DNA of 64,000 bases from Isoperla grammatica (lineage: Eukaryota; Arthropoda; Insecta; Plecoptera; Perlodidae): contig OX246747.1 of the NCBI GenBank assembly GCA_945910005.1, positions 5,576,274-5,640,273 on the forward strand. The letters are read 5' to 3'. Positions within the stretch are counted from its first letter, which is position 1. The number at the start of each line of letters is the position of its first letter. Below the pieces are notes generated by a model. That model saw only the letters and a list, made by a program, of their open reading frames with translations. It did no database searches and was not told where the DNA came from. Of this stretch, positions 1 through 64,000 are shown in pieces. A program made the position numbers and the translations under genes.

Positions 1-60
1 TCATTCACTGTTTTGTTGAAACCCATATTGGAAGTGGAAATTGCATCCGCTGCTACCATA
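1..60. repeat. Interspersed repeat, cut by window edge
   Basis: The first 60 bases recur with three differences at 13508-13567, so this is the end of a dispersed repeat whose remainder lies outside the window. The second copy follows a long C-run. No coding potential or terminal structure can be seen in the part present. Confidence 0.7.
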
Positions 61-74
61 TGTCGATTCTTGTT

Positions 75-385
75 GATTGATTGGTATTTGGGCTGAACGT
101 CTCATATTTTTGCAACTTGGCTAATCGAGACGATGAATGGGTGAAATATGAAGATGAAATTGGGGGCTCTTTGGACGAAAGGGGCAAGTAGGAGGGAGCG
201 TGAGGAAAGGGGAAAGGGGAGGAAAGGGGATTGTAGTGTGGACTGCACTTCGTCTGACTTCTCCCCCTTAACCAGTCCGGCTAGGGTGGCCCTACCAGAA
301 GCATACGCTTCCGCCGGCATAGCTCTCGGGATCAACAAAGCACGCAAACCTACCCACCACGATAAGGTGGCAGTTGTTGGGCAGG
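75..385 (-). mobile_element. SINE, head A + body 2, with target-site duplication
   Basis: Minus-strand copy of the modular SINE. It starts with CCTGCCC at base 385 and ends with the common tail (GTCTCGATTAGCC, GAGACGTT, then ATCAATCAATC) at about 75. The 12-bp direct repeat TCGATTCTTGTT flanks it exactly at 63-74 and 386-397, which fixes both element ends. Body 2 is the pyrimidine-rich type (CCTCCCCTTTCC). The element has no protein-coding capacity; ORFs read through it are shadows. Confidence 0.88.
240..385 (-). ncRNA. Candidate HDV-like ribozyme in SINE head A
   Basis: P1 is CCTGCCC with GGGTAGG (one G-U pair); P3 is ACC/GGT closing the 7-nt loop TTATCGT; the P2 strands pair only over ACTGC/GCAGT in this copy. 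The likely J4/2 sequence is GACGAAGT. The weaker P2 suggests this copy has decayed. Base 385, the first P1 base, is also the element's first base. Confidence 0.5.
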
Positions 386-397
386 TCGATTCTTGTT

Positions 398-1717
398 TCA
401 GAGACAAATGTATCTTTATTACACCTAAGTTGCCACATCATGTTGTGTAGGCTTTCATTGGAATTAATAATAATAATAATAATATCTTCATTTCATGGAA
501 GGAAATGGGCTAATTTAAGCCGCCATAGCTTCTCTTACAACTGACTCCAACTGAATCAGTTGTTCAAGAAAGAGCATTAGTTCACAGAAAAGAGTTTTGA
601 GTAAATCACAGAAAACTGTCTCAATCTTAAAAAAATCATATAAACATTAATTTAAGCTTACACAAAATTAAGTCATAGTAATTGTCATATAATTATGAAA
701 AATAAAATACAAAGACCTAAAAAGACAAAGACAAAGACCTTTAAATAAGATTTAAAGACCTTCATGTGAGGTCATAAACCTTGTGGACTAATGCCCTTTC
801 TTGAACAAATGAAATTTTGTATACCTACTTTATTGTACAAGTTGAAATTAATAATGGAAAATTAATGAATGTATTGTTTTTTTTATAATATAAATGTTAC
901 ATTAACATTAGTAAGGCTTGAGTAAATAATAGATAAAATTAAGATTCATGCCAGGAATAAGTAAAATTAAGGGAAATAAAGAATGATCGAATCATTTTTT
1001 AAGAATGTTTTTCATGGTTCTACTTCCAACTACTTCAATCATCTTCAACGCTGGCAGTAGTTTTCCAGGCCAGTATCTCATTGTAAAACTCCATGTCTTC
1101 TTCTGGAATGTACTGCATCAGCTTTCGAATATCTTCCATTTGTTTTATGTTTATGGGCTTTTGCTCGTCTGGGTTAGCTTTATTTTCCGGAAGAAGTGCA
1201 ATCAAACCTGATTGACCTCTAGATGCACTCTAGTCAAATGTGTGTAGGCCTACTTCGAGGCCACTAATGACTGTAGGGGCACTGATTAATGGTGAATAAA
1301 ATTACTGGATAACGGTATATAGTTAAGTTTCAATAGCGGTGTATAAAGCGGGATTAATTTTCCAAAAGCGGTACATAAAACGGTGTTGAAAAACGGCATT
1401 ATTTTGCAAATAATGCCTGTCAAAAGAATATGCACACCTATGCAAACCACGTTGCATAAATTTGCATTTTGGATTCACAGGAACTGAAGGACACTATGGG
1501 TTTAGATCTAGATAATGCAATGTTTATTCAGTGGAACAAGTAAAATTTATTCTACAGATAGTGTACAATAGAAGAATGGAACACATTGCCACATGTTTTT
1601 CAAGTAAAACAATAAATATACCTATATAGCAGTCTTTGCATACATAGAAGACTTCAGTCAGTTTAAAACTTAACAGTAACGTAAGGATTTTTTTAAAGTT
1701 TTGATTTATTTTAGATT
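398..1717. other. AT-rich spacer without recognised genes
   Basis: A short AAT microsatellite lies at about 463-483. The rest is AT-rich with no convincing coding exon, terminal repeat or RNA gene. The ORF at 1005-1211 has no recognisable motif and is probably chance. Confidence 0.6.
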
Positions 1718-2844
1718 TTAAATCAAGATTTTAGAATTTAAATCAACTTGTCTCCAAAGGTCAATGCTACCATTAACTCCATCCACATTCTTCAGTCTTA
1801 AAGTGGTTCTCTTGTCTGTAAGAATGTTACTGTAGGCAGAGAACCCCCTCTCACTGTCTACATTTGAGACTGGCACCCACATTGCCTTAACTGCGCTCTC
1901 AACAAACTCTCCGCGGTCTGCCTTCAGGACTAGCAATGTGGTTAGTACATCCACCTCCTTTCCTTCAGACACTTCACTGCACACTTTGGATTTAAACGCA
2001 CAGTAACCCTCCAGAAGAACATTGGTAGCTAGACCGGCAAGGAATGGTATGTTTTTAACATTGAGTTTCACTGCTACATTCGTGACGGTAACCATGTTTC
2101 TGGGATCAAATAGTTGGGCAATTGAGGTCAAGAAACCTTTAGCGGGATTGAGAGTTAGAAGAGATGAAAGTTTTGTGGATGATTTCACAGCAACGTTCTT
2201 TAGTTTTTGAGAAAGGGCTGGTCTGTGTTTGGGTTGTACCTCTTGAAGCATGCCAGTTGTTTGAAAGTTGAAGTTCCCTTCACTAACGATGGCAAGACTT
2301 CTTTGTAGATCTGTCAACTTGCCATGCAGCTTGTGGGCATATGGGTAAGACGAGCCTTCTAAGACTACTATCAAGTCAATTGTAGACTTGCAATGTTCGA
2401 CGACAAATGCTGCCTGTCAGTTTTTTCATCTATTTTCAATTGCTTGAAATATTGAATTGAAGCTCCACCATCCTCATCCTTGAAGAACTCCACCATCGGG
2501 GAAAGGTACTCACTCGCACACATTCTCTACGGAATTGTGCCACGAGTTCCATCGTGTCATGACGGGTAGTGGAAATTGCTTAGGTGCCATGTGGTGATAA
2601 TTATTTTTCAAGTGGAAGATGTAGTGGTTTTTCCGCTTACGTGCGTTGTTAAAAACATTTTTGATGTGAGTCACGCACTCGTTTAATTCAGAGAGTTCTA
2701 TTTGCCAGATGTTTCCGACTAAATTTAGTTTATGTGCCCAACATTCAATATAAATTAGTTGATCACTAAGAAAACCATCTTTTAAACTCCTGAAACATTT
2801 CTCCATGTAGCTCGCCGAGTCAGATGCCATAAAAATAACACTGT

Positions 2845-3290
2845 TGTTACAAGGTCTAAATTATAAGTTAAGTAGTTGGCCAACCTGTAGGCTAAGGCAC
2901 GGCCAGTTGGCAAGGTTGGTAAACATATTGTATATGTAGGCCTAATGCGCCAAGGAGGCAGTGAATAAAGAATAACTAAACAAACATGGTGTCAGAAGTG
3001 GGATTATCTACTGAAATTCTCTTTCGAATACTTGATAAGTGTTTTGGCTGTCATGTCTTCTAAACTGTTTATTTCCCAATAGTCTGAGTAATAGTCCACC
3101 ATTACCAGCCATGGTTTGCCACTTACATGAAATATGTCCAGCGCAACTCTTTCCCAGGGTCTACTTGGTGTTTCGTGCGTAATCATTGGCTCTTTTTGTT
3201 GGGCTGTGGCATCTTCATTGCATGCTTCACATGTAGCCACTTTCTCTCTAATGTCTTTATTCATGCCCATAAAGAATAACTAAACAAACA
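2845..3290 (+). mobile_element. Ty3/gypsy remnant with short LTR, inserted in hAT
   Basis: TGTTACAAGG...CAAACA at 2845-2986 is a 142-bp LTR beginning TG and ending CA. It is followed at 2987 by TGGTGTCAGAAGTGGGAT, a primer-binding site of the tRNA-Leu type. The element ends at 3290 with only the last ~23 bp of a second LTR (3268-3290). The 5-bp repeat ACTGT flanks it at 2840-2844 and 3291-3295. The internal part holds an integrase fragment on the opposite strand to the LTR and primer site, so the insertion is internally rearranged. Confidence 0.82.
3004..3270 (-). pseudogene. Ty3/gypsy integrase fragment (zinc finger and start of core)
   Basis: The 88-residue reading frame carries the second half of an integrase HHCC finger (CEACNEDATAQQ) followed by the start of the catalytic core (RPWERVALDIFHVSGKPWLV, then DYYSDYWE). 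The first core aspartate is in the LDIFHV motif. The frame runs out before the second aspartate and the glutamate, so it is non-functional. It is inverted relative to the flanking LTR. Confidence 0.85.
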
Positions 3291-3599
3291 ACTGTCATAT
3301 GGTATTTCATATTTGTTTAATACCTCCAAGATTGCCCGCGAACACTCCTTGTGGTCAGCAGTCTGCAGGATTTTGACGCCACCAACATACATACTGGTCT
3401 GATCCTTGCACTCAAGCTCTTTTAACAAAACCATGAACACGCACTGGCCTTTTCGGTCCGTGGTTTCGTCACACATGACGCCCACAAACTTGCCCCGCAC
3501 AGCATTTTTTAGGGAAGCTTCTTCTTGCTCGCGGACTTTAGGGACATAGGACGACCGCATAGTGTCCGCATTAGGCAAATCCCCAGCACCTAAACAAAG

Positions 3600-3936
3600 A
3601 ACAAGTTCCGATTAGGCCTAGAGTGGCAAACATGCATTCCAATTTCCTTTTAATTAACCTAGGGGAAAGTGGTACATAGTTTTCTTGTGAAAGCATCAAA
3701 GCAAGTCGCAAATATTTTATTTTAAACATTTTGTGATTTTAAAAAGTACTAGGTGATTAAGGTACCTACTTGGGAAGTCAATTGTCGAAGGCCTATTTAC
3801 CACATTCCCCTACAAGAAAAATCACCACTTATATGAGTAGTCACTCAAGAATGAAGTCATACTATGGTTGTCTACTATGGAAATTGAAATAAAAGAGAAA
3901 ATATACTTTGTGTTCAGATGAGTTTTTATTGTGAGA
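3600..3936. other. Spacer without recognised genes
   Basis: AT-rich sequence between the hAT relic and the 3' end of the SANT-type gene. I see no coding or structural feature. Confidence 0.5.
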
Positions 3937-5438
3937 CTAGGGTTTCTCAAAAAATTTACCCAACATTGCTAACATGCTGGTTTGGAATTTTTCTCTCGAT
4001 TCCAATTCAGCTTGACGCCTTTTCTTCTCCTCTTCCCTCTCTGCTGCTGCCAGCTCTCTTTCTTCAAGAAGAAATTTCAAGTACGGGTCTTCTTTTGCCT
4101 TTTTGGGCTCTGCAGGGGCACCATCTTCGGTCGTTTTTTTTCTTTTTTTTTTCGGAAGCACCAGAAGCCGATTCCGGAGTTGACTTACTGCCCAAATAGT
4201 TGCTCTTATATAACGAAAATTTGGGGGTTGTGGGAGTGGCGATCGGTGGCAAGTTTGTAGGGGAACTGAGGAAAACGTAGTTTGAAAAATCAAGTGGGGG
4301 AGAGGGTGAGAATGAAGAAGAGCTAGTGGCCGGTGGAGAGGGTGAGGTATTGTTAGATAGTGATGAATGGCTAGAATCTATTAGGTATGGAGGATTGATG
4401 ATGTGGCGATCCCCAAGAATGGCATCCATTGGCTCAAAATATTGCCAGCTTATTGGGCCGATATTACCATCTTCAGTGCTAACACCGGAACGTGGCGTTT
4501 TGATTTCCTGAAATGAATACATCGTGTCAAAACTAATTTTTTTTAATTATTTTTTTTTTCCTCTTATGCAATGATGACCTTTCAGCCATTGTTTTTGAGG
4601 TTAAAGTATACCACAATTGGACATGCAAAACACATCAAACGTGTTCCTATAGGAAACAGCACAAACATGTATAGTACGCTGGTGATATAAAGTTATCAAT
4701 TCTTAACAATACTAACAATGTTTGAATAGTGTTATTAATAATAACCAACCTAATAATAGCCTTAATGCTGTAGCCGACAAGCTATTTTTGTGGCATATAG
4801 GCCTAGACCTGGAGAGTTAGGTAATTTAAACTGATGAACTTCCCTTAACAATTCAGTTTGGACCATGGTATATGGTAGTTATGGGATTAATGGGAGTAGA
4901 ATTATCAATGTGATGCTTGGCTTACCTTATATTTCACAATCATGTTGAACCATTTCTTTTGAATGACCTTCCACTCACTAGGATAACCCAATTTCTTTGC
5001 CACCTTCCTGAAACAAAGTAGATGAAAATAATTAGGTATCAAGGGTTATGGAATGTCGTTGACAACAAAATCGTAACGTCTTAATGTCGCAATCTTGATA
5101 GTTACGGTATTTCATATTTATACAATTGCGATGCCAGCAATTGTGGTTGGGCCTTTAAGCCTACTCAGGTAGCTCTGTGTTACTATGGTTATTTGACAGC
5201 AACACAAATTCCAAGCTCGCAATTAGGAATAGCCCTAGGCCTTGGTCTTTTACATGGTATTGTTGTTTTTAGCTCATGATATCTGATAATTGAGATGGCG
5301 ACAAATGAAGAATAAATGTAAGTAGTAGAGTAGTATTGGCTTACATCCATCCCTGTTGCCCAGTACCTTGCTTGCCCGAAAAATCGTCCGAAAATTCCCC
5401 CCTCAAGCGGATCATTTCCAGGACCATCTCTTGAGTCT
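3937..5438 (-). pseudogene. Harbinger-type Myb/SANT accessory gene, three exons, frameshifted
   Basis: Exons on the minus strand with consensus borders: 5345-5438 (RLRGEFSDDFSG), 4926-5007 (GYPSEWKVIQKKWFNMIVKY, ending AAG then gtaag) and 3937-4507 (GVSTEDGNIGPISWQYFEPM; then a Ser/Pro-rich linker, a Lys-rich stretch and a charged helix ending MLGKFFEKP). The layout matches the trihelix/MADF-like DNA-binding proteins that accompany PIF/Harbinger transposases, which help bring transposase to DNA. Exon 3 lies in two frames that switch in the T-runs at 4134-4152, either a frameshift or a homopolymer error. A related segment lies at 36277-36483. No transposase is adjacent. Confidence 0.65.
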
Positions 5439-5466
5439 CTGCAAAAGAAAACACCAGTTTAAATAG

Positions 5467-5765
5467 ACCCGTCTGGGCCCGGGGAAGAATAGGCCCAGAG
5501 TGACTCTGCTAGTCGTAAGAGGCGACAAAAGGAGACCCTGTCCCTTCCCCCCCACTGTCCCATTGAATATTTATCCTCCCACTTGGCCCTGCCCTCCCTT
5601 GCTGGACTCCCGTATGACGACTCACGCGACGTACAATGGATCTGACTCGGATGTGGCTTTATTCTTCATCATCATCATTCTCATCTTCATTATCATCCGC
5701 CCATCGTCTCGATTAGCCATCGTTGCATAAATATGAGACGTTAAGTCCCATTAATAAATCAATCA
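5467..5765 (+). mobile_element. SINE, head B + body 1
   Basis: Starts ACCCGTCTGGGCCCGG, continues GAATAGGCCCAGAGTGACTC and GTCGTAAGAGGCGAC, then body 1 (TTGAATATTT, CACGCGACGTACAATGG) and the shared tail with AATCAATC-type repeats. No clear target duplication was found. The head resembles a domain I recall from gastropod and bivalve SINEs. Confidence 0.85.
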
Positions 5766-5777
5766 TTCTACAATATG

Positions 5778-6217
5778 GTAGGGCCTATAGTGTTTTGGGG
5801 TAGCTCGTCCTCGGCCAAGCGGGTATTTGTTGCTCAGAAGAGAGTAATCCGGTACATGGTGGCGTGTGTAGAAGAACATCTTGCAGACCCCACTTCAAGG
5901 ACCTAAATATACTGCCGTTGCCGTGCTTATACATCCGACAAGTGTGCATGTTCACCAGGGAAAACCTTCATCTGTTCCAAGCGGCTAGCCACCACTACAA
6001 CAGTCGAGGATCCTCCGAATTACAGCACAAATACTGCAAGCTGAGCTTGGCTTATCATGGGATTCTACAGTCAGGTCGTAGACTCTACAACAAGCTTACA
6101 GACGAGATCAAAGACTCCCCAGATATACGAACATTCAAACGCAAAATAACCATGTTTCTGAAAACGGAGCAGTATTATGATGTAGCCGAGTTCACCGGTC
6201 AAGGAACCAAGCTATGA
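5778..6217 (+). pseudogene. Non-LTR retrotransposon ORF2 C-terminus
   Basis: The frame begins near GVLG-SSSAKRVF and RYMV at about 5790-5860 and continues in another frame through 5864-6217 (LPCLYIRQVCMFTRENLH, ASHHYNSRG, SGRRLYNKLTDEIKDSPDI, FKRKITMFL). This order is typical of the end of Jockey/CR1-group ORF2 proteins beyond the reverse transcriptase. The 5' end is truncated next to the upstream SINE. About 100 bp of AT-rich 3' sequence follow the stop. Confidence 0.72.
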
Positions 6218-6262
6218 GCCATACAATGACTTCAAGGCCTATACGACCTTATGATGTAATAT

Positions 6263-6457
6263 TTAACTCATCTTGACAATGTACATACAATCTCGTATTG
6301 TGGTTATACAGCTAAGAAATAAAATGAAATGAGTAGCTAAGCTACTCAGTCTGTCATTGCTCATTCTGTTACGTAAATAAGTTTTGAGTCGGCGTAAACA
6401 TGAAAAAGTTCTCTCGCACGCAGCGCTCGATGATGGGATTGTCAGGCCTATTATCAT
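6263..6457 (-). pseudogene. hAT transposase C-terminal fragment
   Basis: IPSSSAACERTFSCLRRLKT followed by YLRNRMSNDRLSSLA is the hAT-family dimerisation motif (S-AACERTFS, then RNRM--DRL--L). Only this C-terminal segment is present and no catalytic residues can be seen. It differs from the hAT relics at 1718 and 7270, so it is a separate element. Confidence 0.85.
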
Positions 6458-6532
6458 AATTAGAGTTCTGGGAAAATAGCAGTAATTTTTTCATTTCATA
6501 GCAAAAATAAAATCCAAAATAACACTTTATAG

Positions 6533-7168
6533 CAGGGGTCGGCAACTAAATTGTGTATAGTGCCACCTACCAGTGCTGCGTATTATTAGAGTGCGAGAAA
6601 TTACACCCCTGTTCTTGGGCCAATTTGTTGGGCTCGCGTCTTGTACAAGATATGCTTAGAACGTCCTGTAAGTGGTTATCGGTGATTTGTTAATCTAGGT
6701 TTTTACCTGATATTGTTCAAATGTACGTAGATCCCATCATAACACACATGTGGATCGCAACTTGACTTAATCCTCGATAGTTCTGTTTTGAATCTTTTGA
6801 TACATATTTTGCCTAAAACACGTGTGGGCGTGTCCAGCAGCAGACTTCAGTGGCGAGCAGCAAATCATAATTTTCGCGTTAACGTTATCCAAGAATTCTC
6901 TGAACTCTCAGTAATCGGTATTGTAGAGACGAGCGCTTTTATAAAATTGATTAATTTGACCAACACATCCACACATGTGTCTACTTGTATGTCTAATCAC
7001 GGTAATGGTTGATGTTTAAAATATTAACTTGAATTTTTCTAGCAGTGGTGGAAACTAGGAATAATAATTGCGATTTCCTTATAAATAAATAAATTAGTGG
7101 AGGGCCACAAAAATTAGCCCCACATGGCCCACGTACATGGCCCGTGGGCCGCCTGTTGCCGACCCCTG
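6533..7168. mobile_element. Non-autonomous hAT element (636 bp) with perfect TSD
   Basis: Ends CAGGGGTCGGCAACT and, inverted, TTGCCGACCCCTG. It is flanked by the exact 8-bp duplication CTTTATAG (6525-6532 and 7169-7176). The CAGGGG terminus and 8-bp TSD are diagnostic for hAT. No transposase frame lies inside; the ORF at 6788-7012 has no recognisable domain. Confidence 0.92.
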
Positions 7169-7269
7169 CTTTATAGCGTCTATATAGCAAAAAAGGGAAA
7201 AATACACCAAAAACAGGAAAATCACTACAAAAATCATTTTCATTGAAATGGAGTATAGCCGAGTGCATA

Positions 7270-7861
7270 CATGTATTAATTTAATATATATACAGTACAA
7301 TGATCTCAATTAATGGCTTAATGGCAAGGTTGAATGAGAGCATAGCACACGTTTCAATGGTGCTCTGTTTCATGCGAGTACGAGGGTCTGTGAGGACGAG
7401 GTTATATTAACTGAAAAGCGCTCTGCATCCTCCACACTATTCACAGGAGCCCAAATTGTTTGTAGGGAAGCATCAGCAAACTTTTTTTTTCTCTCTCATC
7501 GCCAAGAGCAGCCGAAGGATGCTCACATTGCCGTCTTTGACTCCATTTATTAATTGACAAGAAAATACAGATAGCCTTCAATGAAACTATCTTCAGAGAT
7601 GTTGTGGAAAGCAGGCATCTTGTTTTTTAACTTTTTAATTATATCCACGTTTGGGGTTGGTTGCTGCCCAGCAATGGCTGTTACACCCCTGATTAGCGGG
7701 AACAATCTAGGTGGACCTGCATGGCCGGGCTTAGCATCCAGTCGGGGTGGGCGTGGGTAGATTTGTTGCAGTGTGAAGATTGAGTAGGATGGGCTCTCAA
7801 TTACGTGGCGTAATTGAGTTTGTTGTCGGGAAACCAATTTCGAAAGAAATCCGACTTAGTA
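7270..7861 (-). pseudogene. hAT transposase C-terminal relic
   Basis: Two frames on the minus strand. The 7550-7837 frame ends NISEDSFIEGYLYF. After a frameshift, 7520-7290 reads DGNVSILRLLLAM, then IWAPVNSVEDAERFSV, then, in a further frame, YNLVLTDPRTRMKQSTIE. The last two match the hAT C-terminal motif and resemble WVPVSNVDSERGFS in the element at 1718-3595. At least two frame breaks make it a pseudogene. Confidence 0.75.
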
Positions 7862-8031
7862 TATGAATGATAATAGTAATATATTCTGCAGCTGTCAGAT
7901 CTACATAGTAGGTACCAAAAGTAATAATGAACACATAGTAAGTGCCACAACATGAAAACAAAGATAACAATATTATAGTCTCCTACTTTTCTTACAAACT
8001 ACATACGTAATGCTAGGTTGTTTCTTTATAT

Positions 8032-8902
8032 TCGGGGTGTGCGGTTAGTACTTTTTTAACTCGGTTCGGTTTTCGGTTCGGTTAGTGTAATAACCTCGGT
8101 TTTTCGGTTCCGGGTCGGTTAGTCGTAAATAATATAGCTCCATTCCACATTTTGTAGGCAAACATTTTTTGTTTTAAATAAACTAAGCATATTCATGACT
8201 TTGCAAGTAAGAACCAAATAAAAAAATAACTGGGAAGTAGGAAACAACTGTGTGCTTTATTTTGGAAGAAGTTGATGGCATGCCTGTGATTATGGGAAGT
8301 AGAAGAGGTAAAAACTAGGCCTGTGCGAATATTTGAAAATATAGGCTCGACGTCGTACCAAACTCAGTTTTTAATTGGCTGGCGCAATACTTGCACTTGG
8401 CACAGATCGAACTAATTTTGGTAAAGTGTGCCCAAATATTTGCCTTGGTTGAGAGGCCAACATCACGTTGTTCAGGCTCAGAAGAACTTGTAGGCCTAGG
8501 CCTACGCTGCTCTGGTGGATCATCAGCATCTTCATCGCTCTCAATAATTAAAGCTCTAGGCCTACCTGTGGCTGTGCGACGCATTTTATTTTTATTATTT
8601 ACCAAGAATTACGTTTTATAGCACACGACGGACGTAAATAAACAACGAAAGTTGACGACTACAACAAACCAGACGAGAGCCTAGGCCTATGGTTGGTCGC
8701 CTTGGCTCGATGTACGTTCGATATATCGGTAGGTCGTACATATCTCGACGCTTAGCGGTGCGATCTAGCAGGCAGAGGAAACATCACGGTCGTTTCAAAC
8801 ATCGCGCGCGGGAAAACCGACTTTCGGGTTTTCAAACGAATTTTCGGTTCGGTTAGTAAAAAACCGACCCGACCCGAAAAGTCGGTTAACCGCACACCCC
8901 TA
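8032..8902. mobile_element. hAT element (871 bp) reduced to a BED-finger exon
   Basis: Termini are TCGGGGTGTGCGGTT and, inverted, AACCGCACACCCCTA, each followed inward by GGTTCGGTTTTCGG-type subrepeats. The 8-bp duplication CTTTATAT is exact at 8024-8031 and 8903-8910. Only one recognisable exon lies inside, at 8315-8605, so this is an internally deleted derivative needing transposase in trans. Confidence 0.9.
8315..8605 (-). CDS. BED-type zinc-finger exon within the hAT element
   Basis: The 96-residue frame has a basic N-terminus (MRRTATGRPRALIIESDEDA), an acidic-Pro linker, and KANIWAHFTKISS followed by CAKCKYC. The aromatic residues and C-x2-C fit the first half of a BED finger, the DNA-binding module at the N-terminus of hAT transposases. 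The His pair that completes the finger is not in this frame; a GT after GAGTTTG near 8360 could be a splice donor. It lies inside 8032-8902. No downstream catalytic exon was seen. Confidence 0.6.
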   Translation of the reverse strand: MVNNKNKMRRTATGRPRALIIESDEDADDPPEQRRPRPTSSSEPEQRDVGLSTKANIWAHFTKISSICAKCKYCASQLKTEFGTTSSLYFQIFAQA

Positions 8903-8910
8903 CTTTATAT

Positions 8911-9923
8911 TAATGCAAACAAAGTTAATATAATATCTCTCGCTATTATAACTGCAATTGAAAGGCGACCGTGACGTGACGTATCGTATTATTTTTGTTT
9001 TGTTTCACGTAGTGACGCGGTAGTTCTTTACAGTACCAGGGGGCTAATTGGTCGTCCCAAAGAAGTGCTGGTATTCTGATGTTAGCACTGTAACAATCAG
9101 AATGATTTGCTTTCAGTGTAGGCCAATGTGCCATACACACCAAACTTGACCGTATCGACACTGTGACAGGTCTTACCTTCTTTAATTGACCGGTGAGGTA
9201 ATCGGCGGCTGCATCAACGTGGAAAATCTCATTAATTAATCCGATAATAATATCGTTCACTTTGTAGGCCTAAATATAGAATTCAAACGGTTTGAAATAA
9301 CTTATAATTTACACAGGTCTGTAATGAGTCCTCGTATATTCCTTCTCGTAGGTTACCGCAACCCCACAGCGTCCTGTTCTCGTCAGGGTTCGACAGAGAC
9401 TGGCCCGGGTTGTTCTTGTCATTCTACGTACGCACAGATGTTGTATCGGTTATATCGTTTTGCACTTTGTTCATATGCATGTTGAAGACGTTGATAATTC
9501 GAGACGCAAAACCTGGCGTAACATGGCGGGGTTGAAACATGTGTGGGCAGCACGATAATAGGTGTTAGTGTTGTTGGCTGACATGTGAGTGTTCAACTTC
9601 ACAGAACTTAACTGTGCACATTCTTTTAGAGAAGCAGTGCTCTAATGGTTCTAGTCTTATCATCTACTTGATAGAATAGTCTAGAAGTACATACGGTTGG
9701 TAACGCGCAGAAGGAAGATTTAAATCTACTATACTATACTGTAATCTACTATACTATATTTTATTTTATTGTTGTGTGGTACAGGCCTTTGTGTAGAGGT
9801 AAGTACTCCTGGCATGAGTTGTTCCGAGTTCCGTGTTGAGAAGTTAAATCGGTCCGCGCTCTATCGGTGTTCTGGGTTGTTGCTAGCTGCGGCCTTGAAG
9901 ACAGGTGGAGGGTTGGCATGAGG
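8911..9923. other. Spacer without recognised genes
   Basis: No recognised domain. A minus-strand frame at 8946-9260 has no motif I can identify. A short CTATACTATA-rich patch lies at about 9727-9760. Confidence 0.45.
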
Positions 9924-10457
9924 TCACTCTCTGTCAGTGGGTGGCGCGCTCTGCTCTCCACACCCCTCGAGTTTGCTTCTGAGGCCAGCAAGCGTTGTTG
10001 CCGTCTCTCGCCGCTTGTTGACAGACCACAAGATTACTCCGTCTTGGGTCCAGACATTCCGCATTCCCACCTTCTCAATTGCTTCCTGTAACACTTGTCT
10101 CCTTGCAGCCATGAGGTCTTCTCTTATCACAATCCTTGTTCCTCGTAGGTATCTTTTGTTTCGGTATATCACGTCCCTCTGCCTGTAGCTCACCAGCTTT
10201 ACTATGATGGGCCTTGGGGGTCCAGTTTTATCATGGGCAGGAGGGGGACCAATTCTATGTAATCTCGATATGTCACATTCCCGCATACCTAGCTCTAGGC
10301 CACCGTCGCCTATTCTACCATTGAGGACGAGCTGTTCAGTATCTTCCCCCCATGTTTCCGGAATGCCGAAGATTCTCAGATTTTCGCGTCTTTGGTATTG
10401 CTCGAGATCGTCAATTCTGCGGATAAGATCCTGTTCAAGGTTATTAATCTTAGCCAC
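9924..10457 (-). pseudogene. LINE ORF1-like protein (coiled coil plus RRM-like)
   Basis: The 177-residue frame begins with a heptad-rich segment (INNLEQDLIRRIDDLEQYQR), then RENLRIFGIPET, a charged insert, DISRLHRIG, RPIIVKLVSYRQRDVIYRNK and WTQDGVILWSVN. The pattern RRENLRI-G-PE, then RPI-VKF, then IREDL matches L1-type and related LINE ORF1 nucleic-acid chaperones. The N-terminus lies at a tandem duplication starting near 10440, so upstream coding sequence is missing. No ORF2 is adjacent. Confidence 0.75.
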
Positions 10458-10850
10458 TTGATTTGGTCCCTTAAGCTGTCATGATCCTACAATATATTGA
10501 TATTAATGCACAATTAGTAGTTTTTTAATTTATAATTTGTCACAAAACAGGTATATACAGGCTACTACACTAATTACTTCTGAACTGCTGAAATAAACTG
10601 CTGAAATGCACATGTACAATGTACATACTTACAGATTAGGTTATTAATCTTAGCCACTTGATTTGGTCCCTTTAGCTGTCATGATCCTACAATATAGTGA
10701 TATTGATGCACAATTTGTCATTTTTTAATTTAATTTGTCACAAAACAGGTAGGCCTATATACAGGCTACTAGACTAATTAGCCTACTTCTGAACTGCTGA
10801 AATAAATTGCTGAAATGCACATGTACAATGTACATACTTACAGACTAGGT
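10440..10850. repeat. Tandem duplication, about 200 bp x 2
   Basis: The segment starting GGTTATTAATCTTAGCCACT at about 10440 recurs at about 10639. The two units are roughly 85-90% alike by eye and both end near ACATACTTACAGA. The unit includes the first codons of the LINE ORF1 fragment, so the duplication arose after the LINE inserted. Confidence 0.8.
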
Positions 10851-11745
10851 ATAAATTAAAATATAAATATAAATAAATTCAGTATTATATGGGTCATTTT
10901 CTCAAACCTGACACATTTAGATGAACAAAATATTGGGATTAAAAATAAAAATTTTATGAAATTTTTTTTGGGGGATCATAATACATAATGAAATGATACT
11001 ACAGTTTTGGCAGAGCTAAAATGCTGTTTATTTATTAATAAAAGGTAATTAAATATTTTCATAGTAATACCACTGACATTGAAAATGGTTGCTGCGTAAC
11101 ACCAGTGAGTGAGTGTATTGGTAACACTACTGACAATTGCAGTTACTTCAACTGTAAATGCATATAACATGCATAATTTAACATAACACTCACTGATTCA
11201 GTCTTACATGGGTCATTCTCAAAAAAATTGACTCTTTGACAAATGCAATGCAGATTTAAAAAATGTTTACCTACGATTATCTGAATAATAGGGTACAACA
11301 ATTAATGTATCTCGTACCATGCTGTAAATGGGTTTGCCTATTTTTTAATATTTAGTAGTTTAAATATGCACTTGCGTACTCAAATGTGTCTCGGGATGTC
11401 ATGAGTGTTACCGTGCAATACAATACAATGACTAACTAAGGAGAACAAAAATAAAACACGTTAGTTTAATCTTTTGAATACCCTTTATTTTGTTCCATCA
11501 TAAGGAACATACAATCATTATCCATTAGAAATTTAATTTAAGTTATTTTATCAATTCAATACTGTCATGAGTGTTACCAGTGCTAACATTTCACTTACTT
11601 TCGAACCTTGTTAATGAGGATTGGCTTTAGATATCTGATTAAATTAAATTAAGTAGTATAGGTTCAAGTATAACTAACAATAAAAGTATAATTGGAAGTA
11701 CTTCATGTTTTTAAATAGTTAAATATTTAGATAAGATGGCTGGGT
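10851..11745. other. AT-rich spacer
   Basis: No coding feature. The phrase CATGAGTGTTACC occurs near 11400 and again near 11567 but I cannot define a repeat unit. Confidence 0.5.
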
Positions 11746-11816
11746 AGCCTAACATTCATGACATGAAGTAACATTCATGACGTTAAGTAACATTCATGAC
11801 ATAAAGTACCATTCAT
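11746..11816. repeat. Short tandem repeat (AACATTCATGACATAAAGT type)
   Basis: Four imperfect copies of a roughly 21-bp unit containing ACATTCATGAC and AAGTAAC. A minisatellite with no coding role visible. Confidence 0.8.
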
Positions 11817-11881
11817 GGCAATAATAAGTTTAAATCTTATTCTTGTGGGCCATCGCCATTTCTTTTAAGATATTCAAAGGC

Positions 11882-13123
11882 TTATTTCCTTTCATACAAA
11901 TTAATTTCCATCGGAAACACATACAGTTCACGCCGCTCTTTCATACGTAGTGTTGGCTCCGGCAATATTTCCAGCACTTGATCGAAAGAAATAAATGAGG
12001 GTATTTCAATGTCGTTGATTGTGAAGCATGTTCCCAAGGACTGGTGTTTGAGGTATAATACCTTGATATCACCATCCTCTTCCACACCACTTTGGCAAAC
12101 TGCCACATAGCGATACTCTGTGTTCAGGAACGCATTGCAGTAGGTAGCTCAACCAGAACGTTAGTCCCATGGCTTATGTTTTTGCAGTGAAGAGTTGTAG
12201 GTGGAATAGGTGAGCTGGATCCTGCCAACACCGGCGGTGTACTATCGACGCTCACATGTTGTGCAACAAAATTTACTAGGGGCAGATCATCGTCTTCATC
12301 TGACGTGTAGATACCTTGCCCATACCTTTCCCTTACAAAGGTTATTTTTTGCACAGGCAAATGGCAGGTACAGAGCTGGCCTTCAATAGATCATTCTGTT
12401 CACAGAAACAAGAAATGGTGCAATAACACATGCTTCCTTGTGAGAACTTACACAGTTGGTGAATCTGACGGGTACCTTTGATTGTTGCTAAATTGTTTGG
12501 AATCGTCTTAGGGATCTTTTCGATTGACTCATTGTCTACAAAAACAAATGTATTTTAGATGGGCCAGCCTCCTTAAGAGTTTCATACAAAACTCGAGCAT
12601 TTGCTATGTCATTGCCGTAGGATACTATCTTATCGGCTTGGCGTTTGACTGCACCCCCTATCCCATCTGCAGCCCCCTTGCCATGACCTGCCTCAAAGAA
12701 AGACCAGGTTGCTGCCGAAAACCCTATCTGATAAGTGAGTGTACAGAAAAGAAAGAAATTTTTCTTCTGACAGTACTGGGATGAAGGCCCATAGGAGAAG
12801 AAATGCAGTACCTTAACTGCTGGTGATTTTTTCTTAATTTGATCAAATATTGGTCTCATGTGGGCCCATATGGCAGGAGGCTTTTAAAAAACCATATTCA
12901 TATATATATTTTTAGACAGAAGATAGAAATTCCATTTTTGCTTATATTGCGATGTTGGACCATCACTATAAAAATGGATTTGACTAACTTCAGGATGTTC
13001 AGTTCGAATTAATTGGAGAACAGGCTCAAGGTGCATCCATATAGCTGGCGGTCCATGCTGCAGGTTATCTGATATGGTGCCAAAACAAATGGGTTCTTTC
13101 TTGAGTATTAACCAGTGATACAT
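11882..13123 (-). pseudogene. Transposase-like gene of unknown superfamily, duplicated core and C-terminus
   Basis: Minus strand. Block 12884-13123 reads GPPAIWMHLEPVLQLI, then IHFYSDGPTSQYKQKWNFYL. Block 12536-12859 repeats the same segment in diverged form (HMRPIFDQIKKK, LHFFSYGPSSQYCQKKNFFL) and continues into SFFEAGHGKGAADGIGGAVK. Blocks 12124-12360 and 11882-12106 supply a C-terminal region; the frame breaks between them near 12115. The pair SDGPxSQY and EAGHGKGAxDGxGG recurs in large invertebrate repeat-encoded families, where it looks like an RNase-H-fold catalytic core, but I cannot name the superfamily. The likely N-terminal part is at 15632-16177. Confidence 0.5.
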
Positions 13124-13253
13124 TTGTCTTTCATCCTGTACAACGAACGTGAAGTTTTCCGAAAAATCACCGCTTATTATGCATGCGTCACTTTCTAAGT
13201 TTTCTTTTTTGTCTTTCAGAAGTAATTTTTGACGAAAGGGCGGGTCTAGGGTA

Positions 13254-13600
13254 CCAGCCTATCTATAGTAAGCTACTTCGGTAGCCGAATGGCCAGCCCT
13301 AGCTCTGGGCTGTGTACTCGGACCCGTCTCTTCTACGAGCTGTCAATTTATTTTATTTTCACTCTCTCCCACTCCCCCCCCCCCCCCCCCCCCCAACTCG
13401 CCCACTTCACTTCTCAAGTAGGCTTAACGCACCGTCTGTCTTTTCGCATTGTTGTAAGCGATGCTGTATCAGCACCAGGGGAAGAAAAGTCCAACACCAG
13501 TCATGTTTTCATTCACTGTTTTGTTGCAACCCATATTGGAAGTGGAAATTGCATCCGCTGCTGCCACGTGGGTGATTCTTGGCAAAAAGGGAATATGAGG
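13254..13600. repeat. Repeat segment with long C-run
   Basis: Contains an uninterrupted C-run at about 13375-13394 after a CT-rich stretch. Bases 13508-13567 match the first 60 bases of the window. The frames called through it (13289-13642) are low-complexity and not believed to be coding. Confidence 0.6.
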
Positions 13601-13924
13601 CCTTCAAATTTATTAACATTAAGTATGAATTTAAAAATTTGAAAAAATCCTCGAATATAGCTAAGGTGTTTTATCTGCTAGGTTTCCTAGTCAGCAACAT
13701 AGTTTCTCAACTTAACAATGCTTTATTAAATATTTTAATTGTTGTGCTATCAGGATAATGACAAGGAACCAGGATAATTACTTAAAATACAGCTTGTAGT
13801 TCTCATGTGAGCATATATGTGTTTAAATAATTGCGAGTACAGTGGTTATTGACTTGGAAGTGAATTTAAGTGGTTATTTGAATTTATACAAATTCAAAGT
13901 TATTTTTATTCAGGCTTATTATCA

Positions 13925-13944
13925 TTAACCCTCTCGCATCCAGG
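13925..13944. repeat. Candidate piggyBac terminus with TTAA
   Basis: TTAACCCTCTCGCATCCAGG: a TTAA target followed by CCC, as at piggyBac-family ends, located 250 bp downstream of the transposase stop. No matching inverted end was found upstream of the transposase, consistent with truncation there. Confidence 0.4.
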
Positions 13945-14171
13945 AGCTAGGCGCCTGGAAAACCCTATGAATCCACGTAGTTTTACAAAAAAAAATCATG
14001 AAATACATGATAAGTTGTGTTTTCTGATATCTCGGGATCTAGTAGACCTAAAAGAAAGCTATATACATCAAAATGTTCACAAGAAAGTAATGAATATTAC
14101 TGAGAGAATTGTTTACCTCTTTAGTAGTCTTAAAGGGTGTGGTAAGGCTTGAAGTGTTCAATGCACAAAGG

Positions 14172-15085
14172 TTATTTACAAGTATCACATTCATAAATGG
14201 TTTCTTTTCTCGTCTTCTTGTCAAGACAGACACGACACCTCTTTTTGGTTACTGCACCCTTGTCTGCAATTGGAGCCATCTGGACAAGGAAGTGTCTGCC
14301 CGAAAGTCTTAAGGGGGATGGTCCAGGAATGGTTGACCTTCTTAGGTAATCTGGTACATTTGTTGCAAGGAGAATGTCTTCAGCCAATTTCCGTTTAAAC
14401 TCGTTGAAAGATCTGTCAACCTTTCCATTGCCAGCCCTATGTACAATGTGGCTGTTGAGTATAGCCATGTCAACAAAATAGCAGAAAATCTTCTTGTAGG
14501 CCTTCCTGGAGCGGCGCATGATGTGGAACCCACTTAGTAGTTGATCGCCTCGATCAACACTACCCATTCCATGATTGTAATCAAGTATGCAAAGAGGCTT
14601 CAATTTTGTAGCCCCAGTTGCCCTATCTGTTTTAGATGTCTCTTCGAACTGAGGGCCATGCATTGTCGACAGCATCTTTACGGCCTTTTTGTCTGCCCAC
14701 TTCAGTGCCATCCCATTTTGCATGTTCGGAAAGACATCTCTCCCTTCCTAAGTTTTTGGGCCATCAAGTCTTTGGGCACATTTTTACGGTTAGCCCGTAC
14801 CGTGCCACAGACATTTGTCCCAGCATCAAACAGTGTTTGGTACAGTATTGGGGAGCTATACCGGTTGTCTAAATAGAGATTATAGCCACTATTTAGACAA
14901 CCAATGGACTCGCACAGATCAATCACGACTTTGTGACTCGCAGGGGTGTCATCGACTTTGTCTTGGCCTATGTATATTTTAAAATTTGAAATATAACCAT
15001 TGTCCGTGTCACAAAGTTTATAAAACTTTACTCCAAATCTGGCTCTTTTGGAAGGGTTGTATTGAGTGAATGAAAGCCTGTGCAA
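14172..15085 (-). pseudogene. piggyBac-type (DDE_Tnp_1_7) transposase, 5'-truncated and frameshifted
   Basis: Block 14702-15085 has RARFGVKFYKLCDTDNGYI, then the core with VVIDLCESIG and YNLYLDNRYSSPILYQTLF. After a one-base shift at about 14715, 14172-14723 continues with MALKWADKKAVKMLSTMH, DYNHGMGSVDRGDQLLSG and the C-terminal cysteine-rich domain KKRCRVCLDKKTRK and YECDTCK. The D in LDNRYSS and the D in DYNHGMGSVDRGDQ fit piggyBac catalytic positions. The N-terminal third, including the first catalytic aspartate region, is missing. piggyBac enzymes excise precisely from TTAA sites. Confidence 0.85.
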
Positions 15086-15631
15086 GTAATGCTATATTAG
15101 AATGAACTGTGCATGCGCATGTTTCTCGATTGTCCACTTTGGGAGTAACAATCCAAAACGGTTTAGAACACAAAATCTAGAATAACTTACATGTTTGTAA
15201 GTTTTGCATTCAGTGCAAAAAAAATTGTGAAGATTGAGAAGTGAATCGTTAAGATATCTTTTCTGCTGCTTGATTTTTCTTTTGGTGTTGGTGTCTTTTT
15301 TCCCAGGACACATCCTACTACATTCATCTCTTTCGAGAAATCTTTAGACTTTTCGGCAGATATCATCGTTGGCTTTACTTGAACTTTTATGTGCACATAC
15401 ACGAGAGTTTTTGCCTCTTTGTTGGCCATTAAGCCTTTATATTTCAAGAAGTGGGTCGTAGTAGTCATTTTCTGTACTTACGAAAAACTTGACCTCCTCG
15501 AAAAATCTTGTAAAAGATTTGCTTATCATTGTTTGAACGTAAGGTGCTGTATGATTTCTTCATTTGCTCGCCCATAACAACCCCTTCAAACAATTTTCTC
15601 CTAATTGCGGGATTTACAAAACGATGACCCC
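15086..15631. other. Spacer between piggyBac relic and N-terminal transposase fragment
   Basis: Minus-strand frames at 15092-15313 and 15187-15468 carry Lys-rich stretches but no motif I recognise. They may be eroded parts of the gene at 11882-16177. Confidence 0.35.
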
Positions 15632-16177
15632 TCAAAAGTTTCCGTACTGAACTTCGAGGGGTGGCACATTACTTATTTTCATCTTCTCTGTGTAAAAGAC
15701 GATACAGTAGTACTTTTGTTTGTATTTATTCACTGCTTGGTTAGCTTTAGCCAACTTCTTAAGTGCATTTGACATTTTCCTGAAAACGTTTGTACGATCC
15801 CTTCGTACTTTTTTTCTTCCTGATTTTTTGCGACCATCTGCACATGGCTGATTGTCAACAGCAATCTCCTCTTCTTCGTCACTACTGGTAAGTGGAGTAT
15901 TGTCTTCACATAAAGCATTACATTTTTTCAATTTATCTCTTTACTTGGCAGAGTTTTTTCTCCACTTCGACCGCTGGGAACGTTGATCACGAGCACACTT
16001 CTCCCCTATTGGTTTATCAATCTCTTTTATTTTCCGGTTTGAATATTTTTGTCGGCGTTTTTCTTTTTCTTCTTGCAAAAGTGTGGGGTTAAGGCTAATC
16101 TTATGCTGTCTTACTTTTTCTGCTTCACGCTTTTTACGGAGCTTTTCGCTGTCACTCAACTTTTTCTTTGGCGGCAT
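15632..16177 (-). pseudogene. Lys/Arg-rich N-terminal region of a repeat-encoded protein
   Basis: From ATG at 16177: MPPKKKLSDSEKLRKKREAE, repeated basic motifs, and QRSQRSKWRKNSAK. One in-frame TAA at 15941-15943 is followed without frame change by RDKLKKCNALCEDN, an acidic patch DEEEEIAVD, and ALKKLAKANQAVNKYKQKYY. Such strings of basic motifs precede the SDGPTSQY-type core in related repeat proteins as I recall them, so it may be the 5' part of the gene at 11882-13123, separated by the piggyBac insertion. Only one stop breaks the frame. Function is probably DNA binding; this is inference. Confidence 0.4.
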
Positions 16178-16329
16178 TGTAGAATTGGCGTCTCCTGTTA
16201 AATTAAAAGCTACATCAGGTATACAAAAACTTGTCAAAAACAAAAATAGGACTATCAACATTAGGATCATCAAAGAATAACTCTAGTTCCCTACCTTTAC
16301 TAATGAAACAGTCATTATCCTGCAAAGGT

Positions 16330-16590
16330 GTCATTATCCTGGCCACTTGAATCCAGGATAATGATGGCAGGATAATGATGTTCTAGTGCGGATTCAAGTT
16401 CATCATTAAATTTGTTTACTTTAGTAGATGGTGATCTGTAAGTTTCTAAGATGAAGTATCTTTCAAGGTTCAATGTGAAATCAATGTGGGCAGAATTAGA
16501 AGATGTAATCAAAGTATCGTTAGTACACTTTGCGTCTTTAATTGTATTATAATTAATCATGATTGCAATACCATCTGCCATTGAATTCTT
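16330..16590 (-). pseudogene. Non-LTR retrotransposon endonuclease fragment
   Basis: The frame reads GIAIMINYNTIKDAKC, then LERYFILETYRSPSTKVNKF, then LESALEHHYPAIIILDSSGQ. This matches the middle of apurinic-like endonuclease domains of LINE ORF2 (the Y-P-S strand and the following hydrophobic strand ending in D, normally GDFN). It is truncated on both sides. Confidence 0.65.
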
Positions 16591-16599
16591 ATTTGTCTG

Positions 16600-17106
16600 C
16601 GGCCACTTTTAGTCCATACTGACCTGTATCAAAGGATACCGCACACCCTCAGAACCTCAGTTCATTCATTTCAATAAGCCCCCCCCCCCCCCCCAACTTC
16701 TCATATATTTGCCAACCGCGTGTACTGAACACTTGCAGCTGGCCGAGCGAGCGAGAGAGAACAGTGGAGTGCTATCGTGTCTGAGCGAGACGCAACGACG
16801 TAGTTTGACCTTGAGTTTGACTAGTACAGCTTGCCTGCCGCCCACCGTGAGAGAGAAAGCGCTAGTCGCAGGACGCGAGAGTGGAAGCGAGACCGCGATA
16901 GCCGCAGGCGAGTGCAAAATCCAATTGGCAAAAGACGGCTGTTACGTGGCGGGGGTAGGGGACGATAATACAATGCTGTCGAAGGGTCGACTCAACTTCA
17001 AGTTGGGAATTCCGAATTCCGTGATAGTGTTCCGCTGGAAAATCAATGTAATTTTTTTAAAACAGAAGTCTGCATGTAACAACGTTATAAAACTCATTTC
17101 ACTACT
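16600..17106. other. Region with G/C homopolymers
   Basis: A C-run lies at about 16680-16694. The long plus-strand frame 16709-17329 crosses this stretch and the next inverted repeat and shows no domain. I do not believe it is a gene. Confidence 0.45.
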
Positions 17107-17127
17107 GGGGGGGGGGGGGGGGGGGGG

Positions 17128-18686
17128 GGTGAGTCTCGACTTCCTCGCGGAAACGAAACTTTCGACAGGCTGGAATCTATTCTTGACCAATCGGAACCAT
17201 GTGGCGCGTTTTAAGTATTTTCCACAGTCTGCTAGCGGTGAATCAGTGAATCATCCAGGTGGCGGTGGGTATTGTCATTTAAGCATTATCATTTGTTCTG
17301 ATAAACATGTCAAACGGGTACGACGTTAACAATAAGTAAGCTAATACTTTATTACAACACATTATATTAGGTTCCATACATTATATAGACTAGGTTGTAG
17401 TACTACGTTACTAATGTAGGCCTATTAATGTAGGCCTAGGCTTATTGTAGCCTAGCAATGGCCTAAACTAAAAGAGTTGGGCCTAGACCTAGGCTAGACC
17501 TAGACCACGTGATCTTCTGACGTCACTTTCGATTGTGGAAAGTAATTCCATCTGCAATAGGGAATGTGCATGAATTTTCTATAGCTCTGAAGGTACGTGG
17601 AATATATTGTTATTCATCTAAAGACATCACACACCTAATTTAAAAGTTTTAAAATTAATTCATTATAGGTTCTATACATGTTCAAAGATTTTGATTATCT
17701 GTTTCCCGCACTTTTATTTTTAAACGGTATGTGACGTCACGATCCATGAAAATCACTGCTTCTATGAATGACTTTGCATATAACCTCCTTGGAATTTGCC
17801 ACCGCCTCCTAGACGAAACAATCAAATTTTCAAGGTTATCAAGCTAACCTTGTCAAAATTTTTACTCAAGCCGTTGTCAAGTCTGCTTCATATGAATAAC
17901 AACACCCAATATTTACTGATATTCTATAAAAATAGGTTTGGTATTATTGTTTTTATAGTAATTGGGCTTCAAAATTTATTACTAGGCGTACTAGACATTA
18001 ATTCGATTTTATATGATTATGGATATGATAATTTCCAAATAAGCGTTATTTTATTTATAATTTTATGATTGGTTGATTGCTGATACATGGCAGGTGACGA
18101 ATGCCCCATTACTCCCGCCATAAATATGTGTGAAACTTTCAGCTCGTTTTTATAAATGAAACTTTATTCTATGTTATCGAAATAAAATATTTTTGTATTC
18201 AGGAAGTCAATCCTAATCTAGTAAAATGCTAAAAAAAATTATGGATATTACCCATTTGGCTGTCGGAATTACATCCTACAGACGAAAGTGACGTCAATTC
18301 ATCACGTGGTGTAGTCCTAGCCTAGGTCTAGGCCCAACTCTTTTAGTCTAGGCCATTACTAGGCTACAATAAGCCTAGGCCTACATTAATAGGCCTACAT
18401 TAGTAACGTAGTACTACAGCCTAGTCTACATAATGTATAGATTCTAATATAATGTGTTGTAAAGCATTAGCTTACTTATTGTTAACTTCGTTCCCGTTTG
18501 ACATGTTTATCAGAACAAATGGTAATGCTTTAATGACAATACCCACCGCCACCTGGATGATTAACTGATTCACCGCTAGCAGACTGTGGAAAATACTTAA
18601 AACGCGCCACATGGTTCCGATTGGTCAAGAATAGATTCCAGCCTGTCGAAAGTTTCGTTTCCGCGAGGAAGTCGAGACTCACCCCC
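17128..18686. mobile_element. Element with about 400-bp inverted arms
   Basis: Starting at GTGAGTCTCGACTTCCTCG next to a G-run (17107-17129), about 17128-17548 is the reverse complement of about 18263-18686 with scattered substitutions. The ~700-bp middle is AT-rich, and its frame 17796-18068 has no domain I recognise. Both arms contain dense TAGGCCTA. The length and arms suggest a long-TIR DNA transposon derivative. Target duplications are unclear because the left edge is a G-run. Confidence 0.8.
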
Positions 18687-19189
18687 CTGTACGGCCCGAA
18701 AATAGGTGTCGTAATGTCGAATACGACGTTATTTCAAGGGACGTTGTATCAAGTTCTAGATAACATTATCTCTTATGGAAATTCGCTGGGACTTGATCAA
18801 AACGACGTGATAATGCGAACGACGTCGTATCGTATGTTGTAATGTAATGTGTTACAAAGTTGCACTGTAGGGAACTACCACTAGATGTAGGCTATTTTTT
18901 TAAATGGACTGTACAATAATATTCATTTATTTAGTTTCCATTACAAATTTGTACAAATTGTGTACAACAAATAGATAACTGAAAGAAATTATCAACTTGT
19001 GGATATCTATTTTAAGATTAAGACATTCTTAACAATATAGCTTCTTCTTTGTACCGGTACTAGATATTTTCAAACTCAAGTAGCAAATACGTACATAGGC
19101 CTACCAATACATCAAGCAAAATATTTACACTTAAGTTCATCCCAAGAGTGAATACAAAAACACAGAAATACTTTAGAAATATTGATTTG
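18687..19189. other. AT-rich spacer
   Basis: No recognisable genes or repeats between the inverted-arm element and the satellite array. Confidence 0.5.
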
Positions 19190-19984
19190 AGGTACACAAG
19201 CGAGGAAACATGCGTTGTCCTCATATGTTGCATGTAGTTGCTCTCATGTCACTGACTAAGCGCAGGGTTTATCAAGTACAGTCACCGTCACAAGCGAGGA
19301 AACATGCGTTGTCTTCATATGTTGCATGTAAATGCTCTCATGTCACTGACTTAGCGCAGGGTGTATCAAGTACAGTCACCTTCACAAGCGAGGAAACATG
19401 CGTTGTCTTCATATGTTGCATGTAATTGCTCTCATGTCACTGACTTAGCGCAGGGTTTATCAAGTACAGTCACCTTCACAAGCGAGGAAACATGTGTTGT
19501 CTTCATATGTTGCATGTAGTTGCTCTCATGTCACTGACTAAGCGCAGGGTTTATCAAGTACAGTCACCGTCACAAGCGAGGAAACATGCGTTGTCCTCAT
19601 ATGTTGCATGTAGTTGCTCTCATGTCACTGACTTAGCGCAGGGTTTATCAAGTACAGTCACCGTCACAAGCGAGGAAACATGCGTTGTCTTCATATGTTG
19701 CATGTTGTTGCTCTCATGTCACTGACTTAGTGCAGGGTTTATCAAGTACAGTCACCGTCACAAGCGAGGAAACATGCGTTGTCCTCATATGTTGCATGTA
19801 GTTGCTCTCATGTCACTGACTTAGCGCAGGGTTTATCAAGTACAGTCACCGTCACAAGCGAGGAAACATGCGTTGTCTTCATATGTTGCATGTTGTTGCT
19901 CTCATGTCACTGACTTAGCGCAGGGTTTATCAAGTACAGTCACCGTCACAAGCGAGGAAACATGCGTTGTCCTCATATGTTGCA
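19190..19984. repeat. 94-bp satellite array, about 8.5 copies
   Basis: The anchor CGAGGAAACATG recurs at 19201, 19295, 19389, 19483, 19577, 19671, 19765, 19859 and 19953, a constant 94-bp period. Units are very alike, differing at few sites. The array ends abruptly where a SINE begins at 19985. Open frames through it (19210-19425, 19492-19725) come from its stop-poor sequence and are not genes. Confidence 0.97.
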
Positions 19985-20130
19985 CCTGCCCAGGGACTGC
20001 CACCTTATCGTGGTGGGCAGGTTTGCGTGCTTTGTTGATCCCGAGAGCTATGCCGGCGGAAGCGTATGCTTCTGGTAGGGCCACCCAAGCCGGACTGGTC
20101 GAGGAGGAGAAGTCAGACGAAGTGCAGTCC
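19985..20130 (+). ncRNA. Candidate HDV-like ribozyme, best-preserved copy
   Basis: Pairings by eye: P1 CCTGCCC (19985-19991) with GGGCAGG; P2 GGACTGC with GCAGTCC (20124-20130); P3 ACC with GGT around the 7-nt loop TTATCGT; a long P4 region holding the hairpin GAAGC-GTAT-GCTTC. The segment GACGAAGT before the P2 3' strand supplies the candidate catalytic C (CGAA). Strand order P1, P2, P3, P3', P1', P4, P2' is that of HDV and CPEB3 ribozymes. Predicted cleavage is 5' of base 19985, freeing the exact element 5' end. Confidence 0.7.
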
Positions 20131-20368
20131 ACACCCCAATCCCCTTTCCCCCCCACTGTCCCATTGAATATTTCTCCTCCCACTTGGCCCTGCCCTCCCT
20201 TGCTGGACTCCCATATGACGACTCACGCGACGTACAATGGATCTGATTCGGATGTGGCTTTATTCTTCATCATCATCTTTCTCATCTTCATTATCACCCG
20301 CTCATCGTCTCGATTAGCCATCGTTGCATAAATATGAGACGTTAAGCCCTATTAATCAATCAATCAAT
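19985..20368 (+). mobile_element. SINE, head A + body 1
   Basis: Begins CCTGCCCAGGGACTGCC directly after a satellite unit and ends in the shared tail with ATCAATCAATCAAT. Body 1 is complete (CCCATTGAATATTTCTCC, CGCGACGTACAATGG). Its 3' end abuts the BED exon at 20371. No duplication is seen, since satellite lies on one side and exon on the other. Confidence 0.92.
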
Positions 20369-20370
20369 AC

Positions 20371-20951
20371 TTCCCGTTCCCGTTTTGCCTGAGTATGCCA
20401 CCAACACGCGACACTTAAGAGCGAAGGATACCTCTACGTCAAAAACCGCAGACAATTTTCATTTTTTATTTATATCTCAAGATTGAAACACAACATCAAA
20501 AATCTGAGACACCATAGCGCTGTGGTTTGGTAATCCCTACACAGTGAATGATAAATGTATTTAACGTTATCATCAGTATGACTGTGATAACGATTTCCTC
20601 AAATTACTAAGGAAATCGTTATCACAGTCATACTGATGATAACGTTAAATACATTTATCATTCAGTGTGTAGGGCTTACCAAACCACAGCGCTATGGTGT
20701 CTCAGATTTTTGATGTTGTGTTTCAATCTTGAGATATAATTAAAAAATGAAATTTTTCTGCGGTTTTTGACGTAGAGGTATCCTACGCTCTTAACACACG
20801 ATGCAAAGGGTACCCGTTTTTGATCAACGCTGATAAGTTTAAAATATTTCCAGGCATCACTTTTAGCTTTATCGTTATCTTCTAGAACAACTCTGTCAGA
20901 GTTTATTTTTATTAACTGTTCAATTGCAGACTTTGTAATACTTTCATTCAT
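20371..20951 (-). pseudogene. hAT-type BED-finger exon split by a MITE
   Basis: Segment 20791-20951 reads MNESITKSAIEQLIKINSDR, then KSDAWKYFKLISVDQKRVPF and ASCV. When one TTAA and the insert 20419-20790 are ignored, the frame continues KCRVLVAYSGKTGTGS up to the SINE at 20370. W-x2-F followed by C-x2-C and an SGKTGTGS turn is the start of a BED zinc finger of hAT transposases. The distal His residues are lost at the SINE junction. Confidence 0.65.
20419..20790. mobile_element. Hairpin MITE (372 bp) in a TTAA site
   Basis: Two ~181-bp arms (20419-20599 and 20610-20790) are near-perfect inverted copies with a 10-nt spacer, starting GAGCGAAGGATACC. TTAA occurs at both edges (20415-20418 and 20791-20794). 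TTAA duplication is typical of piggyBac-mobilised elements. Transcribed RNA would form a very long hairpin. It interrupts the BED exon. Confidence 0.88.
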
Positions 20952-21600
20952 TGTTACGAATGTTATCGAAATGTAAATTTAGTTATGTAATTAGCACGTT
21001 TACAAGCATAGATCTATATTGAAATTGTACATAACATTTATTATACATTGAACGTATACATACTTAAAAACAAATAACACTCCACTAAGCATTCAGACAC
21101 ATACCAAAGACACACGCACCGTCGCCGATCACTGAACATGTAATCTTGACTTGCTTGCTGAATACGTCAACACAAACTAACGCTGGACTGGAACTTTTGC
21201 CCGCGTAACCGGTTGGGTAGAAAACTCAAAACACTATAGTTTTGCCAGTCAAAAGACAAATATGATGCACCATGTGGTTTGCTCTAGGATGAGTAATGGA
21301 CGGACAGCGATTTTAGGTCCTAAAAGCGGAATATTTTTAAATGAACACACAATAGCTAGGCGACAAGTTGACCGGAAATCACCCCACCTCTTTGGGTCTG
21401 TCTTGCTCCTTCCAGCTAATCCCTATCCTTTCAAAAGCTGGTGTCGCCATGGTGTGTGAGGGGGGTGGGGGAGGTGTTCTTTTCAAAAAGTCTGTGTTCT
21501 GTATGTATAGTCTGTCTGTCTCTGTAGCCTCTGCCTACACCTTGAGTACAGATAGGGAGCTGAGATGGGCCAAGTTTAGCAAACCCCATGATAGCGCTCG
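20952..21600. other. Spacer without recognised genes
   Basis: No domain or repeat structure seen; frames at 21262-21625 are G-rich, low-complexity and mutually overlapping. Confidence 0.45.
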
Positions 21601-21745
21601 TGTCACGCACAATCACGCGTGACACGATTCACGCGTGACTGATATATTGTCATGCAAACTCACGGCCCTTTTAAACAATATTCACGTTCACGCACAATCA
21701 CGCTGAAAGTCGTGAGTCACGCGTGAATCACGTCACGCGATCACC
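21600..21745. repeat. Cluster of CACGCGTGA palindromes
   Basis: CACGCGTGA or close variants (TCACGCGTGA, CACGCACAATCACG) occur repeatedly over about 140 bp. They form inverted repeats of each other. The pattern looks like subterminal repeats of a DNA transposon, adjoining the hAT-like end at 21936. Confidence 0.55.
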
Positions 21746-21774
21746 TCTAGACCGTACCGTTGTTTCAAAAAAAA

Positions 21775-21936
21775 AAAAAGTAGCTGTTAAGTAGCATCAC
21801 TACATTTTTTGAGTAGCTGTACAAGTAACGAGCTACATACAAATTACAGTAGCTGAAAAGTAGCTAAGTTACTTTCAAAGATCAGGTAGCTGTAGTGTAA
21901 CAGTGCTACTTTTAAAAAGTAGCTTTAACAACACTG
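21775..21936 (-). mobile_element. hAT-like terminal fragment
   Basis: On the minus strand it begins CAGTGTTGTTAAAGCTACTT and is packed with GTAGCT/AGCTAC motifs. CAGTGTTG with AGTAGC subterminal repeats is a common hAT end in invertebrates. The opposite terminus and a target duplication are not identified, so only an end remains. Confidence 0.5.
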
Positions 21937-22024
21937 TGAAGATGTCCCTCACAGTAGTGATGACACGTTGAGTTAAGTCACCTCTAAACCCACAACGCGG
22001 CGAAACATCCCGTTCAAGTTATAA

Positions 22025-22062
22025 TTTTATTACATTATTATTATTATTATTATTATTATTAA
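22025..22062. repeat. TTA microsatellite
   Basis: Run of TTATTATTA in an AT-rich spacer. Confidence 0.9.
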
Positions 22063-22235
22063 TTTAGATATTTGCTGCCCCTGAATCATTTTCCTGTAGG
22101 TCATTGATTTGCAACTGTACCTTACCACTGATGAGATGACACTGCAAATTAAATTACCCCAAATTCGGCTTCTTCCTCCTGGAAGTATAGTCCCCCAGCG
22201 CCCTTGCCTTTGGATACGTTTTTGTGTCCCTTTAC

Positions 22236-23480
22236 CTAGATAACAAGTTCGTGGTCTCTATTAGGTTCGCTCTTTTTCAATGCCGTTTCAAATTCCCCAA
22301 CCGTCATGTTGGCAATCACACCTGGGCGCTGCCCCTTTCTCGGACCCACAATGAAGACCACGTTGCTGCAAAAATAAGTTAATGCGTCAAGTCATAGTTG
22401 AGCACGGGTTATCATATAATTTATGCTTCAGGTTACACTCACTCTCTAACGACAGGATACGCATTCTTTACGCTCTGTGCCCATAATCCTGAGCGCCTCA
22501 TTGATTCTAGGTTCTCCGCCTCGAGGCAATCCAGTCCATAAGCTCGACAGCCAAGCAAGCATCGTCTGTATCGAATCCTTCCATCCCTTCTATGGACTTG
22601 TTATGTAAAGACGCCGAGGCCCGGAGTGATAGCTGCCGCCTCACCGGCTTGAGTGAAATCTTGATCTGAGTCAACTTGAATGATAGTTTACGATCGATGA
22701 TCTTATGCATCAGGAATTCCAAGAATCGACCATAGCTTTTGAGGTACGATAGAAAACTACTGTAAGTTGCCTAAAAAACAAAACATCATCGATAGTACAA
22801 TGCCCAAATATCTGTATATTGCCCAAACTGGCGAGGCAGGCGCCTAAGATAGTAAAGACAATATTTCGCTGGACTTTAGGACATACTTACAACAGATTCC
22901 AACAATTTCTTTACGTATTCAAGTACTCTTGTATCGTGAAGGACGTTTACCCAGTCGTCCGCTTGTTGGGGCCAGAGTTCCATGGCCTCATGCCGGGTGA
23001 GGTAGGCGGCCGGGAGGCAACAAGGTCTTTGCAATGTGGGCCCTGTGGATCAGAACATCGGTCATATACTGTTGCCAACGACCTTCAAAGCAAGACAAAA
23101 CGAAGCTGAGACCCATCTGTAATTTTTACGCGCGTTTACACTTTCTGTAGTTATTCCAAATACTTGAAGAATAATTTGATAATGGGCAGACGGAGGTCCA
23201 CCATCGCCTCCAGTCCAGCTTTAAATATTGTTTCCTTGACGCTGCTTATTTCTTTCGCTCGAAGACCCCGGATGCAATTGCTTGCATTACTTTCGCGTCT
23301 TCCCGCATCACCAACCGATCTTCTGGAGTCAAGTCAGCGGCAGTTGTTGTGGGAGCTTCACTTGGCAGCAAATCTTGTGTCTGTTAACGCGTCACTACAA
23401 GTGTTCCCGTGTCGGCTGCACTAGAAAAGGTGGCAACAGGCTCATCCTCCATTTGCACTTGCAAGAAACCTGAACAAACG
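22236..23480 (-). pseudogene. Candidate tyrosine-recombinase (Crypton-like) gene, several exons
   Basis: Minus-strand pieces: 23165-23480 (DLTPEDRLVMREDAKVMQ, then after a frameshift AGLEAMVDLRLPIIKLFF); 22891-23105 (FEGRWQQYMTDVLIHRAH, then YLTRHEAMELWPQQADDW and RVLEYVKKLLESV, ending at gtaagt); 22507-22770 after a ttttttag acceptor (ATYSSFLSYLKSYGRFLEFL); and 22236-22365 after tgcag (NVVFIVGPRKGQRPGVIANM). The SAM-like helical segment followed by G-Q-R-P-G-x-I-x-N-M fits the core-binding domain and first catalytic Arg box of tyrosine recombinases. The HxxR and Tyr boxes were not found. Frame breaks imply decay. Moderate to low certainty on family. Confidence 0.42.
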
Positions 23481-23489
23481 AAACTTTAT

Positions 23490-24427
23490 TTTCGTAACTA
23501 CAATAAGGTCTAGGGCCTAGTTTAAGCCTAGGTATGTCTCAATTGTACACCTGTGTAACAGACACAAACCAAGGCCTATGTTGGTAAACTAGTTGTCTTG
23601 GTCTAAGCTATAATTGAAGCCTAGGCCTAGGCTATGCCAAAGATGAGTATTAGTAGTAGTATTTTCCCTTCTTCCTCTAGGCCTAACCATTGGCCCTTTT
23701 CTGCCTTCTCTGAACCTAGGTATAAGCCTAGGTCTAGTTTTGGGTTAGGCATTCCTGCATCCCCAGTTTGGTCTTCTACACTAGGCTCACCCAAATCCTT
23801 AGCTGGAGAACTATCCATCTCTCTGGTGTGGATTTGGTCCACTTCCAAAGGCTTCGCTCCCATAACCTCACTTTTGGAGCATGTTCTACACACCCATTTA
23901 CGTTCTCCTTTTACGTCCTTCTTCTTGACTCCTATACGTTCATATTGTATAAGACACTAAGCCTAAGCCTACTTTACGAAAACATCAGCCAACTTACCTC
24001 AACGTGTGATCATGGCGGTTGGTCTTGGGTAAGAGGTGATCGATTGCTCTTCTTCACAATTGAAGGACCTACTTAACGTAACAAATATTCGTAAGAAAGT
24101 ATATCCATTTGGGCATAGTTAAAAAACATCTCGTGATCGGTCAATCTCATCTCACGAATGAGGTTATAGTAGTCTCTTTGTCCAGCTCTATTGAGGTTAA
24201 TTGGTCTTACTCACCATTGTCTGGGCCGTCTTATTTTTCGTCGTATGTTCAATAAAAAATGGTATCCTATTACAAGGGCTAAATAGCCCATAACTTCTAC
24301 ATTGTCATCCATTAGTGAATTGATTTTAATACAAAAAATAGAAAGGTTGTAGTGCGTGCAAGTAGGAGAAGAGAGATGTAATGTATGTTATTTATTAATT
24401 ACATGTACAAAATAGTAGTACATGGCC
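23490..24427. other. Spacer with a small Cys-containing frame
   Basis: The minus frame 23627-23893 contains WVCRTCSKSEVMGAKPLEVD after a Lys-rich stretch. It might be a 5' exon of the gene at 22236-23480, but no splice link is certain. TAGGCCTA-type motifs are dense at 23510-23740. Confidence 0.3.
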
Positions 24428-24430
24428 TTA

Positions 24431-25248
24431 AGGTGAATTCACGACCTTGCGTGGCCGTGCATGCAGCGCGGTGCAGCGGCTGGTAGACCAATCAGAAACG
24501 ACTTGCATGCAGTGCAGTGCAGCGCTGCCGAAGTTGGTCGACATTCAACTTTTGCAGCACTGCACGCAAGTCATACCTCCATAGATCGTATATATTCTGA
24601 TGGCTCACACTGGCTGTGACATTTTTCGTCTGCATGGTACGCCTACTCTGGACCCCTATTCGGTAACTTTCCCATTTCTGCCTGAAATGAAAGCAGCCGA
24701 AACGAATGCAGGCAGAAATTATTTGCCCGTTTCAGCCGTCGCCAAAGATGAACAAAATAGCGATTCTATAACAGCGCCTGAAATGTGTATGTACGCTTTG
24801 GGAGAACATCACAAGGCGACTGAGCCACCGAGGCTTTAAGCCAATCAGAAACAGACAATATCACGATTTAGATGGCCGTGATCACTGCAACCAAACTGCA
24901 ACACGGCTCAAATCAAAACAAACATAACCCTACACACAGTTACATGAACGCGTCTTTTACAACACAAAAAGCAACCTAGAATGCTATATTTCTCTATTCT
25001 AGGAATTTCTCTATGTTCTAGAAAGCCTACAAGGTAATGCCTAGGCCTACGCCAATATCTAATTATTTCTTAACACTGAATGTATATGTATCGGCCTAGT
25101 AATACGGCAGTCCTAGTGATACAATAGGCCTAGGCAGTGAAACCGCATCTGTGCCGGCCGGGTCGTGAACACATAGAACTTCCCACGCACTACTGCAGCA
25201 GCACGGACGGCGCTGCATGCACGGCCATGCAAGGTCGTGAATTCACCT
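24431..25248. mobile_element. Harbinger-like MITE (818 bp), TTA duplication
   Basis: Inverted ends AGGTGAATTCACGACCTTGC (24431) and their complement ending at 25248 extend about 38 bp with one or two differences. The trinucleotide TTA flanks both sides (24428-24430 and 25249-25251), as for PIF/Harbinger. Internal frames such as 24600-24839 have no recognised domain. Confidence 0.8.
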
Positions 25249-25249
25249 T

Positions 25250-26116
25250 TATCCATCTCCAGTCCAGCCAGATGAAACTCTTTAATGATCCCCCAAAACC
25301 ATTGATGTCGACAAAAGATAGCAGGATCCATGGAAGGCTGTGAGGAACGAAAAGCTGTAGCAGGCGTTCTGTCAGACACGTAAATAAAGGCTGTGGAATT
25401 CCCCACAGGACCCCCCTTCCAGTTAACGAGTTTTAACGAGGCGAACGAAATTCAAGTGCCGAATCGCGATGGCGCGTGTATCTGACGTCCTGATCGTGTC
25501 ACCGTGAGTAGGGCGGGCGTTGAACATCGCGTAACACCGGTTGGAGGTTGACGTTGGTGCTGGATTAAGTCGATGTCATGGGTACTCTTGATGAGCTTGC
25601 TCCTGTCTGCGGTTGGAGGATGAGTGGGGAAAGCGTTGCTGGTGGTTGAGTGACTACAGTCTCGTCGGCGAGGATGAATGCAGGCTTTACTCGGTCAATC
25701 GACACAACCACCCTCTTCCCATAACGGAGGATTGCAAAATACTTTTCATGTCTTTCATCAATCTCAAAAGGTCCGTCGTACGGTTGTTGCAAGGTAGCTG
25801 TGACTGCGTCATGTCGAACGAAAATCTTTAGCAGGCGTAGGCTACTGTCAGACACGTAAATGGAGGCTGTGGAATCCCCCACAAGGTACTTAAAAAAATA
25901 ATAACTATTGGTGGGACATTCATGAGCTCTGATTGGTTTACGTTTACTTAAGAAAAATATCAACATTCGAAGGGAACTTCTTACGTAATTTCTATTATTT
26001 ATTATAATTCTCACGCGTACGCAAAGTGGATGTACACGAGCCTTAAAACTTAAAGCATAGACATCCAGATAAAACATTTCAGTCTTAAGGAGGGTCACAA
26101 GAGCCTCCACTCCCAT
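25250..26116 (-). pseudogene. Ty3/gypsy Pol C-terminal fragment, partly duplicated
   Basis: Frame 25565-26116 contains FVRHDAVTATLQQPYDGPFE and YGKRVVVSIDRVKPAFIL, the chromo/GPY-like C-terminal tail of Ty3/gypsy integrase. Upstream, GDSTASIYVSDS is echoed at 25330-25400 as GNSTAFIYVSD, so part of the sequence is present twice (TGTCAGACACGTAAAT near 25372 and 25845). The catalytic core is missing. The MITE at 24431 lies directly beyond. Confidence 0.65.
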
Positions 26117-26269
26117 CCACTAACGAAACGTGTGTTCCGCTTCAGTGAGTTATCCCAACACATCTGGTACAATAAGCTGGTCAGGCAAAACAAAACATTT
26201 CTCCAATATTTCAAGCAGCAATTAGTTTGGCATTTGCAGGCGGACACGACAAATCGACGGTATTTAAGA

Positions 26270-27090
26270 TTATCTATTTTGACGACTGTGTGACAGGATG
26301 TGCCTCAACAACGTAACTTTGAACACCAATGTCAACTCAGTGCACGGCCAGTAGCCATAACTCTCGGCTACATTCTGCATTCGCGTGTAACTGTCAGGTG
26401 GCTGAATTAAGTTTATTTGTATAGTGATCATGGCACAAAATATTACAGTTGTTTTTATTTTTCGCCTTGCCAATGATAAGAACAGGGAGCTTGTGCGAGC
26501 CGTCTTTATTGGTGCACAGTAAAACACTGTCAAATGTTCTTTACTAAGTTTACCCCCGTGGCACATTTCTCCCTTGTATGTTAGGGTTTTTTCGGGCAGG
26601 AGATTAAAGAAGAGCCCAGTCTCATCCGCGTTGTAGATATTGCGGTCTTCGAAATTTCTAGTCATTACTGGAAGCTTACTTTTCCAGCTTTCGATTACGT
26701 CTAGATCGACGCTGTCTGCTTCTCCGGAAACGGCCTCATAAAATAAGCCATGACGTTTTTTTAAATCGGTCGATCCACCCATTTGATGCCGTGAAGTTTT
26801 CTGCTATACATGGAATCGTAATGCAATTTGCATTGCTTTTTCGCGTAGTATTGTGCCATTTACCGGTATGTTCGAGGCCCTCGCTTGTTGAAACCATGCC
26901 AACAGCGCCGTCTCTAGCTTCTCAAAAGGGCTTTTCTTTTCCGATTCACGATTGTTGGCACTTTTTGATCCGCATTTTTCAATGCTCTTTTTTGGTTTTT
27001 ATTTGTGCCCCAAAATGGTATGTAGTGTTGACGAGGTATGTTAAGCCGTTTCGCTATGCTGATTTTTTTTTTTCGTTTATCAGCAATAAC
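26270..27090 (-). pseudogene. Tigger/pogo-type transposase relic
   Basis: From about 27090 downward: a CENPB-like HTH start (RKKKISIAKRLNIPRQ), then EKLETALLAWFQQARASNIP and an FTASNGWIDRF segment in a shifted frame. Frame 26270-26782 has KRHGLFYEAVSGEADSVDLD, NIYNADETGLFFNLLPEKTL and LSKEHLTVFYCA. YNADETGLFF carries the first catalytic D of pogo/Tigger DDE domains. Later catalytic motifs are lost after about 26400. Several frameshifts and a TAG at about 26803 break it. The 5' edge fuses to a hAT relic. Confidence 0.78.
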
Positions 27091-27868
27091 AAGAGCTTTA
27101 AGAGCAAACTTCGTATCTAGTAAACTCTTTACACAAAAGCAAATCGACCCCCAACGGGTTTTTCCTGGCAACTTTCAAGATAGTGACTTTCCTTTTTTCT
27201 GTATCTGCATATCTACAAACCGTGCTAAAATCACTTGTGAATTATTTATGTGCTTTAACAATCTTTTTAGCTTGAGCTACAATGAGAGTCACTGAATTTA
27301 GTCTTAGAATGTCTCCAACTAACAGATTCAGAATGTGAGCAACACAACCGTCATTCGAAAGCTTTGCACCATAATCTTCGTTTAACATGTCTCGAGCTTT
27401 TACCGGCTCGTCTCGGCCCGGGGTAGAATAGGCCCAGAGTGACTCTGCTAGTCGTAAGAGGCGACGGAAGGAGACCCTGTCCCTTTCCCCCCCACTGTCC
27501 CACTGAATATTCCTCCTCCCACTTGGACTATGACGACCCACGCGACGTACAATGGATCTGATTCGGATGTGGCTTTTTTCTTCATCATCATATTTCTTAT
27601 CTTCATTATCATCCACTCATCGTCTCGATTAGCCATTGCTGCAAAAATATGAGACGTAAAGTTCCATTAATCAATCAATCGAGCTTTTACTATTGCAGAT
27701 TCATTGTCGGAAACTACAGCAAGGAACTTTACCTTTCCAATTTCCTCGATTACCACTTTCATTTCTTTTTTCATGTTTTCAGCTGTGTGTCGCTCCTTGC
27801 CAATTACAAATTTTCTATAGAATACTAGTGTAGGGGTGGTGATCATGAAATTAACAATGGCTTCATTC
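27091..27868 (-). pseudogene. hAT transposase relic split by a SINE
   Basis: After an acceptor (ctttcag near 27869) the frame reads NEAIVNFMITTPTLVF, KEMKVVIEEIGKVKFLAVVS and DNESAIVKAR up to the SINE. It resumes beyond it as DMLNEDYGAKLSNDGCVAHI, LNLLVGDILRLNS and AKKIV, then in another frame KTRWGSICFCVKSLLDTKFA. The DNE/D motif, C--H-LNL and TRWGS motifs are classic hAT core landmarks. It ends where the Tigger fragment begins. Confidence 0.8.
27404..27679 (+). mobile_element. SINE, head B + body 1 (internally deleted), with TSD
   Basis: Flanked by the exact 11-bp repeat CGAGCTTTTAC (27393-27403 and 27680-27690). The body has lost the CCCTGCCCTCCCTTGCTGG stretch, joining CACTTGGAC to TATGACGACC. 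It sits inside the hAT relic; removing it and one repeat copy restores the hAT frame. Confidence 0.93.
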
Positions 27869-28149
27869 CTGAAAGAGAAGAATAAGCGTAAATAAAAAAA
27901 AAATGTTTGGGGAAAATAAAAATATTAAATAAGTTGTATCCTTGCCATCAAAATCAAATACAGATGGATAAGCCTCCTATCTCACCTTAAATTACTACAT
28001 GCATACGACTTGACACTGAATACCACTGTTAAGATATTGACTATGTATAACAGTAAAAGGACTATACTGAAGTGCAAAGGCACACACCCAACTTGGGTGA
28101 AAACAACTTGGGTGAAAATAGCCTTTTAAATGTGGGGCTCACCCAACTT
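27869..28149. other. Spacer
   Basis: AT-rich, with CACCCAACTTGGGTG repeated three times at about 28085-28155, a short imperfect tandem or inverted repeat. No gene. Confidence 0.5.
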
Positions 28150-28159
28150 GGGTGCAAAT

Positions 28160-28500
28160 AGAGGCAGCCCTACCCCTATTGTGTCATGTCTACACTTACC
28201 AGAAGTATCCAGACCACCTTCTCGGGGCAACACTGTACTTGGACGCCCCTTCAACATAGGATACAGTAAATCGTAGAACTCACTCTGTGCGTGTCGCACC
28301 ACTTACAGAGTTCCCCTCCATACATTTTACAAACGAGCTTTCCAAGCTCTTCCACTTTATCTGGATTTGGGCAGTCGATTTGTGTGAGTAACCAGCGTGA
28401 ATCATTTCTGATTCTACTTTGCTATAGATTTTGGCAGCTTTAAAACGTTTTGCATCCAAATATTTTATCATTTCGAGGGCTTAGCCTACGTTGTTCTATC
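28160..28500 (-). pseudogene. Trihelix Myb/SANT-like DNA-binding protein fragment
   Basis: Frame 28280-28471 reads MIKYLDAKRFKAAKIYSKVE, then HAGYSHKSTAQIQIKWKSLE, then SGATRTE. After a frame shift SEFYDLLYPMLKGRPS follows. The GYSHKS-AQ---KWKSLE helix and TRTEW-FYDLL are features of Myb/SANT-like trihelix domains found in transposon-derived regulators. No start codon or upstream helix is identified beyond 28500. Confidence 0.55.
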
Positions 28501-28890
28501 TCCCCTTTTGTAAAATGTTCAGGAGAAGAGATTGAAAATTCGGAAATCCATCAAGGTCACACGTTTAAAGATATTTTAACCATTATTTTTTCTAATTTTT
28601 AAAAGCTTATATTTGATTCATTTTGGAATAAGCCCTAACGACTGGGTTAGACGTTTGGTTCAAATTAAATATTTATGCTTGGATATACATCACTGTTTAT
28701 TAAAATTGTGTGAAACATTTCTATTTAACACGTTCTATCTCCTACTTGAATTGTACTTTTCATCACATTACGTTTTAATGATAAGAATAATTGCATTTCA
28801 ATACCAAACAAACTTGTATATTATGTGATTACTGATTAGTGATTACCAGTACTTGAAGAAAATTGTTACATTGCCATTTACACCACATCA
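28501..28890. other. AT-rich spacer
   Basis: No recognised feature; the plus frame 28613-28828 is hydrophobic AT-rich sequence without a domain. Confidence 0.5.
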
Positions 28891-28897
28891 TTAATCA

Positions 28898-29755
28898 TTA
28901 TGAGGAAATTAGGTATCGTGCAATGTTTAGAGATTGATCTTTTAAGTACTTACGCCTACTTGAGATGGTGTCCCAAAATATTTTGTTCACTCCGCAAAAA
29001 TATTTGTAGCGTGATCGAATATCATTGTCTTTCAGCTTATCAACAACTATCAATAACAATTGTTCCCTGTTGAACTTTTGCAGTGGGTAGCTCTTGAACG
29101 AACGTAGATTTTTTCTTTGAATTGCTTGAACCAAATTGCTTAAAAATTGGTACAGTTTCCAAAACGGCACTTTTCGAAAATGAAAGTCTGTATTTGACGT
29201 TTTTACTGTTTCTTTCGTGGATGATGTGTTTCACTTTGCTGTACGGAAGTTGATTTAAATTACTTGATTTTGCATTTGGTTTAAAATGTTTGAAGTCAGA
29301 TCGTGTCAATTGCACGACATTATACGGCTTATTTGTCTTACAATTTACCAAAGATTTGATTATTGCCAGAGGGCTGTGTAATTCACTGTGGTGCATGTGC
29401 CTCTCTATGACGCTATGCCTGCCCAGGGAGAGGCATGATACAACACACAGGCACAAACCTCGTCTTAAGAAAATATGTTTTACTTTGTTAAACATAATTT
29501 ATGGCCCAATAGTAAAATATAGCTTAAACATAATATATTTTTGGCCAGAGTGTCCAAAAATGAACAGTTGAACATTTTACTTGTCACACACATTACACTT
29601 AATCATTTTCTTCTTGCAGTTATTTGGCATTCTCTGACAGGTGACACCTTGCACTTGCAGCAACAAAACCAATTTTCACCACGGATTCTATCGTTCACTT
29701 GCTTCCGGTCATTTACATTTGGATGATCGAATCTCGGTAGAATTTCACATACTAT
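28898..29755 (-). pseudogene. CR1-like LINE ORF1, downstream part, decayed
   Basis: Immediately before the LTR element the minus frame reads CEILPRFDHPNVNDRKQVND, the direct continuation of the ORF1 esterase-like region at 34612-35495. Below it, frames 29040-29495 (RHMHHSELHSPLAIIKSLVN) and 28898-29170 are only loosely interpretable and may belong to the same element. No ORF2 reverse transcriptase follows. Confidence 0.5.
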
Positions 29756-30471
29756 TGTGAAGAAAAGGGGTAGACTGAGCCCCCAAGACAGATGTTGTTG
29801 CCTTGATTGGCTTGGGGAGCGTAGCTGATGTTAAGCTACGGGACTCAGTTTTCCCCTAATCTTGACCAGGATCGGGTTTTTTGTGGGTCATGGATCATGC
29901 AGGGTGGACACCATTAAAAGACAGATTCCAGAATACGAGAGTTACGTGTATTGTTCTTAAACCTTCACCCTAGATGGTCATCCCTTTAACTGTTGCACTG
30001 TGGGTTCGGCGTGCGTGGGTACAATTTAATTTAAATAAAAAAAATACACAATCTCACGAAACATCATCCTACCCTCTATGTAGGCTTGGAACAGCGACCC
30101 TGCCAATCCACCGGTCCTGGCACGCCCCTCGGTCGGATCCCCGGTCAAGTCCTCGTTGCCACCCTTCTACTGTACGCACCCGCTCTCGTCCCTTCTCCGA
30201 CCAACCAGCCTCTCGTTCGAACAGCCAAACCTCTTCTCCCCGTCTCACCGTAGTCCATTTCACAAAACCAAATCTCCCTGACTCAGGTGTTCTTCACGAT
30301 ACCCGTTCGTTGCTCGCTCCCGACAAAGTGTTGAAATCCTGACACATGCACATTCCACGGGTACACTCAACTTGTGCATGCGTCTAGTTAGGATTGCAAC
30401 ATATCCGGTAGAGCAGTCAATAACTTGTATCGAAAAGAACAGAAGAAGACCATAAAATGGTCTTCTTCACA
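29756..30471 (-). repeat. LTR copy 1 of the 4.86-kb element (3' LTR if minus orientation is right)
   Basis: Appears identical to 33901-34616 over all compared stretches; open frames translate to the same proteins in both copies. Identity implies recent insertion, because LTRs are equal when an element integrates. Confidence 0.93.
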
Positions 30472-32559
30472 TGCCCGGCCCCCCAATGAACGATGACCTC
30501 ATCGTTCGTAGAATCTCTTCATCCCTCGGGCACCATTTCCACCGGATCCCTCCGCATCTCATCAACACAGTAGATCCATCAGGCATGTATATGGCGTTGA
30601 CTAGTTTCTTGTATAATCCCAATATGCTTCAAGTATCCTCGTATGATCTCGTTAAAGTTCGTTTCGTAGAGCCTCTTGGTTATCGGTGTCGGTCTTCCGT
30701 CTCTGCCGTCTCAGGTAGTTTCGTCGGCGTCCCGGACCAGTATCATAACCCACTCATTGTACCAAGCCTACCCTAAACGCAATACCCTACACCCCGCACT
30801 CACAATGCAACAGTTATCTCAGACTCGTACAGGTCGCTAAAATCCTAACTGAAAACAAAGACTCTTCCTATATAAGTTCCACCTGAAGGGCAGAAACCCT
30901 AACGGCGACAAATGCCCCTGAAATAGCTAACGAACTTGCACACAGGTGAAAGCAAAGAAAACAACTGAAAAATATCAACACCAAGACCTGTGTGAGAAAC
31001 CAAAAATATAAAACAATGTATCCTACCTAGTGAGTCTTTGTCCGAACCAATATCAAAATAAATTCATTTTTTTTGTAGTAAATAAAGTTTTCATAGTAGT
31101 CTTGATCCAACAGAAACGTAACCCTCGTGATGTACAATTGAGCTCGCCCCGACAATTCTCAGCTGGCGGCTCGTCCGCAGGCATGTACTGCGTCTAGTCA
31201 GCATGTTAGTGAACTGTGCCTGTAACAGAAAACAACCTTGCGCCAGTTACGATTCAAGGTTACTTCCACACACTCACATACAGCGAATTCCGCTGACGCC
31301 AGACTGAGCCACGAGGATACGCACGTGTTACAACGTAAACACAGCGTGACTGACAGCTGACATTAAGAGACACATGGTAATAGTTGCAAAGAAAACCAAT
31401 AATTTCAAAACATCAACCAACGACTAAGTAACAAATAATATTATTTAATTTTAATATGTTTATTAACGGGACATTCAAAACAAATCATCTTACTGAGTAA
31501 ATCTTTAGTAAAATATACTACTATTCAGAACCGCGAGAAAACAAAATTCAAACGAAACTACATGCCTTTAGTAACAAATATATTATGACAAATTTCTTTA
31601 CAACTAAAACCATGCATATCCAACGTCCAACGTAATTATAATTCACAGAACCCAAAACAAACTATTTAAAACAATATCTAAACTGTAAACATCTCAACCT
31701 CATCATCATCATCATCAATCAAAATCAAAGTCAATCAAAATCATCATCATCATCATCATTGTCATCATTTCAATAGGACAATGCACCGAGAAAACCAGAC
31801 ATGCGTCCTCGTTGCGTCTTTCCACCAGCATTTTAGCAGCATACCTTGTCGGCATTACAGCAAAACAACTTAAGTACGCTGACAATCGAGAGAAAACACC
31901 TATACTCCATCTCACGTCACATGAAACACGGATTCCTTGGCCACCTCTATGAAAATAAATCCACACCCTCTCGGAAAACTTCAGTCAACACGTACCGATG
32001 GAATGTCCAAATGAACCCTAAATGTACCACTTAACCTAAGTGCCAACCACAGCACATAATAAAGTAACTAAGCAAACTTCTCCCGAGAATACCTCAATCA
32101 GGCTGAAGGCCATAAGTCTACCTTAAACGTAAAGTAAATCTAAAATATAATATAACCAACAATGACATTCCATCGTACCCTCTACGCTGCACAAGCCCAA
32201 GATGACATAAACACCTTACACATCATGTCAGGGCAGCCGCCCTAACACAACATATATCCGACCAAAGGAACCGTATAAAACATGCTAGTGTGAACAGAGT
32301 ATAGACGGTACTCCCTTTTTGCTAACGTCAAGTATCGGCCAAACAACGCCCAAAAAGCCGTCGTCAGCATTCCACCGCACAGTATCCATGACATGTTTCC
32401 ATATCTTAGAAACGAACAAAACTCTGCCAACAAGCAGATCCAATAAAACTCAACAAATCATGAGATCACTCATGTCCAAAGCAATCACCTCAAAAACAAA
32501 AACAATGAGGAACAACCATGTTTTCACCAAAATCCACCAAACATCAACCATCAACGACA

Positions 32560-32945
32560 CCAGCAATATTGTGACCATAAAGTCACCAAATAATCAAGTC
32601 AACGACAACAAAACATCTCGTTCAGACACATCGCATAACGACCTCAATATTCAATAATTGTGACCATAAAGTCACCAAATAACAATTCCATGTGTCCATA
32701 TCACATGACCCCAATAATCAATTATTGTGACCATAAAGTCACCGAATAAAAGTTACCGGTACCTCAATAACTGCATCTCAATTTCATACATCCACATCGT
32801 ATGACACCAACATACCAATCATTGTGACCATAAAATCACCATTAAAAAAAAAGTTATCTCCGTAACTGCTTCTCAATTTCATACATCCACATAGTATGAT
32901 ATCAATAACCAATCATTGTGACCATAAAGTCACCAGATAAAAAGT
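32560..32945. repeat. Internal repeats of the LTR element
   Basis: ATTGTGACCATAAAGTCACC recurs about five times (near 32567, 32656, 32725, 32820 and 32914), with CATACATCCACAT-type sequence between. It includes the inverted pair GTGAC...GTCAC. A reiterated motif inside a non-coding LTR element could serve packaging, but this is a guess. Confidence 0.75.
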
Positions 32946-33900
32946 TATCTCCATAACTGCATCCCACCTCATACATCAACAACGCGATTATCCCCGCTAC
33001 CTCGGGCGATAACCTTTCATTCAACCACACGCACAATTCACGTAAGAAACGTCGATTCATCACTTTAGTCCGAAGTTCACATCCGTTCGTCTTAGGACGT
33101 ACTAGTCTCGGGCACGGACAATTCCACGTGCATGAACCGACAAAATAAAAAACAATTACAGTATCTAAATAATAAAGTAGTATACAAAATATACAGCCAA
33201 ATAAACAACACTCAAATTAGTATGTATATAAACAATAAAAATTACTATCCTATTGCTAAGAATACAGTATAAACTAATCGTACGCCCTCCCTAAACTACC
33301 ACAGCAAGGCGCTTAAGAGGGAATAAACGGTCGAACTACCCAACGTATATATACACTACAAGTACACTGCTGCATCCATCCAGGAATAGAACCGACGACC
33401 CAACGTTCCCCGTCCACACCTTCCAGGTGATCATACACTGGCCCCAAGAGGCATTCAGGGTGTAAACCCCTACATTCAGTGTACAACACACCCTTTCAGT
33501 GTAAACGGAGACCATCATTACATCCTACATCGCCTATAATGCACAACTCACTACAACACCACACGTGTCTTTACACCCCTTCGAAGACATCAAGACACCT
33601 TCTACGCAATGCATAGCCTTATCCAAAAAAAAACGTGGCACAGTCATAACACATTCACCATAACCAAACCATCACACCACGTGCTAATTCCTGACCAATA
33701 ATAATAACATCGCAACCCACGCACCCTCGCAACAGTGTTTGACACAAAAATACAACATCTCAATTCCGAGCACTCAATTTCGAGCAGTACATTTACCAAA
33801 ACGCATAACCCGTTCCTACAAGCATAATTCGGTAATCACGCCAGCATTAATCCATTATACCTATGGTATTACAAACCCACAAAACCGGCGACCTCCACCA

Positions 33901-34616
33901 TGTGAAGAAAAGGGGTAGACTGAGCCCCCAAGACAGATGTTGTTGCCTTGATTGGCTTGGGGAGCGTAGCTGATGTTAAGCTACGGGACTCAGTTTTCCC
34001 CTAATCTTGACCAGGATCGGGTTTTTTGTGGGTCATGGATCATGCAGGGTGGACACCATTAAAAGACAGATTCCAGAATACGAGAGTTACGTGTATTGTT
34101 CTTAAACCTTCACCCTAGATGGTCATCCCTTTAACTGTTGCACTGTGGGTTCGGCGTGCGTGGGTACAATTTAATTTAAATAAAAAAAATACACAATCTC
34201 ACGAAACATCATCCTACCCTCTATGTAGGCTTGGAACAGCGACCCTGCCAATCCACCGGTCCTGGCACGCCCCTCGGTCGGATCCCCGGTCAAGTCCTCG
34301 TTGCCACCCTTCTACTGTACGCACCCGCTCTCGTCCCTTCTCCGACCAACCAGCCTCTCGTTCGAACAGCCAAACCTCTTCTCCCCGTCTCACCGTAGTC
34401 CATTTCACAAAACCAAATCTCCCTGACTCAGGTGTTCTTCACGATACCCGTTCGTTGCTCGCTCCCGACAAAGTGTTGAAATCCTGACACATGCACATTC
34501 CACGGGTACACTCAACTTGTGCATGCGTCTAGTTAGGATTGCAACATATCCGGTAGAGCAGTCAATAACTTGTATCGAAAAGAACAGAAGAAGACCATAA
34601 AATGGTCTTCTTCACA
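33901..34616 (-). repeat. LTR copy 2 of the 4.86-kb element
   Basis: Matches 29756-30471 from TGTGAAGAA to TTCTTCACA. The primer-binding-like TGGTGGAGG sits immediately inside, on the minus strand. Confidence 0.93.
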
Positions 34617-35495
34617 CTATCACCTTGGGTCTAGAAGAGTACTGGGTTAGACATAGGGGTAAGAGGGCATTCTTAATGTTATTTGAATTGTCTTCGATGT
34701 GATTCGCTCCTGCAATGATTATCAGCGTGTGGTTTACACTTGATCCATCCAATGCTTGTGCAAGTCCCTCCGTGACAGCTATGGCTCCCGCTCCAGGTTT
34801 AACCATCGAGTTTACTTTATATCTGCCCCTTTGTCCACACGTAGACTTAAGTTTATCACTTATCAACGATGCCAAGAATCTCCCGTGACTATCAGCCATG
34901 ATTGTTATGTTATGGACAGGGTCGCTCGCGGAGTATTCATTATCAGTTGGTTTCCGATCCTGTGCGATAGTCGTGGTGCTGGCGCTATCTTTGGAAATGT
35001 TCACGAACTCTGTCCTTTGTACTTCATTCGCGCTTCTTCGCTGCTGCGTTGTTTCTATGGCGGCGGTTACGCTAACGTCACTGCCGGGCATGTCCTTACT
35101 TAACCTTACTTTTAGATTCTCAATTTCCCTTTGCATTGATTCAACTTGAAATACTAGCTCACCGATTTTTTGTTCGCATTTGCATTCGTTATAACTTTTA
35201 ATTCTTGAATCTACGACAGGTAGAATTGAGGTCTCGTTTCCTAGAATGGGCTTGAGGATAGGCCTATTAGGCCCAGGCCTTGGCTGAGCTTCATCATTAG
35301 GCTGCCGTACGCAAACACGGCAAAAGTTACTAGGCCTACCTTGCGAGTGTGCACATTTATTATGTACCCAATTTGTGCATCGTGAACACTGAAACCCATT
35401 ACCACTTGTTTTATAGCACACGGAACACTTTTTGCATGTTTTTGAATTAAATATAACGGAGCTTCTTGAATAAAAAAAAAAAAAAAAAAAATCAC
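34612..35495 (-). pseudogene. CR1-like LINE ORF1: PHD-like finger and esterase domain
   Basis: The 269-residue frame starts with a zinc finger (CYKTSGNGFQCSRCTNWVHN, then C), runs through a Ser/Pro linker and a coiled-coil stretch, and then enters a GDSL/SGNH-like fold (ITIMADSHGRFLASLISDKL, KPGAGAIAVTEG, LIIIAGANHIEDN). PHD plus esterase is the layout of CR1/L2-group ORF1. The motif usually ending GTND reads GANH here. The frame is cut at KVIV by the LTR element and resumes at 29755, so it was open until then. The overlapping frame 35241-35495 covers the finger shifted after an A-run at 35469-35490. Confidence 0.8.
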
Positions 35496-35640
35496 ATTTT
35501 GAGTCTACCCACTCAGTAATTAAACTGATTTGCAGTGGGGGACTTTAATTTAAAGTGACTAAACCAACCCTGTAGGCTTCGAACACCATCGACGAGTGAG
35601 CGATAACCAATCAAAGATCGATATTTCAAATACGAGTTAC
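35496..35640 (-). repeat. 5' UTR-like segment of the CR1-like LINE
   Basis: GGGGGACTTTAATTTAAAGT, CAGTAATTAAACTGATTTGC and surrounding sequence recur in opposite orientation at about 47265-47400. Lying just upstream of ORF1, it is best read as the LINE 5' region. Confidence 0.65.
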
Positions 35641-36270
35641 TACCTGCGGCCATCTTGGTCTCCACTCAAGGTCTGAAGGTCCACTCAGGTCTGAATGCTC
35701 ATGCCATTTCGGCTGCATACTATGTGCATCAAACTTCAATGGTCCGCAAATGCGAATCATATCGGTGGAACACTTTTCTATGGCGAGCTATCTGGGCGCG
35801 AGATACTGCCAATCGGCGGGATTAATCTCCCCGCCGAATGTACCTCCCTCTGTATTGCAAGTTGTGTCGAGGCTTTCTCTCTACAAACTAATAGTGCGTG
35901 TACCATTTAACACGTACATGACGCCTACCAGATAAGAAATAGATCAAAAAGTAATAAAGTAATTTAGAACATACCATAGAACGGACGTTGATGATGGTTC
36001 GTGGTTGCGGTATGACCCATTGAATTCTCTTCAATCTTCATAGCCTACGTGTGAACGCTAGGAAGAAAAGGGTGGCAGGGATTTTACGCTTATTACAAAA
36101 TACGCCTTATTGTTGACTTCCATATGCAGGTACCTTGTCTTCTCCAGTAAGGGCTCCACAAATGTAGACTTATGTGGATTTGACTCATAGGGGACGGATG
36201 AGAACAGATGTGACGAAAGGCTTGGGACATTCTTTGCGTTTAAATATATGTATTTGTGTAAATCTGGCGT
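35641..36270. other. Spacer without recognised genes
   Basis: Frames at 35695-35935 and 36174-36427 have no recognised domain and overlap each other on both strands. Confidence 0.4.
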
Positions 36271-36276
36271 GCTGGC

Positions 36277-36483
36277 TCACAGAGAAGAGTTTGACGATAA
36301 AGGGGAAAATGGAATGGAAGATGAAGAGGATAAAGCACTCAAAGGTATCGATACATTTTTGACTTGAAGTGGGTTTATGGTGTGTAGGGAGGATAACAAC
36401 TCGTCGATCGACACAAAATATGGCCACTTGATGGTGGTAGGAACATTATCTTCAGTGCTGATGCCAGTTGATGGATATTTCAT
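36277..36483 (-). pseudogene. Second copy of the Myb/SANT accessory-gene segment
   Basis: MKYPSTGISTEDNVPTTIKW followed by PYFVSIDELLSSLHTINP aligns with KTPRSGVSTEDGNIGPISWQ YFEPMDAILGDRHIINP in the gene at 3937-5438. It is a diverged paralogue of the exon-3 start. The upstream side is cut at 36481 by a SINE insertion, and the Ser-rich tail is short. Confidence 0.6.
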
Positions 36484-36494
36484 GATCTATAACA

Positions 36495-36606
36495 CCTGCC
36501 CAGCGACTGCAACCTTATCGTGGTGGGCAGGTTTGCGTGCTATAAGAATCCCGAGAGCTATGCCGGCTGAAGCGTATGCTTCTGGTAGGCCCACCCTAGC
36601 CGGACT
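36495..36606 (+). ncRNA. Partial HDV-like ribozyme head (P2 3' strand missing)
   Basis: P1 CCTGCCC/GGGCAGG and P3 ACC/GGT with loop TTATCGT are intact. The sequence leaves head A before the GACGAAG and GCAGTCC segments, so this copy cannot close P2 and should be inactive. Confidence 0.6.
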
Positions 36607-36908
36607 GGCTACTTACTAAGAAACGAACCGTCCCCAGTATGCGATGTATGTAATGTTTTGACTGTAAAACACATTCTAATTGAATGTAACAAATATAATA
36701 ATGAAAGAAGAGAGTTTAATTTAAAACCCTCACTTAAAGACAACTTATCAGACGAATTCAAAGTAATCAATAACATATTTCGTTTTCTGCAAGATAATCG
36801 TTTAGTATCACTTATGTAATCGAACATAGTAACAATATTAAAATAACATAGGCACTGATAACCTTGCTGTTTTGTGCCTTTAAACTCAAAGAATAATAAT
36901 AATAATCA
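36607..36908 (+). pseudogene. LINE C-terminus and 3' UTR fragment
   Basis: Frame reads TYLLRNEPSPVCDVC, LTVKHILIECNKYNNERREF, then DNRLVSLM and stop. It parallels the LINE end at 50774-51087 (PVCDACN-TLTVKHIILDC). After the stop come AGGCACTGATAACC and GTTTTGTGCCTTTAAAC, then AATAATAAT, the same 3' signature. One base is missing near 36655, so the frame is broken. Confidence 0.78.
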
Positions 36909-36976
36909 TCCAATCATCGTCTCGATTAGCCAGGTTGCAAATATATGAGACGTTAAGCCCAAATATCTATCAATCA

Positions 36977-37122
36977 CTTGCCCAGGGATTGCTACCTTAT
37001 CGTGGTGGGCAGGTTTGTGCGCTTTGATGATTCCTGGAGCTATACCGGCGGAAGCGTATGCTTCTGGTAGGGCCACCCTAGCCGGACTGGTCGAGGAGGA
37101 GAAGCCAGACGAAGTGCAGTCC
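36977..37122 (+). ncRNA. Candidate HDV-like ribozyme
   Basis: P1 CTTGCCC/GGGCAGG (one T-G wobble), P2 GGATTGC/GCAGTCC (wobble kept), P3 ACC/GGT with loop TTATCGT, and GACGAAGT before P2'. Both changes relative to the 19985 copy keep pairing as G-U. Confidence 0.62.
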
Positions 37123-37283
37123 ACACCCCAATCCCCTTTCCTCCCCTTTCCCCTTTCCTCACGCGCCCTCCTACTTGCCCCTTTCCTCCAAACAGCCCCC
37201 TATTGCATCTTCATCTATCACCCACTCATTGTCTCGATTAGCCCCGTTGCAAAAATATGAGACGTTAAGCCCAAATTTCAATC
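36977..37283 (+). mobile_element. SINE, head A + body 2, nested in SINE tail
   Basis: Flanked by the exact 12-bp repeat ATCTATCAATCA (36965-36976 and 37284-37295), which is SINE tail sequence. Body 2 (CCTCCCCTTTCCCC) and tail are complete. It inserted after the composite element around it. Confidence 0.88.
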
Positions 37284-37409
37284 ATCTATCAATCAATCAT
37301 GATCTATAACAAAGCAAAAACAACAATTGATATATGACCTAACTATTTAATCAGTGGATCCGCCGAGGTTCTGCAACAGACGGCTGTAACACTGCGCCGT
37401 TTTTGGCGT

Positions 37410-37470
37410 CCCGTACAGCCAAAGTCTCGATTAGCCAAAGTTGCACAAATATGATACGTAAAACAAAAAT
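37410..37470 (+). repeat. Short SINE-tail fragment
   Basis: AGTCTCGATTAGCCAAAGTT followed by GCACAAATATGATACG matches the common tail with substitutions. Head and body are absent. Confidence 0.55.
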
Positions 37471-37800
37471 ATGATTGGGATTAAATAAATAGTTTATAGT
37501 AACACCCATACACAGTCTTGTTATTGGAGCAATGTGTACAAACCTTTGCTGTCACTTTGTAATTCTCATTAGGTGTAGCCTACACCTACCAGTCCTTTTT
37601 TTTAAATACTCTGAATTATTTAAGGAAACTTATTAGCTTTATCTGGATTGCTGCAGGATTGCCCTCTTTACTAAAAACAAGAGAACTGATGAATAAAAGA
37701 AGCGTGGGTAAATATAAAATAACTTGAAAAGGCAAAGGAGAACAATGATAATATAGAAGCAAAGCAAGCATCAGCATAGAAAAACTATTATAGACTACAG
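37471..37800. other. Spacer
   Basis: AT-rich, no feature seen. Confidence 0.5.
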
Positions 37801-38180
37801 GGGTGTTCTTTCGCTTCCTAGTCTGGCTCGACTCCGATGCACGTGGTCAAACTCCAGTTGTTCCTTTTCCCTGGTAGCTCGGGCCTCCTCGAACCGAGCT
37901 CGGGCCTTTAAAATCCGGAGTTCGACCGACGGGATCTCGGCCCGAGCTACCTCGGCTCGCTCCCGAGCAGCATCGGCACGGGCACGTGATAGAGCAGCGT
38001 CCATGTCGGCTCTGGCTTCACGCATTCGAATGTCGTGCAGCTCGTCTTTCTGCTCTTGTGTCGACTTGAGCTGCGACATTCGAAACTGGTGCTCCTCACG
38101 GACAACACCCAACCTATTTCTAGCAGTGCTATGGCTAGTTTCATCCCCAGAAACGTTGGCGCTGCGAGTGGGAGTAACTA
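37801..38180 (-). pseudogene. Charged coiled-coil exon, probably of a SANT-type gene
   Basis: Frame reads SANVSGDETSHSTARNRLGV, then FRMSQLKSTQEQKDELHDIR, long Ala/Arg/Glu heptads, LEFDHVHRSRARLGSERTPL and a stop. This is a long charged helix such as ends MADF/SANT transposon-derived proteins, but no DNA-binding domain is seen here. The N-terminal residues of the open frame come from the LINE 3' end at 38180-38262 and are not part of it. Confidence 0.4.
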
Positions 38181-38262
38181 CACTAGTGGCATAATTATTA
38201 TTATTATTGTGGTTTAAAGGCACAAAACATCTGGGTTATCAGTGCCTTTGGTGTAATAAATT
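38180..38262 (-). repeat. LINE 3' end signature, minus copy
   Basis: On the minus strand: AAAGGCACTGATAACCCAGA, TGTTTTGTGCCTTTAAACC, then AATAATAATAAT. It is the same terminal stem (GGCAC/GTGCC) and trinucleotide tail as at 51098-51222. Confidence 0.82.
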
Positions 38263-38263
38263 G

Positions 38264-38561
38264 ACCCGTCTCGGCCCGGGGTAGAATAGGTCCAGAGTGA
38301 CTCTGCTAGTCGTAAGAGGCGACAAAAGGAGACCCTGTCCCTTTCCCTCCCACTGTCTCATTGAATATTTCTCCTCCCACTTGGCTCTGCCCTCCCTTGC
38401 TGGACTCCCATATGACGAACCACGCGACGTACAATGGATCTGATTCGGATCTGGCTTTATTCTTCATCATCATCTTTCTCATCTTCATTATCACCCGCTC
38501 ATCGTCTCGATTAGCAATTGTTGCAAAAATATGAGACTTTAAGCCCCATTAATCAATCAAT
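38264..38561 (+). mobile_element. SINE, head B + body 1
   Basis: Starts ACCCGTCTCGGCCCGGGG and ends CCCCATTAATCAATCAA. Body and tail are complete with few substitutions. It directly follows the reversed LINE 3' end; no duplication identified. Confidence 0.88.
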
Positions 38562-38668
38562 GAACTATCTATGATTACTTCTTTGGTGACGTGGAAAGGT
38601 TAAACCACAAAATATAACGGTAGCGTTATTACTTGTAAGAAGCAGTATCAACTAAAAATGTTAGGGAA

Positions 38669-39265
38669 TTATGAGACAGGATAACTGAATTGGGAATATA
38701 GTTTTAAGAATTGGAGTTTGAAAACAAATTTCTCAGTTGGTCTGCTTAGGGCCTGTTGAATCTTGTAGCAATCAATGCTGCCCGCACAGCGTCTCCTCTG
38801 TTGCGAATGGCCAGATCCTGTGCTGAATGCTGCAACACCCAATGCATCACCCTCATTGCCAGGTACAATATCTGGCGGATCTTCTGGAAGAGGAACATTG
38901 TTTTCAATGCAAATATTGTGCAGTACACAGCAAGCACCGATCATCTTCACAACCTTAGCAGGGGTGTACAACAGTGTGCCGGCTCTAGAGAGACACAACT
39001 ACCTGATCTTTAGCACACCGAATGCCCCTTCAACAACATTCCTTGTTGACCTGTGACGTTCGTTGTAATGCCGTTCTTCCTGTGTAACAGGTCGCAATAC
39101 TGGCACCATGAGGCGGAACTGCTGTGGATAACCACTGTCGCCAAGCAGCCAGGTTGAAGGAGGTAGATTTGCATTGTGTAAATGCCTTCTCAGCTCACTG
39201 TTATTGTAGATGTGCGAGTCATGGGCCGAGCCAAGCCAACGGGCACCGATGTCCAGAAACTTCTA
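38669..39265 (-). pseudogene. PIF/Harbinger (HARBI1-like) transposase, C-terminal half
   Basis: From 39265 downward: KFLDIGARWLGSAHDSHIYN, WLLGDSGYPQQFRLMVPV, YNERHRSTRNVVEGAFGVLK, then LHNICIENNVPLPEDP and a C-terminal tail. GSAHDSHIY and GDSGY carry the second-D region of the DDE domain and VVEGAFGVLK carries the catalytic E. An in-frame TAG at about 39000 interrupts an otherwise open frame. The N-terminal half, with the HTH and first D, is missing beyond the SINE at 39266. Confidence 0.87.
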
Positions 39266-39633
39266 ACCCGTCTGGGCCCGGGAAAGAATAGGCCCAGGGT
39301 GACTCTGCCAGTCGTAAGAGGCGACGAAAGGAGACCCTGTCCCTTCCCCCGCCCCCCCGTCCTACTGAAGATTTCTCCTCCCACTTGGCCCTGCCCTCCC
39401 TTGCTGGACTCCCCTTATGACGACTTCCGCGATATAGACGGACCTGATTCGGAAGACGTCATATGACTTCACCCCAATCCCCTTTCCTCCCCTTTCTCCT
39501 TTCCTTCCGCGCCCTCCTACTTGCCCCTTTCCTCCAAACAGCCCCATATTTCATCTTCATATATCACCCACTCATTGTCTCGATTAGCCTCGTTGCAAAA
39601 ATATGAGACGTTAAGCCCAAATATCAATCAATC
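39266..39633 (+). mobile_element. SINE chimera: head B + partial body 1 + body 2
   Basis: Head B (ACCCGTCTGGGCCCGG) leads into body 1 up to GACCTGATTCGGA, then switches at about 39465 to body 2 (CACCCCAATCCCCTTTCC, TTGCCCCTTTCCTCC) and the tail. It is the only copy in the window with both bodies. It terminates the HARBI1 frame. Confidence 0.88.
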
Positions 39634-39904
39634 GTATTTTGGAAGTGGTTCGTATAACCCTAATTTCTATAGCTCTATAGTTACGGACCGAAAACTAAGT
39701 TATCTAAACACCTTTCTTCTGAAAGTGACACATGAATGACTTATCCATCACTGTAATGAACACTATAACTTCAAAACTTGCTATCAAAATACAAGATCAT
39801 TATTTTGTTCACATGTGAAATATTACAACAAAGCTTCCATAAAAATGATTCAGAATGTGGTATGTGTACTCATAAAAAATATTTTAAACTCAATTACCCT
39901 GGAT
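39634..39904. other. Spacer
   Basis: AT-rich, no feature recognised. Confidence 0.45.
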
Positions 39905-39912
39905 CTGCTTAG

Positions 39913-40011
39913 GTCTTGGCGAGCCTTTGTTTGGAATGGCGGAACCAATCCTTTATTGCTGTCTCAATACTCCTATCATCTGAATCTTTAAGAATGGGTA
40001 TACTCCTGAAC
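39913..40011 (-). pseudogene. DUF4806-like terminal exon
   Basis: After a ttttcag acceptor the frame reads LRSGVYPFLKDSDDRSIETA, then IKDWFRHSKQRLAKT and stop. IETAIKDWFRHSKQR matches the C-terminal helix of DUF4806-type proteins (compare INNIIKPWLRGSRDR at 44733). It lies upstream on the same strand as the HARBI1-like gene. Confidence 0.5.
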
Positions 40012-41059
40012 GCAACTGAAAAATAAATTGAAATAAGCTCATATAATAATGGAGGCCTATACCTAAGTCCTATCATGGATAAATTGAATTTGAAGTTGCC
40101 GCCCGCAATTAGACCTGTGGAGGGATGTAGCTATAGAAGGCACTGCATAGCCTGGAGACATTAGGTTTCTAGTGCTGGAATCACTATGGCTGGAATGGTG
40201 CTGGAGAGGTAATGGCAGACGGTGAAGTCTGGAACATTCTCCTATAGTTTGGACATGTCAAATTAATAGATAGTGGGATTGCTGAGAAGAATGATGGAAT
40301 TGGGAATTCCAGGTAGAAGGCAATGACATCCCAGCTAACAAGTGAATGAGGGCTGTAAGAGGGGACTGTACAGTTATTGCCGGTGAAGTGTGGGCTGCGG
40401 GGCTATTGAAGTTTGGCCCTTGCGGGGCGTGCACAGGTTATTGGAGGTTGTTTCCACAAGCAACTATTGTAGGGGTGCCTTTAAAGCACCCGTGCTGGGC
40501 CCTTATTTCCTTTCCCTTAAGAAACATGCTTACCCTGCCAGTAAAGGCCCCTCATATTACCCTCATTATTTGCCCCTCATTTACCCCTCATTATATTGCA
40601 CGTACCCATGTGTGCGTGTATATTTTTATATAATTATATACAGCATTTAAAATATTAGAGCTTGAAAATTATAACTCGATACAAAGCTAAAATAAATTAA
40701 AAATGCATATGATTTGTATTATCTTCACCAATAGTAAATTAACGTGACCACTAATTTATGTCAACACTCACTTTGGAATAAAAATGTGAACAAATGGAAT
40801 AAGAATTACTATTGCATGCTGGCTTTCCGGATAAACAAACGGTTCTACCGCATTTTTAAACTTTAGTAAGACTGTTACTAGGATGTGTTATAAATAAAAT
40901 ATATCCTCATTTATAAGTGTGGACTAGCTGTAAATTACTTTGTTGTGCTCTATTCAAGGGACAACAAGGGACAATAGGTGACTATAGGTATTCTGGTATT
41001 TGGAAAAGTTGAACATTTTTGGAAAGAATTGTGCGAGGGTTGCCAGTAAAAGTTATATA
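40012..41059. other. Spacer without recognised genes
   Basis: No domain or terminal repeat identified. Segments around 40390-40520 and 47985-48190 share wording such as AAAGGCACCC and GGCCCTTGC-type phrases, too loose to call. Confidence 0.4.
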
Positions 41060-41215
41060 TGACTCAGTCACAACACGTTCCTCTAGTGGTATGAGGAAAC
41101 CCTCAAAAAAACCTTTTGTCGGGATTTCCAGTGGCGGGTATCGAACCGGTAACCTGCCGATTTAGAGCCTCGTGGGCTACGCACTGATGCAATCTCTACC
41201 GGTACCAATAGTCAT
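41060..41215 (-). mobile_element. tRNA-derived SINE fragment
   Basis: The minus strand reads GTGCGTAGCCCACGAGGCTC, AAATCGGCAGG and GGTTCGATACCCGCCACTGG. GGTTCGATACC matches a pol III B box, and the upstream segment resembles an A box. The anticodon arm is not intact, so it is a SINE head and not a tRNA gene. Confidence 0.45.
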
Positions 41216-41336
41216 TCTTATTATGGAGAACGAACTGTGGTTTAGGTTGAAACACAGATAGGAACGTTAGGTCTATAGACTCAGAGCATCTCGTATGAAC
41301 CACAAACGACCCGAGAAGATAATTTCATCTCGAAAG

Positions 41337-41350
41337 GGGGGGGGGGGGGG
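41337..41350 (+). repeat. Poly-G run
   Basis: An uninterrupted G-run next to GAAAGG; similar runs lie at 13375, 16680 and 17107. Confidence 0.9.
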
Positions 41351-41979
41351 GTTATTGAATGAAGACGTAGATTTACCCTTTAAAGTATGCCTGAAATCAA
41401 CACTGGATGGCGGTTACCCCTAACTAACTGTCCCTATCTATCAAACTTTGTTTAGAACATTAAATTTTCATTTGAATTTTGAAATAGTGCGCTTTTGGGG
41501 ACTCGGCCAATGAGATTCATTTGAGTAGATACGTTAATGTCCCATTGACACCAACTGGCCATTCAGATAAAAAGTACCTACTTGGAATTAAATACTTCTT
41601 GTAAATGTATTTTATTACTGATTAATATAGTTGATATAATTAAAGCAACTTATACACATCGGGTTTAGTTAGAATATATTCAAAAGGATTATTCGAGTTA
41701 TTATTGCAATTGTCCATTCTTGTTTAATTTCGTTTCGGTACGTTGGTGAAAATGCAACTAAACCGCACGCACGCGCCGAAGGGTTCGCGTCAGCTGGCGT
41801 CGCATTCTGGCAAGTTGTTCGAATGGTGGACATGTGCGGCTGCAAGTTCCAAGATATTCGTGCCTAATCATGTGAGTATAATGTCTATTGTATTATCAAT
41901 CATACAATTATGTCAATTATGGTTGGGCCTGAATTGGGTCTAGACCTAACCTTGGTAATTGAGTTTCGGCTTTGTATAT

Positions 41980-42560
41980 CTAGGGCTAGGCCTAGGCTAG
42001 GTAGGTAAGCCTAATCCTAGGGCCTACATACAATAGTGTAGGCCTAAGCCCTAGTGCCAATAGACCTATAAATTATAAACCCAATGCCTTTATAAAACAC
42101 AAATATATAATGACATTTCTAGGGGCCTCCCCTACGTAGGCGGAGGACATAAGCCTAGCGGTTACCGGGCAGTAGGGTAGGCTAGGCCTAGGCCCTAGCC
42201 TAGGGCCTACTCCATTTTGTTTTAGGCGTCTGTATAGATTCAACAAAAGCTAGGTACGCCTAGGCCTAGGGCTTAGTAGGCTAAACCCCAGCGGCCCTAG
42301 GCCTAGGCTTAGCGTTAAACCATAAACCTTTAATAGTAATTTGTGTAAAATAATCGAACAGGCCTGCCTACCAAGCTGTGTGTAGGCCTAGAGCCTAGCG
42401 TAGGCCCTAGCATAGGCAATGCTAACTTGCAATAGGCCTATATCTTTAAATCAATCTAGGCCCAGCCTACTGAGCCATCAATTGGGCCTACACTATGTGC
42501 CTAGGTTAGGCCTTACACTATAGGCAACCCAAGACTAGGCTACCTTACATATGCTTTCGT
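41980..42560. repeat. TAGGCCTA-dense segment
   Basis: The palindrome TAGGCCTA and its partial forms (CCTAGGCCTA, GGCCTAGG) occur dozens of times in 600 bp. The same motif is enriched at 17410-17520, 18300-18420, 23510-23740 and 59280-59450. No array period is visible. Confidence 0.8.
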
Positions 42561-42670
42561 CACATCCGGGGTAGGTATTCCCAGGCAATCGGCGATCGAT
42601 ATTTGTGCGCTATTGTCTTGGGCGGTTTGCTGGTTGGCTAGGAATACCCCGGATGTGACGAAAGCATGTG
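42549..42670. repeat. Short inverted repeat with ~35-nt arms
   Basis: ATGCTTTCGTCACATCCGGG at 42551 is the reverse complement of CCCGGATGTGACGAAAGCAT near 42665. The loop is about 54 nt. It could be a tiny MITE or a hairpin RNA; no target duplication is evident. Confidence 0.7.
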
Positions 42671-43781
42671 TAAGGTTGTCTTGGCTTGCCTATAGTGTTG
42701 GACCTGGGCCAGGCCTACACTTTCTAAAGGCATACTGCAACAAATACAAACATGTTTTCATCCCAGTCTATATTCGTAAGGTCAGCCGTACTAATAAGCC
42801 TCTGCCTAGTTGACAATTATTTGTACGGCCAGAGCTTTGATTTGATTGGTTGTTGGTTCGCCGTATGTAGGCCTACAGTGTAAAATAACTTGTAGAGTTA
42901 CCATGTTAATAGTGTAGGCCTACGTATTATTCGTATCGTCAATGTCGTCAATTCCCGATTTTTGGTTTCGGATAGTAAAGTATATGAATGTTCGGTTTGG
43001 GGTAGGGCCTAGTTGAGATCAAAACCCCTGGTTTCAAATAATATAACGTGTATTTGAATATTGCGGTCTTACGCCCGCCGGTTAAGTAGGGATCTTGCCG
43101 CCCACCAACCCAAGCTAGTCACAAACCAGTCGGATTGAGTCTAGACTTACCCCTCTTCACAATGTTTAACGCGTAGTATTAATTGTTAGTTGCATTGATT
43201 TTTTTATTTGATGACTGCTCACTTGATATATTAAAATAAAGCTGTGGGACTGCTTGAACTTGATTGGAAGCTTGTGAAAAATGCCGCCGAGAGTGCCAAT
43301 TCCTTGACTTCAATTTTTGACCTGCTCATCCCTAATAGGGAACACGCGTATGAAAATTTTAATCGATTTTTAAATACCTTGTCTCTCATTTAATAATTTT
43401 GTGTCTTTGAATTTTGAAACACGGATCAGTCTATGCCTCAAAATAATTGGTTTAGTAACGATAAATAAAAGGGCGCAAAAAACGAGCCGCCGCCATGTAG
43501 AGTGGATTTGACGTCATGGTTGTGTATTTGTACGCTCACCGCCTCAGCGATTGGTCTGTTACGCCTCGTCTACTGAATCTTGACGTCACGGCCACTTGTA
43601 CACGTTTCAGATCCCCGAGTTTAAACTTCAATAAATGCGACCACATTAAACCTATTTAAAAATTTCTTTTTTACTTGGGACTTGCATTAATATACTTTTT
43701 GTATCTGATACTATTAAACTAAGTGTTTGGTTTAACAAAAAAAATCGTACGCGTGTTGCCTATTGTTTTATCATTTTTCAG

Positions 43782-45064
43782 GTAACCAACTTGGGTTTTT
43801 ATGGAGGTAAGGATGAAGCTACCACAGTTTGGAATGTACTGACTCATGTGATGACAACATCTCTGGCCGATTTATTAAGATGGGCGGGGAGGCATGGCAA
43901 GAGATCAATACAAGAATTCCCTAGAGTCCTGGACATGATAACATGTAAGTGTTTACCTCCACTATACTCGCCTTGTATAACATTTTCTGTAGGCCTAGAT
44001 ATATGATACAAAGCATTCATTTTATCAACCTGTCAAAAAGTTGTAAATTATTAGTAGGCCTAAATAGGCCTACTTTTCAATATCGATATCGGCAAAATGG
44101 TGCCGATATCGTACCGTGATATCGAACCATTTTCGGTGCTAATCCGCTGCGAATGTATTGATATTGTCACGTGGTTGAGTAAGTACGAGGCGGCGGAGTG
44201 GGACACACTCTGTGGGCGGGGCTTGGCAACTGGACCGCACTGAGTGCGCCTTTAACAATTAGAAGAACACTACGCATCAGCAATACAACAGAGGCGCCAG
44301 TGTGCACTGACTGCAGCACATAAGAATTTTCGACTTGTAGTGTTTTGATCAATATCGCGACATTTCCGATATGGTGAGATGATATCAATATTGAAAATAA
44401 CATCAATTTGCTCCCGATATCGAATTGAATATGTAATCGATATCGTTGACCACCTCTACTACATACAGTGGAACTTAATTTACACCTTTCAATTGGTCTA
44501 TCACTTATATAATTTGTTAGTGGAGCTCATTGTTAATCCTATAGGCAGGCCTACATGTAATCTCTGTTCATGTGTGGTAGGCCTACATTGTTTCCGCTAA
44601 AACATGTTTAAAAGCTGGCCCCTTGTGAAACATACTTTATCAATACATGTATCATCAACATAAGTGCAACCATATTCTTAATCTATTTTACAATACAGTA
44701 TTCACTATTCAAAGATTGTTGTTCTATTCCAGTGGCCGTGAAACAAACATTTCCCAATTCTCAGTCCACGGGAATCAACAACATAATAAAACCATGGCTT
44801 AGGGGGTCAAGGGATCGAGATGGTCGAAGAGCTAAGCGACAGGTACCACTACAGCCCAACCCAGCGGAGGAATCAAATGCGGTGGATGCAAACCCGGAGG
44901 ATTCAAACGCGGAGGATTCAAACGCGGGGGATGCAAACTCAGAAGATTCAAACCCAGAAGATGTGATCAACACTACCACACAAAATGTAGAGCATATTCT
45001 CGAGTCTGATGATGACACTAATGACACTCTAGATCTCGACATTCTTGATTTTGATGATTATTAA
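43782..45064 (+). CDS. DUF4806-like protein, last two exons
   Basis: Exon 43782-43944 follows a tttttcag acceptor and ends ACAT|gtaagt. Exon 44733-45064 follows ttctattccag, and the phases join in frame. Residues: NLGFYGGKDEATTVWNVLTH, MTTSLADLLRWAGRHGKRSI, then VKQTFPNSQSTGINNIIKPW LRGSRDRDGRR, an acidic Asn-Pro-Glu-Asp repeat tail and stop. The GGKD--T---VL-H-MT--LA-L--W-G--GK pattern fits DUF4806, often found in multicopy invertebrate genes. Upstream coding exons were not identified; 41743-41870 could hold a 5' exon. Both exons are open, so this copy may be functional. Confidence 0.6.
44075..44455. repeat. GATATCG-rich inverted-end repeat
   Basis: CAATATCGATATCGGCAAAA at one side and CCCGATATCGAATTGAATA plus TAATCGATATCGTTGACC at the other give inverted GATATCG-rich ends over about 380 bp. 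It lies within the intron between the two DUF4806 exons. Probably a non-autonomous DNA element; exact edges not determined. Confidence 0.5.
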
Positions 45065-47260
45065 CCAGACTAGATGACTATTAAAATGAAATAAAAAAAC
45101 GAAATAGATGTCATAGGGTAGGGAAATTCGTATCCGGTTCCGGAGCTTCCAGGAATCGGGCTACTCGAATCCTGGAAGCCAAAATTATGTTGTGTTATGC
45201 TGGTAACCCCCCTCCACCTCGAAGCTACGCGGTTGAAGGCTGTTCTCTGCCTGTGTCAGCTGCCGGCCGCTGTATGGGTTAGCTCCGCGCGGTCGCTAGA
45301 CGCAGGTAGTAGTAATATCTTTCCATTTCACAATTGAAATATGTATCATTATTATTTGAGGTATTCCAATCGTACTCGCCACTTCTCAGTGCCTTATCTT
45401 TTTTCAGGGTACGCAGATTTTGATGATTCGATATAACTATGCCACAGGCAAATACTTTTTTTTCAAGTATGCTCAACACAAGAGCATTGATGCTAAAAAA
45501 GTTATCAGAGTAGACTCTGGGAATTTTATATTGACAAGCTTACTGTACAATGCTGCGGCATTAGGCCTACTTTCCTACCCAAATCTAACTACTACCCGGT
45601 CAGATTTTCCTGTTTAAATTTGGAATTTCAGGTTGTACCCTGTGGAGTCACACAATCTCCATATGCCTACCTTATAACCGCATTTGACTGGGTTTTCCAG
45701 TAGATATTGTTTGATGGTGCTCCTCCTTAAATGTAGGGCTAATCATGGATTCATCAATAATTGTGACGGTTCCATTGGGGTTGAAACATTTACGGAATGT
45801 TTCATTTAATGTACTTAGGTGTGGTCTGCATCTTATACAATTTATCAAATCAATTTACTTCCCCTTGCTAGTTGCAAGTTATTGCAATTTAGGTGAAGAT
45901 TGCCAAGAAGCCAGCTAAACCTATTTAGGGGTTATGATTGATGGTGATGCAATATAGTATTTATCATGGAGCTCTAGAGCTGACAATCACGATCCCATCT
46001 ACAAATTTGTGCCAATAAGTGAAGCAACTTCATCATATTTTATAGTTAAGGTACAATATGGTTTTCAGTTTTGCTGAGCACACTGTTTATTTGTAAAACA
46101 TTGTGGTCGAGGAGAACATCCTTTTGCCTAGTCCCATCCCCCCACACCCTTGTTGGCACGCGATTGACATAGGTCTATTTTTAACTTGTGCAATCAATAA
46201 TCAGTATAATCACTATCCCAGAGAGAGTTTCATTGTATAATGTCAGCCAGTTATAATTTTGTATTTATTCTTAATTGTCACTTTCCACGGAAATGTACTT
46301 TTGACTAGTATCTATTTCATGGAGATCAGAATGTCAATGTATTAATTCAATACCAGGTATATCATCATATCATCACATACGTACCATTCCAACTTTTCAA
46401 TACCAATTGCATTATTGGGTTACAAAATTATTAAATTAGTATTTCCCAAAAACTTTGTTCTCACAAATTTGTAGTCTATATTCTTCACCATGATATACTG
46501 TAGTGCGATATAGCAGAGAGATAGACATGTCGAGTTCATGGCACCTTGCAGGCATGCTATCTGGCTGACAGATCTATACGACTTTGATTGTAACCATGTA
46601 GTAGGCCTACAGTAGGCACAATGTGCATAGTTGCAGCCTCACTGCGCTTGTACTGGTAGCATACAAAAATAGTGATGGTGTGCTGTACTTCATAATGATT
46701 AGCTACTGTATTTAATATGTATTCACTATTCAAGTGTTGTTTTGTATGTTAGAAACTTTCTCCTTTAATACTGTGTAATGTTTAAAATACAACATACATA
46801 CATATTTTCATAATATTGTGTTTATTGAAAATATGTTTGTGGAATACCTAGGTGCACTAGAGCTGCCGTTCGATTTAACATTTTGTAAATCGATGTCGGA
46901 CAAAATTTCGACATTGACATGGAATTGTTTATTTTCCAGAAAAATTTGAGAAAACATATGTTGCCTTGCCGTATGCAGCACTAGTAGACAACCTCACTCG
47001 AGTGCGTAAGACACGATACTGAGGCTCACTCAACGAACATGTCAAAGGCGTCCGTAGAATACGCAAACCTAGAATCCTCACAGCTAGCCGCCGCCGCCAG
47101 GGAAATACTTGAAAAATCAAGTTTGAAAGTTTCAAACTGGATTTTCGTTTTGTTTTGATGTCGATGTTACGTATCAATGTCAGAATTTTGCCGCGATGTC
47201 AACGTCAATGTGTTCGCACCGTCCAATCACTGATTCATATGTTTCGTATTTAACATATCG
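45065..47260. other. 2.2-kb spacer without recognised genes
   Basis: AT-rich. Frames at 45279-45617 and 46929-47177 show no domain. No inverted or tandem repeats stand out. Confidence 0.5.
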
Positions 47261-47264
47261 ATCT

Positions 47265-47400
47265 TTTATTGGTTATCGCTCACTCGCCGATGGTGTTCAG
47301 GGCCTACAGGGTTGGTTTAATTAGTCGCTTTCAATTAAAGTCCCCCACTGCAAATCAGTTTAATTACTGAGTGGGTAGACTCTAAATGTGAATTTATTTT
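47265..47400 (+). repeat. LINE 5' region fragment
   Basis: Reverse-complement match to 35496-35640 (TTATTGGTTATCGCTCACTC, AGTCCCCCACTGCAAATCAG, ACTGAGTGGGTAGACTC) ending in a T-rich run where ORF1 would start. ORF1 does not follow, so it is a 5' fragment only. Confidence 0.7.
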
Positions 47401-48323
47401 TTTTTATTTTTTTATGTCGAGCGGTAGCTCTAACCTGTAGCTATACATACCGTTAAACTAAGGCTGCTGTTAAATTTTTGCAAACTGATATCATACCAAA
47501 TGTCGAACCTTTTCCATCGAATCGTTTATAATTAATTGTTCTCAAAACTAGACTAACTCAAAACTAACTGTTGCAAGCAAAATATATTACATACATCGAA
47601 TCATGTACGGTGAGTAGCTCGAGTGCAGTAATCTAATCATAACGGTATGGTTTAATTTAGTATCATATCAATGCTGAATTTTGTCCACGATGCGGTCGAC
47701 CTGCAGCCCTACTTTTAACCTGTTATCCTTTAGCTATCCCTTAAACTAAATCAAGGAGAGATTTAAACATAAATATCTGGTAAGTAAGTGGTAATATTTC
47801 AATTTGAATACAAAAGTACCTTTAGTACTTTCTTCTTGATATTACTTTTACAAACATATAATTCATCATTTTGAGATAGTCCATGGTCCGTTCTATGCCC
47901 ATACATTGAAACACTGCCATAATACAGATTGAGCAACTAGAAATCTAGGCCTAGACAAGAAATGCTGGCTGTACTGCAGGCAAAGCAAGGCTAGCCCGTA
48001 TAGGGCAAAGTGTGGGCTTCTTAAAGGCACCCTTGAACTGCCTGTGAAGGCCCTACATCTACAGCCCATGCAGGCCCCACGTAAAGGCCAGTGTGTCATA
48101 ACTCACTAGGGCCTTTACAGGCTGCCCTCAAAGGCCCTGTGCAGACATATGCGGGCGAATATCGAGGGCGTTATGCGGGCGGGACTTTAATTGTTTGCTG
48201 GGATCACTGCTTCATATTTTCAAATTAACCAATATTAAATTAAGCTGCACAGTATGTACATACCAAAATGACAAATTGAGGTAGGCCTAGGCCTAGACTA
48301 GGCCTAGCCTACTTGCAAAAAAT
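47401..48323. other. Spacer without recognised genes
   Basis: No coding feature. Bases 47985-48190 contain several AAGGCCC/GGGCCTTT phrases of alternating orientation, possibly a degenerate inverted repeat. Confidence 0.4.
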
Positions 48324-48490
48324 GAAGTGCAGTCCACACCCCAATCCCCTTTCCTCCCCTTTCCTCACGCTCCCTCCTACTTGCCCCTTTCCTCCAAACA
48401 GCCCCATATTTCATCTTAATATATCACATACTCATTGTCTCGATTAGCCTCGTTGCATAAATATGAGACGTTAAGCCCAAATAATCAAAT
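48324..48490 (+). mobile_element. SINE body 2 + tail, 5'-truncated
   Basis: Begins within the head-body boundary (GAAGTGCAGTCCACACC) and continues through body 2 and the common tail to AAATAATCAAA. Head A is missing except for its P2 3' strand, so no ribozyme remains. Confidence 0.85.
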
Positions 48491-48529
48491 TACCTTTTAC
48501 TGAAGTTGCAATAATTAAGCTTGAGAATT

Positions 48530-48967
48530 TTAATTTTTGAAGTGGTCCCAAAATACGTGGCCTTGGAGGATAGCTCGTCGGCCAATAAATGTTTCATCAT
48601 GCGTCTGGTAGCTTCCCCCGATGTTCGGCCTCCCATGATTTTAAGCTCTCGCACCTTGAACAAGCAAATGTTATCTTGGGTAGGCCTTTTTAGTTTCATG
48701 TAGGATACAAGCTTACTAATTCTAGCAACTTACTAATTTTGCATATGTGTCTTTATTGTTAGCCAGAGCAGCTTCCATCTCTTCTACGGCCTCTACATTT
48801 TGCATAGAAAGTGTTTGAGGCAGTTGAACTGCTTGCAACTGTTGAGAAGGCTGCTCAGCATGCTCTTGGAAATTCAAGATTTTTTGGATGTTGTTCTTGA
48901 GCAAACAGACTTCTTTTGTTAGATTTTGTAACAGTCGCTTGTTCTCCTTAGTTTTTTGGTAAACGTC
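48530..48967 (-). pseudogene. DUF4806-like gene fragment with coiled coil
   Basis: Segment 48722-48967 reads KENKRLLQNLTKEVCLLKNN, Gln-rich linker, LSMQNVEAVEEMEAALANNK and YAKLV. Segment 48530-48680 reads ELKIMGGRTSGEATRRMMKH, then LLADELSSKATYFG. GGRTS-EA-RRMM--LLADEL is the DUF4806 core and the preceding acidic helix fits its N-terminal part. The join between the segments is unclear (gtaagt near 48735 but no obvious acceptor). The C-terminal WL/WF helix is missing. Confidence 0.6.
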
Positions 48968-49032
48968 TGGGAAAAAAACATTTATGAAAACATTTAAGAG
49001 TAAAGAAAGATTGCTACATATATGACTGAATA

Positions 49033-49202
49033 CCTATAATGTCTTAGCAGATGCGAGTCTGCTACGTTTAGAGGATCAAGACGATCCGCACAGTTCCAAG
49101 ATAACATGTCTTGGAATCCTATAATATCTTAGCAGATGCGAGTCTGCTACGTTTAGAGGATCAAGACGATCCGCACAGTTCCAAGATAACATGTCTTGGA
49201 AT
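49033..49202 (-). pseudogene. Harbinger N-terminal exon fragment, 85-bp tandem duplication
   Basis: Two 85-bp units (49033-49117 and 49118-49202) differ by about one base. The minus strand encodes DPLNVADSHLLRYYRIPRHV followed by ILELC, like the start of PIF/Harbinger transposases (LL--YR-PR--ILELC). 85 is not a multiple of three, so the copies are in different frames. An AT-repeat lies just beyond at 49205-49250. Confidence 0.5.
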
Positions 49203-49384
49203 CCTATAATATATATCCTATATAATAATCCTATATAATAATATAGAGAATCATGACAATTCACTATAAATAAAACTATCAATAAGACTATCAATATAAA
49301 TAGAATAAATAAAATATAAATAATAATAAAAACTATCAAAACACTTATCAATAACACTAAACATAAATCTTTCTGCAATATAAA

Positions 49385-49590
49385 TAATCAAACCACCTCC
49401 TTTCCTTACCCGATCAAACCGAAGCATCTTGTAGTTGTAGATCGAAATGAAACCATCTTGAACAGACTCATCAAGAAACGTTTCAGAACAATCAAATATA
49501 TCAAATTTGTTTATATCAATAATAAGTCGCAATTGATCAATGTTTTTAATTAACTTACAAATATTAAAATGACCTAACTTCAAACTTTTC
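49385..49590 (-). pseudogene. LINE endonuclease N-terminal fragment
   Basis: Frame reads LGHFNICKLIKNIDQLRLII, FDIFDCSETFLDESVQDGFI, YNYKMLRFDRVRKGGGLIIY. The start HFNI, the catalytic-loop SETFLD and R--GGG--IY are hallmarks of the apurinic-like endonuclease of Jockey/RTE-type LINEs. The catalytic E of SETFLD is present. The frame degenerates into AT repeats after 49385. Confidence 0.85.
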
Positions 49591-49689
49591 CGAAAAGAAG
49601 TTACCTCTGGAACAAATACATCATGTCGTACACTTAATAAGTTAATGATTCATAATTATTATACCTAATACAAGATGTAAGAATATCAT

Positions 49690-50184
49690 GAACAGCCATG
49701 GCCTTTGCGCCTTTCGGTACGCTACCTGGAATGCCTTCCACTTTGTCTGTAAATGGTCTGAAGTCCTGGAGAAGCCATATTCGAGGAAACGAGGCACTAG
49801 GATGTTGTATATGTCGATATTTCATGTTAATGGTAACATCATACCCAGTGTCTTTCTTTTGTAGGTGCTGTTTTGTTGAGGATTGATTCTTTTACGGAAA
49901 CGATCTTGCATATTTGCAGCTGCGATTTCTGCATCTTCAAGATCTGCAGTTGCATTTATCATAAACACGTCATCCATGAAGTCAAGTTGCGCGCCCCAAG
50001 TTTCCACAAAAAAACGCCCCAACTCACATTGAATTATCTCGTGGTTTGAAACGGGAAAAAGTTCGTTTCCAGTCGCACCGCTAGTCGCGCGCTTGTGTCT
50101 AAGACTACCGTTCTGATGCTTTTGAGCGACTTGGCTGGATTTCTCGACTCGGAATGGGTGGTGAGTTGAAACGAGTGGTTTCAA
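49690..50184 (-). pseudogene. Trihelix-like domain fragment plus unknown frame
   Basis: In one minus frame 49690-49830 reads DIYNILVPRFLEYGFSRTSD, then HLQTKWKAFQVAYRKAQ, resembling a Myb/SANT trihelix helix pair. The adjoining frame 49822-50184 (ELGRFFVETWGAQLDFMDDV, DRFRKRINPQQNSTYKRK) has no recognised domain. They may or may not belong together. Confidence 0.35.
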
Positions 50185-50381
50185 GACTTGGCCCCCTGGT
50201 CATGCAAGCATTCTTGGTAACGAGGTGGCAGATCGATATGCCAACGAAGCCTGTACTACTGACAGCAACGACTGTCAATTAATTATAACTGCGTACCTGA
50301 AAGCGTCTTTTAAACGTTATTTTAAGAAGCTATGGCATAACGAGTGGCAGAGCATACGAAACAACAAACTAAGAGAAATAA

Positions 50382-50527
50382 CCTGCCCAGGGACTGCCAC
50401 CTTATCGTGATGGGCAGGTTTGCGTGCTTTGTTGATCCCGAGAGCTATGCCGGCGGAAGCGTATGCTTCTGGTAGGGCCACCCAAGCCGGACTGGTCGAG
50501 GAGAAGAAGTCAGACGAAGTGCAGTCC
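50382..50527 (+). ncRNA. Candidate HDV-like ribozyme
   Basis: P1 CCTGCCC/GGGCAGG and P2 GGACTGC/GCAGTCC are perfect. P3 is ACC/GAT, with a mismatch in the middle pair. Loop TTATCGT and GACGAAGT are unchanged. The P3 mismatch would probably weaken activity. Confidence 0.62.
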
Positions 50528-50762
50528 ACACCCCAATCCCCTTTCCCCCCCACTGTCCCATTGAATATTTCTCCTCCCACATGGCCCTGCCCTCCCTTGC
50601 TGGACTCCCGTATGACGACTCACGCGACGTACAATGGATCTGATTCGGATGTGGCTTCATTCTTCATTATCATCTTTCTCATCTTCATTATCACCCGCTC
50701 ATCGTCTCGATTAGCCATCGTTGCATAAATATGAGACGTTAAGCCCCATTAATCAATCAATC
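50382..50762 (+). mobile_element. SINE, head A + body 1, with TSD, inside the LINE
   Basis: Exact 11-bp repeat AAGAGAAATAA at 50371-50381 and 50763-50773. All modules are complete, and the sequence is very close to the copy at 19985. The first base after the duplication is the first base of ribozyme P1. Removing it restores the LINE frame. Confidence 0.95.
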
Positions 50763-51136
50763 AAGAGAAATAAAAGACTCTGTAACTCCATGGCTTTCCT
50801 CCCGGCGCTCATGTCGCCACGAGGAAGTGGTTTTAACTCGCGTCCGAATCGGTCACACCTATATTACTCAGAGCTATCTTCTAAAAAGTGAACCCCAACC
50901 AGTGTGTGATGCTTGTAATGTGACATTGACTGTCAAACACATCATTTTAGATTGTGCAAAGTATTTAGCCGAACGACAAAGATATAAGATAAAATCCACA
51001 CTAATAGAAAACCTGTCAAATAAAACTGACGCAACCGACAACATTTTAAAGTTCCTTAAATCAATTAACCTTATAAACAAGATTTAAATAGGAAAAATAG
51101 GCACTGATAACCCAGATGTTTTGTGCCTTTAAACCA

Positions 51137-51138
51137 CA

Positions 51139-51222
<84 letters not shown>
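51137..51222 (+). repeat. AAT trinucleotide tail of the LINE
   Basis: About 28 AAT/TAA units directly after the LINE 3' UTR. Length suggests expansion of the LINE's own tail. Confidence 0.95.
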
Positions 51223-51223
<1 letters not shown>

Positions 51224-51314
51224 GTCAACGTGAGTCTACTCTGAACACAACTACTCTCTGAAAATAAATTTTTAAAACTCTGACTTTAATATTGAACATA
51301 ATCTAATTCTAGTT

Positions 51315-51742
51315 CTAATCATCATCACTCAAGTATTCCTGGAGAATCTCCATCACACGGCGTTTGCACTGTGCACGTCGCTTGTTCCCTTTTTTTTCCC
51401 CCACTATTCTTCCCACGTCTTGGCCAAAAGTGGTTTCATCTCCACCGTCTTGTGAGGCCGTGGTCCTGTTTCCCATGAAAGTGGTGAGTTGCTGGAAAGA
51501 TTGCTTCAGCACATCCGCAAGTTCTTCGTTTTTCCGTTATTTAACGGCGTGAAACTTGTCTGGCGGCTGTAATGATGTTGAAGCCTCGTACGGCACTTTC
51601 ATAAGGTTCGCCACAGCAGGCGAGGAAAATCGGGATGGGAAATAAACTAACGGCGAAGAGGATCGGGTTGAAAATGTCTGCAAAGGGGGTATGATGGATG
51701 AGCCTGTGCTGGCTGAACTGAGTTGACTAAAAAGAAGTTGTG
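51315..51742 (-). pseudogene. C-terminal exon of a transposon-derived DNA-binding-type protein
   Basis: Minus frame: LFSQLSSASTGSSIIPPLQT, Ser/Pro-rich, AVANLMKVPYEA, an in-frame TAA at about 51538, then RKNEELADVLKQSFQQLTTF, KGNKRRAQCKRRVMEILQEY and LSDDD stop. A Ser-rich linker followed by a helix and a basic/acidic tail resembles the ends of MADF/SANT proteins. The upstream DNA-binding domain would lie beyond the SINE at 51743. Confidence 0.38.
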
Positions 51743-51986
51743 ACCCGTCTCGGCCCGGGGACGAATAGGCCCAGAGTGACTCTGCTAGTCGTAAGAGGCG
51801 ACAAAAGGAGACCCTGTCCCTTCCCTCCAACTGTCCCACTGAATATTTCTCCTCCCACTTGGCCCTGCCCTCCCTTGCTGGACTCCCGTATGACGACCCA
51901 CGCGACGTTCAATGGATCTGATTCGGATTTGGCTTTATTCTTCATTATCATCTTTCTCATCTTCATTATCACCCGCTCATCGTCTC
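51743..51986 (+). mobile_element. SINE, head B + body 1, tail truncated
   Basis: Starts ACCCGTCTCGGCCCGGGG and ends at CGCTCATCGTCTC where Penelope-like sequence begins. The tail after GTCTC is missing, so the junction with the Penelope element is secondary. Confidence 0.88.
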
Positions 51987-52667
51987 AATCATTGATCATC
52001 CCTCCTCGTACGATCCCTACTAAAAACCCGTCGAAACAAATCGTTGGGATATCCATTCTTAATGAATGCCTGAGCTAGATGTTGTAACTCGTTTTCCACC
52101 AAGACATTAGTAGAACAGTTAGTCGAAGCCCTATTGGCTAGACACTTCATAACACCATGTTTAACATGGGTCGGATGATTAGAGTCAGCTCTAATGTATT
52201 GATCAGTATGAGTAGGCTTCCTATAAACCTTAGTTATCAAACCCAACTTAGTTTTGGTAATAAACAAATCAAGAAAAGGAAGTGAAGCCTCCTTTTCTTC
52301 TTCAATTGTAAACTTGATGTCCGGGTGAAAACCGTTAAGTTCATTTAGAAGTACAAGCAACTCATCATGAGACCCACGATAGATGGCTAGAACATCGTCT
52401 ACGTAACTGAGCCATAGATCAGGAGACAAAGAACTCACCTGTAAAACCTCCGGTTCCAGATGGTCCATATACAGGTCAGCTAATATCGGCGAGAGGCAGC
52501 TACCCATGGCTAGGCCATCAAGTTGCAGGAAATGTTGTCCATTGAACTCGACGTAGCAATTGTTGAGGCAGAGAGTTAAAAGTTCCATGATGTTGTCAAC
52601 CGGCATGCAAGTTCTGTGGAAGAGAATTATCGGAGGAGAGTTTGCGTCTTACTATAGCTATAGTCCA

Positions 52668-54933
52668 AGAGCCAGCAACATAAAAGCTCCCCTCATAAGG
52701 TACATATGTTTTGACTATTGGAATAGGAGCGGAAAAACTACTCTTCTAACAAAACGCGCGTCTTACTCCTCAACGTGGGGGCTTTTAGGCTCCACAGGGG
52801 GCCAAAAAAGCCGAAAAAAGGCCCAAGTTCCCCTCATAAGGTACATGGTAGGTCTCGATGGCAAATGAACCGGAAATGTTAGTACAAATAGAAAATACTG
52901 AGTCAGACGGGCTGAGTGGGGGCTTTACCCGAGACAGACGCCCTCAAAAAGGGCCCAAAAAGGCCAAGGTTCCCCTCATAAGGTACATGGATGGAGTAAA
53001 CGCCATTTTGTAGAGATAAGTGTCCCAAATAGGAATTCGAAGAGTAAGACGGGATATTAGAGGGCGTTTACCGATCAGACGCCATTTTACCCAAAAAGAG
53101 CCATTTTTTATTTACGCACATGCATGCGCTTAAACACTCAAATCATATCCGGAAATGTCTCTAGACGTAGAAAAACATACATTTTAAAGAAATTTTGGGT
53201 TATTGTCCTCGCCAGGAAAGGGGCCCAAAAAGGCCAAGGTTCCCCTCAAAAGGTACATGGATGGAGTAAACGCCATTTTGTAGAGATAAGTGTCCCAAAT
53301 AGGAATTCGAAGAGTAAGACGGGATATTAGAGGGCGTTTACCGATCAGACGCCATTTTACCCAAAAAGGGCCATTTTTTATTTACGCACATGCATGCGCT
53401 TAAACACTCAAATCATATCCAGAAATGTCTCTAGACGTAGAAAAACATACATTTTAAAGAAATTTTGGGTAATTGTCCTCGCCAGGAAAGGGGCCCAAAA
53501 AGGCCAAGGTTCCCCTCAAAAGGTACATGGATGGAGTAAACGCCATTTTGTAGAGATAAGTGTCCCAAATAGGAATTCGAAGAGTAAGACGGGATATTAG
53601 GGGGCGTTTACCGATCAGACGCCATTTTACCCAAAAAGGGCCATTTTTTATTTACGCACATGCATGCGCTTAAACACTCAAATCATATCCAGAAATGTCT
53701 CGAGACGTAGAAAAACATCCATTTTAAAGAAATTTTGGGTTATTGTCCTCGCCAGACGCCCTCAAAAGGGGCCCAAAAAGACCAAGGTTCCCCTCATAAG
53801 GTACATGGATGGAGTAAACGCCATTTTGTAGAGATAAGTGTCCCAAATACGAAATCGAAGAGTAAGACGGGATATTAGGGGGCGTTTACCGATCAGACTT
53901 CATTTTGTCCAAAAAGGGCCACTTTTTATTTTCACACGTGCATGCGCTTTAACACCCAAAACATATCCTTAAATGCCCCTAGACGTGAATACATTTCAAA
54001 GATGTTGTGTACGCCCGGACGCATCACCGCTGGGGGGTATCACATCCACAAACATATTATGATCCATCCACATAGCAACTTACTCTCCAGAAGGAAGTGG
54101 ATGGGATCGAGGCTGTGGGGGCGTCCGGCGAGGACATCACACAATATCTTTGAAATGTATTCACCTCTAGGGGCATTTAAGGATATGTTTTGGGTGTTAA
54201 AGCGCGTGCACTTGAGAAAATAAAAAGTGGCCCTTTTTGGACAAAATGGCGTCTGATCGGTAAACACCCCCTAATATCCCGTCTTACTCTTGGAATTCCT
54301 ATTTGGGACACTTATCTCTACAAAATGGCGTTTACTCCATCCATGTACCTTTTGAGGGGAACCTTGGCCTTTTTGGGCCCCTTTCCTGGCGAGGACAATA
54401 ACCCAAAATTTCTTTAAAATGTATGTTTTTCTACGTCTAGAGACATTTCCGGATATGATTTGAGTGTTTAAGCGCATGCATGTGCGTAAATATAAAATGG
54501 CCCTTTTTGGGTAAAATGGCGTCTGATCGGTAAACGCCCTCTAATATCCCGTCTTACTCTTCGAATTCCTATTTGGGACACTTATCTCTACAAAATGGCG
54601 TTTACTCCATCCATGTACCTTATGAGGGGAACCTTGGCCTTTTTGGGCCCTTTTTGAGGGCGTCTGACTCGGGTAAAGCCCCCACTCAGCCCGTCTGACT
54701 CAGTATTTTCTATTTGTACTAACATTTCCGGTTCATTTGCCATCGAGACCTACCATTTACCTTATGAGGGGAACTTGGGCCTTTTTTCGGCTTTTTTGGC
54801 CCCCTGTGGAGCCTAAAAGCCCCCACGTTGAGGAGTAAGACGCGCGTTTTGTTAGTAGAGTAATTTTTCCGCTCCTATTCCAATAGTCAAAACATATGTA
54901 CCTTATGAGGGGAGCTTTTATGTTGCTGGCTCT
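52668..54933. mobile_element. Foldback element (2.27 kb) with long inverted arms
   Basis: AGAGCCAGCAACATAAAAGC at 52668 is repeated inverted, ending at 54933. The outer ~290 bp of the arms are nearly identical, with about five differences by eye. Left arm 52668-54020 and right arm 54118-54933 surround a ~97-bp centre. Arms carry tandem ~270-bp units, four on the left and two on the right, explaining the length difference. No transposase is encoded. No clear target duplication is seen at the Penelope junctions. Confidence 0.93.
52957..54020 (+). repeat. Tandem ~270-bp units in the left foldback arm
   Basis: The phrase GGCCAAGGTTCCCCTC begins units near 52962, 53232 and 53502, with a diverged fourth near 53780. 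Units 2 and 3 are almost identical, the fourth more diverged. The 68-residue frame at 53124, 53394 and (minus) 54271 is just the unit read through and not a gene. Confidence 0.93.
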
Positions 54934-55311
54934 CCGTCTACTAGGGTGTCCGCTATCGGAACCGATGGAAACAAGTTAACCACATCAAAGCTTTCCACAT
55001 GAGAGTCAGGGTGTAACTGTACCTCCCTCAGAATGTTAACAAGCTCTTGAGAATTCTTAACCGGTGATTAATACCAACCCTCAAAGGTTTCAAAATGTTC
55101 AATAGAAAAGAGGACAATTTACTAAAAGGGGAGTTACGTGCACTCACAATAGGGCGCAAAGGTAAAGCAGCTTTGTGTATCTTGGGTAACCCATAAATAT
55201 GTGAAGGTTTTGAAAAATGAGGTGTAAGCTGGGTTCTCACCTGTGGGGTCAAAATACCATCCAACTTCTTCACCGCCCGATACACCAAGCATAAGTACAC
55301 TATACACACAG

Positions 55312-55905
55312 TTACTTGTCCTCCACATCGTGGATGACAGTCGTCGCGATCTTCTGCATGGCGTAGGGGGAGAGACTTTGTCCCATGGGCATACGTGTAA
55401 ATTGGTACTGACGTCCGCGGTAATACAGGCCATGAAAACCCCAACAATTGCACAATTGCACTTGGTAGAAGCCACTGGTCAAGTCCAGCTTCGCCGCCCA
55501 CCAGTGGGGGCGCAAGCACCGTAGCACTTTACCCGCAGACAGGAGAGAAAATTTAGGCACTACGACATGTTCAGTCCACTGAGAATAGTCCATGATTAAT
55601 CGAATCCTATTTCACGTCTTAGGTACCAGAAACCATTTAAATGCGTTGGAAGTCTTACCGGGACTTAAGTATCTGTTGGTGAGCATATCGTCGACGACGA
55701 CGTCCATTGGAAGAGAGCCCGGGGTCTTCACGAAGACAAATGGCGCACCCGCCGGCTTGGGTATGAAGATGCCCTTGGAGGTCACCCGAGCTAGCCACAG
55801 TTGGTCCTTGGTAGTTCCGAGCGCAATGGGCCGAAGGGTTGGCACGGCCAAGGACTCGTAGGTGAGGTCTCGTATATCCATGTTATCCTTTGTGAGCAAA
55901 GCAGA
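55312..55905 (-). pseudogene. Reverse-transcriptase fragment of an unresolved retroelement
   Basis: Frame 55612-55899 has LAVPTLRPIALG, IFIPKPAGAPFVFVKTPG and SNAFKWFLVPKT. The next frame 55312-55593 has MDYSQWTEHVVVPKFSLLSA, WAAKLDLTSGFYQVQL, YRGRQYQFTRMPMGQSLSPY and AMQKIATTVIHDV. KLDLTSGFYQ corresponds to RT motif A and MPMGQSLSP to motif B of LTR/DIRS-type enzymes. The YxDD box is missing: the sequence runs into Penelope at about 55320. Clade not determined. Confidence 0.65.
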
Positions 55906-55931
55906 GAGTCCGGGGGCGTCGGCTTGTTTCG

Positions 55932-56480
55932 TTAGGAAAAATCCTGACGGTGGGTCGTCGTCTTCCTGGCTGGATTCGCTGGCTTCTGACGCATATCCGG
56001 GTCGTCTGGGTCGTTATTTTCTCGTTCCGGATCTTTAACGTCGTCCCCTGCTTCTTCCCCCTCGCTCCCCATGTCGTCGAAGCCCGAGCGTTCCCGTTCG
56101 AGACGTCGAAAGCGTTTGTCACCGATGGGCACATCGACGACGAAGCGGTTGCCCGCTTCATCCCACACACTATAAGGCGTGAAATCCACTACACTCGCAA
56201 CTAGTTCTTCGATAGTGTCTAAGGGGGGGAACACTAGGTAGTGTTCCAGTTGCTGGATCAAATAATCAAAGTCCTCTCGAGGGAGGGCGGCCACTGCCGC
56301 CTCCATTTCTTCACTAGCGAAGGGATTGGAGCTGACGGGGCTGACAGCGTGACTGTCTGGTACCCCCGCGGGCGCCAGGTCATCAGCCCCGGCTGTTGAG
56401 GTGCCCGCCAAGGCCCGCCGGAAGTCCCGCCGGTGGTTCCTCGGTCGAGTGATGGCCATGGAGATCACGATATAGCCCCT
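55932..56480 (-). CDS. Gag-like or N-terminal ORF of the unresolved retroelement
   Basis: The frame starts upstream of the RT fragment on the same strand, with a probable start at MAITRPRNHRRDFRRALAG. It is Ala/Pro/Asp-rich, with EMEAAVAALPREDFDYLIQQ, a hydrophobic helix, and a Glu/Asp-rich C-terminus. I recognise no capsid or nucleic-acid-binding motif. Position 5' of the RT is the only evidence for a gag-like role. Confidence 0.35.
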   Translation of the reverse strand, partial: RGYIVISMAITRPRNHRRDFRRALAGTSTAGADDLAPAGVPDSHAVSPVSSNPFASEEMEAAVAALPREDFDYLIQQLEHYLVFPPLDTIEELVASVVDFTPYSVWDEAGNRFVVDVPIGDKRFRRLERERSGFDDMGSEGEEAGDDVKDPERENNDPDDPDMRQKPANPARKTTTHRQDFS

Positions 56481-56510
56481 CCGACGCACACAAGACCCGA
56501 ACACAAACAC

Positions 56511-56851
56511 ACGCGTGAAAGAAACCGGTTAACGTAGCGTATGTTGTTGTTGTGGTTGCTCCCCCGCTCGTGACCCAAACGTTCCGTCTACAACCTGTTT
56601 CAGTAGCTTCATGCAGAGGTTGTAGGCCTACGATGCAATATTATGCTTATCTAGAGGATACATTTTTCCCGAGATAGTATAACCTCGACTAGGGGTACAG
56701 TACTAAGATTTTGAGGGTAGACCAATGTACATGTTGTCAGTGCTTTTAAGAGCATGGAAAAGTATCATAGAGCAAAAGTCATTAAACACTTATAATAGTA
56801 GAATATATAACTTCATTATTAGGCTATACAAAAGCCAGGCTAGGCAATAGC
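56511..56851. other. Spacer
   Basis: No feature recognised between the retroelement ORF and the Myb/SANT gene. Confidence 0.45.
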
Positions 56852-59773
56852 CTACTCTCTCCTAAGGTGCTTTTCGATCAACTCGAGAACTGCTGCCATC
56901 TTCTCCATTGCTGCAGCCTGTCGCAGTTGGGCCGCAATTTGCCGTTCACCCTGTTCTAGAAGTCTCGACATTGGGCCATCCCCCTCCCTGATAAAAATTA
57001 AATAACATTATTAATATCATTGATATCATAACAATGTTCTTTAAACGCCTTTGTTGTTGAATGATAACAATTGTCATAAAATGTTTTCAGATGGGGGATC
57101 GAACCTATATCCTCCGGCTTTATGTACCGATGCTCTACCAACTGAGCCATATTGGGTCTGGGAGACCTGGGCGGGACAGAAATATGTTGTCTGCCACTGG
57201 CCCACAACCAAACCACCAAGTTAAAACTCAGCCCACAACCCGCAATTTTTGAAATCTTTATTTGCACCCACATCCGCGGGAGTTCAACAATAAATGAAAA
57301 TAACACTGGATTCTTTTAATAAATTTGCATTTATGGCATCATTATAATGTGACACATATGGGGCTGGGGCACATATTTGGCCATGTGATCATTCAGTTAA
57401 CGACTGTTACAGCGCAGTCTTCTGTTCGATTTCCATCCTCGTATAATAATCACTACAAAGAAGCAATAAGTAGAAGTTGTGTTTCCATGACCCGATACTA
57501 GCTCAGTTGGTATATCACCGGTACGTAAAGCCGGAGGATCTGGATCGATCTCCAGTTGGGAAACATTTTGACGACAATTGCTATCATTAAACGACATAAC
57601 ATTGATATCAATAATATGATACAATTATTTGAACATGGGTAATTAATAATGAAAGCCTAAATAATACATACCCTGTAGATCCATCTGTCTGTGTGCTGCC
57701 ATCACAAATGGCCATTCCGTCGTTGAAACTATCTAGTGTTTGCCATGACGAGCTAGCCACCGCTGGCATGTTAGTCGGCAAACTGGTCGATGGCCTCGAT
57801 GGGCAAACGGGCAAACTGGTCGATGGCCTCGATGGGCAAACGGGCAAACTGGCCGATGGTCCCGATGGGCAGACGGGTAGATCATCATCTGCATATACAC
57901 ATTATATTTTGTATTTTACTTGGATGTTGCAAATAAAAAATATATATTTTAAACATAAATTTGTGTTTTTATTGTATTTTCTACCTACCACTTCCACCAC
58001 CAACTTCCATACCTCCGGGTATACCAGAGAGTGATGTCTCCCCAATTAACGCCGCAGCTCTTTCAACAAGTGGGTCCAATATTTCTGGACGTGTTCCAGA
58101 GTCGGTCCGCGTAACATCTTTGCGATATTGTACAACTGGAATAGGTTCAATTTATTGCAAATACAATTCAAATTGTATGATAACCTATAATATGATTTCA
58201 TTAAAAAATACTAATCGTAACTAAAGCTAACGTTTTTATAAAACCCGCCCAGCTGAGAAGGCAGTGTGTCACTTATTTTCCTGACAATTGTGTCGATTAT
58301 AGGGTATACAAAATATTTCAGAGCATATAAATTACAAATCATGACAAAGAATGTGCATGGACAAGTAATAGAGGCCTAGGGCCCAACCCTATTATTTTGT
58401 AATGAGGCCTTCATTAAAATTTGGGCGCTTCAGGCTTATGGAGATCTACAATGTGTCTGTCTTATCCACTAAATTATAAAAACTTAACCTGCCCAGGGAC
58501 TTGCTACCTTATCGCGGTGAGCAGGTTTGCGTGTTTTAATGATTCTTAGAGCTATGCCGGCGGAAGCGTATGCTTCTGGTAGGGCCACCCTAGCCGGACT
58601 GGTCGAGGAGGAGAAGTCAGACGAAGTGCAGTCCACACCCCGATCCCCTTTCCTTCCCTTTCCCCTTTCCTCACGCGCCCTCCTACTTGCCCCTTGCCTC
58701 CAAACAGCCCCTTATTTCATCTTCATATATCACCCACTCATTGTCTCGATTAGCCTCGTTGCAAAAATATGAGACGTTAAGCCTAAATAATCAATCAAAA
58801 CTTTATATTTTTTCAAATATGAATGTTCTAAATTCTCAGAAATTCTTACTAGGCCAATAAATTATTTAACATTATGGGCCTATAGTTAGCTTTGCCTCAT
58901 GCATCTTTTACTCAATTAAGCAGGCCTATAGGCCCAAGCCAAGGTCCACTAGATCGCTTGTAGCGCGCGCGAAGTAAGGTCATCTAACCTATTTCCATAA
59001 TGTTAAAAATCCCATGTTATTCAAATGGGAGAATCATTCAGAAAAACAAATGAATTGATCTGTCAAAACAAATTATGGGCCAAAAAGACAAAATAACAAT
59101 CGGTAATGAGATTTTGTCTTCACATTCTATATATATATATTTTGTAATACTTTACGCGTAAATTCACATTATTGGTGAGGATTATTTAAATAAAAATGTG
59201 ATTTTTGTAGTTGGATCCAAAATGGCGATTTTGGATCTCATTCAATGACCTTACTTTGCGCTTCGCAATTACTCCGCTAGGAGTAAATCCAGTAGACCTT
59301 GGGCCCAAGCAAGCGTAGGCCCAGCCCAGCCTAGTGGTATATCCTAGGCCTAGGCCTAAATAGACCCAAGCAACTTAGATAGCCATAGGCCAAGGTTGGT
59401 AAAACCAGGTAAAACAGTATAATATCTAGCAGTAGCCTAGACCTAGGCTTAACAAAAAAAGTGATGCATAGACTGTTAGGCATACGATTTTAAATAAACA
59501 TCATATTGTGGGTATAGGCTACCTACTCTTTGCCTTCGACTTCTTTTTAAAGTCCTTCCACTTCAACTTGATATCGTCAATCGAGCGAATCACCCCCGAC
59601 CCCACAGCATTGACTGCTTTGCAGATTTCAACCCAGCCACGATCTTTTTTACTTTTCGTTATTATTGGACCAAATTTAGACGATAAAATTTCTGAGTACT
59701 TCTCGAAAGTAGTAATTAATACCTCGAGCTCTTCCCGTGTAAAACGAGCTTTACGAGTCTTGGTATTTTCCAT
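56852..59773 (-). CDS. NAIF1-like Myb/SANT protein gene, four exons
   Basis: Exon 1, 59519-59773, starts MENTKTRKARFTREELEVLI and contains DRGWVEICKAVNAVGSG and IKLKWKDFKKKSKAKSR: a Myb/SANT-like domain of the Harbinger-associated (PF13873) type with W and KWKDFK helix landmarks. Exon 2, ~57990-58138, gives VQYRKDVTRTDSGTRPEILD and SGIPGGMEVGG, the conserved TRT-SG and GIPGG linker. Exon 3, ~57672-57889, has three CPS-RPSTSLP repeats from a 33-bp coding minisatellite. Exon 4, 56852-56989, ends in a charged helix, LIEKHLRRE, and stop. Borders are GT/AG-like and exons lack stops, so the gene may be intact. A SINE and tRNA-type repeats sit in its introns. No Harbinger transposase lies beside it. 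Confidence 0.7.
57000..57185 (-). mobile_element. tRNA-related SINE copy, minus
   Basis: Minus strand: TATGGCTCAGTTGGTAGAGC (A box), GCCGGAGGATATAGG, GGTTCGATCCCCCATCTG (B box), then a non-tRNA tail TGACAATTGTTATCATT. The A and B box spacing matches tRNA, but the tail and second copy at 57480 mark it as a SINE. Confidence 0.62.
57480..57625 (+). mobile_element. tRNA-related SINE copy, plus
   Basis: TAGCTCAGTTGGTATATCAC, AAAGCCGGAGGATCTGGATC, GATCTCCAGTTGGGAAACAT and GACAATTGCTATCATT. It matches the minus copy at 57000-57185, so the two form a loose inverted repeat in the intron of the Myb/SANT gene. Confidence 0.6.
58488..58634 (+). ncRNA. Decayed HDV-like ribozyme head
   Basis: P1 CCTGCCC pairs with GAGCAGG (one mismatch); P2 5' strand reads GGACTTGC with an extra T against GCAGTCC; P3 ACC/GGT is intact, with loop TTATCGC. 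Two lesions suggest loss of activity. Confidence 0.45.
58488..58798 (+). mobile_element. SINE, head A + body 2
   Basis: Starts CCTGCCCAGGGACTTGC; body 2 and tail complete to AATAATCAATC. AAAACTT is repeated at both edges (with TAA or TA following), so a 7-9-bp target duplication is likely. It lies in intron 1 of the Myb/SANT gene, opposite strand. Confidence 0.9.
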
Positions 59774-59989
59774 TATAGTAAGCCTGCGTCTTATTTCAGT
59801 ACAACGTAAACAATTAATGAATTGACACTGTTGACACTTTAGGAATATCAATTCGAACATATTTGAAATTAGTTCCAAATCAAGCTCCCTTTTTATTGGT
59901 CGCTATGAGAATAATGTTTTTATTGGTTGAAAACCATGACGTCATCAATGGCGTCATCAATGCGCGCTCTAAAGTAAACCTCTACATAG

Positions 59990-60129
59990 CCCCAAGAATA
60001 ACCCCCTTTTGTGGATACGGAAAACGAGGTTAAAAAGCGAGGCTAACTTTCGGGGCTAATGTGGGGCTAAAAACAGGTGCTAAACAGAACTAGCCCCGAA
60101 ACTTAGCCCCGCTCTGTGGATCCGGGCCC
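59990..60129 (-). repeat. Possible Harbinger-type terminal inverted repeat
   Basis: On the minus strand it starts GGGCCCGGATCCACAGAGCG, then GGGGCTAAGTTTCGGGGC; GGGGCTAA/TTAGCCCC recur in both orientations over 130 bp. GGGCCCGGATCCACA resembles Harbinger ends and lies 5' of the NAIF1-like gene. The partner end was not found below 56852. Confidence 0.4.
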
Positions 60130-61299
60130 TGGTGGAAACGGGAACGGAACTGTTTATGATTGACGGAAATGAAATGAATTCGGCAATTACCCGCAAGCCT
60201 CGGATACTCTCGTATTCATTTGTTCGGCGACGGACTTCCAGGCATTTTCTTTATAATCCGTTCGTCTATTACGAAAATTCTAGAGTCTCAATTAACCTGG
60301 CGTCATCCATCATGACTTGAAAATTAAAGCTACAAATTTGTTGTTATGTTCCTTTTCTTTATATGTCACAGCAGTCAGCAGCTGCTATTTGCGCATGCGC
60401 GTTGGTGATCGCACGTCGACGGGACGGCAAACAAGCCGCGAAGGTTGGGACTTGACGAACTCTGGCGGTTCCGTTTCCCGTTCACGTTCACGTACAGGCA
60501 ATCATAAAAGCCGACCCGTGATTTCCATGGTTCAACTTTGACGTTCACGTTCACGTCAATTGTAAACCAGGCTTTACAGCGCATCACGGATGCAATGCTA
60601 ATTTGACCATCCCGTCGGTGCTAAGATCGCATGTTTTTCTTTTCTTTGAGTTTTGCATATTTTGCTAATTAAACTTAACGTTATTTATATGTAACTTATT
60701 TTCGTCTTCGCAATCGGGAACTTTATTGTTTTCAGTTTGGTTACAATTAACATCGATTACTGGTTGTGTATCACACACCTTTCGTTTACTACTAGATGCA
60801 TTATCGATACCAATTGAAGATTGCCTCAATGAAATACTTTTATGCATTTTAGGCAATATGACAGTGGGTTTTGTACCGTTCGCATGAACTAGTTACTAGT
60901 GGCTCTGTTTTATTTATGGTTTCCTTTTGAGCATTCAATTCACCCTCACAATCATACACGGTAACACGCTCGTCCTTATAGATAATCGGACTAGTTTGCA
61001 AAACCATTTCAAAGCGGTCAGGGCCCTTCGCACATGTATGGTTTCCGGTTTGACATAATTTAATGACGTCTTTGCATTCGTTTCATTGCTATCGATACAA
61101 TGAAGGAGTTCATTCCCTGAAGGGTTAATAATTCTTCATTGTTTATTTCGACGGTTATTTGTGCCCGTTTTAATTCATCCTGCTTTACATTATTCTTACT
61201 TAATTCTTCAGTGCGCAATTTTTTTTATACTACGCGCTTTTGAATAGTTAGGTTTTTATTGATATTTTTTTCACCCCCTCCTCCTCAACGTGTGGGCTA
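60130..61299. other. Spacer with weak inverted segments
   Basis: Bases 60128-60573 begin CCTGGTGGAAACGGG and end AAACCAGG with CGTTCACGTTCACG in between, maybe a MITE. The minus frame 60665-60856 (SISLRQSSIGIDNASSSKRK) could be a degenerate transposase linker. Nothing firm. Confidence 0.3.
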
Positions 61300-62292
61300 T
61301 CGTTATTTAGCGAGTGTGGGGAATGTATTTCAGCACGATCTTGCACAATGCCATGATGTCGGTCCGATCGACTTCCAGAAAACGTCCCAGCTTTAGATTT
61401 CTTTCACCGCCAAGAACATTTTTCTTTAAAAAACCGAAACGATTTTCAAAATAAGCATTGTTTTTTCGTAAGACGGTTAGATGCACATTGGCAGACTTAC
61501 TTTATTTTATCTCTTGAAATGTACTAGCATCGGCTACTTTTACTTGCGAAGAATTATCGGGAACAATGGTAGTTTCTAGTTTGCGACTTATACTTCTTCC
61601 TTCACTGGCCGTGAGTTTGGTCCAGATGAGAAGGTATGGTATGTACTTGTTCAAAATTATGTCTGTCAATGCAGGGCAGTAAAGGTCGTTGCCCTCTTGT
61701 GTCTCCAGCAGTGACTCGCTATCTTGAATACCAAGCAATACGTTACGCAGTTGTTCTAAGTGATCTTTGTAAAACGGAGTATCTTGGTAGATGGGCCCTT
61801 CAGTCGTGAAATCGTCATCTACTTGTGTGCATTCACTATCCGCATTGATATCGGCTTCATAACTAAATCTAGATATCTGCAATAACAATGTTCTAGCATT
61901 TACCATTTGGCCTGTTTTATATTTCGAATTAATTACAGTAAACAGAGCTTTAAACAGTTTCTGGATAACATTGTAGTTGGAAATACTGCTGACATGTGCA
62001 AGTACCTCCATAACAAGGTTATGAACCTTTCCCCTCTTTCTTTGTTAATTTACGGGTTAATTTACGTACGTCATCGGACATCATTTTTATTAAGTGAGCG
62101 AAACATAGGTGGATTAGTGTAGTCTTTCGACGGATTTTTTCAATTGTTTTTGTTTCTGATCTTGGTCGATAGGCTGAGTACGCAATACTAACAACCATTT
62201 ATAACAGAAGTAAATATATTCCGATATCGTCCTAAGGTTCCAGATCTTTGAAACGGCTGTTAAGATGGCCCAGCTGAAATCAGTTATCACGT

Positions 62293-62430
62293 AGGAATAC
62301 ACAGGCCACTTAAAATAAACTTCAATGTAGTGTTTATAACAAGCGAGAAAATTACCAATCGAGGAATACACAGGCCACTTAAAATAAACTTCAATGTAGT
62401 GTTTATAACAAGCGAGAAAATTACCAATCG
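62293..62430. repeat. 69-bp in-frame tandem duplication within the transposase
   Basis: AGGAATACACAGGCCACTTA begins units at 62293 and 62362, period 69 bp, identical by eye. It duplicates 23 codons (IGNFLACYKHYIEVYFKWPV and three more) without breaking frame, immediately beside the SINE insertion. Confidence 0.95.
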
Positions 62431-62441
62431 TTGTACCATCA

Positions 62442-62712
62442 GCAGGTTTGCGTGCTTTGTTGACCCCGAGAGCTATGCCGGCGGAAGCATATGCTTCTGG
62501 TAGGGCCACCCTAGCCGGACAGGTCGAGGAGGAGAAGTCAGACGAAGTGCAGTCCACACCCCAATCCCCTATCCTCCCCTTTCCCCTTTCAACCCCGCCC
62601 TCCTATTTGCCCCTTTCCTCCAAACAGCCCCCTATTTCATCTTCATATATCACCCACTCATTGTCTCGATTAGCCTCGTTGCAAAAATATGAGACGTTAA
62701 GCCCAAATATCA
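62442..62712 (+). mobile_element. SINE, 5'-truncated head A + body 2, with TSD
   Basis: Begins inside the P1 3' strand (GCAGGTTTGCG). Flanked by the exact 11-bp repeat TTGTACCATCA (62431-62441 and 62713-62723), so truncation happened at insertion, as with incomplete reverse transcription. It splits the transposase between EMI and TIGNFL. Confidence 0.93.
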
Positions 62713-63083
62713 TTGTACCATCATGCCTGGATTAAATCATTTCTAGCATAGGAACTATTGTGTCCTTAACGTGTGTCACACCGGTATAGTTCAAGACTTT
62801 TCGCCTATTTACTTTAATTTTCCGGAAAACTGAGCCTGTTGCATCGAAGTAAAGGACAGGTAGATGTTTTGCTACCGCTTTCCTTACAAATGTGTTTTAA
62901 TACATCTAGTTGTTCTCTGCTATACATGTATACTTGAAGGGGGCTAGCTACTTTCTGTATATACATATATTCGCGAGTCAACGAATTGAATTGATTTTCA
63001 TGTTTGAAATACAAATATAAAAAATCATGTGTATAGAGGTCATTTTCCGATAACCATTTGAACGAATTTTTCTTAATACGGCA

Positions 63084-63229
63084 CCTGCCCAAGGACTGCT
63101 ACCTTATCGTGATGGGCAGGTTTGTGTGCTTTGATGATCCCGAGAGCTATGCCGGCGGAAGCGTATGCTTCTGGTAGGGTCACCCTAGCCGGACTGGTCG
63201 AGGAGGAGGAGTCAGACGAAATGCAGTCC
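63084..63229 (+). ncRNA. Candidate HDV-like ribozyme
   Basis: P1 CCTGCCC/GGGCAGG and P2 GGACTGC/GCAGTCC perfect; P3 ACC/GAT with a middle mismatch as in the copy at 50382; loop TTATCGT; GACGAAAT before P2'. Confidence 0.58.
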
Positions 63230-63392
63230 ACACCCCAATCCCCTTTCCTCCCCCTTCCCCTTTCCACCCCACCCTCCTATTGTCCCCTTTCCTCCAAACA
63301 GCCCCCTTTTTCATCTTCATATATCACCCACTCATTGTCTCGATTAGCCTCGTTGCAAAAATATGAGACGTTAAGCCCAAATAATCAAATCA
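63084..63392 (+). mobile_element. SINE, head A + body 2
   Basis: Starts CCTGCCCAAGGACTGC and ends AAATAATCAAATCAA. All modules present. No target duplication could be assigned. It cuts off the 5' end of the transposase frame at 63085. Confidence 0.88.
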
Positions 63393-64000
63393 AGTTAAAC
63401 CATATATAACAGCAAACGTTTACTTGCCAATGGCTGAGTTTCGCATTTTTAAATTGCATTTTTTGGTGTTAAAAGCAGCAAATTTTATTTTAAACCTATT
63501 TGTGAACGTAGCTGTAACAAACGCATTGTTAACAAAGATCTCCTGCCATTCACTGTGGGCAAATTCAAATTCACCCAACCAAACATTACATTTCCCCCAC
63601 GATCGTCGGTTTTGATAGCACCAGGGCTTCTCGATGTAGGCCTACTGTCTATGGGTGGATTGATCTGTACAGGATTTTTGATACGAGTTTCGTCAAGGGC
63701 AATGTGATTTTTTTGTCAGTACCAACATATACAAGTCTTAGCTATATTCGGGCCACATTGTTTCACTGACGACGCTGTCATTGGCTTACACCCATTGTTT
63801 GTCTACCAGTAAGCGACAAGTGTAGTGGTCTGAGCTCACTCCCCCCACATGCAGAACAGCAGCACAGCAGAACATGGTTTTTGGTTTTTGGAGCTGGAAA
63901 TACTTGGAGCTAAAAGCACACACGCAAGGTGTTTACGTGTTAACTTTGTTGCTAACCTTAAGCTCATTTTGGTGTCTTTTTCATAAAAGTCTTCTTTACA
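63393..64000. other. Right-edge region
   Basis: A minus frame at about 63424-63600 reads WLGEFEFAHSEWQEIFVNNA and may be an N-terminal exon of a repeat-encoded protein, unconfirmed. Otherwise no feature. Confidence 0.3.

Follow-up and report, generated by a model that had tools for sequence, protein, structure and literature searches.

A candidate HDV-like self-cleaving ribozyme at the 5' end of a short non-coding retroelement family

Ribozyme-headed retroelements and the head-A family

HDV-like ribozymes have been described in R2 and other LINEs, and twister ribozymes in RTE elements as an unpublished observation (PMC7761336). Among non-autonomous elements, the R2 and R2/R1 hybrid SIDEs of Drosophila are not transcribed by pol III and combine a 5' HDV-like ribozyme with a LINE-type 3' end (PMC3414825). 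The same source gives reasons against calling R2 SIDEs SINEs, reports template jumps and describes 14-bp target site duplications (TSDs) at the R2/R1 hybrids, the ribozymes of which have been shown to cleave. In trypanosomatids, Pr77 HDV-like ribozymes head the NARTc, RIME and SIDER elements of the L1Tc/ingi clade, with cleavage mapped to C1 in L1/NARTco and several SIDERs (PMC4035085). Pr77 of L1Tc bears CGTG at +25 to +28 and CCACC at +16 to +20; CGTG is a pol II promoter element in L1Tc, and Pr77 has been called a dual promoter/ribozyme (PMC4748587).

We analyzed a window of 64,000 nucleotides from Isoperla grammatica that contains eight copies of a non-coding repeat, approximately 310–380 nt long when intact, which share a 5' part termed head A. 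The best explanation of head A, and one that we consider probable, is that it is an HDV-like self-cleaving ribozyme occupying the 5'-terminal ~146 nt of a LINE-mobilized, non-autonomous element. So read, these elements resemble the Drosophila SIDEs in being non-autonomous and apparently not pol III-transcribed, and in the proposed pairing of a 5' ribozyme with a LINE-type 3' end (PMC3414825). They differ in that R2 SIDEs sit at fixed 28S gene sites, whereas head-A copies lie at unrelated places in the window, and in that the head-A ribozyme, with its large P4, is predicted from sequence. With NARTc, RIME and SIDER they share small size and a lack of coding capacity, and the Pr77 CGTG and CCACC motifs have counterparts at matching positions in six and three, respectively, of the seven complete head-A 5' ends; Pr77, however, belongs to a known LINE and measures 77 nt, whereas head A spans ~146 nt with a conserved multi-stem P4. 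A downstream stretch attenuates L1Tc (PMC4035085), a parallel to the competing fold described below. Metazoan retrozymes are likewise non-coding, ribozyme-bearing (a predicted property here), non-LTR elements of animals, but they carry hammerheads in short tandem repeats and form circular RNAs, whereas head-A copies are single units with tails (PMC7229834, PMC7761336); an Rfam search of the whole window, with E values of up to 1 accepted, returned no hammerhead. In open-licence PMC papers, no title among the matches listed concerned dispersed short elements of animals that begin with an HDV-like ribozyme, and sequence strings found no match in paper texts.

Seven of the eight copies begin at the same base, and the 3' part of all eight contains GAGACGTT(A/C)AGCC, after which AATC-type repeats usually come (Table 1); a head-less piece lies at 48324-48488. 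The copies bear marks of target-primed reverse transcription, namely TSDs, the AATC-type tails and, in A8, 5' truncation with a TSD at the truncation point. A repeat that ends at -1 and recurs downstream of the tail was found at five of the seven copies with complete starts (weakly at A6), a count made without a shuffle control. The 11-bp TSD that the sequence-only reading had placed directly before P1 of A2 is among these and was confirmed. The base at -1 is A at all seven complete starts. Since the target also has A at this position at the five copies with TSDs, as does the satellite holding A1, the first element base may be A or C; the 7-bp P1 favors C in the predicted fold. Variable R2 5' junctions have been ascribed to microhomology priming (PMC3774820). 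The satellite consists of 94-bp tandem units (19195-19984) and its last base directly precedes A1; shortly after A1 lies a near-perfect 380-bp palindrome (95%; 20415-20794), a foldback element within which weak Rfam mir-2 matches fall. A2 is inserted in a decayed LINE end (50333-51160) that shows, by eye, a C-x2-C-x7-H-x4-C pattern, together with a GGCAC...GTGCC hairpin and a (TAA)n tail.

Table 1. Window coordinates of the head-A and head-B elements and of the fold predicted for head A in copy A1
Feature	Coordinates	Strand	Details
Element A1	19985..20366	+	long body, GAGACGTTAAGCCC and AATC-repeat tail; TSD search negative
Element A2	50382..50762	+	98% identity to A1; 11-nt TSD AAGAGAAATAA (50371-50381 / 50763-50773); C.A in P3
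Element A3	75..385	-	short body; 12-nt TSD AACAAGAATCGA (386-397 / 63-74); two outer P2 pairs missing
Element A4	36495..37297	+	chimera, A5 inside; 14-nt TSD CATGATCTATAACA (36481-36494 / 37298-37311)
Element A5	36977..37283	+	within A4 tail; 12-nt TSD ATCTATCAATCA (36965-36976 / 37284-37295); every predicted ribozyme pair present, two as G-U
Element A6	58488..58796	+	mismatch in P1; weak 9-nt TSD, one mismatch (58479-58487 / 58797-58805)
Element A7	63084..63395	+	C.A in P3; TSD search negative; 3' end approximate
Element A8	62442..62712	+	head A 5'-truncated; own 11-nt TSD TTGTACCATCA (62431-62441 / 62713-62723)
Head B, five copies	5466-5765, 27404-27678, 38263-38565, 39265-39633, 51742-51989		unrelated to head A, on the same bodies
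P1 5' strand	19985..19991	+	CCTGCCC; predicted cut directly before 19985
P2 5' strand	19994..20000	+	GGACTGC
P3 5' strand	20002..20004	+	ACC; same P3 in RF02682 alignment
L3 loop	20005..20011	+	TTATCGT, 7 nt
CGTG	20009..20012	+	element positions +25 to +28; DPE place in L1Tc Pr77
P3 3' strand	20012..20014	+	GGT
P1 3' strand	20015..20021	+	GGGCAGG
P4 domain	20029..20113	+	closing stem GCTTT/GAAGT; upper part with three stems
CGAA, J4/2	20118..20121	+	candidate catalytic C at 20118 (sequence only)
P2 3' strand	20124..20130	+	GCAGTCC

A4 and A5 form a nested pair of insertions (36495-37311), A5 within the tail of A4, each with a clear TSD. A4 itself runs from ~114 nt of head-A start through a 5'-truncated LINE 3' fragment, comprising a C-terminal reading frame and a TAA repeat, to the common tail, all enclosed by its single TSD. 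The arrangement looks like template jumping; insertion with deletion is possible. We rejected A4 as proof of a LINE carrying head A because its LINE fragment terminates in a TAA repeat of its own before the common tail begins, and no LINE sharing head A and tail was seen within the window. A search for further head-A copies found no match in viral and prokaryotic DNA collections, a result that says little since the window's own genome may be missing from them; when head A was read as peptide against a protein collection, none of four candidates passed, and for the ORF at 34612-35541 none passed among 910.

A second, unrelated head, head B (GACCCGTCTCGGCCCGGGG...GTCGTAAGAGGCGACAAAAGGAGACCC), sits on the same bodies: long and short bodies each occur with both heads, copy B5 being, by inspection, head B on a short body. 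Head-B copies carry the common tail, except the truncated copy at 51742, and B2 is flanked by the TSD TCGAGCTTTTAC (27392-27403 / 27679-27690). Head B is highly conserved across its five copies and, by eye, partly self-complementary; as a second ribozyme it was rejected, with no relevant Rfam match in B3, the single copy searched, or in the whole window. Head B and the tail may resemble mollusc repeats. Elsewhere, the window contains identical 716-bp direct repeats, LTR-like and 3.4 kb apart (29756-30471 and 33901-34616), and a large inverted repeat with ~270-bp tandem units (52668-54933), beside which lies a reverse-transcriptase frame (RVT_1; 51989-52648) that is presumably Penelope-type.

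A double-pseudoknot prediction and its sequence variation

Rechecking of coordinates in A1 upheld the P1, P2 and P3 pairings proposed by the sequence-only reading and their nested double-pseudoknot order. The CGAA that it had placed before the last strand is also present, and recurs in 7/7 heads retaining that stretch. P1 is strict at six of seven complete head starts, with one mismatch in the seventh (A6); P3 is intact in 5/7; and L3 reads TTATCGT in six of the seven copies that have it, A6 differing in the last base (TTATCGC). Six heads retain both strands of P2, which forms 7 bp in four (one with a G-U), 5 bp in A3 and a bulged helix in A6. Every pair is kept in only A1 and A5 of these six; three have a P1 or P3 mismatch (A2, A6 and A7), and the fourth, A3, lacks two P2 pairs. 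A6 combines a C.A in P1 with its P2 bulge and is predicted to be weak or dead, since P1 mismatches, reported as uncommon, may account for lost activity (PMC3774820). P1.1 would amount at best to one weak A-U pair from L3 to J1/4 (by inspection), and in A1 and A2 one of the upper-P4 stems is interrupted by an A.A mismatch.

Parts of this predicted core resemble those of known ribozymes. CCUCCUCGUGG is the most conserved stretch among compared R2 5' ends (PMC5035012), and CCUUAUCGUGG of head A matches it at 9 of 11 positions. L3 of head A retains the U, C and G reported as conserved in PMC3774820; silkmoth R2, according to the same source, has a J4/2 of C plus three nucleotides, whereas that of head A is longer by the two extra nucleotides between CGAA and P2. 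Nothing HDV-like emerged from a whole-window Rfam search at E up to 1. A regional search of 176 nt at A1 gave RF02682 (HDV-F-prausnitzii) as the best of four matches (16.6 bits, E 0.46), with model position 1 at 19985 and P1, P3 and L3 in register, the helices ungapped. A5 scored 15.7 bits (E 0.74), again aligned from the element's first base. Both scores, from two heads searched singly, fall far under the gathering score of 44, so we treat the match as a pointer rather than an identification; the model has 74 positions, and its P4 is thus much shorter than that of head A.

How often such an arrangement arises by chance was estimated with two descriptors, both designed after the head was seen and the R2 literature read, which makes the figures optimistic; the head-A copies, all one family, count as one event. 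The full descriptor required a 7-bp P1 with at most one G-U, a 3-bp P3, an L3 of 6–8 nt, a P2 of at least 6 bp and C[AG]NA before the P2 3' strand. When the head was dinucleotide-shuffled 100,000 times, no shuffle satisfied it at the head start; 133 satisfied P1 and P3 alone. On both strands of the window it matched A1, A5 (using a P2 3' strand other than the homologous one), A2 (in a shifted register) and two unrelated places, against ~1.6 matches expected by chance in the two strands (23 in 29 Markov strands of 64 kb). The narrower test combined the core CCTNNNCGYG (CCTNNNCG[TC]G) with an adjoining 7-bp P1 and did not demand P3 pairing. Of the seven complete head starts, six matched strictly and one with a single mismatch; elsewhere in the window the test gave no strict match and one with a single mismatch; 1094 Markov strands of 64 kb yielded 14 strict matches and 248 with one mismatch or better. 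Three other CCTNNNCGTGG sites (48077, minus; 52768, plus; 54823, minus) were rejected for want of a full 7-bp P1 at HDV distance. By these estimates, the predicted double-pseudoknot geometry lies far above chance.

Variation among the copies gives this geometry no further support. The sequence-only reading held that substitutions often keep pairing as G-U; we counted three kept against six broken changed cells in P1–P3, or five broken without A4, in which the P2 3' strand is missing. By helix, P1 has two kept and one broken, P2 one kept and three broken (one in A4) and P3 none kept and two broken, while changes in the P4 closing stem are three kept and none broken. By transitions alone, half of all pairs would survive as G-U, so the kept pairs are no sign of selection. 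A check for covariation in the eight copies of this one window found no double change in P1–P3, and we rejected covariation as support, the ratio of kept to broken pairs being about that of unselected transitions. Pairwise difference is 0.108 across columns 1–38 (the P1–P3 core), 0.161 in lower P4 and 0.105 on its 3' side, and drops to 0.028 in upper P4 and 0.026 in CGAA with the P2 3' strand. These last two vary least within the head, so the 5' core strands are not its most constrained part.

Head A also has competing folds. In its nested minimum fold (-54.7 kcal/mol), P3 is longer and CGAA is paired to the stretch that follows P1; for the pseudoknotted fold, the stacks of P1 and P3 sum to -25.1 and those of P2 to -15.5, while folding of the P4 domain gives -29.3, with pseudoknot and loop costs left out. 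GGACTG at 20092-20097 is an alternative partner for the P2 3' strand, and RNAalifold, a method blind to pseudoknots, returned a nested fold for the eight heads.

Promoter, ribozyme or both

The sequence-only reading had described the ribozyme as the exact 5' end of a SINE family. The common 5' end stands; the SINE label is doubtful, as no pol III promoter was detected. In a scan with box consensus sequences, the best pair of A and B boxes was not significant, being equalled in 43 of 300 shuffles for A1 and 122 of 300 for A5. A degenerate A box (TGGTCGAGGAGG) is matched at every position and has no accompanying B box. As a control, a tRNA-like stretch on the minus strand (57149-57091) has good A and B boxes, which 0/300 shuffles equalled. 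This stretch, with an Rfam tRNA score of 25.1 bits (gathering 29) and no tRNA called there by ARAGORN, is perhaps a true tRNA-derived SINE. With no pol III promoter detected, the head-A element appears closer to a SIDE, a non-autonomous LINE derivative headed by a ribozyme, than to a true SINE.

We propose that the element, having no detected pol III promoter, would be copied inside longer host transcripts. The nascent RNA would fold P1, P2 and P3 around the large P4 and cut itself directly before the first C, freeing an RNA that would start at the element's first base and end in the GAGACGTTAAGCCC(AATC)n tail. A LINE acting in trans would then recognize this tail and reverse transcribe the RNA into a new site, producing a TSD. 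Self-cleavage before the first C would leave full-length copies with a common start base, which is the pattern of seven of the eight.

An exact 5' end could also come from initiation rather than cleavage, if the head acted as an internal promoter for pol II, with CGTG as its downstream element. CGTG does occur at +25 to +28 in six of seven complete 5' ends, the same place as in L1Tc Pr77 (PMC4748587), and a core that evolves faster than upper P4 and shows no covariation suits a promoter as well. A promoter, however, needs no joint 7-bp P1, 7-bp P2 across ~120 nt and CGAA, the combination that no shuffle in 100,000 reproduced; and since the L1Tc sequence carrying this CGTG is reported as a ribozyme too, the motif cannot separate the two functions. 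We regard a promoter alone as unlikely. A dual module like that of L1Tc, acting as a pol II promoter in DNA and as a ribozyme in RNA, would overlap with our preferred explanation and would accommodate both the Pr77 position match, which extends to CCACC at +16 to +20 in three of seven complete 5' ends, and the high degree of conservation beyond the catalytic core. A positional match of four letters is weak evidence, though, and we hold this reading to be doubtful.

The core mismatches in four of six complete heads, with more broken than kept changes, would fit a ribozyme that was once active at a LINE 5' end and is now dead baggage, the present copies moving otherwise. Against this stand A1 and A5, which have all pairs, and the seven of eight copies that start at the predicted cut. 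We give this reading a small probability; it overlaps in part with a self-cleaving head A, which requires active source copies only. Chance complementarity within a structured LINE leader seems very improbable to us: nested alternatives of similar size exist and the tests were designed after the head was seen, but the shuffle and Markov tests and the RF02682 register at A1 and A5 argue against it. The explanation that we favor remains an HDV-like ribozyme in a SIDE-like element.

A broader possibility, which we offer as speculation with little confidence, is that head A and Pr77 descend from one ancient pol II promoter/HDV-like ribozyme module, which LINEs would have carried from a time before the divergence of their hosts and which has been captured here by swappable non-coding elements, with an enlarged P4 that has a further constrained role. 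Capture by swappable elements is suggested by the presence of heads A and B on the same bodies and by A4, which joins head A to a LINE fragment.

The origin of the exact 5' ends of promoter-less short retroelements is known for few cases. The positional match to Pr77 makes the question of promoter, ribozyme or both directly testable here. Should head A cleave, the known range of non-autonomous elements headed by ribozymes would widen from the rDNA-bound R2 SIDEs and the trypanosomatids to include dispersed elements of another host, and the swapping of heads and bodies would be a route for the transfer of ribozymes between elements.
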